Below are positions 1 through 64,000 of a stretch of DNA of 64,000 nt, piece by piece. The stretch is from Hyphomonas sp. Lineage in GTDB: Bacteria > Pseudomonadota > Alphaproteobacteria > Caulobacterales > Hyphomonadaceae. Below the pieces are notes generated by a model. The model saw only the letters and a list, made by a program, of their open reading frames with translations, had not been told where the DNA came from and did no database searches. Where the stretch lies: contig CP051229.1 of NCBI GenBank assembly GCA_017792365.1, forward strand, positions 806,001 to 870,000, given 5' to 3'. Position numbers and translations under genes: made by a program. Numbering within the stretch: the stretch's first letter is position 1; each line of letters starts with the position of its first letter.

Positions 1-188
1 GATTACAAGACCCCGGGGATGCCCAAGAAAGGTCTTGCCCGTACCGGACGGCGCAGCCGTGTTGCTCGTTTCCAAGTCAGCTCTCCCACGACGCGCCACA
101 CTGGCCTGTCAGCCGGCACTTCACACGGGGAGGCAGAAAATGTCAAAAACTCAATGCGTCACCAGCAAACCAGCCCAAAAGACAAGGG

Positions 189-1577
189 TCATGCGGCCGA
201 TGAGAACCGCAGATGCTGGAAAATTGGGGCCAGGTCACCGTTCCACTCGCTATGGTACCGCTCGAGCAGGTTTTGAGCCTGATTTCGACCGGTTTCAGCA
301 ATCTGCTCCAGAACGGGAAGGAAGATCGTTTCGTTATCCCCGCTGGCGTTCAGCTTGTTGCGCCGCTTCAACCCGCGCCGCGAAATCGAGAGCAGATCAC
401 GCGCCACGTCCAGCGCCGAGCGGCCGGCAATCGGCGCAGCAAACCCCATAGCCGGGACACTGCGCCTCAGCGATTCGCGTTCCGCGGCGCTCCACCCCTT
501 CACCATCTGCCACGCCTCGTCCTGCGCAACGGAATCGTACAGCAGGCCTGCCCAGAGCGCGGATAGTGCGCAAAGCGTTGGTTTTGGGCCCGCATCTGCG
601 CCCCGCATCTCAAGGAAAGTCTTCAGCCGCACTTCGGGGAAAATGGTGGACAGGTGATCATTGAAGTCATCGATCGTCGGGCGTTCTCCCGGCAACGCCG
701 GAAGCTCACCAGCCATGAACGCCCGGAAGGATTGCCCAGCGCAGTCCAGATACTTGCCGCCACGCCGAACGAAATACATCGGCACATCGACGGCGTAGTC
801 GACATATCGCTCGAAACCAAAGCCGTCCTCGAATGCGAACGGCAGCATGCCCGTCCGGTCGGGGTCGGTATCCGTCCAGATATGCGAACGATACGACTGG
901 TATCCGTTGGTGCGCCCTTCGGTGAACGGGGAGTTCGCAAACAGTGCGGTCACGATCGGCTGCAAGGCCAGCGAAACGCGCAGCTTGGCCACCATGTCGG
1001 CCTCAGAGGAGAAATCGAGATTGCTCTGCACCGTACAGGTGCGGAACATCATCTCCCGCCCCAGCCTACCGACCTGCTGCATGTATCTCGACATGATGCC
1101 ATAGCGGGCCTTCGGCATCAGTGGCGTATCCGCCATCGACCAGACCGGCGATGACCCGGCAGCGAGAAACTCGATACCAAGGCGCCGCGCCACGTCTTCG
1201 GTTTCCCGAAGATGGCGCTCAATCTCTGCGCAAGTCTGGTGAATGGTCTCCAGCGGCGCCCCTGAAAGCTCGAACTGTCCTCCGGGCTCCAGCGAAATGC
1301 TCGCCCCGTCCCGCTTGAGGCCGATGATCGCGCCGCCTTCCATGATAGGCGCCCAGTCAAACCGCTCGCCGATTGTCTCAAGCAGGCTCCGGATCGAGGC
1401 CGCACCCTCGTAGGGCACGGGCTGTAATGAATCGGCCAGAAACCCGAATTTCTCGTGCTCGGTCCCGATCCGCCATTCATCAGGGGGCGTGCTTCCGGCC
1501 TCAAGGCTGGCGGCGAGTTCGGCTATTGAGGAGACGCGCTGGGCCGACTCGTCGATATCGCTTGTTGGAGTGCTCAT
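189..1577 (-). CDS. gshA: Glutamate--cysteine ligase (plant/alphaproteobacterial type)
   Basis: This 462-residue cytosolic enzyme joins glutamate and cysteine through the gamma-carboxylate using ATP, the first step of glutathione synthesis. The GCS2-family opening GTEHEKFGF is at residues 38-46, followed by a glycine-rich stretch near 82-90 (EGGAIIGLKR) and the FRTCTVQSNLDF core near 175. The length matches the roughly 455-residue alphaproteobacterial family, which is unrelated in sequence to enterobacterial GshA. The ATG start is at 1577. It lies downstream of rsmE on the same strand with about 80 bases between them, a pairing common in Caulobacter-like genomes. No gshB is in the window. I see nothing unusual in it. 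Confidence 0.95.
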   Translation of the reverse strand: MSTPTSDIDESAQRVSSIAELAASLEAGSTPPDEWRIGTEHEKFGFLADSLQPVPYEGAASIRSLLETIGERFDWAPIMEGGAIIGLKRDGASISLEPGGQFELSGAPLETIHQTCAEIERHLRETEDVARRLGIEFLAAGSSPVWSMADTPLMPKARYGIMSRYMQQVGRLGREMMFRTCTVQSNLDFSSEADMVAKLRVSLALQPIVTALFANSPFTEGRTNGYQSYRSHIWTDTDPDRTGMLPFAFEDGFGFERYVDYAVDVPMYFVRRGGKYLDCAGQSFRAFMAGELPALPGERPTIDDFNDHLSTIFPEVRLKTFLEMRGADAGPKPTLCALSALWAGLLYDSVAQDEAWQMVKGWSAAERESLRRSVPAMGFAAPIAGRSALDVARDLLSISRRGLKRRNKLNASGDNETIFLPVLEQIAETGRNQAQNLLERYHSEWNGDLAPIFQHLRFSSAA

Positions 1578-1658
1578 GGAGTGCCGCCCGCTATCCCGAT
1601 TTCACTTCCGGTTTCAGCGACATAGGTGGGCACGTCCGCTGGCGCCAGTCATGGGGGT

Positions 1659-2441
1659 TCAATTCTGTGGCGCCTTGGATGGCCAGTCCCCGGCAACGGC
1701 CTGCCAAACCGAAAGCGCCGCGATCACGGCCGTCTCCGCCCGCAACACCCGCGGCCCCAGGCTCACGGCCCGGATGAACGCGTTCTCTCGCAGCGCCGCC
1801 CTCTCTTCAGGCGCAAAGCCCCCCTCCGGCCCGATAAGGATCGCCGCAGGACCCGTACCTTCCCGCGCGACAACCGAGGCGATATCTGGCGCCCGGACAC
1901 CCCTGCCGCCCCAGGGGGCGTCGGGTTCATCGCCAGCCTCATCGCAGAAGAACAGGACCCGGCTAGCGTCCCAGCCCGCTAGGATGTTTTCCAGCGAAGC
2001 CTCAGTCTCCACCTCAGGCAGGTCCAGCCTTTCGGTCTGCTCCGCCGCCTCCACAATGATCCGCTGAAGGCGCTCAGCGCGCAATGGAGGCGCATTGGTC
2101 CAGCGCGTACGCACCGGCACGATCCGCGACACGCCCAACTCCACAGCCTTCTCGACAATCAGGTCCGTAGCGGACTTCTTCACCGGTGCGAACAACAACC
2201 AGAGATCTGGACCGGACTCCTGAACCCGGCGCCTCTCCGCCACGGACAAAACGACGGCCCGCTTGCCGAACTCAGCGACCTCAGCATCGAACTCGCCGTC
2301 GCGGCCGTTGAACACCCTGACCACGTCCCCGACCCGCAGCCGCATGACCCGCGCCAGATAGTGCGACTGCGCCTGATCCAGCTCCAGTCGCCCACCGGCC
2401 TCCAGGGCCCCTTCGACGTAAAGGCGGGGTGTTGCGCTCAT
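1659..2441 (-). CDS. rsmE: 16S rRNA (uracil-1498-N3)-methyltransferase
   Basis: This 260-residue SPOUT-class enzyme methylates N3 of U1498 in 16S rRNA using S-adenosylmethionine. An N-terminal PUA-like RNA-binding part (residues 1-70) is followed by the trefoil-knot domain. Visible signatures are the EAAEQTER block (131-138), the knot motif LIGPEGGF (202-209) and the C-terminal SLGPRVLRAETA (227-238), all diagnostic of RsmE. It is transcribed leftward ahead of gshA and diverges from ubiA, whose start is about 50 bases away, so the two probably share a promoter region at 2442-2490. Length is normal for the family. Confidence 0.95.
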   Translation of the reverse strand: MSATPRLYVEGALEAGGRLELDQAQSHYLARVMRLRVGDVVRVFNGRDGEFDAEVAEFGKRAVVLSVAERRRVQESGPDLWLLFAPVKKSATDLIVEKAVELGVSRIVPVRTRWTNAPPLRAERLQRIIVEAAEQTERLDLPEVETEASLENILAGWDASRVLFFCDEAGDEPDAPWGGRGVRAPDIASVVAREGTGPAAILIGPEGGFAPEERAALRENAFIRAVSLGPRVLRAETAVIAALSVWQAVAGDWPSKAPQN

Positions 2442-2490
2442 TTGGCTGCGCTATACCCGTTCCCATTCGCGAACAACAAGGGAGCGTTCG

Positions 2491-3423
2491 TTGTCCAAGC
2501 CCGGTCCAGGCGCATCTGGTCCCGCAGATGCGGTGACCGGCAGCTGGGTGGAATCCGCTCCGCGGACACTCCAGCCCTACCTGCGGCTCTCAAGGTTTGA
2601 CCGTCCGATCGGGTTCTGGCTGCTCGGCCTTCCATGCCTGGCGGGGCTGGTCTTCGCCCGACTGCATACCGGCCTCGCGCCGATTGACGCCTGGTATTCA
2701 GCGCTCTTCATGGTCGGAGCCGTCGCCATGCGCGGCGCGGGATGCACCTACAACGACATTCTGGACAAGAACATCGACGCCGAAGTCGAGCGCACCGCTC
2801 ACCGCCCGATACCGGCCGGCGTTGTTTCCGTGCGGCAGGCATGGGCGTGGCTCATTGGCCAATGCGTCGTCGGTCTGCTCGTGCTGTTGATGCTGCCGCT
2901 CCCAGCACAAATCGTCGGACTGGCCTCGATACCGCTGGTCGCCCTCTATCCAATCATGAAACGGATCACATGGTGGCCACAGGCCTGGCTGGGCCTCACC
3001 ATGAATTGGGGCGTGCTGGTAGGCGCAGCGACGGCTCGCGGTACGATCACCCCTGAAGACATCGCGCTCTACTTCGCACTCGGCTTCTGGACGATCGGCT
3101 ACGACACGATCTATGCGGCTCAGGATCGCGAGGATGACGCGCTCGTCGGCGTGCGGTCGACCGCCAGACTGTTCGGATCGCGTATCCGGTCTGGCGTGTG
3201 GGTATTCTACATCCTCACGATCGCGGCTTCGGCCGTAGCTTTCGTCCTCTCGGAAGACCTGCTCGCCCTTGGCCTGATCGCGCCGTTTGGCCTCCACCTA
3301 CTCTTTCAGGCGACGCGCTTTGCCCCTGAGAACAACCCGTTGTCGCTACGCCTCTTTCGTTCAAACCGCGACGCCGCCATACTGCTCGTCGTTGGGCTCA
3401 GTATCGCGGCGACATTACCCTGA
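2491..3423 (+). CDS. ubiA: 4-hydroxybenzoate polyprenyltransferase
   Basis: This 310-residue integral membrane enzyme attaches the polyprenyl tail to 4-hydroxybenzoate in ubiquinone synthesis. Both aspartate-rich diphosphate-Mg motifs are visible: NDILDKNIDAEVERTAHRP near residue 87 and YDTIYAAQDREDD near residue 205. Several hydrophobic helices lie between and after them. The start is TTG at 2491, preceded by a GGAG ribosome-binding site at 2481-2484. No ATG suits the N terminus, because residues RFDRPIGFWLLGLPC, typical of the first helix, must be included. It diverges from rsmE. The short extension before residue 30 is family-typical for alphaproteobacteria. Confidence 0.93.
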   Translation: MSKPGPGASGPADAVTGSWVESAPRTLQPYLRLSRFDRPIGFWLLGLPCLAGLVFARLHTGLAPIDAWYSALFMVGAVAMRGAGCTYNDILDKNIDAEVERTAHRPIPAGVVSVRQAWAWLIGQCVVGLLVLLMLPLPAQIVGLASIPLVALYPIMKRITWWPQAWLGLTMNWGVLVGAATARGTITPEDIALYFALGFWTIGYDTIYAAQDREDDALVGVRSTARLFGSRIRSGVWVFYILTIAASAVAFVLSEDLLALGLIAPFGLHLLFQATRFAPENNPLSLRLFRSNRDAAILLVVGLSIAATLP

Positions 3424-3458
3424 CCGTTCTGCCGCAAGCTTCACAATGAGGGCCGACC

Positions 3459-4313
3459 ATGCGCCTGAGTAGACCCCTCACGATTGGAGTTGCAGCAGGC
3501 GCAGCCGGCGTCCTGGCAGTCGGCGTCTTGATGAACGATCAGGAGGATGGCTCGCCTGCGCAACAATCCGAACAAGCAGGCAGTCCGTCTCCTTCGCTGT
3601 CTCCAGCCGCCCAACCGCAGCCAGCCCCCCCCAAAAATTCACCATCCTTCGAAGCCGCCCAGAGCGACTCGCTGGAGTTCAACGCGGTTCTCCCGGACGA
3701 ACCACAACTCGCAGCCGTCACTGCTCAGCTTCAGACGGAAACCCAGACCTACTATGACCGGGTCCAGCGCGAAGCTGACCAGGCCGCGCAGTCATCTTCC
3801 GAACCGATGTGGGAATTCAACGTCGTCTGGCGGCCAGTCGCCAGCGCTGGGGGCTACGTCAGCCTTATCGGCCGCTCCTCCGAATACCGGGGCGGAGCCC
3901 ACCCGATAGAACTGATCGACACGAAACTGATGCGCTCGGAAAACGGAGATGAAGTCCCGCTAGGCGATCTGTTCGCCGCCGACTGGCCGACACCCGCCGT
4001 GACGATCGCAATCTGCGAGGCGCTCAAGACCGCCAAGACAGAAAAGATAGGCGCGCCCACCGTATTCGACGAACCGATCGTGTGCGCCGGTCCAAACAGC
4101 AACCTGAGCGCACGGGAAGCCAAATTTGTTCCGGCTGCTTCGACGGAGACGAACCGGTTCGGCGGTCTCCATGTCTTCTACCAACCCTATCTGGTCGGCG
4201 CTTACTCCGAAGGCAGCTATGAACTGACGATCCCCTACGAAGTCTTCCGTGAGGATCTGGCCAAGGAGCACCAGCCTCTGTTCTCAGGTTCGCCCGTCCC
4301 GCTCGCGCCCTAG
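3459..4313 (+). CDS. Envelope protein with DUF3298-like domain
   Basis: A 284-residue protein with an N-terminal signal or anchor helix (about residues 8-27), a low-complexity Ser/Pro/Gln linker (30-65) and a C-terminal region resembling the DUF4163/DUF3298 (RsiV-like) fold. That region includes GRSSEYRGGAHPIE, GDEVPLGDLFA and a late GGLHVFYQPYLVGAYSEG followed by TIPY. Such domains are extracytoplasmic; in RsiV the fold binds lysozyme, but many homologues have no assigned role. No lipobox cysteine follows the signal region. It sits 35 bases after ubiA and converges on tadA, overlapping that gene's stop region by four bases. Function is not known. Confidence 0.75.
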   Translation: MRLSRPLTIGVAAGAAGVLAVGVLMNDQEDGSPAQQSEQAGSPSPSLSPAAQPQPAPPKNSPSFEAAQSDSLEFNAVLPDEPQLAAVTAQLQTETQTYYDRVQREADQAAQSSSEPMWEFNVVWRPVASAGGYVSLIGRSSEYRGGAHPIELIDTKLMRSENGDEVPLGDLFAADWPTPAVTIAICEALKTAKTEKIGAPTVFDEPIVCAGPNSNLSAREAKFVPAASTETNRFGGLHVFYQPYLVGAYSEGSYELTIPYEVFREDLAKEHQPLFSGSPVPLAP

Positions 4314-4762
4314 GAGCGCTTGCGCCGCTCTTTGAAGAACGACCTGAGCAATACAGAGGCTTCCGACGCCATCAGGCCGCTCTCGACTTCGGGAGACCAG
4401 TGACAACTCGGGCTATCGAAAAAACGCGGGCCGTTGAGCACGGCCCCGCCCTTCTCGTCGGCGGCGCCGAATACGAGCCTGCCAATGCGCGCATGAGAGA
4501 TAGCGCCCGCGCACATCGTGCAAGGCTCCAACGATACATACATCGACAGTCCAGTGAGCCGATAATTGCCAAGGCGATTTGCAGCCTCGCGGAGCGCAAC
4601 GATCTCCGCATGCGCCGTCGGATCATGCTGGGCGATCGGACAGTTCGCTCCTTCGGCGACGACATCATCCGTAGCCGGGTCTACAATCACGGCACCGATC
4701 GGCGCTTCGCCTGAGGCAGCAGCCTCGGCGGCAAGCTCGACAGCACGCGCCATGTGGCGCAT
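4310..4762 (-). CDS. tadA: tRNA-specific adenosine deaminase (TadA-like)
   Basis: A 150-residue zinc-dependent deaminase of the CDA fold that probably converts A34 of tRNA-Arg(ACG) to inosine. The catalytic HAE (with downstream ALREAANRLGNYRL) and the zinc ligands in PCTMCAGA are present, as is the ARIGRLVFGAADEKGGA segment typical of TadA rather than of free-nucleoside deaminases. The chosen ATG at 4762 gives the usual TadA length. A longer frame to 4975 runs antisense through rsmD and is rejected; GTG codons at 4828/4825 are possible alternative starts. It diverges from rsmD, whose start is at 4838. Confidence 0.9.
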   Translation of the reverse strand: MRHMARAVELAAEAAASGEAPIGAVIVDPATDDVVAEGANCPIAQHDPTAHAEIVALREAANRLGNYRLTGLSMYVSLEPCTMCAGAISHARIGRLVFGAADEKGGAVLNGPRFFDSPSCHWSPEVESGLMASEASVLLRSFFKERRKRS

Positions 4763-4837
4763 GTCGCTGGCGCTCCATTGCTTGCTATGGTCCAACCACG
4801 TCTCCAATTGAGCTTCCAAAGGCACGACGGCAATCCT

Positions 4838-5413
4838 ATGCGCATAATCGGCGGCGAATTCAAAGGCAGGCGCATATCTGCGCCGGATGGCATGAACACC
4901 CGCCCCACAACCGACCGCACGCGCGAAGCCGTATTCAATCTTCTGACCCACGCTGAATGGGCGCCGCCACTCCACGACAAGCGGGTAATTGACGCATTCG
5001 CCGGATCGGGCTCATTAGGCTTCGAAGCGCTGTCGCGCGGCGCCAGCTTCTGTCTTTTCGTGGAAACCGCCAGCCCGGCGCGCGGAGCGATCCGGACCAA
5101 CATCGACACCCTCGGCCTGTTCGGCCGGACCCGCATCCATCGACGCTCAGCCACAGACCTCGGAACGAAACCAGCCTCCGTCGGCCCCAGGTTCGACATC
5201 GCATTCCTCGACCCGCCGTATGGCTATGAACTCGCGCCCAAGGCGCTAGCCGCCCTCGTGGTCGGCGACTGGCTCGCCGACGATGCCATCGCGGTCGTGG
5301 AAACCAGCAAGGACGAAGCGCCGACTGACTATCCCGGCTGGACCACGCTCGACTCGCGCGAATACGGCCCCGCAAGGATCGCAATCCTCGCAAGGTCCCC
5401 GCCCACTTCCTGA
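4838..5413 (+). CDS. rsmD: 16S rRNA (guanine-966-N2)-methyltransferase
   Basis: A 191-residue Rossmann-fold methyltransferase that modifies G966 of 16S rRNA in the 30S subunit. It opens with MRIIGGEFKGRRI, the standard RsmD N terminus. It then has the SAM-binding motif IDAFAGSGSLGFEALSRGA (about residue 45) and the catalytic DPPYG. The start at 4838 is preferred over the in-frame ATG at 4754, because the family begins with MRI(I/V)GG and the longer version would run into tadA. It converges on the quinone oxidoreductase with only two bases between the stop codons. Confidence 0.95.
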   Translation: MRIIGGEFKGRRISAPDGMNTRPTTDRTREAVFNLLTHAEWAPPLHDKRVIDAFAGSGSLGFEALSRGASFCLFVETASPARGAIRTNIDTLGLFGRTRIHRRSATDLGTKPASVGPRFDIAFLDPPYGYELAPKALAALVVGDWLADDAIAVVETSKDEAPTDYPGWTTLDSREYGPARIAILARSPPTS

Positions 5414-5415
5414 CA

Positions 5416-6387
5416 TCAGGGCTGGAGGATCGTGGCTCCGGTTGTCTGACGCGACTCCAGCGCCCGGTGCGCCTCAGCCGCGTCCGCAAGGCCAAAACGC
5501 TGCCCGATTCGCATCTCCAGACCGCTTTCCCGCAGGAACGCCCACAGCGCCGCCGACCCTCTCTCCAGGTCCGGCCGCTCATGCGCGAAATGATGGAGCC
5601 CCGGTCTGGTCATGATCAGTGACCCGCCTTGCGAAAGCCGCAACGGCGCAATGGGATCAACCGGACCCGAAGCATTGCCATAGCTCACAAACCACCCGCG
5701 CGGCCGCAATGCATTCAGGCTCGCTTCGGCTGAAGTCTTCCCAACGCTGTCGTACGCCACCGCCACCCCACGGCCGCCCGACCACTCTCGTGCCCGCGCC
5801 GCGACATCATCGCTCGCAAGCACCACCTCTTCGCACCCAAGTTGAGTGGCCACCGCCGCCTTCTCATCAGATGACACCACACCCATCACGCGACCGGCCA
5901 TCGCCCGCCTGGGGATCAGCACTGACGCCACACCCCCGGCCGCCGCCCATACCAGTATCTGCTCATCAGCCTGCAGAGGCCGAACCTCGGACAGCAGCAT
6001 CCACGCAGTAAGCCCCTTCAGGAAGATTGCCGCAGCCTGCTCATCCGTCACATCGTCAGGGATCTGCACCAGGCTGGAAACAGACGCATTCCGCTCTGTG
6101 GAGTACGCCGCGCCAAGCCCTGAATAGACAACCCGATCGCCGCTTTTAAGAGTGTTCACTCCCGGCCCAACCGCCTCGACCAGCCCGGCGGCTTCGCGTC
6201 CCAGAATTGCCGGCAACTTGGCCGGATAAAGTCCGGTCCGCATGTAGACGTCGATGAAGTTCAGACCGATCGCCGTATGGCGCAGCCGCACCTCTCCGGG
6301 CCCCGGTGGCGACAAGTCCATGTCCACATACTCCATCACCTCCGGCCCGCCGTGCGCCTTGATCTGGATGGCCTTGGCTGTGGACAT
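5416..6387 (-). CDS. NADPH:quinone oxidoreductase, zinc-free MDR family
   Basis: A 323-residue medium-chain dehydrogenase/reductase of the quinone oxidoreductase (QOR) branch, expected to reduce quinones with NADPH in the cytosol. Visible are the GroES-like N-terminal domain ([28 protein letters not shown]), the [12 protein letters not shown] stretch and the nucleotide-binding segment [13 protein letters not shown], near residue 150. The structural-zinc cysteines of alcohol dehydrogenases are absent. The ATG at 6387 follows a good AAGGGAG ribosome-binding site; the longer frame to 6453 lacks support. The exact substrate cannot be read from sequence. It diverges from rnhB. Confidence 0.9.
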
Positions 6388-6437
6388 ATGAACGCTCTCC
6401 CTTGGTTTGCAGCTCAGACTCGTGTCTTTCTCACGCC

Positions 6438-7019
6438 ATGTCCATGCCCCCATTGATCGCCGGTGTTGACGAAGCCGGGCGCGGCCCTCTCGCGGGACCA
6501 GTCTGCGCTGCAGCTGTCATCCTCGATCCGGCGAGGGATATCAGCGGCCTGGATGACTCAAAGAAGCTGTCGGCGACACGCCGGGCTGAGCTGTCAGTCA
6601 CAATTCGTGAATCGGTGTTCGCCTGGTCGATTGGCTGGGCGAGCGTCGAAGAAATCGACTCCCTCAACATTCTCCAGGCAAATTTCCTCGCCATGCGCCG
6701 TGCCGTCGAAGCACTTGGCCACCTACCGAGCCTCGCCCTCGTCGACGGTCGCGATGACCCCGGCCTGCTCTGCCCGGTGCGGCCGATCATTGGCGGCGAC
6801 GCCCTCGAACCTGCCATTTCCGCCGCATCCATCCTCGCCAAAACAGCGCGAGACGAGGCCATGTGTCTATTGGATTCGGAGTACCCAATGTACGGCTTTG
6901 CGGCTCACAAGGGCTACGGCGTAAAGCGCCACATCGAAGCCCTGCAAACGCATGGCCCCTGCCCCCACCATCGCCATAGCTTTGCGCCTGTGCGCGAGGC
7001 TGCGGCGAGGTTTGCCTAG
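6438..7019 (+). CDS. rnhB: Ribonuclease HII
   Basis: A 193-residue endonuclease that cuts RNA in RNA-DNA hybrids and removes misincorporated ribonucleotides. The first motif [13 protein letters not shown] supplies the catalytic Asp and Glu. DDSKKLS, the ALVDGRD region and the late [11 protein letters not shown] block are all type-2 RNase H signatures. The ATG at 6438 puts the DEAGRG motif near residue 10, as usual; in-frame upstream residues to 6402 look non-coding. It converges on mutL, and the two stop codons share the palindrome CTAG at 7016-7019. Confidence 0.95.
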
Positions 7020-8908
7020 CGACGTCCGAACAACCTCTCGATGTCGCTGAGCTTCAGCTCCACATAGGTCGGCCGACCGTGATTGCACTGGCCGGAGTGA
7101 GGCGTCGCCTCCATCTGCCGCAACAGCGCATTCATCTCCTCAGGGTTCAACCTGCGCCCAGCCCGGACTGAGCCGCGGCAGGCCATGTTGCCCATCACTT
7201 CCTCGATGCGCTCTTTCAACGCCATGCCCGCGTCGAACGAGGCAAAGTCGTCGGCCAGATCCCGAACCAGACCCTGAACATCCGTCTGCCCCAGCAATGC
7301 CGGCGTCGCTCTCACAGCAACCGCGCCATTGCCAAACGGCTCGATCTCCAGCCCCATCTCGGCCAGTTCGGCGGCGCGCTCGCAGACGCGCTCCGCTTCC
7401 TCTTTCGACAGCTCGACAATTTCCGGGATCAGCAATCCCTGTGTCCGTACCCCGCCCTGCGCCAACTCGCCTTTCATGCGCTCGTACACCAGCCGCTCAT
7501 GCGCTGCGTGCTGGTCCACGATCACGATGCCATCGGCGGTCTGCGCCAATACATACGTCTCATGCATCTGCGCGCGCGCGACACCCAGCGGGTAATCGGC
7601 CTGTTTCTCTTCGGGCGACGGCTCAACCGGATCAAAACGTGCGCTACGCCCTGCATACTCCGATTGAAATCCGGACTGCGAAGCGCTGTCCGCGAGCCCG
7701 TCAGTGTACCGGGCGCCCGCCGGCGGCGCTGACTGCGACGGGCCAGCGTAGGACTGGAATGGCAACCCTGATGCCGGTCGCGCCGCGCCCAGCATGGCGC
7801 CGGCAACCGTGGTGCTCGCCCGATGCCCCGCAGCCGCCAGAGCATGCCGCAACCCACCGATGATCAACCCGCGCACCCCACCCGTATCCCTGAACCTCAC
7901 CTCGGTCTTGGCCGGGTGGACGTTCACATCCACCTGCGTCGGCGGGAGCTCGATATACAAGGTCGCCATCGGGTGCCGGTCCCTGGCGAGAAAGTCCTGG
8001 TAGGCCGCACGCAACACCCCGGTCAGCATGCGATCCTTTACCGGACGCCTGTTCACGAACAGATACTGATGCTGTGCACTTCCGCGGCTGAAGGTCGGCA
8101 GTCCTGCAAAGCCGAACACCCGCACATCATCCCGTACTGCATCGATCTCGATCGCATTTTCCCGGAACTCCCGCCCAAGGATTGCCCCGGCGCGCGCCAG
8201 CAACGACGCCGTCTCAGCGTCCGCCTCCGCCTCGATCCGGAACACCGCCCGCTCGCCATTCTCCAGAACGAATCCACACGCTGGGTTGGCCAACGCAAGC
8301 CGCCGCATGACGTCCGACACCGCCAGGGACTCTGCCCGCTCGCTCCGCATGAATTTCAGTCTCGCCGGCGTGCGCGAAAACAAGTTTTCGACTTCAATCC
8401 TGCAGCCGCTGCGCGCGCCAGACCAGGCGCAAGGCGACGGATCATTATACGCGCCGCCATCAACTACGATCGCGTACGCTTCGGTGGAACCAGCGGCGCG
8501 CGACGCGATGCTCAAACGCGCCACGGCGCCGATTGAAGGCAGCGCCTCGCCGCGGAACCCCATCGTGGAAATGTTCAGTAGGTCCACGCCGCCGCCATCA
8601 ACGCTGACGCTCAGCTTGGACGTGGCATGTCGTTGAACACAGAGCGTGAGCTCCTCAGCGTCCATCCCATGACCATCATCCTCGACGATGATCCGGCTCA
8701 GACCGCCGCCCTCGATCCGCACCCGAATGCGACGCGCGCCGGCGTCCAGAGCGTTTTCCACCAGCTCCTTCACGACAGCTGCAGGACGCTCGATCACTTC
8801 GCCAGCCGCGATCTGGTTCACCACATCGTCGGGAAGACGGCAGATGCTCGAGCTTGGAGCTGGTTGCGATTTCAAGACTGAGTCGGCCATGACCGCAGCA
8901 TACGCCAA
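7016..8908 (-). CDS. mutL: DNA mismatch repair protein MutL
   Basis: A 630-residue GHKL ATPase that couples mismatch recognition by MutS to strand incision. The N-terminal ATPase shows [19 protein letters not shown] and [14 protein letters not shown]. The middle domain has [11 protein letters not shown]. After a linker rich in Ala, Gly and Ser (about 380-440), the C-terminal dimerisation domain contains the [12 protein letters not shown] endonuclease metal-binding motif and the late CNHGRPT motif. It therefore belongs to endonuclease-proficient MutL, as expected in a bacterium without MutH. A second possible start (ATG at 8890) would shorten it by six residues. The stop overlaps that of rnhB. 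Confidence 0.96.
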
Positions 8909-8961
8909 ACTGCGCCTGCTGGCCGCTACACTCCACAGAAATGGATGTGTCGAATAAGGCC

Positions 8962-9438
8962 CTAGAGCCCGGGGAGTTTGGAAGCGCTACGGCGACGGAT
9001 CAGCACTTCACCGCCACCCGTCACTTCTTCAGTCGCCGCCTGCTCCGCGGCATCGCCGGGGCCAGATTCCTCGAAATTCAGAACCTGATCGGCAAAATTC
9101 TCGCTCTTCTTCACCGACTGCGAGCTGTCATAATCAACGGTCGCCCGGATCGCGCTGTCCGTGGCCGCAGCTCCAGCCGCATTCACCAGCGCGCGTTCGC
9201 CGGGGCTCGCGTTGGCGCCCAGGTCCCTGCCAAAAACCGCCATGCGAGACTGCGGGTCAGAATTGAGGTCCTGCGGACGCGCCTCTCCCGGAGCCGGCGG
9301 CCGAAGGTTGTACTCAGGCGGCACAGTAAGGGGCGCCTTGCGCACGACCCGGAACTCATCCGGTGTACGCGGGCCAGACGAACAGGCGCCGGCCAGCAAA
9401 CCCGATGCGACGACAGCGCCCAATGCGACCTTCAGCAT
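8962..9438 (-). CDS. DUF3035 lipoprotein
   Basis: A 158-residue predicted outer-membrane lipoprotein: a short signal sequence ends in the lipobox LAGAC with the lipidated Cys at residue 19. The mature part starts with a conserved [14 protein letters not shown] and a Pro-rich [14 protein letters not shown] block, diagnostic of DUF3035. The C-terminal half is acidic and low in complexity. In alphaproteobacteria this family usually sits directly after lspA, as here (46 bases away). That is functionally neat because LspA processes lipoproteins, but no biochemical role is known. It is probably co-transcribed with ileS and lspA. Confidence 0.85.
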
Positions 9439-9484
9439 GCCTATTCCTCAACGCTCGGGCGACAACGCCCTAATCGAACCCCGA

Positions 9485-10026
9485 TCACTCGGAACTTTGC
9501 CGAGAGATAAAGAACTGGTCCACAAGCAGCAACACTGCACCGACGGAAATAGCAGCATCGGCGACGTTGAACACCCAGTAGAAGTAGATCCCTGAAAAAT
9601 CTAGGAAATCAACGACCGCCCCGAATCGCGCGCGGTCGATCAGATTGCCGATCGCCCCGCCGATCACGAGCGACAGGGCCAGAGCCGTCGTCCGCCGCAC
9701 AGCCCGCAACAGCCAGATGGTGAACGCCACAGCGATGCACGACGTCAGGAAGAACAATAGCCAGCGGGTCCAACCGTCAGCCTGGAGAGCCCCAAAGCTT
9801 ACGCCGCGATTCCACAGCATCGTCAGGTCAAAGACCGACGACAACTCGATCTTCCCACACCGTTCCGAACCATCCAGACAGCCCATCGCGTTGAATCTGG
9901 ACTCGAAAGAACCAGCCATTTCGTCCACTGATCGAGGACCGTGATCACGACGCTGAGGGGCAAACCCCATATCCAGTGACGCGTAATCTGGAACTTCGAA
10001 CCGGCCACAGCTTCAGACATGATCAT
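9485..10026 (-). CDS. lspA: Lipoprotein signal peptidase II, apparent frameshift
   Basis: The inner-membrane aspartyl protease that removes signal peptides from diacylated prolipoproteins. The N-terminal part (start at 10026, ATG overlapping the ileS stop as ATGA, or 10020) encodes the first helix and the VLDQWTKWLVL motif. The rest, from about RFNAMGCLDG onward, lies in another frame with SSVFDLTMLWNRGVSFG, the GGAIGNLIDR motif carrying one catalytic Asp, and FNVADAAIS carrying the other. One missing base at about 9899-9908 (for example a third C after GAGT, or a fourth T) would join them. LspA is normally essential, so a sequencing or assembly indel is more likely than true loss. Both catalytic Asp motifs are intact. 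Confidence 0.85.
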
Positions 10027-12917
10027 TGCGCTCCTTCGAGGCTGCGAACCTCCCGGACAGCCTTGGCGTCCCGCGGCGTGATGTCGGGAAATTCCGGGTC
10101 TGCCGTTGCCGGATCGAAATACTTCCACGAACGTGCGCACTTGACCCCAGGAGCCCTGAAGCTGTCCACCGCGACGCCAACCTCCCCCGCACCAGCGGAG
10201 TCGAGCTTCAGTTCCGCGTGAGAGGTGATGAAGATGTCTGCCGCGTCTTCGCCGGCAAACGCCTCAAGCAGCTCTTCCCTCCCCAGCGCCACCGACACAC
10301 CGGCCTCCAGCGAAGAGCCGATACGCTTCTCGCGACGCTCGACCTCAAGCTTGCCGGTGACCGCCCTACGCACCTCAAAGATGCGCGCCCATTGCGATGC
10401 GACCTTCTCATCACGCCAACCGTCAGGGGTCGCAGGGAATTGCTGCAAATGCACCGAAGCGTTCGTCCCAGTATAGCTCTCCCAAGCCTCCTCGCATGTG
10501 AATACGAGTATCGGCGCGAACCACACACAGAGCCGGTGCATCAGATAATTCATCACCGTCCGGCACGCGCGCCTGCGCATCGACGACGGCGGGTCGCAAT
10601 ACAGCGTGTCCTTGCGGATATCGAAATAAACCGCCGACAGATCCACAACGCAGAAGTTCAGCAGCGCGTGATAAGCCGCCTTGAAATCATACGACGCATA
10701 CGCCCCGCGAACCCGCTCATCGAGTTCACTCAGCCGATGCAGAACCCAACGCTCCAGCCCCGGCATCTCGGCCCGGTCCACACGTTCACTCTCGTCGAAC
10801 CCGTGCAGCGCACCCAGCATGTACCGGAACGTATTCCGCAGCTTCCGGTAGTTCTCGACGTTCGCAGCAATGATGTCCGGCCCAAAGCTCGGATCGTCCC
10901 AATAATCAGACGAAGCCACCCATATCCGCAGGATGTCCGCGCCGTACTGTCCGCAGACCTCCTGCGGCGAAACGACATTGCCGAGCGACTTCGACATCTT
11001 GCGGCCGTCCTGCGCCACCACGAAGCCGTGCGTCAGGATCGCCTTGAACGGCGCCCGCCCACGGGTCGCGCAACTCTCCAGCAGCGAAGACTGGAACCAG
11101 CCCCGATGCTGATCCGACCCTTCCAGATAGAGATCAGCGGGCCAGCTCAGCCCGCGCTCCTCAAGCGTAAAGGCGTGCGTCGTGCCTGAGTCGAACCACA
11201 CGTCCAGAATGTCTTCGACCTTCTCGTATTGCTCAGGATCGTGACTGCCGAGGAACTCCGAAGCGTCGCCCTCGAACCACGCATCTGCGCCGCCCTTTTC
11301 CACAGCGGCCACGATCCGGGAATTCACGGCCTCATCCTTGAGGATCGCTCCTGTCTCCCGATCCAGAAACAGGGTTAGCGGCACACCCCAGGCGCGCTGG
11401 CGTGAGATCAGCCAATCGGGCCGGTCGGCGACCATGGCGCGAAGGCGTTGGCGCCCCCGCTCAGGGGTGAACGCCGTCTTGTCGATCTCGCGAAGCGCAC
11501 GTTCGCGCAGCGTCGATCCATCCTCGAGCTCCTGGTCCATCGCGATGAACCACTGAGGCGTCGCCCGTCGGATTACCGGCGCCTTCGAACGCCAGGAATG
11601 CGCATCCCTGAGCGTCGTCATTCCGCGCGCCAGCAACGCCCCCTGCTCGATCAGCTTGTCGATGACCGCCTTGTTCGCCGGACCATCTTCGCCCCGCTTC
11701 TTGCCTTCGAGGCGGATGATCTCCAGCCCCTCGAAGCCAGGGCACGCTTCCGTATACCGGCCAAACGCGTCCACGGTGTCTGGTATGTCCGACGTGCTGT
11801 GGCCGGTGGCCCGCCACACCTCATAGTCATCCTCGCCGTGCCCCGGCGCGGTATGCACGAAGCCCGTACCAGTTTCATCCGACACATGCCCACCCGGCAG
11901 AAGCGGCACATCGAAGTCGTAGCCGCCGAGCCCGGCGTCGCGAAACGGATGCGCCAATGTCAGGCCAGCCGGCGACACATCCCGAACACGCTTCCACTTG
12001 GCGGCCTTGGCAGCCTTCAGAACATCATCCGCCAACTTGTCCGCGAGGATCACGCGATCGCCAGGCTTGATCCACGGCTCGAACGGAAGATCTGCCTCAA
12101 GCTCAGAACACTCATAAAGCCCGTACTCGATGACCGGGCTGAAGGAGACCGCCCGGTTGGCGGGGATCGTCCAGGGCGTGGTCGTCCAGATGACTACGGG
12201 AACCCCGACCAGCTCGGCGTCGTCCGATGCAATCACCGGAAACTTCACCCAGATCGTCGTCGCCTTGCGGTCCTGGTATTCGATCTCGGCCTCAGCCAGC
12301 GCCGTCTGCTCGACCGGCGACCACATCACCGGCTTGGCGCCGCGACGCAGCTGGCCTGACGTGGCCACCTTCAGGAACTCCTGCACGGTCACCGCTTCCG
12401 ACCGGTACGCCATGGTCAGGTAGGGATCATCCCAATTGCCCACGCCGCCCAGGCGCTTGAACTCATCCCGCTGCACGTCGACCCAGTGCTCCGCGTACGA
12501 TCGACACGCCTTGCGAAATTCAGAAGGCGGAACCTCCCGCTTCTGCTTACCCTTCGACCGAAACTCCTCCTCGACCTTCCATTCAATCGGCAGGCCGTGA
12601 CAGTCCCATCCAGGGATGTAGTCGGCGTCGTAACCCGTCATCTGACGGCTTCTCACAACGATGTCCTTCAGGATCTTGTTCGTCGCCGTACCAATGTGGA
12701 TGTTGCCGTTGGCATAGGGCGGGCCGTCGTGAAGCATGAACGGCGGACGCCCCTTCGCGTCATCGCGAAGCTGCCGGTACATGCTCTCGCTTTCCCAACG
12801 CGCCAACCGCTCCGGCTCCTGCTTTGGCAGCGAACCGCGCATCGGGAAGTCTGTCTTGGGAAGGAACAGAGTGTCCTTGTAGGGATTTGCGTTCTCGGAT
12901 TTGTCGTTGCTCATCAA
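10023..12917 (-). CDS. ileS: Isoleucyl-tRNA synthetase
   Basis: A 964-residue class Ia synthetase that charges tRNA-Ile. The HIGH-type motif appears as PYANGNIHIG near residue 70 and the KMSKS loop as GRKMSKSLGN near 605. The CP1 editing domain, which hydrolyses Val-tRNA-Ile, contains VIWTTTPWTIPANRA. The C-terminal zinc ribbon is degenerate: KCARSWKYF and FPDITPRDA keep the spacing but only one of the four expected cysteines. The gene overlaps lspA by four bases (ATGA), so the two are probably translationally coupled. About 140 bases without a gene separate it from ribF upstream. Confidence 0.97.
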   Translation of the reverse strand: MMSNDKSENANPYKDTLFLPKTDFPMRGSLPKQEPERLARWESESMYRQLRDDAKGRPPFMLHDGPPYANGNIHIGTATNKILKDIVVRSRQMTGYDADYIPGWDCHGLPIEWKVEEEFRSKGKQKREVPPSEFRKACRSYAEHWVDVQRDEFKRLGGVGNWDDPYLTMAYRSEAVTVQEFLKVATSGQLRRGAKPVMWSPVEQTALAEAEIEYQDRKATTIWVKFPVIASDDAELVGVPVVIWTTTPWTIPANRAVSFSPVIEYGLYECSELEADLPFEPWIKPGDRVILADKLADDVLKAAKAAKWKRVRDVSPAGLTLAHPFRDAGLGGYDFDVPLLPGGHVSDETGTGFVHTAPGHGEDDYEVWRATGHSTSDIPDTVDAFGRYTEACPGFEGLEIIRLEGKKRGEDGPANKAVIDKLIEQGALLARGMTTLRDAHSWRSKAPVIRRATPQWFIAMDQELEDGSTLRERALREIDKTAFTPERGRQRLRAMVADRPDWLISRQRAWGVPLTLFLDRETGAILKDEAVNSRIVAAVEKGGADAWFEGDASEFLGSHDPEQYEKVEDILDVWFDSGTTHAFTLEERGLSWPADLYLEGSDQHRGWFQSSLLESCATRGRAPFKAILTHGFVVAQDGRKMSKSLGNVVSPQEVCGQYGADILRIWVASSDYWDDPSFGPDIIAANVENYRKLRNTFRYMLGALHGFDESERVDRAEMPGLERWVLHRLSELDERVRGAYASYDFKAAYHALLNFCVVDLSAVYFDIRKDTLYCDPPSSMRRRACRTVMNYLMHRLCVWFAPILVFTCEEAWESYTGTNASVHLQQFPATPDGWRDEKVASQWARIFEVRRAVTGKLEVERREKRIGSSLEAGVSVALGREELLEAFAGEDAADIFITSHAELKLDSAGAGEVGVAVDSFRAPGVKCARSWKYFDPATADPEFPDITPRDAKAVREVRSLEGAQ

Positions 12918-13060
12918 TCAGATCTTCGAATTCTTGAAACCATGCAGCGCTTCACCGGCGCGGGGTTAGCGGCGCGCCGGGGTGGTAATTCGAATGATGA
13001 TCACGCGAGATACGTTCATGGGGGCTGCTTACAGGCCGAATCCCCCCTCGCCAAGTCCGA

Positions 13061-14002
13061 TCAGGCCGGCGGAGGCGCTGCCGCCAGAATTGCCCGCGCT
13101 TGCTCCCGATCCTTGTGCATCTGGGCCGTCAGGTCTTCGATACTTTCGTACCGCTCCTCGGCGCGCAGGTAGCTGACAAAGGCAGTCTCAAGCCGGCGAC
13201 CATAAAGATCGGCCGACACGTCCAGCAGGTGAACCTCAAGCAGCGGCTCCCGAAGCCCCGTCGTCGGGGTCCGCCCGAAGCTGGCAACACCGGGAAGCCA
13301 GTCTTTTGCGCCCTCTTCCCGGGCAAAGACGGCGTAGACGCCGAACGGCGGATGCACCAATCCCTCCAGGCGCATGTTGGCGGTCGGAAAGCCCAGCGTG
13401 CGACCACGCTTCTCTCCGCCCTCAACCACCGCATCAACCACCCACCAATCACCGAGGAGGCTACGCGCATCATCCAGCCGGCCTGAAATGATGGCCTGCC
13501 GGATCCGTGTCGAAGACAGCTTCCCGACACTGTCCGAAACTTCCGGAACGATCTCCACCGCGATGCCCCGCGCACGCCCGAGTTCCACCAGCCGGTCCGT
13601 GTCGCCCATCCGGCCGCGCCCGAACCGGAAGTCAAACCCTACGGCGCAACCTTTCGCTCCCAGGCGCCCGATCAGGACGTCGTCTACAAACGCCTCGTCG
13701 CTCTGCTGCGACAGCTCACGGTCAAATGGAATTAGCACACACCCGTCCACGCCCATGCGCTCAAGCACGCGCGCTCGCTGCCGCGGCGTGTGGATGCGCT
13801 CGGATGGCTGATTAGGAGCAAACAGGTCACGCGGCGAAGGATCGAACGTCGCCATGATCCACGGTCCGGATCCGGCGCCGAGGTCCTTCGCAGCCTCGAT
13901 CACCGCGCGATGCCCGGCGTGCAGGCCATCGAAATTACCGATCGCCACGAAGCCGCCGCGAAGTTCTTTCGGCGCCTGCCCTTCCAGTGAAACTGTCAAC
14001 AT
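13061..14002 (-). CDS. ribF: Bifunctional riboflavin kinase/FAD synthetase
   Basis: A 313-residue enzyme that phosphorylates riboflavin to FMN and adenylylates FMN to FAD. The N-terminal nucleotidyltransferase domain has GNFDGLHAGHRAVIE near residue 28 (HxGH-type) and the SSTRIRQAI motif around 165-175. The C-terminal kinase domain shows GRTLGFPTANM and the acceptor-site FGVYAVF region. It follows maoC after about 10 bases and precedes ileS, the usual alphaproteobacterial ribF-ileS-lspA order. Length is normal. No FMN riboswitch is visible upstream. Confidence 0.95.
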   Translation of the reverse strand: MLTVSLEGQAPKELRGGFVAIGNFDGLHAGHRAVIEAAKDLGAGSGPWIMATFDPSPRDLFAPNQPSERIHTPRQRARVLERMGVDGCVLIPFDRELSQQSDEAFVDDVLIGRLGAKGCAVGFDFRFGRGRMGDTDRLVELGRARGIAVEIVPEVSDSVGKLSSTRIRQAIISGRLDDARSLLGDWWVVDAVVEGGEKRGRTLGFPTANMRLEGLVHPPFGVYAVFAREEGAKDWLPGVASFGRTPTTGLREPLLEVHLLDVSADLYGRRLETAFVSYLRAEERYESIEDLTAQMHKDREQARAILAAAPPPA

Positions 14003-14012
14003 GCCGAGACGG

Positions 14013-14441
14013 CTATCCCTCTGCCCGGCCCGGCACCATCACCTTGGCGATGCCCTTCACCACAGCCTTGCCATCTACTTCGCACTTCACCGCAAGCACA
14101 ACGCGATTGCCGCGCTCGATCTTCTCCTGCACCTCGGCGACCGCGGTCACCTTGTCGCCGATCCGGACGGGCCTGCGGAACTTCAGTTCGAGATCCGTGA
14201 AGATCGCGCCCGGCCCCGGCAGATCGTTGCCGAGAATCGCCGAGATGTAGGACGCCGTCAGCGCGCCATGAGCGATCCGCCCCCCAAACGGCGTCGCCTT
14301 GGCAAACTCCTCATCCATGTGCAGCGGATTGTAATCACCGGAGACGCGCGCAAAGTCCTGCACGTCCTGCTCGGACACTTCGTGCTCGATCGAAACCGCC
14401 ATTCCGACTTCGAGTTCCTCGAACGACTTACCCTTGTTCAT
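14013..14441 (-). CDS. MaoC-like (R)-specific enoyl-CoA hydratase
   Basis: A 142-residue single-hotdog protein of the R-hydratase (PhaJ/MaoC) family, expected to hydrate trans-2-enoyl-CoA to (R)-3-hydroxyacyl-CoA. The catalytic signature is complete: GDYNPLHMDEEFAKATPFG with Asp and His, followed by RIAHGALTASY. It may feed polyhydroxyalkanoate or other 3-hydroxyacyl pools; no PHA synthase is in the window, so the pathway is inference. It is the first gene of a leftward run with ribF about 10 bases downstream, and diverges from the cheY-like gene. Confidence 0.88.
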   Translation of the reverse strand: MNKGKSFEELEVGMAVSIEHEVSEQDVQDFARVSGDYNPLHMDEEFAKATPFGGRIAHGALTASYISAILGNDLPGPGAIFTDLELKFRRPVRIGDKVTAVAEVQEKIERGNRVVLAVKCEVDGKAVVKGIAKVMVPGRAEG

Positions 14442-14579
14442 GCTCGAGGCCTTTCATTCTACCTGCGCGCCCGTGACTAGCCACCAGCACCGAACCGCAG
14501 GTCCGATGCTGTTCACCATTTATTTGGTTCATCTGTCTAGCTTTTTCCGTCGGCGCAAGAGCGCGCCCGGAGTCAGTGA

Positions 14580-14966
14580 ATGTCAGTTGATCTTTCCATG
14601 CCCGTCCTGGTCGTCGACGATTACAGGACCATGGTTCGGATCATCCGAAACCTCCTGACTCAACTGGGCTTTTCCAACATCGACGAAGCCTCCGACGGAG
14701 AGGAGGCATGGGGAAAGATCCGTAAATCCGCTTACGGACTGATCATCTCCGACTGGAACATGGAGCCAATGTCAGGTTTCGAGCTGCTCAAGCAGGTTCG
14801 GAAAGACAACGCCCACCAGGACACGCCCTTCATCATGGTGACGGCCGAATCAAAGTCAGAAAACGTCGCCGCCGCCAAGGAAGCTGGCGTTAGTACTTAC
14901 ATTGTAAAACCATTCAACGCAGCGACCCTTCGCTGTCAGTTGAAGTCAGTATTGGGTGAGATCTGA
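14580..14966 (+). CDS. CheY-like single-domain response regulator
   Basis: A 128-residue receiver domain with no output domain. The acidic pair is in VLVVDDYRTM, the phosphoacceptor Asp in IISDWNMEP, the conserved Thr in MVTAESK and the Lys in YIVKPFN, so phosphotransfer should be functional. The following gene encodes a CheZ-like protein 41 bases downstream, suggesting a chemotaxis or flagellar-motor regulator and its phosphatase rather than a cell-cycle regulator such as DivK. The kinase is not in the window. Promoter sequences presumably lie in the 138-base gap from maoC. Confidence 0.88.
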   Translation: MSVDLSMPVLVVDDYRTMVRIIRNLLTQLGFSNIDEASDGEEAWGKIRKSAYGLIISDWNMEPMSGFELLKQVRKDNAHQDTPFIMVTAESKSENVAAAKEAGVSTYIVKPFNAATLRCQLKSVLGEI

Positions 14967-15007
14967 CCGGGCAGAACAGATAGCCGGTCAGTGAGTGGAG
15001 TAAGCGT

Positions 15008-15475
15008 ATGGCCGCCAGTAACGCACGAAATAGCCGCCGAGCGGTTTCGAAGGCATCTTTGAGAGTGAACCACGCAAACGTCGTATCGATTGCACATCGA
15101 TCGGAAGCTTCAGAGGCGCGCGCGCCGCTCGCATCGGAAGAGCTCGAGGCGGCGTTACGGGAGACTGGCGCCGCTGTTCACGCCATCATCGACGAGGCGG
15201 AATCAGTCCTGGCGCTGGAAGACCAGAGCAACAGCGACTACGCGAAGATGGTCCGCGCTTCCATGCTCCGGGTCCTTGAGGTCTGCGCATTCGAGGACCT
15301 GACGGGTCAGCGCATCTCAAAGGCGGCAGACGTACTCCGGCTCGCGGAAGGCCTCGCCACACCGTCCAACGAGAACCATGACCGCCCAGAACTGAACGGG
15401 CCCGCGTTGAACGCCCCCACATGTCGCAGGCGCAGATCGACGAAGTCTTCGCGAAATAGCCTACCAGCGCAGTAG
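15008..15475 (+). CDS. CheZ-like protein phosphatase, apparent frameshift at C terminus
   Basis: A 155-residue helical protein whose LRVLEVCAFEDLTGQRISKAADVL block (about 95-115) matches the CheZ active-site helix, which inserts a Gln to dephosphorylate CheY-P. CheZ proteins end in a CheY-binding peptide after a flexible linker. Here the open frame ends in a basic CRRRRSTKSSRNS tail, whereas the neighbouring frame encodes MSQAQIDEVFAK and a stop at 15459, a typical CheZ tail. A sixth C in the five-C run at 15414-15418 would restore it and also remove the overlap with the converging HAD gene. It pairs with the cheY-like gene upstream. Confidence 0.8.
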   Translation: MAASNARNSRRAVSKASLRVNHANVVSIAHRSEASEARAPLASEELEAALRETGAAVHAIIDEAESVLALEDQSNSDYAKMVRASMLRVLEVCAFEDLTGQRISKAADVLRLAEGLATPSNENHDRPELNGPALNAPTCRRRRSTKSSRNSLPAQ

Positions 15476-16324
15476 GGGCGCGACGTAGGTCGCCTCCACG
15501 CCCCGCTCCCTGAGCAGGCTGGCGGCGTCGTCCCCAAACGTCTCGGGCTGCTGCAGCGCATGCCCATGAATCCCGTCGCCAATGAAGAGCGACCTGACGC
15601 CCTCGTTCATGGCGCCGCGAATATCCGTGTCCGGACCATCGCCGATCGCGAGAATCCTGTCGGCTGAGGCAGACAACCCAGCCGCCTCCGCCTCCTCGCG
15701 CGCAAGATCATAGATCGGACGATCCGGCTTGCCGGAACGCAGGACTGTCCCGCCATACTGCTCAAACAGTTCCGCCAGCGCGCCCGCAGACCAGATCAGA
15801 CGGTCGCCATGCCGAAACTGCACATCAGGGTTCGCACAGATCATGTCGAGCCCGGTTTCCGCGAGCGCCTTCATCTCGTCGCGATAACGCTCCGGTTCGT
15901 CATCCGGATAGTCGCGCAGGCTCGTGCAGCAGATCACAGCCGCACGGCTGATATCGTCGGTAATCTCAAGATCGAGACCCTCGTAGACTGACGTGTCACC
16001 GGGCACGCCAATGGCGTAAACAGGCCCGCCATGTTTGATGAGCTCTCGGCGTGTTGCATCGCCCGAAGTCGCCACACGGTCATAACAGGTCTTGGGTACG
16101 CCCAGCCGGTCCATCACCGCCAGCACACGCTTCTCGGGCACCGGCGCATTGGTCACCAGCACCACCCCGCCGCCCGCACTTCGATGGCGGCTTAGGGCGT
16201 CGCAGGCGTCTGCGAATGCTTCGCGACCATTGTGAACCACGCCCCAGACGTCGCACAACGCAAGATCGAAGCTGTCGGAGATCTCTGAGAGCCCGGCGAT
16301 GTGTTGAAATGCAGTGCTGGCCAA
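15461..16324 (-). CDS. HAD-superfamily hydrolase (NagD/TIGR01459 type)
   Basis: A 287-residue class-IIA HAD phosphatase. Motif I is CDVWGVVHNG near residue 24 (nucleophile and acid/base Asp, the second replaced by Trp-Gly spacing as in this subfamily), motif II VTNAP, and the late motif IV GDGPDTDIRGA near 225. A capped C2 domain occupies the middle. Relatives dephosphorylate small sugar or nucleotide phosphates; the substrate cannot be told here. The gene converges on the cheZ-like gene. It lies between chemotaxis genes and the tipF-like gene without an obvious functional link. Confidence 0.85.
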   Translation of the reverse strand: MASTAFQHIAGLSEISDSFDLALCDVWGVVHNGREAFADACDALSRHRSAGGGVVLVTNAPVPEKRVLAVMDRLGVPKTCYDRVATSGDATRRELIKHGGPVYAIGVPGDTSVYEGLDLEITDDISRAAVICCTSLRDYPDDEPERYRDEMKALAETGLDMICANPDVQFRHGDRLIWSAGALAELFEQYGGTVLRSGKPDRPIYDLAREEAEAAGLSASADRILAIGDGPDTDIRGAMNEGVRSLFIGDGIHGHALQQPETFGDDAASLLRERGVEATYVAPLLRW

Positions 16325-16345
16325 TTCCGGCGCCGACCCTTCCAG

Positions 16346-17589
16346 CTACATCGTCGCTGCGCCGACCCGGCGGATAAATTCCGGCGGCGGCGCGGTCTCT
16401 TCCAGCAGCGACCCCTTGATCGGCCGCGGCGCGCCGAAGACATGGCCCTGGCCGAAGGGGATATCGAATTCAAGAAGCTCGATGACCGACTTCTCGCTCT
16501 CGACCTTCTCCGCGATCAGGTCGACGCCGTAGCGCGTAAAGACAGCGGGCACATCTTCCGGCGAGATGTCACGGGTGATCGAAGACAGCGGGCGCTCGCC
16601 ACCGGGCGTCAGCTCCTCGAGCAGCCGGTCGCCATTCACCTTCACGAAGCGAACGCCCGCCGCGTGCAGCTCTGGCAGGTCAAACGCGAGACCGTCCCCC
16701 TTATCGAGCGAGAACCGGAAGCCAAGGTCGCGCAGGCGGCCCATGTTTCGCATCGCCAGATCAGAGCGGCGCTGGAAGGTCTTCACGCCCATTTCAAAGA
16801 TCATGGAGCCCGCGAGGTCACGATTTTCCTTCATGAACTCAAGGAAGGACGGGAAGAAATTGTCATCCTCAAGCGACGCCATCGCGATATTGCAGAACAC
16901 GCCGATCCTGCGGTCGCGCTCAGACAGCCGCCGCACGATCTGCACGCAGCGGAACAGCAACATGTTGTCGATGACGCCAAGCAGGTTCGCGTGCTCTGCG
17001 GCCCCAAGAAACTCACTCGGCATGATAAGCTTGCCGTCCGCCCGGCGCAGACGCGTGAAGCCTTCATAGAAGCAAACCCGCCGTTGAGGCAGATTCACGA
17101 TCGGTTGCAGGTGCAGATCAACGCGGTTTTCACGCAGCGCGTCACGAACGGCGTCCAGCGCAGAAGCGCCGTCAATCGACGATCCTGCACGCCCGAGCGC
17201 ACCACCTGCAGGCGGCTTTCGAAGTTCTTGCCCAGCTTGGTGATCATGTCTTCGAGACCGCGCATCTCCGACACGATCGTCTCGCGCCGGTTCGCCGATT
17301 CTCGTTCGAACGACTGCACCAGGTCCTTCGATTGAGCCTCTGCTTCAGCCACTCTCGTGGTCAGCTTCCGCAGTTCGGCCTTCATCTCGAAGAGCGCTTT
17401 CTCCGTGGCGCTCGCGCCAGCCGTGCGGGCGATGGCCATGTGGATCTGCGAGAACGCCAGGCCCGTCGCCACGGCCGCAAGGCCCGCCATCACCGGCACA
17501 GCGCCATAGTACTGGACGAGCGCAAGCCCGCCCAGCGCTGACGCCGTCAGGTAGACGAGCGCGATCATGATGTGAGCAATTATCGGCAT
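16346..17589 (-). CDS. TipF-like degenerate EAL protein, apparent frameshift
   Basis: A membrane-anchored protein with two N-terminal hydrophobic segments (MPIIAHIMIALVYLTASAL and a second near residue 30), a coiled coil (roughly 70-130) and a C-terminal EAL-type domain. Catalytic motifs are altered: EAL reads EGF, and the DDFG loop reads LDKGDG. QG near the end is kept, so c-di-GMP binding without hydrolysis is plausible. This layout matches Caulobacter TipF, a polar flagellum-positioning factor. The two halves are in different frames; one missing base near 17184 (GG on the coding strand, probably GGG) would give VQGSSIDGASALDAVRDALRE. The start at 17589 is a best guess; an earlier in-frame ATG at 17685 adds an unconvincing extension. 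Confidence 0.75.
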
Positions 17590-17881
17590 TCCGTCGCGTT
17601 CAGCCCCGCGCCACCACCAGCGCAATCCTCTGTTTCTGTTGGCATCCGCCAACGTTGACAAGAGAACAATGTAGCATGTCCGCACAACGAGGGGCGAGCG
17701 CCGTCATGCAGTAGGCGATCACTTCGCCAATTACGTGTACCCCGCCCCCTCAACGCCCCTGTTTTCCCTGCGATTACATGTCCCTACAGCGATGTGGGAT
17801 TGTGGCAACACTGCGGCCAAGACTTGTCCGAACCGCCATCAATTAATTGGACAGTCCGAACCCTGCCCCGTATCGAGGAGC

Positions 17882-17986
17882 TCAAGCTTCTCGCGGACGG
17901 AAATACGGGATCGACAGTTTCCGTCCGCGAATTCGGGGGCTACGGGGAAAACGGGGCTTCTGCCGACAGGCCGAAGCCCCGTTTTG
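17882..17986 (+). ncRNA. Candidate small RNA ending in a terminator
   Basis: The plus strand carries a weak promoter-like pair (TTGGAC at 17847-17852, 17-base spacer, GTATCG at 17870-17875). A perfect 13-bp hairpin with a 14-base loop (17891-17930) follows, then the terminator hairpin with a T-run at 17981-17985. The predicted transcript would be about 105 nt. No open frame explains the structure, and both neighbours are on the other strand. Alternatively the first hairpin is part of the tipF 5' control region or an FAH transcript 3' end. I recognise no known RNA family. Confidence 0.3.
17948..17985. terminator. Bidirectional Rho-independent terminator
   Basis: AAAACGGGGCTTC (17948-17960) and GAAGCCCCGTTTT (17973-17985) form a perfect 13-bp stem with a 12-base loop and A/T tails on both sides. 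It lies 11 bases past the stop of the leftward FAH-family gene, so it would terminate that transcript; the plus strand also reads as a terminator. Confidence 0.85.
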
Positions 17987-17995
17987 CGTCTGGCG

Positions 17996-18853
17996 TTACC
18001 CGATAGCGGTCTCAGCCTGTTCCTTGGCAATTCGTTGCTCGATGGCGCCAAGCCCATCAATCTCGACCCGCACGACATCGCCATCCTTCAGGAACGCCGG
18101 CGGCGTCCGCGCGACCCCCACACCGGCCGGCGTGCCGGTAAACAGCAAATCGCCAGGCTCGAGCGGGAACGCTTTGGTCAAATGCTCGATCTGCGCGGCG
18201 ATGTCGAAGATCATGTCGCCGGCCAACCCGTCCTGACGCACCTCACCATTCACAAAGCAGCGCAAGCGCAGCGCCGACAGGTCATCGATCTCGTCGGCCG
18301 TCGTCAGCCAGGGCCCCACAGGCGCATGCGTATCAAAGCCCTTCCCCATGATCATCGTAGGGGTGGCCCTCTGCCAGTCACGAACCGAATAATCGCATCC
18401 GCACATGTATCCCGCGATGATCTCATGCGCCCGATCACGCGGCACATGCCGGCCCCTCCGGCCGATCACGACAACAAGCTCAGTCTCATAATCCAGCGCA
18501 TCGGAAACGGCGGGAAGCCACACCTCCCCAAACGGGTCATTGATGCTGCTAGACTGCTTGTTGAACCACATCTGGACGGACGGCGGTTCCCGACCCGTCT
18601 CGGCCGCGTGGTCCCTGTAGTTGAGCCCGATCCCGAGAATTTTTCCCGGACGCTCGATCAGGGAAACAAGCCGCAAATCTGATACGGGCAGCGCTTCGCC
18701 GCTTGTCGGCAGCTCGCCAAGCTCCGCAGGCGCGGTGGCGGCAAGGCCCAGTATTTCACTCAGTGAGACATCCTCGCGCAGCGGCGTGATCACATCATCA
18801 GCAACGGTTCCGTACCGAAAGCTCCCTGCGTGTTCGAAACGTGCGACCTTCAT
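17996..18853 (-). CDS. Fumarylacetoacetate hydrolase family protein
   Basis: A 285-residue member of the FAH superfamily (hydrolases, decarboxylases and hydratases of 2-keto acids, metal-dependent). Signatures are GKILGIGLNYRDHAAETG near residue 93, the metal-binding acidic residues in DALDYETELVVVIGR, and LFTGTPAGVGVARTPP near the C terminus. The short N-terminal FAH_N-like region fits the 2-oxohept-3-ene-dioate hydratase/isomerase branch. Substrate is not predictable, and neighbouring genes give no pathway clue. It is followed by a strong terminator and diverges from the DUF262 gene. Confidence 0.9.
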   Translation of the reverse strand: MKVARFEHAGSFRYGTVADDVITPLREDVSLSEILGLAATAPAELGELPTSGEALPVSDLRLVSLIERPGKILGIGLNYRDHAAETGREPPSVQMWFNKQSSSINDPFGEVWLPAVSDALDYETELVVVIGRRGRHVPRDRAHEIIAGYMCGCDYSVRDWQRATPTMIMGKGFDTHAPVGPWLTTADEIDDLSALRLRCFVNGEVRQDGLAGDMIFDIAAQIEHLTKAFPLEPGDLLFTGTPAGVGVARTPPAFLKDGDVVRVEIDGLGAIEQRIAKEQAETAIG

Positions 18854-18941
18854 TCACCACCCGGATCAATTCTCACGTCGACAATGGACCATCCCTGTCG
18901 ATCCGCCTAGGTATTCCCCGTCACTAGCGGGGTTATTCGGA

Positions 18942-20609
18942 ATGGCAATCTACTCAGAGATGTTGCGCGGTCGCGACGTCTTTGCGCCCGCAGCGGATAT
19001 CCGCGTACCGGCGTACCAGCGAGGGTTTGCCTGGACCGAGAAAGAGGTCGGCGAACTGACGCGCGACCTCGTCGAAGCCTTCACACAATCCGTCATCTTC
19101 TTTCTGGGTACGCTCGTTCTGGTGCAGCCACGGGCCCGCGGCCCCGGCGACATCGTGGACGGGCAACAGCGGCTGACGACGCTCACGATCATTCTCGCGG
19201 TGCTGCGCGACCTCACCCCCTCAAAGGATGTCGCCTACACCGCGCACAGCATGATCGGTCACGAGACCCCCGCCTTCGTCGGCGACAAGCAGAAATGGCG
19301 GCTCACCCTCAACTCGATGGATGCGGAATTCTTCCGGAAATTCGTCCAGACCAAGAACGGCACCAAGGACATCGACGCCATCAAGGACGCCGCCGAGGAA
19401 TCCGGCTCCGAATCCCAGAAACGCATCGCCATGGCGGTTCAGGCCATCCACGACGAACTCGACCAGATATCGCCGCAGGAGCAGGAGCGCTTCGTCAACT
19501 GGCTGGCCAATGACCTCCACGTCTCCAAGGTCCGGGTGACCGAGCACAACATCGCCTACAAGGTCTATCTGGTCCTCAACCGTCGCGGCCTTCCGCTCTC
19601 CGACCACGATATCCTGAAGGCCGCGCTGCTCGAACGCGCCGGCTTTCCTCCCAAGGAAGCGGTCAAGCACTCCGAGCGCTGGAACAGCTTCGCCAACCGC
19701 CTCGGCCATGACGCGTTCGAAGCGATGCTCAAGCAGGTCCGCTTCCTCTATGATCGCCAGATGAAGGGCGAGTTCCTGGACGCCATCCTGCTGTCCATCC
19801 TGCCGTTCATGACGATTGCCAACTTCATCAACGACAAGCTGCCGCGGTTCGTTGACGCCTTCGACGCCATCGTCAACGGCGCGAAAACCACGCTCATCAG
19901 CTTCTCTCCCGAAACCGAAAAGCGCCTGACCTTCCTGCGCGAGATCCATCACGAGGGCTGGCGTGCGCCGGCCATGAAGTACCTCGTCGACTATGCCAAC
20001 GACGATCAGGAAACCGACCGCTTCTTCACCAAGCTCGAGCGTCTGGCCTACATGCTCCAGTACGGCGGCCGCCCGCGCGACTTCCGCCAGCGCCGCTACC
20101 GCAAACTCCTCGACGCGATGGATTCGCCGGGTTGGATGTCTGATCCCGAGAGCCCGCTGGAACTCTCAGGCGTCGAACAATCCGATTTCCGCGAGCGGCT
20201 CCGGGGCCGTTTCCCCAACTTCAAGCAGCGCCGCGCTCTCCTCATGCGGATCAACGCGTCAGTGCCCGGCGGCCGGGTCCTGCCCTCCGACGCCGATGCA
20301 ACCGTCGAACACATCCTGCCGCGAAACCCGCCGCGCGATTCCGGATGGTTCCAGGCCTGGTCCAAGAAGAGGGACCGCGAGGAACTGGTCGAGTGTATCG
20401 GCAACTTCACCCTCCTCACCGACGCGGAGAACCAGACCGCCGACAGGAAGAGCTTCGAGGAAAAGAAGGCGATTTTCTTTGAAAACGGCGCTCCGACCTA
20501 CGAGCTCACGGCGGACCTTCAGAACAAACCCGCATGGACGCCAGAAGAGGCCCGCGCCCGTCGCGAATGGCTGGTCGAGATCATGTCCGCAGAGTGGGAT
20601 CTGGCCTGA
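18942..20609 (+). CDS. GmrSD-type DUF262/DUF1524 protein (type IV restriction-like)
   Basis: A 555-residue single-chain protein. The N-terminal DUF262 (GmrS-like) domain shows VPAYQRGFAWTEKE near residue 25 and IVDGQQRLTTL near 70, the ParB-like nucleotide-binding motif. The C-terminal DUF1524 (GmrD-like) domain has the His-Me/HNH-type TVEHILP, then ECIGNFTLL, N and SFEEKKAIFF. Fused GmrSD proteins are NTP-dependent type IV restriction enzymes, and some relatives such as BrxU cut modified phage DNA. The ATG at 18942 is right before the DUF262 core; a longer in-frame extension lies antisense to the FAH gene and is rejected. No partner methylase is adjacent, as expected for type IV. Confidence 0.85.
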   Translation: MAIYSEMLRGRDVFAPAADIRVPAYQRGFAWTEKEVGELTRDLVEAFTQSVIFFLGTLVLVQPRARGPGDIVDGQQRLTTLTIILAVLRDLTPSKDVAYTAHSMIGHETPAFVGDKQKWRLTLNSMDAEFFRKFVQTKNGTKDIDAIKDAAEESGSESQKRIAMAVQAIHDELDQISPQEQERFVNWLANDLHVSKVRVTEHNIAYKVYLVLNRRGLPLSDHDILKAALLERAGFPPKEAVKHSERWNSFANRLGHDAFEAMLKQVRFLYDRQMKGEFLDAILLSILPFMTIANFINDKLPRFVDAFDAIVNGAKTTLISFSPETEKRLTFLREIHHEGWRAPAMKYLVDYANDDQETDRFFTKLERLAYMLQYGGRPRDFRQRRYRKLLDAMDSPGWMSDPESPLELSGVEQSDFRERLRGRFPNFKQRRALLMRINASVPGGRVLPSDADATVEHILPRNPPRDSGWFQAWSKKRDREELVECIGNFTLLTDAENQTADRKSFEEKKAIFFENGAPTYELTADLQNKPAWTPEEARARREWLVEIMSAEWDLA

Positions 20610-20713
20610 TCCCCACCCTTCGCCTTCGCGTCACCGCTTGACGTCGCGGACCAGCACGTAGACGTTTCCGCAAAACACAAGCTGCACCAGCAGCCTTAGG
20701 GAGAGTCTGCGCT

Positions 20714-22042
20714 ATGAACACCAATATGAGGGCGTTGTTGTGCGCCACCGCGGCCGCTGCCGCCCTGCTGACGTCCGCGTGCGGTGAGAATTCAGCCGAG
20801 ACCGCGCCTGTGGTCACTGAAACCGAACCGGCGACCACCTTTGCCCAACCCGCGACAGCGCTGGGGCTACCCACCGCAGCGCCAGCCGATGTGGGGTTCT
20901 CAGCTGAAGGGCTCCAATCGCTTAGGGACGAGTTCCGCGCCCTGGTCGACAACAAGGAACTGGCCGGCGTCACTACCGTGCTCTCCCGCCACGGCCAGAT
21001 TGTCCATTTCGACACCTACGGCGCAGCCAGCGCCGCCTCCGGCGAACCCCTACAGCCCGACAGCATCTTCCGCATCGCGTCCATGACCAAACCCGTCGCC
21101 GGCGTGGCGATGATGCAGCTCTGGGAACAGGGCAAGTGGAAGATGGACGACCCGGTCGCCATGCACATTCCCGAATTCGCTGATCTGCAGGTGAAAACCG
21201 CTGATGGCGGTACGGAACCGCAGAACAGCCCCATGACGATGGCCCAGATCATGAGCCACTCGGCGGGTCTCGGCGTCAGCGCGGTCTATGGCGGCTCGGA
21301 TCTCGGCTCCGGCGATCTGCAGGACATGATCAACAAGCTGGCCGCGATGCCGCTGGAAACCCAGCCGGGCACGGCGTGGGACTATGGCCCCAGCGTGAAC
21401 GTACAGGGCTACCTGATCGAAAAACTCTCCGGCCAATCTCTCGATGCATACTTCGAAGAGAACATCTTTCAGCCGCTCGGCATGACCGACACAGGCTTCT
21501 GGGTGCCAGAAGAAAAGGCCCCACGGGTCGTCGCAATCCACACCTACGACGACAACGGCCAGATCATGGCGGCCGACGCATCCAACGAGGTGAGGACCGA
21601 TAAGCCAGAATTCCTGTCCGCCTCTGGCGGCCTGATGTCCACTGCTGGCGATTATTGGAAATTCGCGCAGGCCGTCCTGAACGGAGGAGAACTCGATGGC
21701 GCGCAGATCCTGCAACCCGAAACCGTCCAGATGATGTACGAAAACGTCCTCGCGGATGGCGTCGCGGTCGATCTCTATGGCCCTGAAATGCCTGGCATCG
21801 GCTTCGGCATGGACTTCGCCGTTGTGATGGACCCTGAAGCCGTCGGCACGGGCCAGGGGCTCAACACCCACTACTGGGGCGGCGCTTACGGCACGTGGTT
21901 CTGGATCGATCCAACCAACGACGTCGTGTTCGTAGGCATGATCCAGAACCGGGATGGCTCGCGCCCCGATGGCGGCACGCCACGCACCCGGGACATCTCA
22001 CCGCGCGCCACCTACGCCGCCCTCACCGATCCGTCGAAATAG
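20714..22042 (+). CDS. Serine hydrolase lipoprotein (class C beta-lactamase/esterase fold)
   Basis: A 442-residue predicted lipoprotein (signal ending LLTSAC, Cys near 23) of the beta-lactamase/penicillin-binding-like serine hydrolase family. The nucleophile motif SMTK follows IFRIA near residue 120. The YxN-type motif is YGPSVN in the segment WDYGPSVNVQGYL, and the third HxG-like box is near HYWGGAYGTWFW. These features fit EstB-type esterases and D-aminopeptidase-like enzymes more than true antibiotic-hydrolysing AmpC. Substrate is unknown. It starts a rightward run with a small membrane protein, an SDR and a thioesterase. Confidence 0.88.
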   Translation: MNTNMRALLCATAAAAALLTSACGENSAETAPVVTETEPATTFAQPATALGLPTAAPADVGFSAEGLQSLRDEFRALVDNKELAGVTTVLSRHGQIVHFDTYGAASAASGEPLQPDSIFRIASMTKPVAGVAMMQLWEQGKWKMDDPVAMHIPEFADLQVKTADGGTEPQNSPMTMAQIMSHSAGLGVSAVYGGSDLGSGDLQDMINKLAAMPLETQPGTAWDYGPSVNVQGYLIEKLSGQSLDAYFEENIFQPLGMTDTGFWVPEEKAPRVVAIHTYDDNGQIMAADASNEVRTDKPEFLSASGGLMSTAGDYWKFAQAVLNGGELDGAQILQPETVQMMYENVLADGVAVDLYGPEMPGIGFGMDFAVVMDPEAVGTGQGLNTHYWGGAYGTWFWIDPTNDVVFVGMIQNRDGSRPDGGTPRTRDISPRATYAALTDPSK

Positions 22043-22058
22043 CCGGAGCCGCCCATAA

Positions 22059-22328
22059 ATGAAGGATGAGGAGCTCGAACGCCGCCAGGAATGGATCCGC
22101 ACGATCCGCCTGATGCATCGCAATAAGCGGCTCGCGGGCTACCTCACCTGCGTTCTCGGGATCATCCTGGTACTCTGGGGGCGCTTTGGCATTGGCGCCC
22201 CCGCTTGGGCGATCCCGGCCGGCATAGCGGTGATCTTTGCCGCCTGGGTTCTCTTCATCTATGTCCTTTGGGACCGCTGGCGCTGGGCCAAGGCCAACGA
22301 CCCGTCCAAAACAGAGTCACCCCGGTGA
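22059..22328 (+). CDS. Small two-helix membrane protein, unknown
   Basis: An 89-residue protein with a charged N terminus (KDEELERRQEW) and two hydrophobic helices, about residues 28-45 and 48-68, ending in a short basic/acidic tail. It begins 16 bases after the serine hydrolase stop and precedes the SDR gene by 29 bases, so it is probably co-transcribed. The reading frame has normal local codon use (C/G-rich third positions). I do not recognise the family. Small size and simple composition leave some doubt. Confidence 0.65.
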   Translation: MKDEELERRQEWIRTIRLMHRNKRLAGYLTCVLGIILVLWGRFGIGAPAWAIPAGIAVIFAAWVLFIYVLWDRWRWAKANDPSKTESPR

Positions 22329-22357
22329 CTACAACCCGTCCGCATCAGGAAGCGTAA

Positions 22358-23128
22358 ATGACAAACCTCTTCGACCTCTCCGGCAAGACCGCCGTGATCA
22401 CCGGCTCCTCCAAGGGCATCGGAAAAGCGATCGCCGAACAGTTCGCAGCCCATGGCGCGCGCGTGGTCATCTCCTCCCGCAAGCCGGAGCCCTGCCAGCA
22501 GGTCGCTGACGAGCTCAACAAGAAGCATGGCGACGGAACCGCAATCGCCGTCCCCGCCAACATTTCCTCGAAGGACGACCTCCAGAACCTCGTAAACGAG
22601 ACCAACTCGGCATTCGGGCAGATCGACATCCTGATCTGCAACGCCGCTTCAAATCCCTATTATGGACCCATGTCAGGGATCGAGGACGAGCAATTCTCCA
22701 AGATCCTTTCCAACAACATCATCTCGAACAACTGGCTGATCCAGATGGTTTCGCCGCAGATGAAGGAGCGTAAGGACGGTGCCATCGTCATCATCTCCTC
22801 GATCGGCGGCCTGCGCGCCTCCACCGTCATCGGCGCCTATTGCATCTCGAAGGCTGCGGACGTTCAGCTGGCCCGTAACCTCGCCGCCGAACTGGGGCCG
22901 CACAACATCCGCGTGAACTGCATCTCGCCCGGCCTCGTGAAGACCAACTTCGCAAAAGCGCTCTGGGAAGACGACGCCAACCGCGAACAGCGTGAGGAGG
23001 AAACCCCGCTGCGCCGCATCGGAGAACCCGACGACATCGCCGGCGCAGCCGTCTACCTCGCCTCCCGGGCGGGCGCCTGGACAACCGGCCAGAACATCGT
23101 GGTCGACGGCGGCGTCACAGCGGTCTGA
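22358..23128 (+). CDS. SDR-family NAD(P)-dependent oxidoreductase
   Basis: A 256-residue classical short-chain dehydrogenase. The cofactor loop is TGSSKGIG near residue 17, with NAAS near 90, the catalytic Ser in IISSIGG, and YCISK providing Tyr and Lys. The glycine-rich NIVVDGGV is at the C terminus. SSRKPEP after beta-2 suggests NADP preference. Substrate is not predictable; the adjacent hotdog thioesterase hints at acyl-CoA or fatty-acid metabolism. It overlaps nothing and is followed by the thioesterase after about 10 bases. Confidence 0.9.
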   Translation: MTNLFDLSGKTAVITGSSKGIGKAIAEQFAAHGARVVISSRKPEPCQQVADELNKKHGDGTAIAVPANISSKDDLQNLVNETNSAFGQIDILICNAASNPYYGPMSGIEDEQFSKILSNNIISNNWLIQMVSPQMKERKDGAIVIISSIGGLRASTVIGAYCISKAADVQLARNLAAELGPHNIRVNCISPGLVKTNFAKALWEDDANREQREEETPLRRIGEPDDIAGAAVYLASRAGAWTTGQNIVVDGGVTAV

Positions 23129-23138
23129 GTTAAAACCC

Positions 23139-23613
23139 ATGGCCGATCAACGCATTGGGGCGGACGTCTCCGATTTCGCACGCGCGCATATGGAAAGGTT
23201 CCTCTCTGGCGACCTTCCCCGGCGCACATCGCCATGGGTATCCGCCCGACCTGTGGGTCCGCAGCGTTTCTCGCGGCCACCTGCTGGCCGTCTGGCCAAA
23301 CGACGGCTCCAGAAACATCGGCTCAGGCCGGGTCTTCGGAGGATGGGTGGCGGGCCTGTCGGACAACATCGTGTCCCTCTGCATGGCCTCCGCCCTGGAG
23401 GAAGGCGAAGGCTTCACCACACAGGACCTCCAAATTAAGCTCTTCAGGCCGGTGGACGGCCCGGAGATCGAGATCGAAGCTTGGTTGAAGAACCGCTCGC
23501 GGACCACCGGCTACGTCGAGGCCGACTGGCGCCTCCCCAACGGAAAGCTCGCCGCCAAGGTCTTCGCGTGGAAGGCGATCCGGCCTAGGGAAGCGCTCGG
23601 CAAACCCTCCTGA
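23139..23613 (+). CDS. PaaI-like hotdog thioesterase, apparent frameshift
   Basis: A hotdog-fold protein of about 157 residues, expected to hydrolyse acyl-CoA thioesters. The N terminus (ATG at 23139: MADQRIGADVSDFARAHMERF) is in one frame. The rest, from GAHRHGYPPDLWVRSV through FGGWVAGLSDNIVSLCMASALEEG to the end, is in another. Removing one C from the four-C run at 23217-23220 joins them as SGDLPGAHRHGYPPDL, an example of apparent insertion rather than loss. It follows the SDR gene by about 10 bases. Family assignment rests on the GG...D..SL..A pattern of PaaI-type proteins and is moderately secure. Confidence 0.7.
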
Positions 23614-23689
23614 CAACCACCCCGTCAGGCTGTCGCCGCCCCGCCATCGCCCGGCCCGCTTGCCTGCCGGAAACGTCGCGGCGGTGACC

Positions 23690-23717
23690 TTGACGCGAGG
23701 AGCGACGGGGCCTATCT
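23690..23717 (+). promoter_or_regulatory. Candidate groESL promoter
   Basis: TTGACG at 23690-23695 and CTATCT at 23712-23717 are separated by 16 bases and lie just upstream of the CIRCE element, where a vegetative promoter is expected. A sigma-32 promoter may overlap but is not obvious. Position is supportive; sequence match is only moderate. Confidence 0.4.
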
Positions 23718-23726
23718 GCGCCACCA

Positions 23727-23753
23727 CTGGCACTCTCAATCGGGGAGTGCCAG
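23727..23753 (+). promoter_or_regulatory. CIRCE element (HrcA operator)
   Basis: CTGGCACTC (23727-23735), a 9-base spacer and GAGTGCCAG (23745-23753) form a perfect inverted repeat that matches the CIRCE pattern GCACTC-N9-GAGTGC. It is located 60 bases before the groES start. HrcA binding here should repress groESL until heat shock titrates the repressor. hrcA itself is not in the window. Confidence 0.92.
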
Positions 23754-23812
23754 ACCCATTTTCGTCAGAAATGTGGGCCCCGCGCCCAGTCACGAGACAC
23801 TAAAGGCACATC

Positions 23813-24103
23813 ATGAAATTCCGACCCCTCCACGACCGCGTACTGGTCCGCCGCGTCAAGGAAGAAGAAAAGTCCAAGGGCGGCATCATCATCCCCGACA
23901 CTGCGAAGGAAAAGCCGCAGGAAGGCAAGGTCATCGCCGTCGGCGCTGGCACGGTTGGCGAAGACAACGAGCGCGTGCCGCTCGACGTCAAGAAAGGCGA
24001 CACCATCCTGTTCGGCAAATGGTCTGGCACCGAAGTCACGATCGATGGTGAAGAGCTCATCATCATGAAAGAGAGCGACATTCTCGGCGTCATCGAGAAG
24101 TAG
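23813..24103 (+). CDS. groES: Co-chaperonin GroES
   Basis: A 96-residue protein that forms the heptameric lid of the chaperonin. It shows [12 protein letters not shown] at the N terminus, the mobile loop [19 protein letters not shown] and the ending [10 protein letters not shown]. It is first in a two-gene operon with groEL 45 bases downstream and sits under a CIRCE operator. Length and motifs are standard. Confidence 0.98.
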
Positions 24104-25786
<1,683 letters not shown>

Positions 25787-25813
25787 TCCACACCACTGCC
25801 AACAGCTCAGCAG

Positions 25814-25840
25814 GGGCGGCTCTACGGAGCCGCCCTTTTT
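25814..25840 (+). terminator. groESL terminator
   Basis: GGGCGGCTC (25814-25822), loop TACG, GAGCCGCCC (25827-25835) and five T residues (25836-25840): a perfect 9-bp stem with a tetraloop. It is placed immediately after groEL. Confidence 0.93.
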
Positions 25841-25859
25841 GATTCCAGACCTGAAGACG

Positions 25860-25892
25860 AAAAAAAGGGCGGCGCGAATGAAACGCGCCGCC
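25860..25892 (-). terminator. Rho-independent terminator, leftward
   Basis: On the minus strand GGCGGCGCG, a 7-base loop and CGCGCCGCC are followed by a C and a run of seven T residues (A-run at 25860-25866 on the plus strand). This is a textbook terminator for leftward transcription, either of the his genes or of a separate small RNA. Confidence 0.88.
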
Positions 25893-25951
25893 TTGAAAGG
25901 GTCTGATACGAGCGTTTCCTCCCCGAAACGCCAAACCGCCGAAGCAGTTCA
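25860..25951 (-). ncRNA. Candidate small RNA on the minus strand
   Basis: On the minus strand TTGACT (25986-25981), a 17-base spacer and GATTGT (25963-25958) form a plausible promoter. About 90 bases downstream a perfect 9-bp stem plus U-run terminator ends the transcript. In between, GCGTTTC and GAAACGC (25912-25931 in plus coordinates) make a perfect 7-bp hairpin with a purine-rich GGGGAG loop. The neighbour in this orientation, hisG, ends 222 bases upstream of the terminator, so the RNA could also be a processed his 3' UTR. The -10 match is weak. No known family is recognised. Confidence 0.35.
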
Positions 25952-26113
25952 CTTGTCACAATCGTGCAACATGATCACGAAGTCAAGCGCGAACTTACAT
26001 CTTTGTTACCTGAATGGGCACAACATGCCGCAAAAGCGCCCCGCAATATGAATTCGAATCGCTGCGGCAACCAAAGCACCCGCTGCGCGCAATATTATTG
26101 CCGAGGCATTCCC

Positions 26114-27073
26114 TCAGGTGTAAGCCGCGCCCAAGGATTTTTCCAGCGCCGCCCGAAACTCGCCCATGCGCACGCCCGCATCCTCGAAGATGAACTCACG
26201 ACGTGACAGCCTCACGGGCCCCGCCCCCTGCTCAGACATCCGCTGAGCAAGCTCCGCGGCCCTCTGATTCTCACAGATGCCAACGCCAGGCGAAATCACA
26301 CGCAGCGAATTGCCCAGCAACGACGCGACATCGGCGCCCGCATCAAACTCGATGATTGTGTTGCGCCGGCCAGCTTCCCTCGCCTCCATCGCCCGCAACA
26401 TAGCCTCCAGCTCGCCAAGCGCCTCGTCCGTCCAGTCGGCGCCAAGACTGGCGCACAACCAGGCCTGGCTCTTCAGGATCACCCCATCGCTCAGCACCCG
26501 AAGGCCATTCCCCTCAAGCGTCGCCCCAGTTGTCGTGATGTCGACCACAACCTCCGCATCGCCTGAGGCCGGCAGCCCTTCGGTTGCCCCTGCACTCTCC
26601 ACAATCCGGTAATGACCCACACCGCACTCATCGAAGAACTGCCGCGTCTGACGCAGATACTTGGTGGCGACCCGTAGTCTTCTGCCGGTCCGCATGTCCT
26701 GAAGCGCAGCGACGTCATCAAGGTCCGCCATGGTCTCCACGTCGAGCCAGGCATTGGGTACCGCAACCACAATGTCTGCATGGCCGAACCCGAGCGGCGT
26801 CAGCAGGAACGCCGCCGTGTCCACTGCACTCATCGTCTCGTGCAGCAGGTCCGCTCCCGTCACCCCGACATGCACGCTCCCGCTCACAATCAGCGAGGCG
26901 ATCTCCGAAGCCGACCGGAATTGCAGATCAACTCCGGGAGCCGACGGGATCTCCCCAGCATAGCCTCTGCTCCCCGCCGCAGCCTTGAGAGGAAATCCCG
27001 CCTCGGAGAAGTAGCTTTCGCAATTCTCCTTGAGCCTTCCCTTCGAGGGCACAGCAAACATCAACTTGCTCAT
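26114..27073 (-). CDS. hisG: ATP phosphoribosyltransferase, HisZ-dependent
   Basis: A 319-residue first enzyme of histidine synthesis, condensing ATP and PRPP. The start MFAVPSKGRLKE, the VHVGVTGADLL block, the PRPP-loop region ADIVVAVP/RVATKYLRQTRQFF and EVVVDITTTGATLEGNGL are clear. It is preceded directly by hisZ, whose product is the regulatory subunit of short-form HisG; the length (319) includes a C-terminal segment as in Caulobacter. hisZ and hisG are nearly contiguous (hisZ ends at 27070, a 4-base overlap). Confidence 0.93.
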   Translation of the reverse strand: MSKLMFAVPSKGRLKENCESYFSEAGFPLKAAAGSRGYAGEIPSAPGVDLQFRSASEIASLIVSGSVHVGVTGADLLHETMSAVDTAAFLLTPLGFGHADIVVAVPNAWLDVETMADLDDVAALQDMRTGRRLRVATKYLRQTRQFFDECGVGHYRIVESAGATEGLPASGDAEVVVDITTTGATLEGNGLRVLSDGVILKSQAWLCASLGADWTDEALGELEAMLRAMEAREAGRRNTIIEFDAGADVASLLGNSLRVISPGVGICENQRAAELAQRMSEQGAGPVRLSRREFIFEDAGVRMGEFRAALEKSLGAAYT

Positions 27074-28184
27074 GCCGCCCCTCCCACAGGTCCCAAACGA
27101 TCAGCACGCAGGGCGGCCCCGATCGCAGCAACACGCCGCTGCGGCTGCATCCGGGCGATCAATCCGTCATAGCGTCCGCCAGAAAGAAACGGCGCAGACG
27201 GTGACCCCTCAAACGCAAACTCGAACGCGAAACCATCGTAGTACTCGAAGCGACGGCCAAGGCTGGCGTCGAACACCGCGTTTGCCGCGTGCTTAGGCGC
27301 CAGCTCCGCAATCCGGTCATGCCGCGCCGACAATTCATCAATCGCGCGACCGACATCCGCTCCTGACTGAGATGCCCACTCCCTGACCCCATTCACCGCC
27401 TCGTTCAGGGGCGACGGATTTCAAGATAGGATTTCAACGCTGAGATCTGAGCCTGATCAGGCAGCCGGCTCTGCGCGCGACCAATCAGGCGCTCGACGAC
27501 GTCCTCCGCAGTCCTGCCGGCAAATACCGGCACGCCCGCGCTTTCAATCATCTCCTCGACGGCCTGAACGGCGTCGGCAGGCTCCATATTGGACAACGCC
27601 TGACCAAGCCGCAGACTCCCCGACAGGGCCTCGCTGGACTGCAACGCCGCATCCAGCAACGCCTCAGGCCCTCGAACCCGGGAAAAGGATCGCTTCAATC
27701 GCCCCGCCCAGTCCTCGGAAAAACCAAGCGCGTCGATGACCGCATGGAACAGCCCGACATCGCCCACAGCCGGAGCGCATCCGGTCGCTCCCACCGCAGC
27801 CGTCATCTCGGCTGCAGCCGCAAACGCCTCGGCGTCCGCGCGCGAGCCCGCTTCCCCAAACCATTCGAACCCAACCTGCTCGAAATCCACGCGCTCGGCC
27901 CGGCCCGCACGCGGCAACCGATAGACGTCGCCGCAATATACGTGACGCCCCTCTTCGATCGAACCGTCGGCGAACAGCGCAGCGATCGGCGTCGTCATGT
28001 CCGGGCGCATCGCCAGTTCCGCCCCCGAATTGTCCGAGAACACGCACATGCGTGCGCGCACCGCCTCGCCAGACACTTCCAGAACCGTCCGCGCGGGCAA
28101 CACCGCAGGCGGAAACACGGGTGTGGCGCCTGCAGCAATCATCTGCTGATGCGCCGCCCGCAGGCGGGGGTCAGGAACGCTCAT
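27070..28184 (-). CDS. hisZ: ATP phosphoribosyltransferase regulatory subunit, apparent frameshift
   Basis: A HisRS-like but catalytically inactive protein that activates short HisG and mediates histidine feedback. The N-terminal three-quarters (start at 28184, overlapping the hisS stop as ATGA) contains the class-II-like MRPDMTTPIAALFAD and DFEQVGFEWFG. The C-terminal part, with RRFEYYDGFAFEFAF and LSGGRYDGLIARM, lies in another frame. The first frame stops at 27405 right after SYLEIRRP; one extra C in the four-base C run (27408-27411) gives EIRRPLNEAVNGVREWAS and reunites the gene. The hisS-hisZ-hisG order is standard in this group. Assembly error is the most likely cause. Confidence 0.88.
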
Positions 28185-29647
28185 GCCCGCTCCACGATCT
28201 CCCGAATGCGCGAAACCATCTCGCTGCACGGCGCCTCGAACTGGCCCGGCCGCTCATTGCGCCAGGCCTCGTTGTCCTCAACACCAGCCGCAGCCTCAGC
28301 CCCAGCTTTCAGGTCCTTGATCGTCACCACGCCCCGCGCGCGTTCGTCCTCCCCAACAATCACCACTGCAGGCGCATTCCGCCGATCAGCGTATTTCATC
28401 TGCGCCCGCATGCCAGACGACCCTAGATACGTCTCGGCACGCACGCCGCCAGCGCGCAACTCCGCAGCCATCGCCGACGACTCTGCCACGCGGTCGCGGT
28501 CCATCACCAGCACGACCACCGGGCCAACCGCAGCTCCCCCCGCTTCCGCCGCCATGGCCGCAGCCAGACGACTGACCCCAACCGAAAACCCCGTCGCTGG
28601 AACCTGCTCGCCAGTGAACCGTGCAACGAGGTCATCGTAACGGCCGCCGCCGCCCACCGACCCGAACCGCACCTCATTGCCGTCCGCATCCTTGAACGGC
28701 CGCAACAGCTCCGCCTCGAACACCGGACCGGTGTAATAGTCGAGCCCGCGTACAATCGACGGGTCGAACGCAGCCGCCGCATCATCCACGCCGAGCGCGG
28801 TCAGCACCTCATCGATCTGGACAAACTCCTCGATGGCGCGCTCGCCCGTGTTATTGCCAGCCAGCAATTGCCGCAGACCCGAAAGCGTTTCAGCGCGCGA
28901 ACCCGCTCGCGCCATCGCGAAATCCAGCAACAGGCCCGCCTTTTCCGCAGCCAGCCCGGCTCCCTTGGTGAAATCGCCGGACTCATCCTTGCGACCGGCG
29001 CCCAGCAACAGCTCAACACCCTCGCGACCCAGCCGGTCATACTTGTCGAGCGCGCGAAGGACGGTGCCGCGCTGCGCCGGGTCCGAAACGCCTGCTTTCT
29101 CCATGACGGCATCAAGCGCCAGACGCGAGTTGACGCGGATCTGGTATTCACCTCGCGCAGCGCCCGCGGCCTCCATCGCTTCGGCGGCGATCGCAATCAT
29201 CTCGGCGTCAGCAGCCGGGCCAGCGACGCCAACCGCGTCTGCGTCACACTGGATGAACTCCCGGAACCGGAACGGACCAGGCTTCTCATTGCGCCACACA
29301 GGCCCGGCGGCATAGCGGCGAAAGGGCTTCGGCAATCCCGCGCGATGCTCGGCAACATACCGCGCCAGCGGCGCGGTGTGGTCATACCGCAAGGCGATCC
29401 ACGACCCGTCATCATCCTCCAGTGCGAACACCCCATCGTTCGGCCGGTCGGTATCCGGCAGGAACTTCCCCAGCGCCTCAACAGTCTCGAAAGGCCCGGT
29501 GTCCAGCGCATCGAAGCCCCAGCGATGGTAAACAGCCGAGATCGCGTCCACGAGTTCGCGTTCGGCGGCCAGCATGGCGGCCGACTTGTCAGGAAACCCG
29601 CGCGGCTTGCGGGCCTGCGGTCGAGAGGCGTCCTTGGGTCGAGACAT
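28181..29647 (-). CDS. hisS: Histidyl-tRNA synthetase
   Basis: A 488-residue class II synthetase. Motif 2 is visible as GPVWRNEKPGPFRFREFIQCDAD near residue 120-140. The HisA signature is represented by VRGLDYYTGPVFEAE near 295. The GSVGGGGRYDDLVARF motif 3 region is near 330, and the anticodon-binding domain follows from about 385. The N-terminal basic extension (SRPKDASRPQARKPRGFPD) is typical of alphaproteobacterial HisRS. It heads the leftward hisS-hisZ-hisG cluster with four-base overlaps between genes. Confidence 0.95.
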   Translation of the reverse strand: MSRPKDASRPQARKPRGFPDKSAAMLAAERELVDAISAVYHRWGFDALDTGPFETVEALGKFLPDTDRPNDGVFALEDDDGSWIALRYDHTAPLARYVAEHRAGLPKPFRRYAAGPVWRNEKPGPFRFREFIQCDADAVGVAGPAADAEMIAIAAEAMEAAGAARGEYQIRVNSRLALDAVMEKAGVSDPAQRGTVLRALDKYDRLGREGVELLLGAGRKDESGDFTKGAGLAAEKAGLLLDFAMARAGSRAETLSGLRQLLAGNNTGERAIEEFVQIDEVLTALGVDDAAAAFDPSIVRGLDYYTGPVFEAELLRPFKDADGNEVRFGSVGGGGRYDDLVARFTGEQVPATGFSVGVSRLAAAMAAEAGGAAVGPVVVLVMDRDRVAESSAMAAELRAGGVRAETYLGSSGMRAQMKYADRRNAPAVVIVGEDERARGVVTIKDLKAGAEAAAGVEDNEAWRNERPGQFEAPCSEMVSRIREIVERA

Positions 29648-29730
29648 TGTATCCGTCCGGTTCTACGCGGCTGGCCTAACCCATCGCCCCGAGGTCAGCA
29701 ACAACCTCGACCGCAGCGCCAGATTCACAA

Positions 29731-29761
29731 AGCCGGCGGAGCGATATCCGCCCCACCGGCT
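29731..29761 (-). terminator. Possible terminator after the redoxin gene
   Basis: AGCCGG (29731-29736) and CCGGCT (29756-29761) flank an inner CGGA/TCCG pairing; on the minus strand the stem is followed by TTTG. It lies about 40 bases past the redoxin stop. The stem has a bulge and the U-tract is short, so this is tentative. Confidence 0.4.
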
Positions 29762-29798
29762 CCATTCACTGGCAAGGACCAGTTCAGGTCCCGAAGGC

Positions 29799-30440
29799 TC
29801 AGTACTTCACGCTGCAGCCATAAGGCACGGTCAGCGCCGGGTCCGGCGCCTGACCCGCCTCAAGGGCGCCCAGACCGGTCTTCACGTAATTCGTCGCCTT
29901 CTCGATGTCGGCGACCCGCGAAGAGGGAATCGAGTCGATCGCCCCGTTATAGGCCAGCGACCCATCCGGCTTGATGATGTACATGTGCGGCGTCGTCTTG
30001 GCGCCATAAGCGCGACCCATCGAGCCGTCCGGATCAAGCAGGACATGCGTCGGCTTCGCGCCGCGGCTGGTCGTCAACTCGTCGGCCTCATCGGCGCTGA
30101 CATACCCCTGCGAGCCCGGCTTGGAGGAAATCACGGTGATCCAGACCGCCTCGTCGCCATCGAGGGCCGATGTCTGCGTCCCCTGCATGTTTCCGCTGTC
30201 ATAATGCTTCTGGACGAACGGGCAGCCGTGGTTGGTCCACTCAAGCACCACAGTCTTGCCGGCAAAATCGGACTTGGAGACCTGCTCGCCAGCCGTGTTC
30301 AGCTCGGTGAAGTCAGGAGCTTGGGCGCCGATCGTCGTTTCGGCATTGGCCGTCGAGGCTATCAAGGCCCCCGCCGTCAACGCCGCAGCGACCGCAGCGC
30401 CTGCAAGCAGCTTCAACTTGTCCTGACTAAGAAAATTCAT
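29799..30440 (-). CDS. Secreted redoxin (thioredoxin-fold, AhpC/TSA-like)
   Basis: A 213-residue exported protein with a signal peptide (hydrophobic core about residues 10-30, cleavage after ANA). The mature domain begins IGAQAPDFTELNTAGEQ and has the active segment LEWTNHGCPFVQKHYDSG, with a single Cys in place of a CxxC pair, then LDPDGSMGRAYGAKTTPHMYII. This is the pattern of periplasmic PRX-like redoxins that often accompany DsbD-type reductases. The next gene upstream encodes a DsbD/ScsB-like protein only 47 bases away, so reduction by that protein is a reasonable inference. The start at 30440 is preferred over 30452. Confidence 0.87.
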   Translation of the reverse strand: MNFLSQDKLKLLAGAAVAAALTAGALIASTANAETTIGAQAPDFTELNTAGEQVSKSDFAGKTVVLEWTNHGCPFVQKHYDSGNMQGTQTSALDGDEAVWITVISSKPGSQGYVSADEADELTTSRGAKPTHVLLDPDGSMGRAYGAKTTPHMYIIKPDGSLAYNGAIDSIPSSRVADIEKATNYVKTGLGALEAGQAPDPALTVPYGCSVKY

Positions 30441-30487
30441 CCGAAACTCCATCTTGCTGCTGCGCCAACGCGCATCGGGACAGAAAC

Positions 30488-32671
30488 CTAGGTTCCGGCC
30501 GCATCCTCTAGCGCCGAAACGATCACGCCGGGCGTCAGGATCTGCGGAAGAACCTCAGGCTCGCCGCCATCCGCCGGGTAGACCAGGTAGAGAGGAACGC
30601 CTGCGCGGTCATGTTCGGCAAGTGCGGCGGCAATCACTTCATCGCGATTTGTCCAGTCCGCAATGAGGAACGCCACATCGTTCTCCTCGAACGACTTCAC
30701 CACGCGCTCAGAATGGATCGACGTCTTGTTCAGCTGGCAGGTCACGCACCACCGCGCCGTGAAGTCGATGAAGATCACCCGGCCTTCCGACCGCAATTGC
30801 GACACCAGCTCCGGCGACCAGGCCTGACTATCAGCTTCGGCAACCTCAGAGCTGGCCGCCACGGCGGGCGGCGCCACGAGGTTCGAGCCCACTGCCGGAC
30901 CGACGAAACCACCCAGGATCAGAACACCCGCAACGACTTTGCCGAACGCATCGCGTCCGATCTTGTTGGCGAGCCAGACGCCGAGCCCGAGCAGCACAGC
31001 GCCCGCAACCACCAGGATCACAGCATTCGCGCCAGCCTGCCCGGCAAGCACCCAAAGCAACCACAGCGCCGTCAAGAACATCGGGAACGCGAGCGCCTGC
31101 CGGAAGGTCTCCATCCACTTGCCGGGTTTCGGCAACATCCGCGCCAGTGCCGGCGTGAAGCTGATCAGCACCAGAGGCGCGGCCATGCCAAGGCCAATGG
31201 CCAGGAACACGCCAAGCACCACCGGCGCCGGCTGGGTCAGCGCAATCCCGACCGCGGGTCCCATGAACGGCCCGACACAAGGCGCGCCAACAAGACCTGC
31301 CAGAAGCCCCGTGAAGAATGCGCCCGACACGCCGCGGCGATCCGCAAGGCTGCCGCCAACGCCCTGCACCGACGTTCCGATCTCGAACACGCCCAGCATG
31401 TTCAGGCCGACCGCAAACATCAGAAGCGCGAACAGCGCCGTAATCGGCGGATACTGAAGCTGGAAGCCAAGACCGGCGCTCTCACCGGCCGCGCGCAGCG
31501 CGAACAACGCAACGCCGATGGCAAGGAAACACACCAGAACGCCAGCCATGTAGGCAAGGCCATGCATCTGCGACTCCCGGCGGTCATGCGCAGTGCTCAC
31601 AAGGCTGGCCGCCTTGATCGACAGGACAGGCAGAACGCAGGGCATGAGGTTCAGTATCAGGCCGCCTAGAAACGCCGCCCCCAGAAACGTGACAAGGCTC
31701 GCGGCGCCAACGCTCTGCAAGCCGCCGCCGCCAGTCTGAAACGCCGTCGTCGCCACACCGGCAATCTCGGCGCCCGCACTCGCCTCAAAGCGCCACGAGC
31801 GCGCGTCGCCCTCCCCGCCGTCGACAAAGATGATGCCGGAGAAGGTGTCCATGTTGTCGCTGGCGTATGCGGAACGCGGCGCGGTGACGCTCACGCCCTG
31901 ATCGCCAAGGCGCACGACCTGAGCAGCCGCATGCTCGATGTCGTGATCGTCTGGCAGCAGCCGAATCTCGGTTGCGCCAGTCGCAGCCTCAGCCAGATCG
32001 CCATCCTCGACCCAGACCTGGATCGACTCCTCGGTCTGGCTGAAGTTCGCACTGCCCGTGACCGGCTGAGAACTCGCAGCCAGCGAAGCGCCTATCGCCG
32101 CGCTCCCGGCATCATCCGTCACCGGCGCAGCCGCAATCGGAATATCAAGACTGAGGTCGCCGCCTTCCGGAATACAGATATCCAGACAGATCAGCCACGT
32201 TCCCTCGCCCGCCAGCGTGATGGTGTCGCCCGGCTGCGCGGTCTCCGGGATCCTGACTTCAAACGGCAGCACCACTTCATGCTCGTAGCCGTAATTCATC
32301 AGCGTCCCGAACGGGATGGGATGCGGCGTCGGCCACGAGAATTCGCCCAGCTCGACGCCTTCGGGGAGGTCATCCCAGTAAATCTCTGGCGGCAGCCCCG
32401 AGTCGCCCGGATTCTTCCAGTAGACGTGCCAGCCGCCCTCATCGAGATCGAGTTTCAGCGCGGCGAGAAAGCGGTCGCCTGGCGCGGCGGCCTGACGCTC
32501 CGAAACAAGCTCCGCCAGCGCATGACCTGAATCGACAGGCTGCGCGATCGCCGCGAGCGGCGAAAACAGTACCGCCAGAGCAATGAAGAGCCGCTTCAGC
32601 AAGGTAAACCTCTGCACTTTGGGACCAGATAAGACGCTGGGCCGGTCCAAATCTAGAATGCTTCTAGTCAT
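30488..32671 (-). CDS. DsbD/ScsB-like thiol:disulfide interchange protein
   Basis: A 727-residue inner-membrane electron shuttle from cytosolic thioredoxin to the periplasm. It has an N-terminal signal segment, a periplasmic beta-rich domain to about residue 320, and an eight-helix transmembrane core. The redox cysteines are in NLMPCVLPVLSIKA and GAPCVGPFMGPAVG. The C-terminal thioredoxin-like domain carries WCVTCQLNK. The large N-terminal domain resembles ScsB more than E. coli DsbD. The start could be ATG 32671 or GTG 32617; the latter places the hydrophobic FTLLKRLFIALAVL at the very N terminus. It probably reduces the redoxin encoded just downstream. Confidence 0.9.
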   Translation of the reverse strand: MTRSILDLDRPSVLSGPKVQRFTLLKRLFIALAVLFSPLAAIAQPVDSGHALAELVSERQAAAPGDRFLAALKLDLDEGGWHVYWKNPGDSGLPPEIYWDDLPEGVELGEFSWPTPHPIPFGTLMNYGYEHEVVLPFEVRIPETAQPGDTITLAGEGTWLICLDICIPEGGDLSLDIPIAAAPVTDDAGSAAIGASLAASSQPVTGSANFSQTEESIQVWVEDGDLAEAATGATEIRLLPDDHDIEHAAAQVVRLGDQGVSVTAPRSAYASDNMDTFSGIIFVDGGEGDARSWRFEASAGAEIAGVATTAFQTGGGGLQSVGAASLVTFLGAAFLGGLILNLMPCVLPVLSIKAASLVSTAHDRRESQMHGLAYMAGVLVCFLAIGVALFALRAAGESAGLGFQLQYPPITALFALLMFAVGLNMLGVFEIGTSVQGVGGSLADRRGVSGAFFTGLLAGLVGAPCVGPFMGPAVGIALTQPAPVVLGVFLAIGLGMAAPLVLISFTPALARMLPKPGKWMETFRQALAFPMFLTALWLLWVLAGQAGANAVILVVAGAVLLGLGVWLANKIGRDAFGKVVAGVLILGGFVGPAVGSNLVAPPAVAASSEVAEADSQAWSPELVSQLRSEGRVIFIDFTARWCVTCQLNKTSIHSERVVKSFEENDVAFLIADWTNRDEVIAAALAEHDRAGVPLYLVYPADGGEPEVLPQILTPGVIVSALEDAAGT

Positions 32672-32725
32672 ACGGTCCAGACTACTCCCGTCTTCGTTAC
32701 GAAACGTGCGCGGGTTACATGCGAA

Positions 32726-32753
32726 AGCGCCGCAGCTTTTCAGCCGCGGCGCT
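32726..32753 (-). terminator. Terminator-like hairpin after sapC
   Basis: A 12-bp stem (32726-32737 with 32742-32753, one G-U pair) closed by a GAAA tetraloop on the minus strand and followed by TTT. It lies 24 bases past the sapC stop and just before the DsbD-like gene, so it should separate the two transcripts. Confidence 0.7.
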
Positions 32754-32776
32754 CAAGTCATCAGTCCAGATCCAGC

Positions 32777-33580
32777 CTAGTTCGCCGCCGGCGCAGCCTG
32801 CCCTTGGCCCAGGCGCCGCAGCGTCCGCTGAATGACGCGCTGCCAGTTCATCAGCGACACCATGTGCGCATACATCGGCGCCAGCGCGCCGGTGTTGCGG
32901 ATCTCCTGGAACTTGTCGTTGGTGAGGTTGTTGAGGCCCTCTTCGGAAACCGCGAAGTAATCCGCGATCTTCTGAGGCTCGCCAGGCTGCCCTTGCGCAT
33001 CCCGGGGCGTAAAGGAGACGGTCTTGGTCTCGAACAGCCCTTCCTTCTCCAGCATCTCGACGAATTCGACCGTCGCACGACGCTGCCTTTCAAATTCTTT
33101 GCAGAACTCGATCGCGTCCTGCGTGAACTTCGACGGCTCCTGGCCCTCAAACAGCGCCACGTCCGGCTGATCAGAAATCATCGGCGCTTCGACATCGAGG
33201 CACAGCAACAGCCGGTCGCTCTGGTTGTCAGACGCAAACACGAACGGATAGCGGCGCGCGAACGCCGGGATGTAGTTGTCGGGATCGGGATTGCCGTTGG
33301 CGTCGACATACTCGTTCTCGCCCTGACGGATGCCCATGACGGCGACCGGCGTCTTCTGCTCGCCAACGAATATGATCGGATAGCACGTAGCCGCGACGCC
33401 GAACTCGCTCACCGTGATCGGCACGGCGTGCGCGGTCTTCAGGAACGAGAAGGGAGCAGCAACCTGTTTGACCCCCAGCTTGCCATGCCGCTCAACCGAC
33501 AATGGCTCGGGTCGCTTGTAAAAGAGGACCTGCCCGGTCAATTCAGGGCCAGTACCTCCGCCCTGCGCGCCATTTTCCAT
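32777..33580 (-). CDS. SapC-family protein
   Basis: A 267-residue protein of the SapC family, first seen in the Campylobacter S-layer locus but widespread in alphaproteobacteria and of unclear function. Typical segments are LFYKRPEPLSVERHGKLGV, ATCYPIIFVGEQKTPVAVMGIR and ARRYPFVFASDNQSDRLLLCLD, and a C-terminal acidic/helical region including LEKEGLFE. No signal peptide is evident. The C-terminal 15 residues are Gln/Ala-rich. It is transcribed alone, with a hairpin terminator 24 bases downstream. Confidence 0.87.
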   Translation of the reverse strand: MENGAQGGGTGPELTGQVLFYKRPEPLSVERHGKLGVKQVAAPFSFLKTAHAVPITVSEFGVAATCYPIIFVGEQKTPVAVMGIRQGENEYVDANGNPDPDNYIPAFARRYPFVFASDNQSDRLLLCLDVEAPMISDQPDVALFEGQEPSKFTQDAIEFCKEFERQRRATVEFVEMLEKEGLFETKTVSFTPRDAQGQPGEPQKIADYFAVSEEGLNNLTNDKFQEIRNTGALAPMYAHMVSLMNWQRVIQRTLRRLGQGQAAPAAN

Positions 33581-33708
33581 TTGGAACTCCTGCTTGATGC
33601 GAGGCGGTCATTAACGGAAAATGAGAGCGTCCTCAACCAAGGCGAATCGATTGCTGTTACCTTAACGGACTTCGCCGGGGCCACGTCCCACTGCTGGCGG
33701 CCCTGATT

Positions 33709-35459
33709 GTGAGTGCGGCAGCCTGCTCACCTCCGCCGGCGGACCATGCCGGCGCCTTCCGCGAGGCGATTTCGCGCCTCGAAAGCTCCCCTGTGCCTGC
33801 CGATCCATCCTCGCCAGCAACCGGCGACACGGCCTCTGACACGCCCACTCTGGCCTCGGTGGAAGACGCCCGTCTGGCGCGCCTCAAGGCCCTGACCGAC
33901 CTCAACGCCATTGACCCGGAAGGCCTGTCTGAGGAGGACCGCCAGCTCTTCTACCACTATTATGATGGCCTGACGGTCCTCGTCGAACTCGACCGGTTTG
34001 GAATGGCCGAGCTGGACGGTCCCCGACCATATCTCATGACCGATGTGGACGGCGCACATGTCAGGCTGGCCAACGACCTCGCCCGCCAACCCATAACCTC
34101 AAGGCAGGAAGCCGAAGCCTGGCTCGTTGAACTCGCAGCGGCCGCGCCTGCGCTCCAGCACGAAACCCAGCGCTTTCTGGTCCAGACCAGAACCGGCATC
34201 GCCCGCCGCAGGAGCTGATCGACCGAACAATCGCCGATCTCGACCGCCAGCTCGACGCCTCGCGCGAGCCCGCGCCCCTCGCGCATTTCCGGACCTCGCT
34301 CGCCGCCCAGGCGGACATACCCGCATTCGAGGCGACCCGCCTGCTGGATGAAGCCCGGGCGATATACGCCACCGACCTCGTTCCGGAACTCGAAGAGCTG
34401 CGCGACGTATTCACGCTCAGCGCATCGCAAACCAGCCCGGAGCCGGGCCTCCACGCACGCAAGGACGGCGACCAACGCTTCCGCGCACTGTTCTCCTATT
34501 ACGCATCGCCAAACGTCGCCCCCGACGCGCTCCTCGATTTCGCCCGGCAGGAAGTCGACGCAAACCAGGCCGAGATCAGCGAACGCCTTGCGAGTTTCGC
34601 TACCGAGGAAGGGACACCGCCGCCGACGCTTGCCGAACTCGCCATCGGCCCGCCCCCCGAGGACGCCGAAATGCCCGAGGCGCCAACGGATGCCGCAGTT
34701 CTCGCCCGCCTGACCCAGCGCTTCGACTGGGCACGCAACAATCTCGCCCAACTGATCAGCGAGGGCGGCGTCCGCCCGCTGACAATGCAATCAAGGGCTG
34801 TCGCGCCGCACCGCCCTCTCCTCCCGGTCCGGCACGAAGCAACAGCAACCACCACCGGCACGGATCGCCTACTCTCCGACGCGGCGACCTTCCAGCTTTG
34901 GCCCGACTGGTCGCTGCCCGCCCATGCCTTTTCGTCTGGCCTCCCCGGCCGGCACCTCATCGAGAGCCGCCGACTGGACCATCCCCTAAATGCGGCAGGC
35001 CTCGGCGCGGCGCTCGCGGAAGGCTGGTCGCTCTATGCCACGGATCTCGCCTCCGACCTTGGCGGCTTCGACGACCGCATCGAAGACCGCATCGGATACC
35101 TCCAGCACCGCTCGCTCTACGCAGCCCTGGCCGCCATCGACATCGGCATCCATCTGGAGAACTGGAACCGGCAGGAAGCTCTGGACTACCTCAAGACCGC
35201 AACCTCACTGCCAGATCCTGTCCTCAACAGCTTCATCGACGAGAGTGTCCGACGCCCCACGCGATTGAGCTCAGCCTTCGCCGGCAGCGTCGCCATCAGG
35301 AACCTCCGGGATCGCGCAGACACCCGCCTTGGCCCAGACTTCAATCTACGCGAGTTCCACGACGCCATCCTGGCAGGTGGACCACGCCCCCTAACCACCG
35401 TGGAAAGAGAAGTCAGCGCCTGGATCGCGGCGCGGGAACCACAAGCGCCAGTGGACTGA
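33709..35459 (+). CDS. DUF885-family lipoprotein, apparent frameshift
   Basis: A protein of about 580 residues resembling DUF885 (M32-like fold) secreted proteins. The reading frame upstream of the GTG at 33709 encodes LLAALIVSAAAC, a lipobox. The real start must be further left, but no in-frame ATG is seen; the ATG at 33617 would need an extra shift. The first frame ends at 34218. One C added to the three-C run at 34202-34204 gives GIAPPQELIDRTIADLD and opens the rest. The metal motif HExxPGHH of active members reads HAFSSGLPGRH, so the Glu and one His are missing and it may be inactive. The C-terminal half includes EGWSLYATDLA, where active members have EGWALY. Confidence 0.72.
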
Positions 35460-35683
35460 CGCTGGATAATCGCCAGCATCATCAACCACACGCACAACAA
35501 GCCGCAGATCTGCGTCTGCTCCATTATCCGGCGACCAGGACCAAACCGCCCACACATTCCGAACAAAGGTCGGGCCCGCGACCGAAGCCGCAGGCCCGCT
35601 TCCCACTCCATATCGGGAGCATTGAGACTGCCGCGTACCAGACGACAGCCGGCCCTCCGGGGAGATGAGGTTCTGTTAAAACT

Positions 35684-36022
35684 CTAGGCCGCCATCCGCG
35701 GCTGTTCACAACCCGCCACGCACACCGGATCGAGACCCGCATTCAGGTCGGCGACAGCCATCTGGCGCCGGGCGCTGTCGCGTTCGCGCCGGATGAATAC
35801 GGTCGTGGCGCCGTAGCGACGCGCTTCACGCCACCGCCAGAACGCCCCCACATCGCCCTCGGCGCCGGACTGGGCCGCCACGCTGATAATCCGCCAGCTG
35901 CGCCCCTCGGGAGCCGCGAACAGAACGATCCCGGGCGCACGCACCCAATCGCTGTCTTCGCCGACTTTAGTGAATTGGAAGGATCCGCCGCTATAACCGC
36001 AAAAGTTGACTGCACCCGACAT
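35684..36022 (-). CDS. Conserved-looking small protein, unknown
   Basis: A 112-residue soluble protein starting MSGAVNFCGYSGGSFQFTKV, rich in Trp and Arg in its middle (GRSWRIISVAAQ, FWRWREARRYGA). The ATG at 36022 follows an ACGGAG ribosome-binding site; the longer frame to 36133 has an unlikely N terminus. Codon use matches the neighbours. It diverges from the zur-like gene across an AT-rich region, so the two may share regulation. I do not recognise the family. Confidence 0.6.
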   Translation of the reverse strand: MSGAVNFCGYSGGSFQFTKVGEDSDWVRAPGIVLFAAPEGRSWRIISVAAQSGAEGDVGAFWRWREARRYGATTVFIRRERDSARRQMAVADLNAGLDPVCVAGCEQPRMAA

Positions 36023-36082
36023 GTTCACGCTCCGTTCTTGTCTGGTTGTTATATTCCCTTTTTGTTCTCGCGCAACCCCAAA

Positions 36083-36094
36083 ACGAAATTTCGT
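36083..36094. promoter_or_regulatory. Palindrome in the zur upstream region
   Basis: ACGAAATTTCGT is a perfect 12-base palindrome within an AT-rich stretch (36040-36110) between two divergent genes. It is a plausible operator, but it does not match the Zur or Fur boxes I know, and TGTTATATT nearby is only half of a Zur-like site. Confidence 0.3.
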
Positions 36095-36230
36095 GGAAAT
36101 TTTCTCGATCGGCGAGAGGGTCGCCCCAACCACGCCCTATGCTGCAGCGGGCCCCGTCGACGACCGCTCCGGCTCCCAGCGCGCCCATTACCCCCTTGTT
36201 CACAAGGCCAACCCAGCCGAAACTAAGGTC

Positions 36231-36682
36231 ATGAGCACTGCCCACCTCGCCTGCGCCCCCGAAAACGTGAAGCGGAGGCCTTGTGCCTGAAGCGCGGCGG
36301 CCGCCTGACGCCGCTGAGAAGACGGGTCCTAACACTGCTTCTGGAGTCGCCAGAACCCGCCAAGGCCTACGATCTCCTCGACAAGCTGGGCTCAACCGGC
36401 GCAGCCAAACCGCCGTCGGTCTACCGTTCCCTCGAATTCCTGCTGGAAATGGGGCTCGCTCACCGCATCGAGAGCCTCAACGCCTTCGTCGCCTGCGGCC
36501 ACTGGGATCACGGCCACGCCGCCGTGTTCCTCATCTGCGACCGCTGCGGGTCGGCAGGAGAGTTGCATCCCGACAATGCGCTCCGTGTCCTCAAATCCGA
36601 AGTGTCGTCAGTCGGCTTCGAGATGCGGAATGCGGTGATCGAAATCCGCGGTCTCTGCGCGGCATGCGCCAAGGCCGCCTGA
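36231..36682 (+). CDS. Fur-family regulator, probably Zur, apparent frameshift
   Basis: A Fur-superfamily metalloregulator of about 150 residues. The winged-helix part reads LKRGGRLTPLRRRVLTLLLE, then KAYDLLDKL and KPPSVYRSLEFLLEMGLAHRIESLNAFVAC. The metal-binding part has GHWDHGHAAVFLICDRCG and GLCAACAKAA, two CxxC pairs for structural zinc. The AHRIESLNAFVAC pattern favours Zur over Fur. The natural start MSTAHLACAP at 36231 is in another frame; one missing base between 36256 and 36270 (the five-C run or after GT) would restore it. Otherwise translation would need TTG at 36281, cutting off the first helix. A thioesterase gene follows 13 bases later. Confidence 0.78.
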
Positions 36683-36695
36683 GCCGGGCTAAACC

Positions 36696-37625
36696 ATGAT
36701 CGAAGTCTATCGCGGCAGCGCCAACGCCTGGGAATGCGACGAGATGGGGCACATGAACGTGCGCTTCTACGTCAACCGCATGATGGAAGGCCTGGCCGAG
36801 TTCGCCCACGTCATCGGCATCCCCGCAGCCTTCTCCGACAGGGCCTCCTCAACCCTGCGCCCCCGCGACCAGCACATTCGCTACCTGCATGAGGCCCGCG
36901 CAGGCCAGTCCCTCCTGATGACGGCGGGCGTCATCGAGGCGTCCGACACATCCGCGCTGATCTACCAGCAGCTCGAACATGCCGACGGCCGCATCTGCGC
37001 CAGCTTCCAGACCTGGGTCGATCACTTAGAACTCGACACTGGCCTCCCGTTCGCATGGTCCGAGCAGACAAGAGCGAAGCTGGAAGCCATGAAGATCGAG
37101 CTGCCCGAACCGGCCAGGGCCCGCTCAATTGCGTTCGATGATCCCCCCGCACCGTCCGCGAAGATGTCGGACGCCGACAAGGCAGGCGCCATCACCATCG
37201 GACGCGGCGTCGTTCCGCCCGCGCACTGCGACATCTATGGCCGCATGAACGCCGAAATGTTCGTCGCGCGCGTATCGGACAGCGTCGGCCTCTTCCTCAG
37301 CGACTGGCGGCGCTCTCTCGAAGAACAACTTGAAGGCGACGACAATACCGGCCGCATGGGCGGCGCCGTCATTGAAGCGCGCTGGGTCTACAGGCGCTGG
37401 CCCAAGGCCGGCGATCGCTTTGTCGTCCGCACCGCCCTCGCCAGCGTCAGCGAGAACGTGCAGGGCTACCACCACTGGCTGATCGACCCGACTAGCGGCA
37501 AGGTCTGGGCGACCAACCAGACCATCGCCATCGCTTTCGATCTCAAGAAACGCCGCCTGCACAAGATCTCCGAGGCCGATCAGGACCGCCTGCGAGCCAG
37601 GGCGCCTACGGGCCTCTTCGTCTGA
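36696..37625 (+). CDS. Double-hotdog acyl-CoA thioesterase-like protein
   Basis: A 309-residue protein with two consecutive 4-hydroxybenzoyl-CoA-thioesterase-type hotdog domains. The first contains ECDEMGHMNVRFYVNRMMEGLAEF and the second HCDIYGRMNAEMFVARVSD; both keep the Asp of the D-x-(M)GHxN/YGRMN motif. Such tandem proteins hydrolyse acyl-CoAs in fatty-acid or aromatic breakdown. It follows the zur-like gene by 13 bases on the same strand and ends one base before the alpha/beta hydrolase stop. Substrate is unknown. Confidence 0.8.
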   Translation: MIEVYRGSANAWECDEMGHMNVRFYVNRMMEGLAEFAHVIGIPAAFSDRASSTLRPRDQHIRYLHEARAGQSLLMTAGVIEASDTSALIYQQLEHADGRICASFQTWVDHLELDTGLPFAWSEQTRAKLEAMKIELPEPARARSIAFDDPPAPSAKMSDADKAGAITIGRGVVPPAHCDIYGRMNAEMFVARVSDSVGLFLSDWRRSLEEQLEGDDNTGRMGGAVIEARWVYRRWPKAGDRFVVRTALASVSENVQGYHHWLIDPTSGKVWATNQTIAIAFDLKKRRLHKISEADQDRLRARAPTGLFV

Positions 37626-38582
37626 TCAGGCCATCAGGCCGACGGAATCGTCGATCGTCCGTCGCACCGCGCCAACGTAATCAACGCCCTGCGCGCCCTC
37701 CAGCGTCGCCTCGTAAAGAAGGCGCAGCGCATCGCGCACCACGTAGGGCCGCTCCATCGGCACGAAGTGCGTCGTCCCCGGTACCTGTGTCACCGCCGCA
37801 TCCGGCCGAACCGCATGCACACGCTGGTCCGTATCGGCCAGCGCCGTAGAAGCCTTCTTGGCCTGCAACACCACCAGCGGCAGGTACCGCTTCTTCAGCT
37901 TGCGGATCGCGCCCCACGGCCGAATGCGATGCGCCTTGAACACGGCAGCTTCCCACGCCGGATCGCAAGCCAGGCCGTACGTGCCGTCGTCGCGACGCAA
38001 AACGCCGTCCACGACATAGTCATCGAGAAACGGCGGGCGCCACGTCTTGAAGGCGCCACGACCAAACAGGTACTCGGCCGCCTCCCCGCTCGACGAGAAC
38101 GAGTTCCGCCGCTTGCGCGCGCCACGAGACAGCGGAGATTCGCCGCCAATCCGGCCAAGCACCGGGATGTGCTGCGAGAAGTACTTCCCCGGCCTCAACA
38201 GAACGGGATCGACAAGCACCAGCCCTTTCACCAGATCCGGCCGCTTGGCCGCCACCAGCAGCGCGACCGTCGCGCCCATAGAATGGCCGCCCAGCACCAC
38301 GCCCTCAGGTGATGTTTGTTGCAGCACCTGGATCACGTCGTCCCGGAACCGGTTCCAACTCTTCAGCTTCTTCGGCTGCGCCGGCAGCGTGCTCCGCCCA
38401 TGACCGCGCAAATCGATCGCCGCGCAGTGAATCTGCCCCGCAAGCGGCTCGAGGATGGACTGGTAGGTCAGCGCATTGAAGCCCGTGGCATGCAGGAACA
38501 TGACCTCGATGTCGCGAACCGGATCGCCATAGGCAATCCCGGTGACTTCACCGTCCTTGAGATCAACCTTGAACCGGCGCAT
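37626..38582 (-). CDS. Alpha/beta hydrolase
   Basis: A 318-residue cytosolic alpha/beta-hydrolase-fold protein. The oxyanion segment is FLHATGFNALTYQ near residue 29. The nucleophile elbow is GGHSMGATVAL near residue 98 and the catalytic His is in GTTHFVPMERP near 270; DLRGHGRS supports the epoxide-hydrolase/esterase-like branch. No signal peptide is present. The substrate is unknown. The gene lies 7 bases downstream of the DUF4197 gene on the same strand and converges on the thioesterase with no gap. Confidence 0.88.
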   Translation of the reverse strand: MRRFKVDLKDGEVTGIAYGDPVRDIEVMFLHATGFNALTYQSILEPLAGQIHCAAIDLRGHGRSTLPAQPKKLKSWNRFRDDVIQVLQQTSPEGVVLGGHSMGATVALLVAAKRPDLVKGLVLVDPVLLRPGKYFSQHIPVLGRIGGESPLSRGARKRRNSFSSSGEAAEYLFGRGAFKTWRPPFLDDYVVDGVLRRDDGTYGLACDPAWEAAVFKAHRIRPWGAIRKLKKRYLPLVVLQAKKASTALADTDQRVHAVRPDAAVTQVPGTTHFVPMERPYVVRDALRLLYEATLEGAQGVDYVGAVRRTIDDSVGLMA

Positions 38583-38588
38583 CGCCGC

Positions 38589-39334
38589 TCAGCCTCCAAA
38601 CACTTTGCGAAGGATTTCGCTCGTGCGTTTCACGGGATCGCGGCGAATGGCAAGCTCCTCGCTGGCGACATAATGAAACAATCCTTCAACCGCTCCATCG
38701 ACCGCGTGCGTGATGATGATGTCTCGCGGCTCGGCATCGACCAGTCCGCGAGCATAACGATTGACGACCGAGTCGACCGCGCGCAACGCGCCCGCGTCGG
38801 ACAGGGCGGACTCAACGTACGGGCTCAACGCTTGTTTCAATCCAACCTCGGTCTTGCTGCGCAAAAGCTGGGTCGCCGCAGTGTCATCACCCCTAAGCAC
38901 CGACATGGCGTCCTCGATCGTCATCGACCGGATGGCGTCGACGACCAGCTTTTTCGCCGCCGGCATCGCCGCTTCGGCGCCCCGATTGACCCTCAGCTCC
39001 AGGTCATCCAGCGGACCCGACATCCCAAACGGCCGCAACCGGCTCTGGACCCCAACCAGCACGCCGGGAAGCCCGATCCGCACTTCAGGGTCTTCAAAGA
39101 ATCCATTACGAGCGCCCAGGCGCGAACTTGCCCGGTCGGCAGCGACTGACAGCGCTTCCTTCAGGCCATCGCTGACCTCCGCGACGCTTAGCTGGCGCGT
39201 ATCTCCCAGTCGCTGATGCAGCGCATCAGAAAAACCTTCCCGAGATCGCGCGACTGGGCCAACGCAGGCGACAGCATGGTGCACAGCACAAAAGCGCTGG
39301 CTCCGGCCATTGCCCGGACAAATCGCCCTCCCAT
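38589..39334 (-). CDS. DUF4197 secreted protein, apparent frameshift
   Basis: A protein of about 248 residues with a clear signal peptide (ATG at 39334 behind a GGAGG ribosome-binding site; cleavage near SPALAQ) and a DUF4197 body. The body starts VAEVSDGLKEALSVAADRA and includes NRGAEAAMPAAKKLVVDAI and the terminal VASEELAIRRDPVKRTSEILRKVFG. Signal and body are in different frames. A sixth T in the coding-strand run at 39230-39234 turns GKVF into GKVFSDALHQRLGD and restores it. DUF4197 proteins are periplasmic and of unknown role. It precedes the alpha/beta hydrolase gene. Confidence 0.83.
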
Positions 39335-39674
39335 GGAACCTCCACAATCTCCCCACTCGATTGGAGCGGTAAATGTCGGCCGCGTCAAACCAGACAACGC
39401 CTTCAGGTTGCGTTGAGAGCGACGCCTTGAGAACTCGGGGAGGTCTGGGCTGGCGCTCTCCCAGCAGCGCGGCCTCGGGGTGGTCGGGGGGGACGGATCT
39501 GACCGCAATCCACCGGGAGAGCTAACCAGACAGCGCAACAAGGTCGCGCCGCTAATCTCCATGTGGGAGGAATTCGCCCGGCAGAAGGGCCAAACTGCAT
39601 AACATAAGGCAGCCAGAACGCGCTGCGGAGGCAAGCAATACGCCCGCCCCCGCAGTACACTACTGTACACTACT
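39335..39674. other. Intergenic region with a decamer repeat at its edge
   Basis: About 340 bases without a convincing gene. It should carry the DUF4197 promoter. The right end (39653-39697) holds an imperfect 10-base tandem repeat, annotated separately. A run of seven G residues occurs near 39487. I see no RNA gene or mobile element. Confidence 0.55.
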
Positions 39675-39697
39675 TTACGCTACTGTGCGCTGATGCG
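39653..39697. repeat. Imperfect 10-base tandem repeat
   Basis: Roughly four units related to TACTGTACAC (TACTGTACAC, TACTTTACGC, TACTGTGCGC and a partial unit on each side). It spans the 3' end of the leftward gene ending at 39675. Because the period is 10, the TAG in each unit on the minus strand falls in a different frame. Confidence 0.75.
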
Positions 39698-40097
39698 CCT
39701 CGTGTGCGGCCGGACTTCCAAGCGCATCGCCCAGATGCCCAAAACCGCGAATTCCAAACTCCGACTCGGCAAACCCCTGGATCGCCGGAAACAGCCCGCC
39801 AACCTGCGCCGGACCCAGCCCGCGCGAGGTCAGCGCCTCCGTCATCTGCTCGATCACGGCCACCCGGCCGCCCGGCGTCTGCTCGATCAGCCGCGCGATC
39901 ACGCCCGTGCTCGCCCCGACTTCAGCGCCCATCTTGGCCGCCAGCGTACGCGTCCCGGGCACACGCTCGAAAATCTCGCGCGACAGCTCCGCGCCCTGCC
40001 TGTCCGCAGCGTTCAGGACGATCCCGAGCGCCGAGCGGGCATCCTGGGGCGACAGCCCCGTATGCTCGCAGATGTACTCTACCATTTCAGTCAACAT
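39675..40097 (-). CDS. DUF2780-like small protein, unknown
   Basis: A 140-residue, largely helical soluble protein beginning MLTEMVEYICEHTGLSPQDARSALG. An internal repeat of small residues (TLAAKMGAEVGASTGVIARL) and a C-terminal GFAESEFGIRGFGHLGDALG complete it. The pattern resembles the DUF2780 (VcgC/VcgE) group, but I am not sure. The start at 40097 is preferred to 40115. Its stop codon lies inside a 10-base tandem repeat. It diverges from the thiolase gene. Confidence 0.6.
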   Translation of the reverse strand: MLTEMVEYICEHTGLSPQDARSALGIVLNAADRQGAELSREIFERVPGTRTLAAKMGAEVGASTGVIARLIEQTPGGRVAVIEQMTEALTSRGLGPAQVGGLFPAIQGFAESEFGIRGFGHLGDALGSPAAHEAHQRTVA

Positions 40098-40287
40098 GCA
40101 CCGGCCCCGCAGCAATCTCGATCGCCCAAGCTTCGCCCGTTATGGTTGCCGTGGTCTTAAGATTCCCTGCGACCCAGCTTGCAGTTGCAATTATCGGCCA
40201 GATATCGCTTAGGTATCTGACAATTGCGGATTTCGCGGGGACCGCCCGCGTCAGACGAACATCTCAGAAGCGTTCAGGAGGACGATC

Positions 40288-41493
40288 ATGCGTGAGGCGG
40301 TAATTGTTTCGACGGCCCGGACCGGTCTGGCGAAATCAGCCAGAGGCGGCTTCAACCAGACCCACGGCGCGTCCCTCGGCGGCCACGCGATCAAGCACGC
40401 GATCGACAGGGCCAAGATCGACGCCGGCGAAGTCGAAGACGTCTATCTCGGCTGCGCCAACCCTGAAGGCGCCACGGGCGGCAACATCGCGCGCCAGGCC
40501 GCCCTCTGGGCCGGCTGCCCCGTCACCACGGCAGGCGCCACCATCAACCGTTTCTGCTCATCGGGCCTCAACGCTGTCGCACTCGCCGCTGGCCAGATCC
40601 GCGACGGCTCTGACATCGTCATCGGCGGCGGCGTCGAAAGCATCTCGCTCGTCCAGCTCGGCGGACACGGCAACCGCCACATGGCCGCCAACCCGGAACT
40701 CGTCGAGACGATCCCCGCCATCTACATGACCATGATCGAAACCGCCGAGATCGTCGCTGAGCGCTATGGCGTCTCGCGCGAGTACCAGGACGAATACGCC
40801 CTGATGTCCCAGCAGCGCACCGCCGCCGCACAGAAAGCCGGCAAGTTCGCCGACGAAATCGTCCCGATGGACGTGAAGTGGGCAAAGACCGACAAGGCCA
40901 CCGGCGAAGTCACGATCGTCGACTACACAGTCGAAGGCGACGAGTGCAATCGCCCGCAGACCACGCTGGAAGACCTCCAGAAACTGCAGCCCGTCTTCAA
41001 GGGCGGCCAGCAGGTCAAGGAAGGCAAGTACGTCACGGCCGGCAACGCATCGCAGTTCTCAGACGGCGGCGCCGCGCTCGTCCTCATGGAAGCCAAGGAA
41101 GCCGAGAAGCGCGGCCTCCAGCCGCTCGGCGCCTTCAAGGGCTTCGCCGTCGCCGGTTGCGAGCCTGACGAAATGGGCATCGGCCCCGTCTTCGCCGTGC
41201 CCCGCCTGCTCGAGCGCCACGGCCTGAAAGTCGACGACATCGACCTGTGGGAGCTCAACGAAGCCTTCGCATCGCAGTGCCTCTACAGCCGCGACAAGCT
41301 CGGCATCGACCCGGAGAAGTACAACGTCAACGGCGGCTCGATCTCGATCGGCCACCCCTACGGCGTCACCGGCGCACGCTGCACCGGCCACCTCTTGCTC
41401 GAAGGCCGTCGTCGCAAGGCGAAGTACGGCGTCGTCACGATGTGCATCGGCGGCGGTCAGGGCGCTGCCGGACTTTTCGAGATTTACTCGTAA
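40288..41493 (+). CDS. Acetyl-CoA C-acyltransferase (thiolase)
   Basis: A 401-residue thiolase. The acyl-accepting Cys is in TINRFCSSGLNAVALAA near residue 90, the catalytic His in GHPYGVTGARC near 352 and the second Cys in CIGGGQGAAGLFE near 388. It catalyses either cleavage of 3-ketoacyl-CoA or condensation of acetyl-CoA. A second thiolase sits in the beta-oxidation operon at 50002, so this one may serve acetoacetyl-CoA formation, but that is inference. It has a GGAGG-like site before ATG 40288 and a strong terminator after it. Confidence 0.92.
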   Translation: MREAVIVSTARTGLAKSARGGFNQTHGASLGGHAIKHAIDRAKIDAGEVEDVYLGCANPEGATGGNIARQAALWAGCPVTTAGATINRFCSSGLNAVALAAGQIRDGSDIVIGGGVESISLVQLGGHGNRHMAANPELVETIPAIYMTMIETAEIVAERYGVSREYQDEYALMSQQRTAAAQKAGKFADEIVPMDVKWAKTDKATGEVTIVDYTVEGDECNRPQTTLEDLQKLQPVFKGGQQVKEGKYVTAGNASQFSDGGAALVLMEAKEAEKRGLQPLGAFKGFAVAGCEPDEMGIGPVFAVPRLLERHGLKVDDIDLWELNEAFASQCLYSRDKLGIDPEKYNVNGGSISIGHPYGVTGARCTGHLLLEGRRRKAKYGVVTMCIGGGQGAAGLFEIYS

Positions 41494-41536
41494 GTCACAC
41501 GGCCGCTTACCGGCCGGTCACACGTCTTTTGGTCAC

Positions 41537-41565
41537 AAGGCCGGCTTCTCGAAGCCGGCCTTTTT
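41537..41565 (+). terminator. Terminator after thiolase
   Basis: AAGGCCGGCTTC (41537-41548), a two-base gap, GAAGCCGGCCTT (41551-41562) and a T-run to 41565. The perfect stem lies 44 bases past the thiolase stop. Confidence 0.9.
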
Positions 41566-41603
41566 CCTTATTTGCGGCGCCGTACGTGGGCAGTCTGAGC
41601 CCC

Positions 41604-42263
41604 ATGAAAGCAAGTACCCGCTACCTGCTACCCGCCGCAGCGATGCTTATGGCGTTCGCATGCGACGCGCCGACCGACGCCCCAAGTGAGACCGCACTGG
41701 AGCCAAGCTCGCAGACGCTCGAAACGTCCATGCCAGCCGCCCCCGAACCCATCCCGGGTTGGGGCGTCCAACCCGATAGTGCCCCCGCGCTCATCCCTGC
41801 TGATCTCTCACTGGCGACATCCGATGGAGCATCCCTCTCGTCTGAAGACCTCCGCGGTCAGTGGACGATCCTCACCTTCTGGGGCCTCTGGAGCGAGGAT
41901 TCGATCGCAGACCTGAGGTTCATGAAGGCCCTAGACCGCGCCATCGATCAGGACCCGGAACTGAATTTCGCGGCAATCCACGTCCCGCAACCCGGCAACG
42001 AGATCGAAGCCCCCTACGGCGCTTATCTCTCACTGACACAGGGCCTCGCCGACCAGGGCGCGCCCTTCCCGACCGCTGAAGATGCAAACGGCGCCGCAAG
42101 CTCAATGCTCGGCATCACATCGACGCCGACCTATCTGCTCGTGGGCCCCGATCTCGCGATCGAAGCGCAGCGCGGCGCAATCGCCCCCGACGAGACCGAT
42201 GGCATCAAGTCGATGCTTCAGGGCGTCGCCGAGATCAAGAAACAGATCGTCGTCTCGCCCTGA
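41604..42263 (+). CDS. TlpA-like lipoprotein without redox cysteines
   Basis: A 219-residue lipoprotein (lipobox LMAFAC, Cys near residue 17) with a Pro/Ser-rich linker and a C-terminal thioredoxin-fold domain of the TlpA/redoxin type. The position of the CxxC motif reads WGLWSEDS, so both active cysteines are missing. The GITSTPTYLLVGPD segment keeps the cis-Pro. It may be a structural or binding protein rather than an oxidoreductase. It follows the thiolase terminator and converges on the GH19 gene (8 bases between stops). Confidence 0.8.
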   Translation: MKASTRYLLPAAAMLMAFACDAPTDAPSETALEPSSQTLETSMPAAPEPIPGWGVQPDSAPALIPADLSLATSDGASLSSEDLRGQWTILTFWGLWSEDSIADLRFMKALDRAIDQDPELNFAAIHVPQPGNEIEAPYGAYLSLTQGLADQGAPFPTAEDANGAASSMLGITSTPTYLLVGPDLAIEAQRGAIAPDETDGIKSMLQGVAEIKKQIVVSP

Positions 42264-42271
42264 CCCGGGAC

Positions 42272-43276
42272 CTAGAGTGAATCAACGTTGATCAGTTCGC
42301 TGATGTGCGTATGCGCAACGGCCTTGGGATCATCCACCGCCTTGTCGATCGCCTGCAGGGTCGCGCTATCGGCAATCCCTGTCCGCTCCAGCCCCAACTG
42401 ATCCTGGGCTCCCAACACACCGAGCTTTGTGTTGCGCCCGAAGATGCCGTCCGGCGTCCCGACAACGTCGAAGCCTAGTCGAACAAGGTCTTCCTGCAGC
42501 GCCTGCACACGCTCTCCCCGGTCGCCGATCTTGAGCGGCGCATTGGGATCATCAATCACCCGCTGGGGAGACTTGAGCAGATCCAGAACCTTGCTCGTCC
42601 ACAAAACACGTTCCCCCTCGGCATGGGCCGCAGACCGGCTCTGCGGGTTGCCGTAATTCACCCCGCGCGACACCGCAGCCGCATCGCCCTTGTCGGCCCA
42701 TTCATTGAGCCCGTTCATCTTCCAGTACGCCGCAGCAGCGCGGATAGACGCCATGTAATCCTTGGCCAGAAGGTCCGGTCGCTCCTCAAGCGGCAGGTTC
42801 GCCGCCTCGCCAACGCGGCGATAATTGTCGCGCCCCGTCAGCTGGATGAACCCCCGCCCGCGGTACTTGTACCCATCCCCCGGCTGCGTATTGCCCAGCG
42901 ACTCCCGCGCATAGACATAATTCGCCAGCGCTTCGGGATTGCCCGCATGCGCCTTCAACAGGTCCGGCTTCCCCCGGTACCGCGACGGCCAGACCTGCAG
43001 AAGCCGCTCGGCGCTATACCAGAGCTTCTCCTCCGTCAGCGTCAGCCAGCCCGTCTCGATCAGCCCCTGACCGATGAAATGCCCCACACGCTCCGGCGTG
43101 TTGAGTTCGAATTCCTGCAGCGTCTCCCACGACCGCAGCATCGCGGTAATGTACCGGCCACGCGGCTTGGGCGCGAAAAACGCCCAGCTATTGCCCCCGG
43201 AAACCCTTGGCAGCAGCGACACCAGCTTCGTCAGATTGATCTGGCTCGTGTCGTCAATCATGAGAAATTTGGCCAA
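42272..43276 (-). CDS. GH19-type lysozyme/chitinase-like enzyme with peptidoglycan-binding domain
   Basis: A 334-residue enzyme. The GH19-like catalytic region has GHFIGQGLIETGWLTL near residue 65 (catalytic Glu) and YKYRGRGFIQLTGRDNYRRVGEA near 138. A PG_binding_1 domain follows near 250-310 (LKIGDRGERVQALQEDLVRLG, DGIFGRNTKLGV). Enzymes of this layout are phage-type endolysins or cell-wall remodelling muramidases. No signal peptide is seen. The start is TTG at 43276, with a GGAGGG ribosome-binding site; the internal Met six codons later is an alternative. No holin or other phage gene is adjacent. Confidence 0.83.
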   Translation of the reverse strand: MAKFLMIDDTSQINLTKLVSLLPRVSGGNSWAFFAPKPRGRYITAMLRSWETLQEFELNTPERVGHFIGQGLIETGWLTLTEEKLWYSAERLLQVWPSRYRGKPDLLKAHAGNPEALANYVYARESLGNTQPGDGYKYRGRGFIQLTGRDNYRRVGEAANLPLEERPDLLAKDYMASIRAAAAYWKMNGLNEWADKGDAAAVSRGVNYGNPQSRSAAHAEGERVLWTSKVLDLLKSPQRVIDDPNAPLKIGDRGERVQALQEDLVRLGFDVVGTPDGIFGRNTKLGVLGAQDQLGLERTGIADSATLQAIDKAVDDPKAVAHTHISELINVDSL

Positions 43277-43348
43277 GTCGTCCCTCCTCTGACCAATTCA
43301 CCGCGGCACTGCGCCCCCATGCCGCCCGGCGAATCATATCATGATCCG

Positions 43349-44510
43349 ATGATGGTAGAACCGCGCTTCACATGCCTCGAATTCTTCGCCGGCGGCGGCC
43401 TCGCGCGGCTGGGCCTCCAGGATCATTTCGATTGCGTCTTCGCAAACGACATCGATCCCATGAAGTGCCGCACCTACCGGCAAAACTTCCCCGGCGACGA
43501 ACTGATCGAGGCGGATGTCACCGCAATCGACCCAGACAAGGTCCCGGACGCTGACCTCGCCTGGGCGTCCTTCCCCTGTCAGGATCTCTCCCTCGCCGGC
43601 GCACGCGGCGGACTGAACGGCGCCCGGTCCGGCGCCTTCTGGGGCTTCTGGAACATCATCGATCGCCAGCTGAAGCAGAATCGTGCGCCACGCCTGCTCG
43701 TGCTGGAGAACGTGACCGGCTTGATCTCATCGAACGGCGGGGGCGACCTGCAGGCCCTGCTTTCGACGCTTCAGGCCGGCGGCTACCACGCCGGCGCGGT
43801 CGTTCTCGACGCGGCGCACTTCCGCCCCCAGTCCCGCCCCCGCGTCTTCATCATCGCCCACCGCGGCGCACCGCCGCCCGCCCTCGTTTCAACGGCCCCG
43901 CACCCCGTCCATCATCCCCAAGCGCTCACACGCTTCGTAGCCACGCTCCCCGCACAGATCGCCGACAAATGGGTATGGTGGCGATTGCCAGACCTGCCAT
44001 CCGCAACATCGCCCTTTCAGACGTGATCGAAACGTCTCCGCCCGAGAACGTCTGGCGCGCCGACGCCGCCATGGAAAAGCTCCGCCGCCAGATGTCGCCG
44101 GCCCACCAGAAGCGTCTCGCCGACGCGCTGGATACTCCCGAGCTCCGAGCCGGCGCCGTCTACCGCCGCATCCGCACAGAAGACGGCCAGAAGGTCCAGC
44201 GGGCCGAGATCCTTACGACGGCCTCGCTGGCTGCCTCCGAACCCCCGCCGGCGGCTCATCCAAACAACTCCTCGTGGTCACGCAGAACGGCAAGGCGCGG
44301 CTGCGCCCGCTTCTGGCTCGCGAGGCCGCCCGGCTCATGGGCTGTCCGGAAACCTATAGTCTGCCAGCCAGCCAGACCGACGGCCTCAAAGTGATGGGCG
44401 ATGGCGTCTGCGTCCCGGCCGTGAAGTGGCTCGCCGACGAATTGCTCGCGCCCCTGCTGGCCCGGCAGCCAGTCTCGCTGGACGCAAAGGCCGCCCCGCT
44501 GCCAGTATAG
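43349..44510 (+). CDS. dcm: DNA (cytosine-5) methyltransferase, two apparent frameshifts
   Basis: A C5-methyltransferase of about 386 residues. Motif I is FFAGGGLARLGL, motif IV with catalytic Cys is SFPCQDLSLAG, and ENVTG (motif VI) and QSRPRVFIIAHR (motif VIII) follow in the first frame. The sequence then needs a base near 43997 to continue as RNIALSDVIETSPPENVW in the second frame. A further base near 44211-44214 is needed to reach DGLAGCLRTPAGGSS (motif IX region) and the final REAARLMGCPETY in the third frame. All motifs are intact once the shifts are corrected. vsr starts four bases after the stop, the classic pairing that repairs T:G mismatches created by deamination. Confidence 0.88.
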
Positions 44511-44513
44511 GCC

Positions 44514-44963
44514 ATGGCCGACACGCTCAGTCCTGCCCAACGGACCACCGCCATGCGAGCGGTCAAGTCCGCGAACACCACGCCCGAGATCGCCGTCCGG
44601 AAGGCCGCCCACCGACTGGGCCTGCGTTTCCGTCTCCAGCGCACCGATCTGCCGGGAAAGCCGGACCTCGTCTTCGTTTCCCGCCGCATCGCCCTATTCG
44701 TCCACGGCTGCTTCTGGCACGGCCACGACTGCCCGCGCGGTGCCCGCACGCCAGCCACCAACCGCGACTACTGGATCGCAAAGATCGCGAGGAACGCGGA
44801 CCGCGACACCCGGGTCGCCGGCGAGCTGCAGGCGCTCGATTGGCGCCCGGTCACGGTCTGGGAGTGCGAAACGAAGCCTCCTGAGGGTCTCGAGGCCCTC
44901 CTCACAGCCCGCCTCCAGCTTGACCGGAAAAACGCTTGCGACCAGTTAGGTAGAAACGGCTGA
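44514..44963 (+). CDS. vsr: Very short patch repair endonuclease
   Basis: A 149-residue nicking endonuclease that cuts 5' of T in T:G mismatches arising from 5-methylcytosine deamination. It shows MRAVKSANTTPEIAVRKAAHRLGLRF, the catalytic LPGKPDLVFVSRRIALFVHGCFWHGHDC (zinc-binding His/Cys; the second half is the typical WHGH) and NRDYWIAKIARNADRD. It starts 3 bases after the dcm stop and ends 12 bases before the next gene, so the three form one cassette. Full length and apparently intact. Confidence 0.95.
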   Translation: MADTLSPAQRTTAMRAVKSANTTPEIAVRKAAHRLGLRFRLQRTDLPGKPDLVFVSRRIALFVHGCFWHGHDCPRGARTPATNRDYWIAKIARNADRDTRVAGELQALDWRPVTVWECETKPPEGLEALLTARLQLDRKNACDQLGRNG

Positions 44964-44975
44964 AAGAATGCGCGG

Positions 44976-45508
44976 ATGCTGCCTGAAACCACCCAGCAAC
45001 TGATCCTCAAGTTATGGGACCTGACCGATCGCGGCGTCATCCCGTGGAAACCCGGCGAGACAGACGGCGAGCACCTCTTCGAGACCGAAGGCTACGTCGT
45101 CGCCGTTTCCGGCCAGCCGCCGTCGGTCCGCATTCTCCGTCCGCGGGGACACGAAGTTGAGCGCGCCGACGCAGCCGAACTTTCAGCCACCAAATGGCCC
45201 CGCCCCAACGCAAGCCGGTTCGATGAGGCCGTCCGGGAACTCGCAACCCGGGCCGCCGAACACGCCAACGGCGCACGGAAAACCGTTGCCGCTACAATGT
45301 CGGCAATCTCAACCCCGCACGCGCCCCAACGGCCGCCGCTTCCTCGGCCACCGGCAAACCAATCTTCGGCGCGATCGAGTCTTTCGATATCAGCGGCCCG
45401 TCCGCCAATGAGGCCACCAACGAGGCTGGCAAAGACAAGCACCAAACGCCCGATCAGGCCGAACACCCGACCGCACAGGCCGCGTACAGCCCCTGGCTCA
45501 CCACCTGA
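44976..45508 (+). CDS. Unknown protein in the dcm-vsr cassette, apparent frameshift
   Basis: A protein of about 177 residues immediately downstream of vsr. The N-terminal part (MLPETTQQLILKLWDLTDRG, IPWKPGETDGEHLFETEGYVV) is in one frame. One missing base near 45277-45282 leads into ENRCRYNVGNLNPARAP and the end AQAAYSPWLTT with a stop at 45508. The uncorrected frame runs on to 45947 but becomes an unlikely Arg/Pro/His-rich translation that overlaps the opposite gene. The acidic, Thr/Ala-rich second half looks disordered. I do not recognise the family; co-location with a methylase and Vsr suggests a DNA-related role only by association. Confidence 0.6.
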
Positions 45509-45650
45509 CAGCATCCTGAATTCCGCTGGTCTCAGAACCGGCAACTACCCGGCAACATGTGGCCAAGCACATCATCACCGCCGGTCACCGCCTCGGCTTC
45601 CGCGCACGCATCGGCGCCTTGCCCCCCGCGCAGAAAGCGCATCCCGGACG

Positions 45651-46452
45651 TCAGCCGTGGTCCGGCCGCCCCAGCTCGACCTGATCAAGGAACGCCACCA
45701 CCGAACCGCCGCCTTCGGTGACACACTCGAACAGGCGCCCATCCCTCGTGCGCATCCCAAGCGCCGTGTTGCGATCGCCGCGTTCATAGATGCCCGTCAC
45801 CACCGCGACATCGCCCAGCCGCTCCAGACAGGAATCCACCGCCCGGATCAGATCCGCAATGGCCGCGCCCTCGGCAGAACTCCCGCCGACTGTCCGGGGA
45901 ACCCGCAACCGAGAACGTCACATCATCGAACAGGACAGACGCGGTGAACTGGCTCGTCTCCCCGTTAGCGGTCTGACACCCGCTCCTCGACACCTGGATC
46001 GTCAGCGGAGGCGACACGAACAGGTCGGCGTCACCCTCACGCCGCGGCGGCGCAAGCGGAGCCTCGATCTCGGGCAATCCCGCACGGCGAAACACGAACC
46101 AGCCATCCAGGATGTCGAGGCGCCAGTACGGCTCATCGCCCGCAGCATAGAATGGCGGCGACAGCACCCAGTCAGCCGTATCAAGGTCCGGCGCGGACGG
46201 CGGCGGCGCAGCGGCAAGATTTGGCGGGGCTGCGTTGGCTCGGGTCGGCTGCGCGGCCGGCTCTTCGACATCGATCGGATCCTGAGCCGCATCGGCATCA
46301 GCAACCACATCTCCGCCCGGCGCAGCATCGGCCGCATCGACCGGCGCCTCGCCGCCGTCGCCGCATGCCGCCAGTCCCAGCACACAGGCCGCGACCACGC
46401 TCGTCGCGCGCACGATCACGGCTGCCCGGCGGTCAACTGACAAACGGGACAT
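45651..46452 (-). CDS. Lipoprotein of unknown function, apparent frameshift
   Basis: A predicted lipoprotein (ATG 46452, signal ending GLAAC with the lipidated Cys near residue 30) with a Pro/Ala/Asp-rich linker and a globular domain. That domain starts TADWVLSPPFYAAGDEPYWRLDILDGWFVF, then LFDDVTFSVAG. The C-terminal part (GGSSAEGAAIADLIRAVDSCLERLG, RDGRLFECVTEGGGSVVAFLDQVELG) is in another frame. Removing one base from the four-base C run (45896-45899) joins them as GSRTVGGSSAEG. EPYWRLDI resembles secreted META/COG3650-like domains, but the match is weak. Confidence 0.65.
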
Positions 46453-46855
46453 GAACCCGTTCCCCTCACTTCTGCCAACCTCAACCCGTTCGCCCGACCA
46501 CGCAAAGCTGGCGTCACCGGCGCGCGGCCAAGGCTCACTCCGACTCATCGGCGGCGATAGTGCTATCAACCGAGCCGATCGCCAACGCTGTCACAATGCG
46601 GACACCTTAGCGCACTGCGATTGTTTCTGGATACTTATCTCAAGCCAATGAATTCTTTGAAATAAGGGCCGTCCCTGTGGAGAACTGCCATTACGCCACC
46701 GTTTGAACGAGATTCTCGCCCTCCTCGTGAACGGGCGTCACGCTGATGCGTTAAACGCAGGATGAACCCCAAGATTGCCCTCCATTCACTTGGCTTGGAG
46801 GACGATTTGGCATTGGTATGCCCTCGTTGTGGGGCTGCTTGAACTGGAGACGGAT
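46453..46855. other. Divergent intergenic region
   Basis: About 400 bases between two divergent lipoprotein genes. It should contain both promoters, but I see no strong -10/-35 pair and no hairpin with a T-run. The stretch 46610-46680 is relatively AT-rich. No gene or RNA is supported. Confidence 0.5.
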
Positions 46856-47506
46856 ATGATTCGCACACTCGCTCTTGGCGCCGCCGGTCTGATGCTCGCA
46901 GGCTGCGTGACCGACCCGAACACCGGGCAGACGATCTACGGCAACACAGCGCGTGGCGCCGCAATCGGCGCACTGGGCGGCGCTGCAGCGGGTACGCTGG
47001 CGGGCGGCAATGACGGCCGCAACGCAGCAATCGGCGCAGCCGTGGGCGCCCTCGCAGGCGGCGCAGTCGGCCGCTACATGGACCAGCAGGAAGCCGAGCT
47101 CCGCCGCCAGACGGCAGGCACCGGCATCGGCGTCCAGCGCAACGGCGACCAGATCGAGCTGATGATGCCGTCCGACGTGACCTTCGCGGTCGACCAGTCG
47201 AACATCCAGCCGCAATTCTACGGCACGCTGAACAACGTCGCGACGACGCTCACCCAGTACCCCTCGACCACCGTCGACATCATCGGCCACGCCGACAGCG
47301 ACGGCGCCGAGAGCTACAACCAGGCGCTTTCCGAACGCCGCGCCTATTCGGTCCGCGACTATCTCGCGACCCAAGGCGTCCAGTCGGTTCGCATGGTCGC
47401 ACTCGGCCGTGGCGAGCTTGAGCCGATGGTCCCGAACACGACCGCCGCGAACAAGGCGATGAACCGCCGCGTTCAAATCGTCCTGACCCCGGTCGTCGAA
47501 GGCTAG
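46856..47506 (+). CDS. OmpA-family lipoprotein with glycine zipper
   Basis: A 216-residue outer-membrane lipoprotein (lipobox LMLAGC, Cys at 17). A glycine-zipper region (AAIGALGGAAAGTLAGG, AAIGAAVGALAGGAVGRYMD) is followed by an OmpA-like peptidoglycan-binding domain (GHADSDGAESYNQALSERRAYSVRDYL, NRRVQIVL). This is the YiaD/Pal-like architecture that tethers the outer membrane to the cell wall. The start at 46856 has a GGAGA site. The 28-residue in-frame extension to 46775 is unlikely. A bidirectional terminator follows at 47528. Confidence 0.92.
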   Translation: MIRTLALGAAGLMLAGCVTDPNTGQTIYGNTARGAAIGALGGAAAGTLAGGNDGRNAAIGAAVGALAGGAVGRYMDQQEAELRRQTAGTGIGVQRNGDQIELMMPSDVTFAVDQSNIQPQFYGTLNNVATTLTQYPSTTVDIIGHADSDGAESYNQALSERRAYSVRDYLATQGVQSVRMVALGRGELEPMVPNTTAANKAMNRRVQIVLTPVVEG

Positions 47507-47527
47507 GACCTTCTCTCACCGAAATGA

Positions 47528-47559
47528 AAAACCCCGGCGCGCCAGCGCCGGGGTTTTTT
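47528..47559. terminator. Bidirectional terminator between OmpA-like gene and fadB
   Basis: AAAACCCCGGCGC (47528-47540), loop GCCA and GCGCCGGGGTTTT (47545-47557) with T-run to 47559: a perfect 13-bp stem. It lies between convergent genes and should stop both transcripts. Confidence 0.92.
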
Positions 47560-47580
47560 GTAGGTCGATGCGATGGCTCC

Positions 47581-49803
47581 CTAGGCCGCCTCTGCTTCCT
47601 TCTCGGCGGGCGGGAAGCGCGAATAGAACGTCTCGCCCTTCGCCGCCATGTCGCGCAGCAGATCGTTGGGCCGGAACCGGTCGCCATAGGCGTCCGCCAG
47701 ACGGTCGCACTCGGCGACAAACGTCTTGATGCCGACCTTCATGTCCATGAACGAGCAGACGCCGCCCGAATACGGCGCGAAGCCCCAGGCCAGGATCGAC
47801 CCGATGTCCGCATCGCGCGCATCGGTGATCACGCCCTCCTCGAAGCAGCGCGCAACCTCCACGCACTGGCGATAGAGGAAACGCTTGATCAGCTCCTGCT
47901 TCATTTCAGGCGGGCATTCTTCAACCGTCAGATCGAACTTGTCGGTCAGTCCGGGCCAGATGCGCTCCGGCTTGCCCTTGTCGTTGTAGTCGTAGAAGCC
48001 CTTGCCATCTTTGCGGCCGACCCGTCCCTGACTTTCAACGATCCACGCAACCAGTTCGCCCACCGGATCGTCATCGTAGGACTTTCCAGCGACCTTCGCC
48101 GACTCGCGTCCGATCTTCAGCATCGTGTCGATGCCCACCGAGTCCGAAACCTCCAGCGGCCCCATCGGCATGCCGGCCATTCGCCCGACATTCTCGATGA
48201 TCGCTGGCGCAATGCCCTCAGTCAGCATCGTCATGCCTTCCTGCGGATAGGTGCCGAACACACGCGAGGTGTAGAACCCACGGTGATCCGCCACCGCCAC
48301 CGGCGTCTTCCGGATCTTCAGGACGTAATCGATCGTCTTCGCGAGCGTCTCCTGCGTCGTCTGCTCGCCCATGATGATCTCGACCAAACCCATCCGCTCG
48401 ACCGGCGAGAAGAAGTGGATTCCGATGAAGTTTTCCGGACGCTTCGAAGCCTTCGCCAGACCCGTGATCGGCAGCGTCGAGGTGTTGGTCCCCATCACCG
48501 CCTCTTCGCCAAGCTGGGCTTCGATCTGCTCGGTCACCTTGGCCTTGATTTCCGGGTTCTCGAACACCGCCTCGACCACCAGGTCGACGCCCTTGGCGTC
48601 ATCGTAATTCGTGGTCGGCTTGATCCGCGCGAGGATTTCGTCGGCCTTCTCCTGCGTGATCTTTCCGCGCGACACATCCTTGTCGAGAATGCGCTTGGAA
48701 TAGGCGACGCCCTTCTCGGCGGCTTCCTGTTTCATATCCAGCAGGATGGTCTCGATACCGGCCTTCGCCTGAACATAGGCGATACCCGCACCCATCAGCC
48801 CGGCGCCGATCACCGCCACCTTGTTGATCTCGTACGGCGCAACCCCGGCCGGCCGCGACGCGCCCTTCGACAGCGCCTGCATCGACAGGAACAGCGTACG
48901 CACCATGCCCTTCGCTTCTGGCGTCATCATCGTCTTGAGGAAGTAGCGGCTCTCGATCCGGATCGCATTATCCATCGGCACCGACAGGCCTTCATAGACA
49001 CACGACAGGATGTGCTTCTGCGCCGGATAATTCCCCCACGTCTCTTTCGCGATCATCGCAGGGCCGACCGAAAACACCTGGCGCCCCATCGGGGATTCAG
49101 GCCCGCCGCCCGGAATGCGGAATTTCGGCATGTCCCACGGCGCTTTGGCATTCGGGTTCGCCTTCACCCACTCCTTGGCCTTGGCGACCAGCTCAGCGGT
49201 CGGCGCCGTCTCGTGGATCACGCCAAGACCCTTGGCCTCCTCCGCCTTCATCGACTTGCCCTGAAGCAGGAACGGCGCAGCCACCTGCGCGCCCATCAGC
49301 CGCGGAAGACGCTGCGTACCGCCGCCGCCCGGCAACAGGCCGACCTTGGCTTCCGGCAGGCCCAGCTGCAGCTTCGGATTGTCGTTCGCCGCAATCCGGT
49401 AATGACACGCCAGCGCGATCTCCAGACCACCGCCCAGCGCCAGACCGTTGATGGCCGCAGCCACCGGCTTGCCGCACGTCTCCATCTCGCGAAGCGTCCG
49501 GTTCAGCGCGAAAGCCCGCTCGAACGCATCGCGCAGCGCAGCTTCCTGATCGGACCCGGCCGAAGGCGCCATCGAACCGCCCAACCCCTCAAGGTCTGCG
49601 CCGGCGCAGAAGCCGCTCTGCTTGCCGCTCGTGATCACAAGTCCCTTGATCGCATCGTCCGATGAGATCTTCTCGACGATCTCGCCAAGCTCTTCGATCA
49701 CCTTCGGACCGATCGTGTTCATCGACTTGCCCGGAACATCGAACGTCGCCAGCGCGATCCCGTCGCCATCTACTTCCAGCTTGAAGGTTTCCATCTCACT
49801 CAT
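47581..49803 (-). CDS. Bifunctional enoyl-CoA hydratase/3-hydroxyacyl-CoA dehydrogenase (FadB/FadJ)
   Basis: A protein of about 740 residues performing the middle two steps of beta-oxidation. The crotonase domain has SGFCAGADLEGLG near residue 70 and GGGLEIALACHYRIA with LPEAKVGLLPGGGGTQRLPRL. The dehydrogenase domain has AVIGAGLMGAGIAYVQAKAG near 335, IGIHFFSPVERMGLVEII near 465 and VSDSVGIDTML. The multi-domain layout fits the alpha subunit (FadB/FadJ); the thiolase partner is encoded two genes upstream. It overlaps the glycine-zipper gene by 8 bases. It is the last gene of the MerR-linked operon. Confidence 0.93.
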   Translation of the reverse strand: MSEMETFKLEVDGDGIALATFDVPGKSMNTIGPKVIEELGEIVEKISSDDAIKGLVITSGKQSGFCAGADLEGLGGSMAPSAGSDQEAALRDAFERAFALNRTLREMETCGKPVAAAINGLALGGGLEIALACHYRIAANDNPKLQLGLPEAKVGLLPGGGGTQRLPRLMGAQVAAPFLLQGKSMKAEEAKGLGVIHETAPTAELVAKAKEWVKANPNAKAPWDMPKFRIPGGGPESPMGRQVFSVGPAMIAKETWGNYPAQKHILSCVYEGLSVPMDNAIRIESRYFLKTMMTPEAKGMVRTLFLSMQALSKGASRPAGVAPYEINKVAVIGAGLMGAGIAYVQAKAGIETILLDMKQEAAEKGVAYSKRILDKDVSRGKITQEKADEILARIKPTTNYDDAKGVDLVVEAVFENPEIKAKVTEQIEAQLGEEAVMGTNTSTLPITGLAKASKRPENFIGIHFFSPVERMGLVEIIMGEQTTQETLAKTIDYVLKIRKTPVAVADHRGFYTSRVFGTYPQEGMTMLTEGIAPAIIENVGRMAGMPMGPLEVSDSVGIDTMLKIGRESAKVAGKSYDDDPVGELVAWIVESQGRVGRKDGKGFYDYNDKGKPERIWPGLTDKFDLTVEECPPEMKQELIKRFLYRQCVEVARCFEEGVITDARDADIGSILAWGFAPYSGGVCSFMDMKVGIKTFVAECDRLADAYGDRFRPNDLLRDMAAKGETFYSRFPPAEKEAEAA

Positions 49804-50002
49804 CCCTTGGCCCATCGGCCTTATCAGAAGTCTTGTCGCCTGAGGCTTTCACTCTCGAACCGAGACTCGCCCCGATCCCCGCGCCGATCGCAATGCCGAC
49901 GCCAATGCCCAGCGCGAGGTTATCGATCGCTGCGCCAAACGCAGAGCCAACACCGACCCCAATTGCGATCCCGAGCCCGGTGTTGGGTCCGCTACGGCTC
50001 AT
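49796..50002 (-). CDS. Glycine-zipper membrane peptide, unknown
   Basis: A 68-residue protein consisting of a Gly/Ala/Ile-rich region with GxxxG-like spacing (LGIAIGVGVGSAFGAAID, LALGIGVGIAIGAGIGASLG) and a charged hydrophilic tail KASGDKTSDKADGPRDE. Its ATG overlaps the thiolase stop (ATGA) and its stop overlaps the fadB start, so it is firmly inside the beta-oxidation operon. A membrane-inserted helical hairpin is likely. I know of no assigned function; a role linking the fatty-acid complex to the membrane is speculation. Confidence 0.75.
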   Translation of the reverse strand: MSRSGPNTGLGIAIGVGVGSAFGAAIDNLALGIGVGIAIGAGIGASLGSRVKASGDKTSDKADGPRDE

Positions 50003-51207
50003 CAGACCCGTTCGATCACCGTCGCGGTGCCCATGCCCGCGCCGACGCACAACGTCGTCAGCGCCGTCTCCTTGTCGGAGCGCTCAAGCTCGTCGAGCAC
50101 CGTGCCGAGGATCATGCCGCCGGTCGCGCCCAGCGGGTGGCCCATCGCGATGGCGCCGCCATTCACGTTCATCTTCTCGTGCGGAATATCCAGCGCCTGC
50201 ATCATGCGCAGCACGACCGAAGCAAACGCCTCGTTGAGCTCGTAGATGTCGATGTCATCAACTTCCATGCCGAGCTTCTTCAGCACCTTCTTGGTCACCT
50301 CGGCAGGCCCCGTCAGCATGATGGACGGTTCCGATCCGATGGAGGCGAAGCCCTTGATCCGCGCGCGCGGCTTGAGGCCAAGTATCTCGCCCATTTCCTT
50401 CGAGCCGATCAGGACGCCCGAAGCGCCGTCGACGATCCCCGACGAGTTGCCGGGCGTGTGAACGTGGTTGACCTTCTCGACCTCGGGATAGCGCTGCTTG
50501 ATCACCGCATCGAAGCCCATCTCGCCCATCATCGCGAACGACGGCGACAGCGAACCGAGCGACTGCATCGAGGCATCGCCCCGCACCGTTTCGTCATGAT
50601 CGAGGATCGTGAGGCCGATCTGGTCCTTCACCGGCACAACGGACTTCTTGAAGCGACCTTCGCTCCAGGCCCGCGCCGCACGCTTCTGGCTCTCGACCGA
50701 ATAGGCGTCCACATCGTCGCGCGAGAAGCCGTACTTCGTCGCGATCACATCAGCCGAAACGCCCTGCGGGACGAAGTAGGATTTCATCGCGATCTCGGGA
50801 TTGGTCGCCCACGCCCCGCCGCTCGATCCCATCGGCACCCGCGACATCGCCTCGACGCCGCCGCCGATCGCCATGTTGGCCTCGCCGGTCATCACCTTGG
50901 CCGCCGCAATGTTGCACGCCTCGAGACCCGAAGCGCAGAAGCGGTCGACCTGCACGCCGCCCGTCGTCTGGGCGTAGTTCGCGTTCATCACCGCGGTACG
51001 CGCGATATCCGAACCCTGCTCGCCAACCGGCGACACACACCCGAGGATCACATCGTCAACCTTGGAGGTGTCGAGATCGTTTCGGTCGCGCAAAGCCTCC
51101 AGAACCTGCGTCGCCAGTTGCAGAGCCGTGATCTCGTGCAGCGACCCACTGGATTTGCCTTTGCCGCGAGGGGTCCGCACGGCGTCATAAATATAGGCCT
51201 CAGCCAT
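50002..51207 (-). CDS. Acetyl-CoA C-acyltransferase (beta-oxidation thiolase)
   Basis: A 401-residue thiolase that cleaves 3-ketoacyl-CoA, the last step of the cycle. The nucleophile Cys is in [14 protein letters not shown] near residue 90, the His in [11 protein letters not shown] near 350 and the final Cys in [15 protein letters not shown] near 387. The start at 51207 has an AGAGGA site; the longer frame to 51243 is unlikely. It is tightly coupled to the downstream peptide and fadB and probably forms a multienzyme complex with FadB. Confidence 0.93.
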
Positions 51208-51271
51208 CGCCTTTTCCTCTATCCATTTTTCCGGACGACCCACGACGGGTCCAAAATCCGTTTGAAATCAA

Positions 51272-53053
51272 CTAAAACGCTTCCGCTGGCAGCGCCATCA
51301 CCGGTTCCGCGCCTGTCTTTACCTTTGCGACATATGACGCAGCGTCAGGCAAGACCCTGCGGAAGAAATACTCGGCTGTAGCAAGCTTGTGCTTGTAGAA
51401 GGCGTCGCCCCCGCCCGACTTCTCCTTGGCGACGGCCGCCATCCGCCCCCACACCAGCCCCATGGCCGTGAGCCCGAATAGCTCAAGGTAATCATGGCTC
51501 GCGGCCCCGGCATTGTCGAAGTTCGACATGCCATTCTTCATCAGCCACATCGTGGCGTCCTTCAGGTGGCTGAGCGCCCCCTTCATCCCCTCGACATAGA
51601 GCGCCATGGCGTCATCGTTCTCGTGCGACGACACGAAATCATCAACGTCGCTGAAGAACTGGAACACCGCCCGGCCGCCATTGGCGGCGAGCTTTCGCCC
51701 CACCAGATCGAGCGCCTGGATGCCGTTGGTCCCCTCATAGATCATCGAAATCCGGGCGTCCCGCAGCGTCTGCTCGACGCCCTGCTCACGCGTGAACCCC
51801 GCTCCGCCATATAGCTGCAACGCATCCGACACAGCCTGAACGCCATGGCTGGTAAAGTACGCCTTGATCACAGGCGTCATCAGGCCCATCCGGTCTTCCG
51901 CCTGCTGCCGGGTCGTCTCGTCAGGCGCAACTTCGGCAAGATCCGCCTGCACCGCCATCCAGTAGGCAAACGCCCGCGCGCCCTCCACGAACACCTTGGT
52001 GTCCATCAGCATCCGGCGCACGTCGGGGTGCACGATGATCGGATCGGCGGGCTTGTCCGGCTCCTTCGCCCCGGTGATGGAACGCCCCTGCAGCCGCTCG
52101 CGCGCAAAGTCCGCCGCGCCCTGATAGGCGATCGACGCCTGCGCCAGGCCCTGCATGCCAACGCCCAGCCGCGCCTCGTTCATCATCACGAACATGGTGC
52201 GCATGCCCTTGTGCGGCTCGCCGACCAGATACCCGGTTGCGCCCTCATAATGCATCACACAGGTGGCGTTGCCGTGGATGCCCATCTTCTCTTCAAGGCC
52301 GCCGCACTCATAGCCGTTCCGCTCGCCCAGCGAACCATCGTCCTTCACCAGGAACTTCGGCACGATGAACAGCGAAATGCCCTTGATGCCCTCCGGCGCG
52401 CCCTCGATCCGCGCCAGCACCAGCTGGATGATGTTGTCGGCAAGATCCTGCTCGCCGCCAGATATCCAGATCTTCTGCCCGGAGATCTTGTAGGTCCCGT
52501 CATCCTGCGGAACCGCCTTGGTCCGGATCAGCCCCAGGTCCGTCCCGCACTGCGGCTCGGTCAGGTTCATGGTCCCCGACCACTCGCCAGACGCCAGCTT
52601 CGGCAGATAGATCGACTTCAGTTCCGACGCGCCCTGCGCGATCGCCTCATACGCCCCGCGGGTGAGGCCCGGGTACATCGCAAACGCCATGTTGGCGGAC
52701 GAGCACATCTCGGCGAACGCCATGGCCACTACTTTCGGCATGCCCTGGCCGCCATACTGCGGGTCGGCCGACATCGACATCCAGCCGTCCTGTGACATCT
52801 GCTTGTAGGCTTCGGGGAACCCGTCAGGCGTCTTCACCGAGGCGTCGCTGTTGCGCACGCAGCCCTGACGGTCGCCAACTGCGTTAAGAGGCGCCAGCAC
52901 CTCCTCGGCAAACTTGCTCCCACCCTCCAGGACGGCATCCACAACGTCGCGCGGCGCCTCGGAAAACAGTTTGAGATTGGAATACTGATCGATCTGCAAC
53001 AGATCGTAGAGAACAAATGACATATCGCGCAGTGGCGCTTTGTATCCCGCCAT
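51272..53053 (-). CDS. Acyl-CoA dehydrogenase
   Basis: A 593-residue flavoprotein that introduces the trans-2 double bond in acyl-CoA. It has the extended FadE-like layout with an N-terminal MAGYKAPLRDMSFVLYDLLQ segment. LTEPQCGTDLGLIRTKA and ISGQKIWISGGEQDL form the FAD-binding middle region, and QLYGGAGFTREQGVEQTLRDARISMIYEGTNGIQALDLVGRKL carries the catalytic Glu (YEGTNGIQ). A C-terminal domain after 470 follows, as in long-chain enzymes. The start at 53053 is chosen over 53083. It follows the MerR-type gene by about 100 bases on the same strand. Confidence 0.93.
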   Translation of the reverse strand: MAGYKAPLRDMSFVLYDLLQIDQYSNLKLFSEAPRDVVDAVLEGGSKFAEEVLAPLNAVGDRQGCVRNSDASVKTPDGFPEAYKQMSQDGWMSMSADPQYGGQGMPKVVAMAFAEMCSSANMAFAMYPGLTRGAYEAIAQGASELKSIYLPKLASGEWSGTMNLTEPQCGTDLGLIRTKAVPQDDGTYKISGQKIWISGGEQDLADNIIQLVLARIEGAPEGIKGISLFIVPKFLVKDDGSLGERNGYECGGLEEKMGIHGNATCVMHYEGATGYLVGEPHKGMRTMFVMMNEARLGVGMQGLAQASIAYQGAADFARERLQGRSITGAKEPDKPADPIIVHPDVRRMLMDTKVFVEGARAFAYWMAVQADLAEVAPDETTRQQAEDRMGLMTPVIKAYFTSHGVQAVSDALQLYGGAGFTREQGVEQTLRDARISMIYEGTNGIQALDLVGRKLAANGGRAVFQFFSDVDDFVSSHENDDAMALYVEGMKGALSHLKDATMWLMKNGMSNFDNAGAASHDYLELFGLTAMGLVWGRMAAVAKEKSGGGDAFYKHKLATAEYFFRRVLPDAASYVAKVKTGAEPVMALPAEAF

Positions 53054-53159
53054 TCCAGATGACCTTCCTTCACCCACAATCAATTCACGCCGAAGCAGCG
53101 AGGCCCCGCGCCAACCCTATCCCCCCAAAATCGACAAACGCCCCGAAGAGGGAGCCGCG

Positions 53160-53618
53160 TCAGGTGTCGGCGGACGCGACATCGCCTTCAAGGCCGGCGC
53201 GCGCAACCCGCTCGTACGCCCGCGCCGATTGTTCGACTTCCTCGCCAGGGCCCAGCTCGGCCAGCTTTGACTCCAGCCACTTGATGCCGTCGTTCAGCGT
53301 CGTCAGCGAACCTTCGATGTCGGCTTTCTGCTTGTTCAACAGCCGCACCTGGTCGCGAGACTTCTTCAGCGCGAGCTTGAGTTGCGCCCTATGGCCGTCG
53401 AGCTTGTACAGATCCAGCATCTCGCGAATATCCGACAACGAGAACCCGACGCTCTTGCCCTGCAGGATCAACCTCAACCGCGCACGATCGCTCGATGAGT
53501 AGACCCGGTTCAGGCCGTCACGTGTCGGGCTGAGCAACCCCTTGTCTTCGTAGAACCGCAGCGCGCGCGGGGTTACCGAGAATTCACGCGCAAGTTCACT
53601 AATCGTGTAATTCGTCAT
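53160..53618 (-). CDS. MerR-family regulator (beta-oxidation/LiuR-like)
   Basis: A 152-residue MerR-type regulator. The DNA-binding N terminus reads YTISELAREFSVTPRALRFYEDKGLLSPTRDGLNRVY, then a dimerisation coiled coil from about 70 to 115. There are no metal-binding cysteines, so it senses an organic ligand. The length and the ALRFYEDKGLLSP motif match LiuR-type regulators, which control branched-chain and fatty acyl-CoA catabolism. Its position at the head of the acyl-CoA dehydrogenase-thiolase-fadB operon supports that role. It starts at 53618 behind a GGGAGGA site. Confidence 0.88.
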   Translation of the reverse strand: MTNYTISELAREFSVTPRALRFYEDKGLLSPTRDGLNRVYSSSDRARLRLILQGKSVGFSLSDIREMLDLYKLDGHRAQLKLALKKSRDQVRLLNKQKADIEGSLTTLNDGIKWLESKLAELGPGEEVEQSARAYERVARAGLEGDVASADT

Positions 53619-53674
53619 GTCTTCCTCCCAAATCGCCGGCGAAAACGGCCCCGTCTATGCTGCAGGGCTCATGT

Positions 53675-53690
53675 GTTGCCGACAGGCAAC
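53675..53690. promoter_or_regulatory. Inverted repeat upstream of the MerR gene
   Basis: GTTGCC, spacer GACA and GGCAAC form a perfect 6-bp dyad about 60 bases upstream of the regulator start. It could be an operator or a 5'-leader hairpin. Confidence 0.4.
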
Positions 53691-53703
53691 TCTAGTCATG
53701 AGC

Positions 53704-53717
53704 TAACCCTTGGGTCA
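53704..53717 (-). promoter_or_regulatory. Candidate MerR-type operator in a promoter spacer
   Basis: TAACCCTTGGGTCA is a near-perfect dyad. On the minus strand TTGACC overlaps it as a possible -35, with TAGAGT 18 bases further as -10. A dyad inside a long spacer is typical of MerR promoters, here likely for autoregulation of the beta-oxidation operon. Confidence 0.45.
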
Positions 53718-53841
53718 ATTGACGCTGAGTACGGTTTGCTAACGGCTTTTCAGGCCCCGTCATCCTTAACGAGCCTTTCACCAACTGGCTTCCATCAATG
53801 AATTACGACAGCCTTCTGTCGTGGACGATTCGGAGCCCCAG

Positions 53842-56800
53842 ATGACGCAGGGACCATGGAGCGTGAAGGGCATTGACCCTAAAGCTCGCTCGGTGGCGCG
53901 CGAGAACGCGCAGCGCCGGGGGATCACGCTTGGTCAGTACCTGAACACCCTGCTCCTCGACGACGGCGAAGACGACTCCGACGATCACCCCTTGCCCGAG
54001 CCGAGGCGCATCGAACGCATCGAAAGGGCCGAAGGGCCCCGAGAACTGCAGTCCATCACCGATGAACTGGACGACCTCTCGAAGCGGCTCGAGGCGGCGC
54101 AGGATCGCTCGGCAAAGGCGATCACCGGCGTTGATCGTTCGATCCTCGATCTCCAGGATCGCGTGGAGGAAACGGGCCGCGCCAACACGGAGGCGGTTGA
54201 GCGGGTCACCGCGGCGCTGAAGGAAATCCAGAGCGCGCAAGTCGCCCTGAGGGACCGCGTCCAGCAGGTCGAGACCGACAATTCCTCGCACGTCACGCTC
54301 GACGCACTCCACAAGCTGGAACAGTCACTCGCCCGACTGGCTCGAAACGTCGAGGACCGCTCGGCGCTCGACCAGAAGCTCGAGAACCTCGACAACACCA
54401 TCGCCGAGGCGGTGAAATCCAGCACCCACCAACTCAATTCTCGCGTCGGCCTGATCGACGAGCGCATGTCCAAGGTCCAGGACCGGATGGATGGCGCCAT
54501 CTCGCGCATGAACGAGACGTCCAACCGGTTCGAGGCTTTCGAGACCCGCACCCAGCGATCTGTCGCCGACACCGCCAAGCTCATGGAACGGGCGCTGGAC
54601 GCGAACACCACTCGCTCGCGCGCGATCTCCAAGGAGTTGTCCCAGCGCGTTGAATCCATCGAGGGCCAGACCCGCACCGCTGTGAACTCGCTGGGCGACG
54701 CCGTCTCCCGCATCATCGACCGTCTCAGCACAGCCGAGGATACAGGCGAGACGGCCTTGCGGACCATTGAAGAGTCCGTCCACGGCATCGACGACCGCTT
54801 CCAGCGGCTTGAAACCGAAACCAGCACCGACATCGGCCGTCTGGAGGAGAGCTTCCAGAAGCGGCTCGACATACTCGCCGAGAGCCTGTCCAAGCCGATG
54901 CAATCGGTCCGCAAGGAAGTCGAGGAGCGCCTGTCCGAGGCGCTCAATGCGGAACACCCCGAAGCGATCGCACAACTTGCCTCCACCATCGAGCAGGTCC
55001 AGCGGCGCCTTGACGCCTCCGAAAGCCGTCAGGCCGACGCCATCGAACAGATGAGCGAACAGGTCGAGCGCCTGTCGAAGGCGATCGACGCACGCATCTC
55101 ATCCATCGAATCCAGCAATGGCGGCGACGAAGGGCTCGACACCCTGAAGAGCGAACTGCTGGACATGACTCAGCGGATCGAAGAACGGCTCGCCTTCATC
55201 GAAACCGACCGCAGGATGTCCAACGGCACCGTCCAGGACATGCGCCACCAGCTCAGCAGCATCGACAAGTCGATGGACGAGCGGATCGAAAAGCTGACCG
55301 CTGCGCACAATCAGTCCGTCGACGAGCGGATTTCCCGGATCAGCGAAGAGAACCAGCGCGCAATTGACGAACGCGTCTCGAACGCGATGAAAGCGCACGA
55401 TGCCACGCTCAACGACCTGCAGGCGCATATCGCCGCCCACGAGGACCGCTTCAACGACCTCGACGCGCCGAGCAGCAGCGACGACTTCGAGCGCCTGACC
55501 AGCAAGATCGACGAGCGCATCAGCGAAAGCGAACGCCGCAGCGCCGACGCCATCACACAGATCGGCGAACAGGTCGCGCGGGTCGCCGAACGCCTCCAGA
55601 ACCAGCACCGGGAATCGCTCGAAAAACTCGAAGCGCGGCTCGCCTCCTCCGAGCGCTCGCACAAGGCCAAGCTCGACGAAGCCATCACCGGCATGTCGCA
55701 GCGCCTGCAGGAACTCGGCGAAGAGACCAGCAATACGCTTCAGCCGCTGCACAAGAACATCTCGTCGATCGCCCAGCGCATCGCAGACCTCGAAGACGCA
55801 AACACGGCTCCGCCCCGGCGCGAGACCCAGCGCACCGCGCCGGTGCTCAACGACCTCGACGAAGACGACACCGACGTCGCCGACCTGCTTGGACGCGAAC
55901 CGGCGCTCCCCGATGATGACGACGACATCATCACGACAAACGTCGTCGGTGAGGATCCGCCGCCCTTTGACGAGTCGACCGACGATCAGCTCTTCGGCAG
56001 CGACGCGCCGGAGCCTGAAGCATCTGCAGACGACCCCGCGGATCGCAAGCACGCGTCCGACAGGGAACGACAGGACGCGCCAACGGCGCCAGCCAGCAAG
56101 ATCGACGATCTCCTCGAAGTGGACGACGTCGTCTTCCAGTCCGACAATGACGCGCCCGACTTCGCCGCGCTTGAAGCGCCGCCGCTTCAGGACGACGGCG
56201 ACTACATCTCTCGCGCGCGCGCCGCCGCAAAGAACGGCAACAAGTTCACGCCCACACCTAAGTCATCGAACCGCAAGGCGGTAAGCCGCGGCCCCGTCAT
56301 GGCGTCTGCGGCGCTCGCGCTCGCAGTCGCCGGCGGTGGCGCCTATTCGATCATGAGAGGCAAGCAGGACGAGAGCGCCAACGATGCGTTCGCGCGTCAG
56401 GACCCGTCCGCGCCGATCGCCAACCCCGGCGATGCGCAGGGCGCTGAGTCAGTCCTGTTCAACTCCGACGACAGCGCGGAAGCAGCCGCTCAGTCCTCAG
56501 AAGACGATACCGTGTTCGCAAACGCGGTCAGCGTGGGCCCCGTCACGGACACCGAGGAGCGACCGCCAACTCTCGCCGAAGCGGTCGCCGCCGGAGAGCC
56601 CATCGCGCTTTACGATCAGGCGCAGGAACTCCTCCAGACCGGAGAAAAGTCGCGCGCGGTCACAATGCTCAGGCAGGCCGCCGAAGACGGGCTGTTCATC
56701 GCCAGCTACCGGCTCGCGAAACTCTACGAGCGCGGTGAAGGCGTGCCGCGCGATATGGCCGCCGCCCGCCGCTGGACCGAGCAGGCTGCAATCGGCGGCA

Positions 56801-57360
56801 ACATCCGCGCCATGCACGACCTCGCCGTATTCTACGCCGAAGGCGATGCGGGTCCCCAGAGCTATGCGGCCGCCGTCGAGTGGTTCCGCCAGGCCGCGGA
56901 CCTCGGCCTGGTCGACAGCCAGTACAACCTTGCAGTCCTCTTCGAACAGGGACTGGGCGTTTCCGAAGACCGCAGCGAGGCCGCCTACTGGTTCGAAGTC
57001 GCCGGACGCGGCGGCGACGAAGACGCCCTGCGCCGCGCCCGCGCCCTGCTCTCCGACATGCCCGCCTCGCTATCCGACCAGATCCGCCGCCGCGCGCGCG
57101 CCTTCAATCCAAAGCGTTCAGACCTCATGGCCAACGGCGACCTCGGCGTCCGCCCGTGGGAGCAGCCGACCAGCGCGCAGGTCGCCGAGATCCAGCGTCT
57201 GCTTAACCGGCTCGGCTTCTCCGCAGGCCAGCCGGACGGCCAGATCGGGATCCGCACCACCGAAGCGATCCGCGCATTCGAGGAAGCCCACGGCGCGGCC
57301 CCGCGCGGCGACGCCACCTTGAGCCTCCTGCGCCAGTTGCGGCTCGCCAGCCCGGCCTGA
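53842..57360 (+). CDS. podJ: PodJ-like polar organising protein
   Basis: A 1172-residue polarity factor. A short N-terminal module (PWSVKGIDPKARSVARENAQ, TLGQYLNTLLLDD) precedes a long coiled coil (about 55-650) with many SIDERI/RIEERL-type heptads. An acidic disordered stretch (about 680-780) and a single transmembrane helix (VMASAALALAVAGGGAYSI, near 830) follow. Then come Sel1-like repeats (AAEDGLFIASYRLAKLYERGEG and three more) and a C-terminal peptidoglycan-binding domain (AEIQRLLNRLGFSAGQPDG). This is the exact layout of Caulobacter PodJ. The ATG at 53842 follows a GGAG site; the in-frame GTG at 53821 adds seven residues. Confidence 0.88.
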   Translation: MTQGPWSVKGIDPKARSVARENAQRRGITLGQYLNTLLLDDGEDDSDDHPLPEPRRIERIERAEGPRELQSITDELDDLSKRLEAAQDRSAKAITGVDRSILDLQDRVEETGRANTEAVERVTAALKEIQSAQVALRDRVQQVETDNSSHVTLDALHKLEQSLARLARNVEDRSALDQKLENLDNTIAEAVKSSTHQLNSRVGLIDERMSKVQDRMDGAISRMNETSNRFEAFETRTQRSVADTAKLMERALDANTTRSRAISKELSQRVESIEGQTRTAVNSLGDAVSRIIDRLSTAEDTGETALRTIEESVHGIDDRFQRLETETSTDIGRLEESFQKRLDILAESLSKPMQSVRKEVEERLSEALNAEHPEAIAQLASTIEQVQRRLDASESRQADAIEQMSEQVERLSKAIDARISSIESSNGGDEGLDTLKSELLDMTQRIEERLAFIETDRRMSNGTVQDMRHQLSSIDKSMDERIEKLTAAHNQSVDERISRISEENQRAIDERVSNAMKAHDATLNDLQAHIAAHEDRFNDLDAPSSSDDFERLTSKIDERISESERRSADAITQIGEQVARVAERLQNQHRESLEKLEARLASSERSHKAKLDEAITGMSQRLQELGEETSNTLQPLHKNISSIAQRIADLEDANTAPPRRETQRTAPVLNDLDEDDTDVADLLGREPALPDDDDDIITTNVVGEDPPPFDESTDDQLFGSDAPEPEASADDPADRKHASDRERQDAPTAPASKIDDLLEVDDVVFQSDNDAPDFAALEAPPLQDDGDYISRARAAAKNGNKFTPTPKSSNRKAVSRGPVMASAALALAVAGGGAYSIMRGKQDESANDAFARQDPSAPIANPGDAQGAESVLFNSDDSAEAAAQSSEDDTVFANAVSVGPVTDTEERPPTLAEAVAAGEPIALYDQAQELLQTGEKSRAVTMLRQAAEDGLFIASYRLAKLYERGEGVPRDMAAARRWTEQAAIGGNIRAMHDLAVFYAEGDAGPQSYAAAVEWFRQAADLGLVDSQYNLAVLFEQGLGVSEDRSEAAYWFEVAGRGGDEDALRRARALLSDMPASLSDQIRRRARAFNPKRSDLMANGDLGVRPWEQPTSAQVAEIQRLLNRLGFSAGQPDGQIGIRTTEAIRAFEEAHGAAPRGDATLSLLRQLRLASPA

Positions 57361-57483
57361 TCGTCGATATCGCACAGATTCTCGTGCTGGCGCCAAATCT
57401 TAGCGGTTTTGCGCCATTCTTGCATACGTAGTCCGGCAAGCGGCTATCAGGACCGCAATCGCCCAAGTAAGTAGAACAGCAGC

Positions 57484-58395
57484 ATGCTGATCCACCTGCC
57501 CATAGCCCAGATCGCAGTCGACCCACTGGTCATCACTGCTATCGGGCTGGTGGTCGGTTTCCTCTCCGGTCTCTTCGGCGTCGGCGGCGGCTTTCTCCTC
57601 ACTCCGCTCCTGATGTTCTATGGCGTGCCCGCCGCAGTCGCCGTGTCCACACAGGCCAACCAGGTCCTCGCAACTTCCATCGCAGGCGCATCCTCACACT
57701 GGCGCGCCGGCGCCGTCGACGCCCGCCTTGGATGGATCATGCTCGGGGGCGGTCTCGTCGGCTCAGCGATCGGCGTCGTAATCTTCGGCATCCTCCGCAG
57801 GTTCGGCGTCGTCGATTCCACCGTCGCCTTTCTCTACGTGATCATGCTGTCGGTCATCGGCGGCCTCATGGCGTGGGAGAGCATCGCAGCCATCGGCGCC
57901 AAGCGCGACGACCCCGGCCGCCGCACGCGCCTAAGGGCATGGACCCGCACCATGCCCTTCAAGCGTCGCTTCCCGCGATCCGGCCTCTACATCTCGATCC
58001 TGCCGCCGATCATCATCGGCTTCGTGGTCGGCATGTTAGCCGCCATCCTCGGCGTCGGCGGCGGCTTCATTCTCGCGCCAGCGATGGTCTACCTGCTCGG
58101 CGTCCCCACACGCGTCATGGTCGGGACGTCGCTGTTCCAGATCATCTTTCTCACCGGTTTCGTCACCTTCCTGCATTCCGCGGTCAACGGCACCGTCGAT
58201 CTTGTCCTCGGTTTCCTCCTGATGATCGGCGGCGTGCTCGGCGCGCGCATCGGCGCCACCACCGGCAAGCGTCTGAAAGCCGCCCAGCTCCGCCTGCTGC
58301 TCGCCTTGCTCGTCCTCGGCATGGCCGCCCGCCTTGGCTACGACCTCTACTTCCTGCCCCAGCCCGAATTCCAGCTTGTGGAGGGCCAGTCATGA
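57484..58395 (+). CDS. Sulfite exporter TauE/SafE family transporter
   Basis: A 303-residue inner-membrane protein with about eight hydrophobic helices and the duplicated family signature: GFLSGLFGVGGGFLLTPLLMFYG near residue 25 and GMLAAILGVGGGFILAPAMVYLLGVP near 180. TauE/SafE proteins export sulfite, sulfoacetate or related organosulfur anions. It overlaps the next gene by four bases (ATGA), a pairing with TIGR02186 proteins that is common in alphaproteobacteria. The transported substrate is not predictable. Confidence 0.92.
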   Translation: MLIHLPIAQIAVDPLVITAIGLVVGFLSGLFGVGGGFLLTPLLMFYGVPAAVAVSTQANQVLATSIAGASSHWRAGAVDARLGWIMLGGGLVGSAIGVVIFGILRRFGVVDSTVAFLYVIMLSVIGGLMAWESIAAIGAKRDDPGRRTRLRAWTRTMPFKRRFPRSGLYISILPPIIIGFVVGMLAAILGVGGGFILAPAMVYLLGVPTRVMVGTSLFQIIFLTGFVTFLHSAVNGTVDLVLGFLLMIGGVLGARIGATTGKRLKAAQLRLLLALLVLGMAARLGYDLYFLPQPEFQLVEGQS

Positions 58396-59135
58396 TCCGC
58401 CACCCGCTCGCAGCCATCATCGCCGCTGCCGCCCTCAGCCTGTCCGCCAGCGCCCAGACCACCGACGAACCCTCGCCGGTGTCCTCCGGCCTCGCCGACG
58501 AACAGGTCGACGTCCAGATCAACTATTCCGGCGCCGAAGTCGTCCTCTTCGTCTCCTCGCCGGTTACGAACGAGACCGGCGGCATGGCCGCAGCGCTCAT
58601 CGGCCCGCGCAGGCCGCACATCACCCAGCAGACAGAAGCCGGGCCCCGCTCCTTCACCTTCATGTCGGCGCCGTCCGTCTTCGTCATCGGCGCCGAACCC
58701 CAGGTCGCCGAAACCACCGAAGCACAAGCCCTGATCGACGCGGGCCTCAATGCCGCGACCGCCGCCGTCCCGAACGAAGAGGATCTCGACGCGCCCGATC
58801 TCGCCACCTGGCGCGCCGCCCTGGTCGAACTCAAGATGAACCAGGATCTTTACTCGCTCGACGAAGGCATCATCGAACGCGTCGACGACAATCTGCTCCG
58901 CGCCCGCATGGTGCTCCCGCCAAATGCGCCTCCCGGCGACTACCTCGTCCGCGCAGTCGTCTTCGAGAACGGCGCCCCCATCGGCAGCACCGAGAAAGTC
59001 CTGAATCTCGTGCGCAGCGGCATGGAAGCGACACTCTACGATCTTGCGACCAACCACGGCGTCGTCTACGGCTTTCTCGCGGTGCTCATCGGCGTGATCA
59101 TCGGATCCATTGCCGCCTGGGCCGGACGCCGCTAA
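58392..59135 (+). CDS. TIGR02186-family membrane protein
   Basis: A 247-residue exported protein with a signal peptide ending near SASAQT and a C-terminal transmembrane helix (VVYGFLAVLIGVIIGSIAAWAG). The periplasmic middle has the conserved start EQVDVQINYSGAEVVLFVSS and RMVLPPNAPPGDYLVRAVVFENG. Members of TIGR02186 sit next to TauE/SafE transporters, as here, and are thought to assist them; the biochemical role is unknown. It converges on pdeM with a four-base overlap. Confidence 0.87.
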   Translation: MIRHPLAAIIAAAALSLSASAQTTDEPSPVSSGLADEQVDVQINYSGAEVVLFVSSPVTNETGGMAAALIGPRRPHITQQTEAGPRSFTFMSAPSVFVIGAEPQVAETTEAQALIDAGLNAATAAVPNEEDLDAPDLATWRAALVELKMNQDLYSLDEGIIERVDDNLLRARMVLPPNAPPGDYLVRAVVFENGAPIGSTEKVLNLVRSGMEATLYDLATNHGVVYGFLAVLIGVIIGSIAAWAGRR

Positions 59136-59938
59136 CCGGCCATCCGCGACAAGCGCGAACGATCCGGCGCCAGCCGCTCAGCGCTGACGGCATAGACGGC
59201 ATCCCTGCCCGCCACACACGCGCGCAAGCCCTGCGGGAAGAGCGGCGCAAAGGCGTCGTCGCAGACATTCAGGCCGCCAGTCAGCGGACCAAATGACGGC
59301 ATCACCAGACGCTTTCCGTCCGTCGCAAAACACTTCGCCCGCACGACCCGCGCACCGCCGCTCACCCGCGCACACGGATGCAGGTGCCCGGCAACCTCGC
59401 CGACCACAGGCCCAGCCACCGGCTCATGCCGGAACACAAGCGGGCCGACGGACACCTCGTGCGCGATGCGCCCGCCAAGGTCATCCGGCGGCGCCACATC
59501 ATGGTTCCCGGTGATCCACACCCACTCCGTCGAGCCGCTCATGATGCGCAGCGCATCCACCACGTCAGAGTTCATCCGCGCCCGCGCCCCGCGATCATGA
59601 AAACTGTCGCCCAGCGAAATCACCTGCCGGGGCCGCAGCACTTCCATCTCCGCCATCAGCCGGGAAACAGCCGTCAGGGAATCGTACGGCGGCAGCATCT
59701 GCCCACGCGCCGCATAGGCCGATCCCTTCTCAAGGTGAACGTCGGAAACCACCAGCACCTGATGCTTCGGCAGGTAAGCCGTACAGCTCGCCCGCAATAC
59801 CATCGCAACGCCGGCGATCTCCATCGCCAGTCCATTCGCGTCCGCGCGTGCCCGAGCCGGTCTCGACATACCCGATGCTTGCCGGGCGTCGGCAAAAGCG
59901 TCAACAACGCAGGCGCCAAGGCCTGTCGACAACTTCAC
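59132..59938 (-). CDS. pdeM: Ligase-associated DNA damage response endonuclease PdeM
   Basis: A 268-residue metallophosphoesterase. The metal motifs are VVSDVHLEKGSAYAARG, SLGDSFHDRGA, WITGNHD and EVAGHLHP, in the order of the PdeM family. In other bacteria it forms a four-gene DNA-repair cassette with an exonuclease, an ATP-dependent ligase and a DEXH helicase. Here it overlaps the helicase stop (GTG start at 59938 within GTGA), but the ligase and exonuclease are not adjacent. The first 35 residues are poorly conserved and the start could be further in. Confidence 0.92.
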   Translation of the reverse strand: MKLSTGLGACVVDAFADARQASGMSRPARARADANGLAMEIAGVAMVLRASCTAYLPKHQVLVVSDVHLEKGSAYAARGQMLPPYDSLTAVSRLMAEMEVLRPRQVISLGDSFHDRGARARMNSDVVDALRIMSGSTEWVWITGNHDVAPPDDLGGRIAHEVSVGPLVFRHEPVAGPVVGEVAGHLHPCARVSGGARVVRAKCFATDGKRLVMPSFGPLTGGLNVCDDAFAPLFPQGLRACVAGRDAVYAVSAERLAPDRSRLSRMAG

Positions 59939-62426
59939 GCCATGGCGTCGCGGACGAGGTCTTCCTCCGCCTCGCGCAGGATCGCCTCCGCAGCATCGCC
60001 CGAAAACACCGGCTCGCGCCCCATTTCCAGCATCACCGGCACCGCAAACGGCGAGATATCCTCCAGCCGCGAATGCACGATCTTGCCCTTGATCCGCGCC
60101 AGCGCATCCGCCAGCCGCCGGATATCCAGCAGCCCCTCGCCGGCATCCCGCCGCGCCGCCTCAAGCAGGATGTGGTCCGGCTCATGGCTCCGCAGCACGT
60201 CATAGATCAGATCGGTCGAGAACGTGATCTGCCGCCCCGTCTTCTCATGCTGCGGCAATCTTCGCTCGATCAACCCTGCAATCATCGCGCAATTCCGGAA
60301 GGTGCGCTTCATCAACGCGCTCTCCTCCAGCCACGCATCCAGATCATCGCCCAGCATGTCCTGATGAAACAGCGCATCGATATCCGCCCCGCCGGGGTCC
60401 TCCATCGACCACACCGACAGCGCATACTCCGACGCCACAAAACCCAGCGGCTTCAACCCGGCCCGCTCCATCCGCCGCGTCAGCAACATGCCAAGCGTCT
60501 GGTGCGCCAGCCGCCCCTCGAAGGGATAGCAAACGAGGAAGAACTGGTTCGCCCGCGGGAACGTCTCAATCAGCATCTCGTCGGGCTCGATCGACTTGCG
60601 CTCCTGGATCGAAATCCATTCCTGCAACTGAGCCGGTAACTCTCCCCAGCGGTCCCTGTCGTGAAGAATGCGCCGCACCCGCGCGGCCAGAAACGTCGTC
60701 AGCGGGAACTTGCCGCCCGCATAGCTCGGGATGGCCGGTGTAGTGTCGCTCGACCGCGTCGCCAGCACGTCGCCCTCGACAATGTCTTCGAACTTCAGGA
60801 TCTCGCCGCCAAACAGGAACGTATTCCCCGGCGTCAGCATCTCGAAGAAATACTCCTCCATCTCCCCGAGCTTCCTGCCCGCGCGCAACGCCACCGCGCC
60901 GCCGGCCGATCGCTTGCCCGCGAAGTGCGCCAGCCGCACAGTGATCATAGGGCTCTCGACAATCACGCCCACATTCATCCGATGCCGCCGCCGCACATCG
61001 TCATTGCGGGCGCGCCACTTGCCATCCGGAAACTTCACGATCCGCCGAAACCGGTCATAGGTGCGCAGCGCATACCCACCCGTCGCAACCAGGTCGACGA
61101 TCCGCTCCCACTCCTCCCATGTCAGGTCCTGATAGGCCGCGGCGGAACGCACCTCGTCAAACAGCGCCTCGATATCGAACCCCTCGCCACAGGCCCGCCC
61201 CATCACGTGCTGCGCAAGCACATCCAACGCACCGCGACGCACATCCCCGCCATCCAGCTCCCCGGCGGTCACCGCCTCCACCGCCGCCCGGCACTCCAGC
61301 ACCTCGAACCGGTTGCTCGGCGCCAGCACAGCGCGGGACGGCTCATCCAGCCTATGGTTCGCCCGCCCGATGCGCTGGATCAGACGCGATGACCCCTTCG
61401 GCGCCCCGATCTGCACCACAAGGTCCACGTCGCCCCAGTCAATCCCAAGGTCTAGCGTCGACGTACACACACCGCCTTCAGCGACCCCGCAGCCATCGCC
61501 TGCTCCACCCGCCGCCGCTGCTCCATGTCCAGCGACCCATGGTGCAGGGCGATCGGCAGGCCATCCTCGTTCACCCGCCACAACTCCTGGAAGTAGACCT
61601 CCGCCTGCGACCGCGTGTTCACGAACACCAGCGTCATGTTGGCGTCGCGGATCTGGTCGTAGATTTCCTGAACCGTGTGCCTCCCCGAATGCCCAGACCA
61701 CGGGATGCGCGCCGCGCTCTCCAGCACATTGATGTTCGCTCTAGCGCCGCCGACATTCCTGATGATCGGCGTTGCGGGCCCCAGCCACCGCGCCAGCGCC
61801 TCGGGATCGCGCACCGTCGCCGACAACCCGACCCGCCGCGCCTTCGGCGCCCATTGAGCCAGCGTCGCCAGCGCCAGCGCCAACATGTCGCCACGCTTCG
61901 AGCCAGCAATCGCATGGATCTCGTCAATCACGATCGCCCCAAGATCGGCAAAGAATGTCTCGGCGTTTTCCGAAGCGATGAACAAGGCCAGCTGCTCAGG
62001 CGTCGTCAGCAGGATATCCGGCGGCTTGGCCCGCTGCCTCTGGCGCCGCGACGAGGACGTATCCCCCGTCCGCACCTCGACGCTCACATTCAGACCCATC
62101 TCCGAGATCGGCGTCGTCAGGTTCCGCGCCACGTCATTGGCCAAAGCCTTCAGCGGCGAGATGTAAAGCGTATGGAGCGAGGGCCGAACCCGCCCGGTAT
62201 CCGTCGCCAGCTCGACAAGACTCGGCAGAAACCCCGCCAGCGTCTTGCCGCCGCCAGTCGGCGCAATGACCAGTCCGCCCTCGCCCCGCGCCGCCGCCGC
62301 CAGCAAATCCGCCTGGTGCGAGCGCACCTCCCAGCCCCTGCCCGAAAACCAGTCCGCGAACACAGGCGGCAGCAGCGCGCACGCGTCGCTAGAGGCCTTC
62401 TTTCTGGGGGATCTGGGTCTGGACAT
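59935..62426 (-). CDS. Ligase-associated DEXH-box helicase (Lhr-like), apparent frameshift
   Basis: An SF2 helicase of about 830 residues of the Lhr-like type tied to DNA-damage ligase cassettes. The N-terminal part has the Walker A PTGGGKTLAGFLP, VIDEIHAI (DEIH) and VGLSATV, then LVFVNTRSQAEVYF. The open frame ends at VCVRRR; one missing base near 61464-61473 (in a GT repeat on the coding strand) gives AVVCTSTLDLGIDWGDVDLVVQIG and continues through QRIGRANHRLDE to the end. The C-terminal winged-helix and DUF-type region (about 430-830) is intact. It is translationally coupled to pdeM. Confidence 0.88.
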
Positions 62427-62474
62427 AATCTTTCCACTCTAGACGGTAACCTTTCCTTGTCGCCAACCGTCAGG

Positions 62475-63170
62475 ATGCCTCGCGTGCACCTTTCTGCAGT
62501 CCTCGGCCCCGTCCTTGCCGCCAGCCTCCTGCCGGTCGCCGCAGCGCAATCCCCGGCCGTCCCGCCATTGCTTACCGCCGCGCTCAATCCGTCGGCCGAC
62601 GAGACGCTCTACGCCTACGAATTCACGATGACGGAAACAGGTTCCCGCAACACCACCGTGCGCGGCCGCATCGATCCCACGAAACCCGAAGGCCAAAGGG
62701 TCGAAATCATCGAAGGCGCCGGCAAGGACCTCGATCTCGAGGCGATGGACGAGCGGCTGGAAGATAATGCCGACGGCGACATCTGGTGCGACAGCATGAT
62801 CAGCGGCGCGTCCGGGAAAATCGCGGAAACCGGCTCCTCATCCGGCAATCGCGCCTACCGCTTCACGCCAAAGGCCCGCCCCGACGCCGGGAACGACGAA
62901 CGCAAGATGTTCGAACAACTCGTCGCCGATACGATCGTCGACGAGGACAGCCGCACCCTGAAGTCCTTCACCGCGCGCCTTGAGAAACCCTGGAAGCCAA
63001 ACATCGCGGCCAAGATCCACGAGTTCAATATGTCGGGCGATTGCGCGCTGGCGCCGAACGGCCGCGCCTACGCCCGCACCATCACCACCCAGATCCGCGG
63101 TTCCGCCCTGGGCCAGAATTTCAATGCCAAGAGCGTCCGCGAAATCACGAAGCTTGCGCCCGCCGGCTAG
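62475..63170 (+). CDS. Secreted protein of unknown function
   Basis: A 231-residue exported protein with a signal peptide (cleavage near PVAAAQ). The mature part contains TLYAYEFTMTETG, DPTKPEGQRVEIIEGAG and DLDLEAMDERLEDNADGDIWCD. There is one conserved-looking Cys at about residue 98 and one at about 193 (GDCALAPN), perhaps a disulfide. The C-terminal KSVREITKLAPAG looks like the end of a beta-rich domain. It diverges from the helicase with about 50 bases between them. I do not recognise the family. Confidence 0.7.
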   Translation: MPRVHLSAVLGPVLAASLLPVAAAQSPAVPPLLTAALNPSADETLYAYEFTMTETGSRNTTVRGRIDPTKPEGQRVEIIEGAGKDLDLEAMDERLEDNADGDIWCDSMISGASGKIAETGSSSGNRAYRFTPKARPDAGNDERKMFEQLVADTIVDEDSRTLKSFTARLEKPWKPNIAAKIHEFNMSGDCALAPNGRAYARTITTQIRGSALGQNFNAKSVREITKLAPAG

Positions 63171-63188
63171 TCCCGGCCCAACCGCCAG

Positions 63189-64000
63189 TCAGCCCAACAG
63201 CTTCCGCAGCCCCACGTGGTCGACCTTGGAATTGTGACGCCTGTCCATCGGCACTTCGCGCACGCGCCGCACCTCCAGTTCGCCAAGCTTCCGCCCCCGC
63301 CGCACAAGGTCGGTGTCATCCAGCGCATCGCCACACACCGCCAGAATGTTTCGCCCCTCGATCACCGTGAAACCGGCAGCGCGCACCCCCGGCCAGCTCA
63401 GCGCCGCCGTCTCCACAGCAAACGGATAGAAGTCCCGGCTGACGGCTTCCTTCCGCCCTAGCAGCCACAACCGCCCCGCATCGTCCCGCCGCGCCGCGTC
63501 GGCCGTGCGATGCCAGAGCACGCCATCGCGGGTCACCTTGGTGCTGACGTCATCCACCGGGTCCAGATAACCCCGATTGACGTGCGGTCCGGCCACCCAC
63601 ACCTCGTCCTCAACGATATCGACATCGATCTCTTCAATCGGCGCCCCTGCCAGCAGACCAGCGCCCTCGGCCATCGCGACCCAGTCCTTGTCGCCAATGT
63701 CGTCATACTCAAGATGCGCAATCGGCTCAGCTTCCGTCGATCCATAGACAGCATGGATACGGGCCCGCGGCGCAAACTCCCGCATCCCGTGTAAAAGGTT
63801 CGGAAACACCGGCCCGCCGCCCGTGAACAAGGCCGACAACTCGTCAAGCTGCACGCCGCTATCCACCATTCGCGCACAAACGGCCGGCGGCGCGATCACC
63901 CGGTTCACCCGCTCCCGCTGCATCTGGCGAACGAGCTCGCCGCCATCCAGCTGCGCCGGCTTAGTAAGCTTGCCTTTGGGAATGACACTCGCCGCGCCTG
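63189..64000 (-). CDS. AMP-binding acyl-CoA synthetase-like protein, partial
   Basis: The C-terminal part of an adenylate-forming enzyme; the frame stays open to the window edge, so the start is outside. The motifs ALFTGGGPVFPNLL, AVYGSTEAEPIAHLE (A5-type) and NRGYLDPVD, WHRTADAARRD (hinge) are present. The late HNSKVDHVGLRKLLG carries the catalytic-Lys-like A10 region. The upstream frame reads SVIPKGKLTKPAQLDGG, a segment often seen in OleC-like or fatty acid:AMP ligases. The substrate cannot be decided from this fragment. Confidence 0.82.
   Translation of the reverse strand, partial: GAASVIPKGKLTKPAQLDGGELVRQMQRERVNRVIAPPAVCARMVDSGVQLDELSALFTGGGPVFPNLLHGMREFAPRARIHAVYGSTEAEPIAHLEYDDIGDKDWVAMAEGAGLLAGAPIEEIDVDIVEDEVWVAGPHVNRGYLDPVDDVSTKVTRDGVLWHRTADAARRDDAGRLWLLGRKEAVSRDFYPFAVETAALSWPGVRAAGFTVIEGRNILAVCGDALDDTDLVRRGRKLGELEVRRVREVPMDRRHNSKVDHVGLRKLLG

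What the first reader, a model, noticed from the sequence alone, without database searches (positions are those of the whole stretch)
18942..20609. Stand-alone fused GmrSD-type restriction candidate
DUF262 (DGQQR) and DUF1524 (EHILP...GNFTLL) are fused in one 555-residue protein with no methylase or other defence gene adjacent. This matches type IV enzymes that attack modified phage DNA. Its isolated position among metabolic genes is unusual for a defence gene and may mark an insertion.
Basis: partly seen in the sequence, partly recalled or inferred. Interest (0 to 1): 0.55.

Follow-up and report, generated by a model that had tools for sequence, protein, structure and literature searches.

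The report
Core-genome GmrSD-like nuclease gene
The gene encodes an intact two-domain DNA-cutting enzyme of a kind usually found in mobile phage-defence islands, but here it sits at one fixed chromosomal address in almost every sequenced member of its bacterial family, so it is an old, inherited gene and not a recent insertion.

Summary
In detail: window 18942-20609(+) encodes a 555-residue fused DUF262-DUF1524 (GmrSD_N/GmrSD_C) protein with both active-site motifs intact. The idea that it marks an insertion fails. Orthologues occur in 96 of 105 genomes of the window's own taxonomic family (83 of 89 good ones), none with internal stops, and 91 of 97 places lie beside the same divergent FAA-hydrolase gene. 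Its tree has no supported conflict with neighbouring genes, dN/dS is 0.02-0.10, and the recognised active-site residues are invariant in 33 orthologues. A related gene is present in 30 of 30 genomes of one genus of a sister family, at another locus in the ten stretches fetched. Phosphorothioate sensing is unlikely (DndC in 1 of 105 genomes), and so is general 5mC cleavage (48 of 96 carriers have a C5-methyltransferase match). Best reading: a type-IV-like, NTP-gated nuclease that became a vertically inherited core gene, most likely a resident barrier against foreign or abnormal DNA, possibly a domesticated DNA-maintenance enzyme. No phenotype could be tested.

The parts
18942..20609 (+). fused DUF262-DUF1524 (GmrSD-like) gene, 555 aa plus stop
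18996..19628 (+). GmrSD_N (DUF262, ParB/Srx-like NTPase) domain, residues 19-229
19158..19172 (+). DGQQR motif, residues 73-77, invariant in the 33 orthologues of A1
20229..20579 (+). GmrSD_C (DUF1524, HNH/His-Me nuclease) domain, residues 430-546
20307..20321 (+). EHILP nuclease motif, residues 456-460; E456, H457 and P460 invariant
20400..20432 (+). G487-N488-F489 to N497, nuclease asparagines, invariant; N497 aligns with N541 of DndI
18854..18941 (.). 88-base divergent intergenic region between the FAA-hydrolase gene and the GmrSD-like gene; a GTTC-N7-GTTC LexA-like pattern was found upstream in only 1 of 33 orthologues
17996..18853 (-). FAA-hydrolase family gene, divergent neighbour at 91 of 97 orthologue places (context, not part of the enzyme)
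20714..22042 (+). beta-lactamase family gene, variable presence between the enzyme gene and the SDR gene (context)
22358..23128 (+). SDR oxidoreductase, right-hand anchor of the locus found in 21 of 32 relatives' stretches (context)

Best explanation
This is a GmrSD-family, NTP-gated HNH nuclease that was fixed in the chromosome of the ancestor of this bacterial family and has been inherited vertically since. Likely mechanism, by analogy with DndI, SspE and BrxU: the DUF262 domain binds and hydrolyses NTP at the DGQQR site and, through a conformational or oligomeric change, controls the C-terminal E-H...N...N nuclease, which nicks or cuts DNA recognised as foreign or abnormal. Shown here: architecture, intact sites, predicted fold, vertical inheritance, purifying selection, fixed locus. 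Inferred: catalysis, NTP gating, and the role as a resident (core) barrier against invading DNA. Its trigger is probably not general 5-methylcytosine and not phosphorothioate made by a resident Dnd system.
For: Pfam, PADLOC (Orf5 E=4.4e-76, HEC-06 E=3.4e-57) and fold matches. AF2 model, mean pLDDT 88.3; closest solved folds DndI 9jfl Z 21.2 over 513 residues and SspE Z 20.2, BrxU Z 10.3. 58 invariant columns in 33 orthologues include DGQQR, E456, H457, N488 and N497; N497 aligns with DndI N541, whose alanine variant has reduced nuclease activity and no protection (PMC11662687, passages). Present in 96 of 105 family genomes at a fixed locus. Tree congruent with 9 neighbour genes: 21 of 26 splits shared, 0 supported conflicts, patristic r 0.911. 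dN/dS 0.022-0.098 in the 8 computable of 9 close pairs. Related copies in other families lie in a type I RM operon (L100 by Pfam, L096 by similarity), which points to a defence ancestry.
Against: No biochemical or phage data. A fixed, syntenic, vertically inherited gene is unlike the published picture of GmrSD genes as mobile and patchy (PMC4619093, PMC12707154; passages), which weakens the defence part. 48 of 96 carriers also have a C5-methyltransferase match, some partial, so a BrxU-like appetite for 5mC is unlikely and the real target is unknown. A metabolic or DNA-maintenance role would give the same conservation.
Confidence: 0.55

Rival explanations
1. Domesticated housekeeping enzyme: the former restriction enzyme now acts on the cell's own DNA metabolism (repair, recombination intermediates, chromosome or gene-transfer processes), and defence is lost or secondary.
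For: Near-universal, single-copy presence but for one contaminated genome with two copies and fixed locus; purifying selection similar to neighbouring metabolic genes; residues N124, W473 and F489 invariant here but R, F and L in all six rows of the clade that includes the type I RM-embedded copies; a second related gene in 30 of 30 genomes of another genus. Mrr-type domains in the same family show the patchy pattern expected of defence genes (18 of 105).
Against: Faster evolution than all seven neighbours compared (2.41 times the concatenate; HAD 1.98, FAH 1.82, the others lower). No repair or replication gene among the Pfam-named neighbours and no LexA-like site upstream in 32 of 33. True loss seems tolerated in at least one genome, G001.
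Confidence: 0.27
2. Ordinary horizontally acquired type IV restriction gene (glucosyl-hydroxymethylcytosine DNA of T-even-like phages), sitting as an insertion among metabolic genes.
For: Domain architecture and motifs are those of GmrSD; remote relatives occur on 207 of 72,556 plasmid records, about 27-30% identical in the 12 rows I saw.
Against: Fixed locus, family-wide presence, congruent tree, normal GC. No plasmid or phage record carries a close copy (all below 60% identity; the six phage matches are partial).
Confidence: 0.1
3. Phosphorothioate-sensing effector like DndI or SspE that depends on host DNA sulphur modification.
For: DndI and SspE are the nearest solved relatives by profile and fold; the P-x-Y-Q-R stretch that holds the PT-sensing tyrosine of DndI (PMC11662687, passages) is present, with P23, Q26 and R27 invariant and Y25 mostly Y.
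Against: DndC (TIGR03183) found at E<=1e-10 in 1 of 105 family genomes and not in the window's own. The P-x-Y-Q-R motif is shared by the related clades in general, so it is not diagnostic.
Confidence: 0.03
4. The enzyme works together with its divergent FAA-hydrolase neighbour as one functional unit.
For: Divergent pairing at 91 of 97 places; in G001 both are missing together.
Against: At 6 of 97 places the GmrSD-like gene persists without that neighbour; the neighbour is a metabolic hydrolase with paralogues elsewhere in many of the genomes.
Confidence: 0.05

Closest known systems
GmrSD / Eco94GmrSD type IV restriction enzymes (PMC4619093, PMC4437046; passages seen)
   Same: Fused DUF262-DUF1524, DGQQR, His-Me nuclease motif; E456-H457 correspond by motif to D507-H508 of Eco94GmrSD, and N488 and N497 by spacing to N169 and N178 that PMC4619093 predicts for GmrD (not aligned to GmrSD by a tool here)
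   Different: Fixed core locus and congruent tree, against published horizontal transfer and defence-island context. E instead of D before the His is within the family's range (EHxxP in PMC12707154)
BrxU (PMC8565348, PMC10952713; passages seen)
   Same: Fold and domain order (Z 10.3)
   Different: BrxU sits inside a BREX island and cleaves 5mC, 5hmC and glc-5hmC DNA; here no PADLOC match among ten flanking proteins, and C5-methyltransferase matches coexist in 48 of 96 carriers
DndI / SspE (PMC11662687; passages seen)
   Same: Best profile and fold matches, whole-length for DndI; DGQQR; HNH, N497 aligned with DndI N541
   Different: They depend on host phosphorothioation; DndC in 1 of 105 family genomes
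PFLU4242 of Pseudomonas fluorescens SBW25 (PMC8544851, PMC11637435; passages seen)
   Same: Chromosomal DUF262-DUF1524 gene; its deletion removes the cost and SOS response of two megaplasmids, so a model for what a resident member can do
   Different: Described there as an accessory gene; its sequence was not compared here
RloF-like genes inside type I RM loci (PMC4619093, passages) and PADLOC Orf5 / HEC-06 models
   Same: Full-length sequence relatives; the RM-embedded copy L100 scores 602 bits to the same Orf5 model that the window protein matches with 255 bits
   Different: L100 and L096 sit in hsdR-hsdS-hsdM operons

Membership tests
GmrSD family (fused type IV restriction enzyme) | DUF262 plus DUF1524 in one chain | tested here: met
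   both over Pfam cut-offs
GmrSD family (fused type IV restriction enzyme) | DGQQR NTPase motif and D/E-H...N...N nuclease site intact | tested here: met
GmrSD family (fused type IV restriction enzyme) | GmrSD-family fold | tested here: met
   predicted model only
GmrSD family (fused type IV restriction enzyme) | cleaves modified (glc-5hmC or 5hmC) DNA, restricts T-even phages | not testable with these tools
   no assay possible
GmrSD family (fused type IV restriction enzyme) | typical, not defining: mobile, in defence islands, tree at odds with taxonomy (PMC4619093) | tested here: not met
BrxU | encoded within a BREX locus | tested here: not met
   no PADLOC match at E<=1e-5 among ten flanking proteins of the window; relatives' flanks were not scanned for BREX
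BrxU | cleaves 5mC DNA | tested here: inconclusive
   indirect only: 48 of 96 carriers have a C5-methyltransferase match
DndI / SspE PT-sensing effectors | resident phosphorothioation genes | tested here: not met
   DndC at E<=1e-10 in 1 of 105 genomes, none in the window's own; only DndC was searched
Recently inserted mobile defence gene | patchy presence, variable site, discordant tree | tested here: not met
Family core gene | near-universal, single copy, syntenic, congruent, purifying selection | tested here: met

The most novel reading that the evidence does not exclude
A phage-defence nuclease architecture has been domesticated into the core genome of whole bacterial lineages, perhaps more than once (one family at the FAA-hydrolase locus; one genus of a sister family at an rsmB-rpe locus), and now does permanent work for the cell: either a standing innate barrier to all foreign DNA or a chromosomal DNA-maintenance task.
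Probability: 0.35. Interest if true: 0.7.

Novelty: new member of a known kind. Interest (0 to 1): 0.45.

Why it matters
GmrSD-type enzymes are treated as accessory, mobile phage-defence genes. A clade that is nearly universal, syntenic and under strong purifying selection across a family shows that such nucleases can become permanent parts of a genome. That gives a clean system for asking what a resident modification-dependent nuclease is for, and how the cell tolerates it (compare PFLU4242, which conflicts with plasmids). It also warns that finding these domains in a genome is not evidence of a defence island or of recent acquisition.

Tried and rejected
Recent insertion: rejected. Pseudo-enzyme: no support, sites invariant. 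PT-sensing partner: DndC almost absent. SOS control through a Caulobacter-type LexA box (pattern recalled, not from a call): GTTC-N7-GTTC in 1 of 33 upstream regions, so not supported. FAA hydrolase as obligate partner: 6 of 97 places lack it. Independent origin of the two fixed clades: suggested by different loci and by the clade with RM-embedded copies grouping with this family's genes rather than with the other fixed clade (93/81 support, not starred), but a single clade was not rejected (AU p 0.205), so two independent origins are not shown. The genome-contig search gave only two remote relatives, 23% identical. NCBIfam has no matching family over its cut-off; PHROGs gave only families of unknown function. 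Literature: no paper describing a family-wide core GmrSD gene turned up in five searches; that is limited to the held library. The taxon name of the window's family is not known; an alphaproteobacterial origin is my inference from gene content only. Papers not cited as passages were seen as listings only.

Genomes without the gene, told fully: 9 of 105 family genomes have no match. G001 looks like a real absence: on one 4.2 kb contig the SDR gene and an EAL-domain ORF (39% identical to the window's EAL ORF over 237 residues) are separated by one 262-aa ORF, and the FAA hydrolase is missing too. In G013 the contig starts inside the beta-lactamase gene, and in G097 the FAA-hydrolase gene lies 339 bases from a contig end, so these two are probably assembly cuts. 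G007 (82% complete) and G011 (99% complete) also lack the FAH, HAD and SDR anchors; G068, G069, G078 and G125 lack a FAA-hydrolase match at E<=1e-50 and were not looked at further.

Rows dropped and an error found: five near-duplicate orthologues and the DUF262-only ORF of the window's genome were left out of the tree, and 4 of 33 genomes with few neighbour genes out of the congruence test; neighbour genes are present in 11 to 31 of 33 genomes. The 'EAL' query used was partly out of frame (seen); EAL was not in the trees, and I use no EAL count or EAL dN/dS from those calls.

Full report
What is there. Window 18942-20609(+) encodes a 555-residue protein with no internal stop. Pfam finds GmrSD_N at residues 19-229 and GmrSD_C at 430-546, both well over cut-off. 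PADLOC's best models are Orf5 (4.4e-76, residues 19-545) and HEC-06 (3.4e-57, in two stretches). The neighbours are metabolic or housekeeping by Pfam, and ten flanking proteins give no PADLOC match at E<=1e-5.

The site is not an insertion. In the window's genome family, 96 of 105 genomes hold a match at E<=1e-60 (83 of 89 good genomes; 9 of 10 genera), and none of the 97 matches has an internal stop; one genome with 9% contamination shows two copies. Coordinates show a divergent FAA-hydrolase gene within 600 bases at 91 of 97 places. In the 32 relatives' stretches I fetched, the wider gene order recurs: FAA hydrolase beside it in 30 of 32, the HAD-family gene in 26 of 32, SDR in 21 of 32, some stretches being cut by contig ends. 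As yardsticks, the Mrr-type nuclease domain occurs in 18 of 105 of the same genomes and C5-methyltransferase matches in 51 of 105.

Genomes that lack it. Of the nine, one (G001) shows an apparent true absence on one contig, together with the FAA hydrolase; two are explained by contig ends; the other six could not be decided (details under Tried and rejected).

Vertical descent and selection. On 29 genomes, the gene's tree shares 21 of 26 splits with a concatenate of nine neighbouring genes (patchy, present in 11 to 31 of 33 genomes) and has none of its 18 supported splits in conflict; patristic correlation is 0.911. The same test on seven neighbours gave 0 to 3 conflicting splits each (SDR 3; RibF, MaoC, FAH and GroEL 1; HAD and GroES 0). 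The gene evolves 2.41 times as fast as the concatenate, faster than all seven (HAD 1.98, FAH 1.82). In eight of nine close pairs where dS could be computed, dN/dS is 0.022-0.098, similar to the neighbours.

Active sites. In 33 aligned orthologues the 58 invariant columns include Q26, R27, W31, D73-G-Q-Q-R77, R120, N124, N213, R215, G216, D223, K226, E456, H457, P460, G487, N488, N497, D501 and K508. DGQQR corresponds to the motif whose arginine is needed for ATP hydrolysis in DndI, and N497 aligns with DndI N541, whose alanine variant has reduced nuclease activity and no longer protects (PMC11662687, passages). E456-H457 match by motif D507-H508 of Eco94GmrSD, whose alanine variants are inactive (PMC4437046, passages). 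N124, W473 and F489 mark this clade: in the six rows of the clade that includes the RM-embedded copies these are R, F and L; D501 is invariant here but also found in 7 of 14 rows of the other fixed clade. In 15 remote paralogues of the family, Q75 of DGQQR is L (8) or R (7).

Fold. An AF2 model (mean pLDDT 88.3, pTM 0.73) is nearest to DndI 9jfl (Z 21.2, 513 residues, rmsd 5.6) and SspE (Z 20.2), then BrxU (Z 10.3). High rmsd for SspE and BrxU suggests that their domains are arranged differently. A shared fold shows no substrate.

Relatives elsewhere. In an even sample of the class, 5 of 385 genomes match the family profile at E<=1e-30, two of them from this family; in the order, 68 of 200, of which 41 are from this family. 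None of the 21 stretches fetched from outside the family shares the locus. One genus of another family has a related gene in 30 of 30 genomes. I fetched ten of these; the nine compared with L088 all share both flanking genes, and eight of nine also share the rsmB-like and rpe genes, the ninth being cut by a contig end. Of four stretches from other genera of that family, two share three of these neighbours, one shares two and one none. L100 and L096 lie in hsdR-hsdS-hsdM operons (L100 by Pfam, L096 by similarity). In the tree, the family's orthologues form one clade (98/97), the other fixed clade is separate (100/99), and the six-row group with the RM-embedded copies joins this family's side (93/81, not starred). 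Holding the two fixed clades together is not rejected (AU p 0.205). Two paralogue groups in the family are also syntenic within their genera (seven and five stretches compared). On plasmids there are 207 records with remote matches, all under 60% identity and about 27-30% in the 12 rows seen; phage records give only six partial matches.

What it probably does. DUF262-DUF1524 proteins couple NTP hydrolysis to an HNH nuclease (PMC10952713, PMC11662687; passages). The host DNA has to be spared. Two known triggers are unlikely: phosphorothioate, because DndC is found in 1 of 105 genomes, and 5mC in general, because 48 of 96 carriers also have a C5-methyltransferase match, the window's genome among them with one nearly full-length and two partial matches. 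Coexistence does not exclude a narrow sequence context or hydroxymethylated and glucosylated cytosine, and some matches are partial. The best precedent for a resident chromosomal member is PFLU4242: its deletion removes the cost and SOS response caused by two megaplasmids and has no detectable fitness effect without them (PMC8544851, passages). I therefore favour a standing barrier to foreign or abnormal DNA (about 0.55), with a domesticated maintenance role as main rival (about 0.27).

Against the literature. The family survey reports that GmrSD genes sit among type I RM and mobility genes and that their trees disagree with taxonomy (PMC4619093, passages), and a recent review states that most restriction systems belong to the accessory genome (PMC12707154, passages). 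The clade described here departs from both in its evolutionary behaviour, not in its domains. Five searches found no paper on this.

Noticed in passing
window 42623-44026(+) and 44514-44963(+): A C5-methyltransferase domain (profile positions 1-174 of 324 only) upstream of a Vsr mismatch-endonuclease gene; the ORF in between, 43969-44394 in another frame, has no Pfam match, so the methyltransferase looks truncated or split. The genome holds two further C5-methyltransferase matches, one nearly full-length.
   Followed up: partly
L087-L095, L106 (genus g296): A related fused DUF262-DUF1524 gene is present in 30 of 30 genomes of a genus of a sister family, with shared flanking genes in the ten fetched stretches: a second core-like member.
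   Followed up: partly
L070-L074, L037, L038 and L063-L065, L068, L069: Two groups of remote DUF262-DUF1524 paralogues with L or R in place of the first Q of DGQQR are also at conserved loci within their genera.
   Followed up: partly
window 16346-17685(-): The EAL-domain ORF (16346-17098) and the ORF before it (17095-17685) are in different frames, while G001 has one 450-aa ORF matching the EAL part (39% over 237 residues) and only weakly the first part (E 0.04): a possible frameshift in the window's EAL gene.
   Followed up: partly
L058:7890-8852 (window's own genome, C1 near 1,234,500): A second DUF262-like ORF of about 321 aa without a DUF1524 match, just at the Pfam cut-off (33.1 of 33.2 bits).
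   Followed up: no
G000:C1:2803958-2804269: An Mrr-type nuclease domain about 6 kb from a partial C5-methyltransferase match (C1:2797709): a possible real defence locus of this genome.
   Followed up: no
L060:1538-2326: In G001, where the enzyme and FAA-hydrolase genes are missing, an ORF of 262 aa without a Pfam match lies between the SDR gene and an EAL-domain ORF.
   Followed up: no
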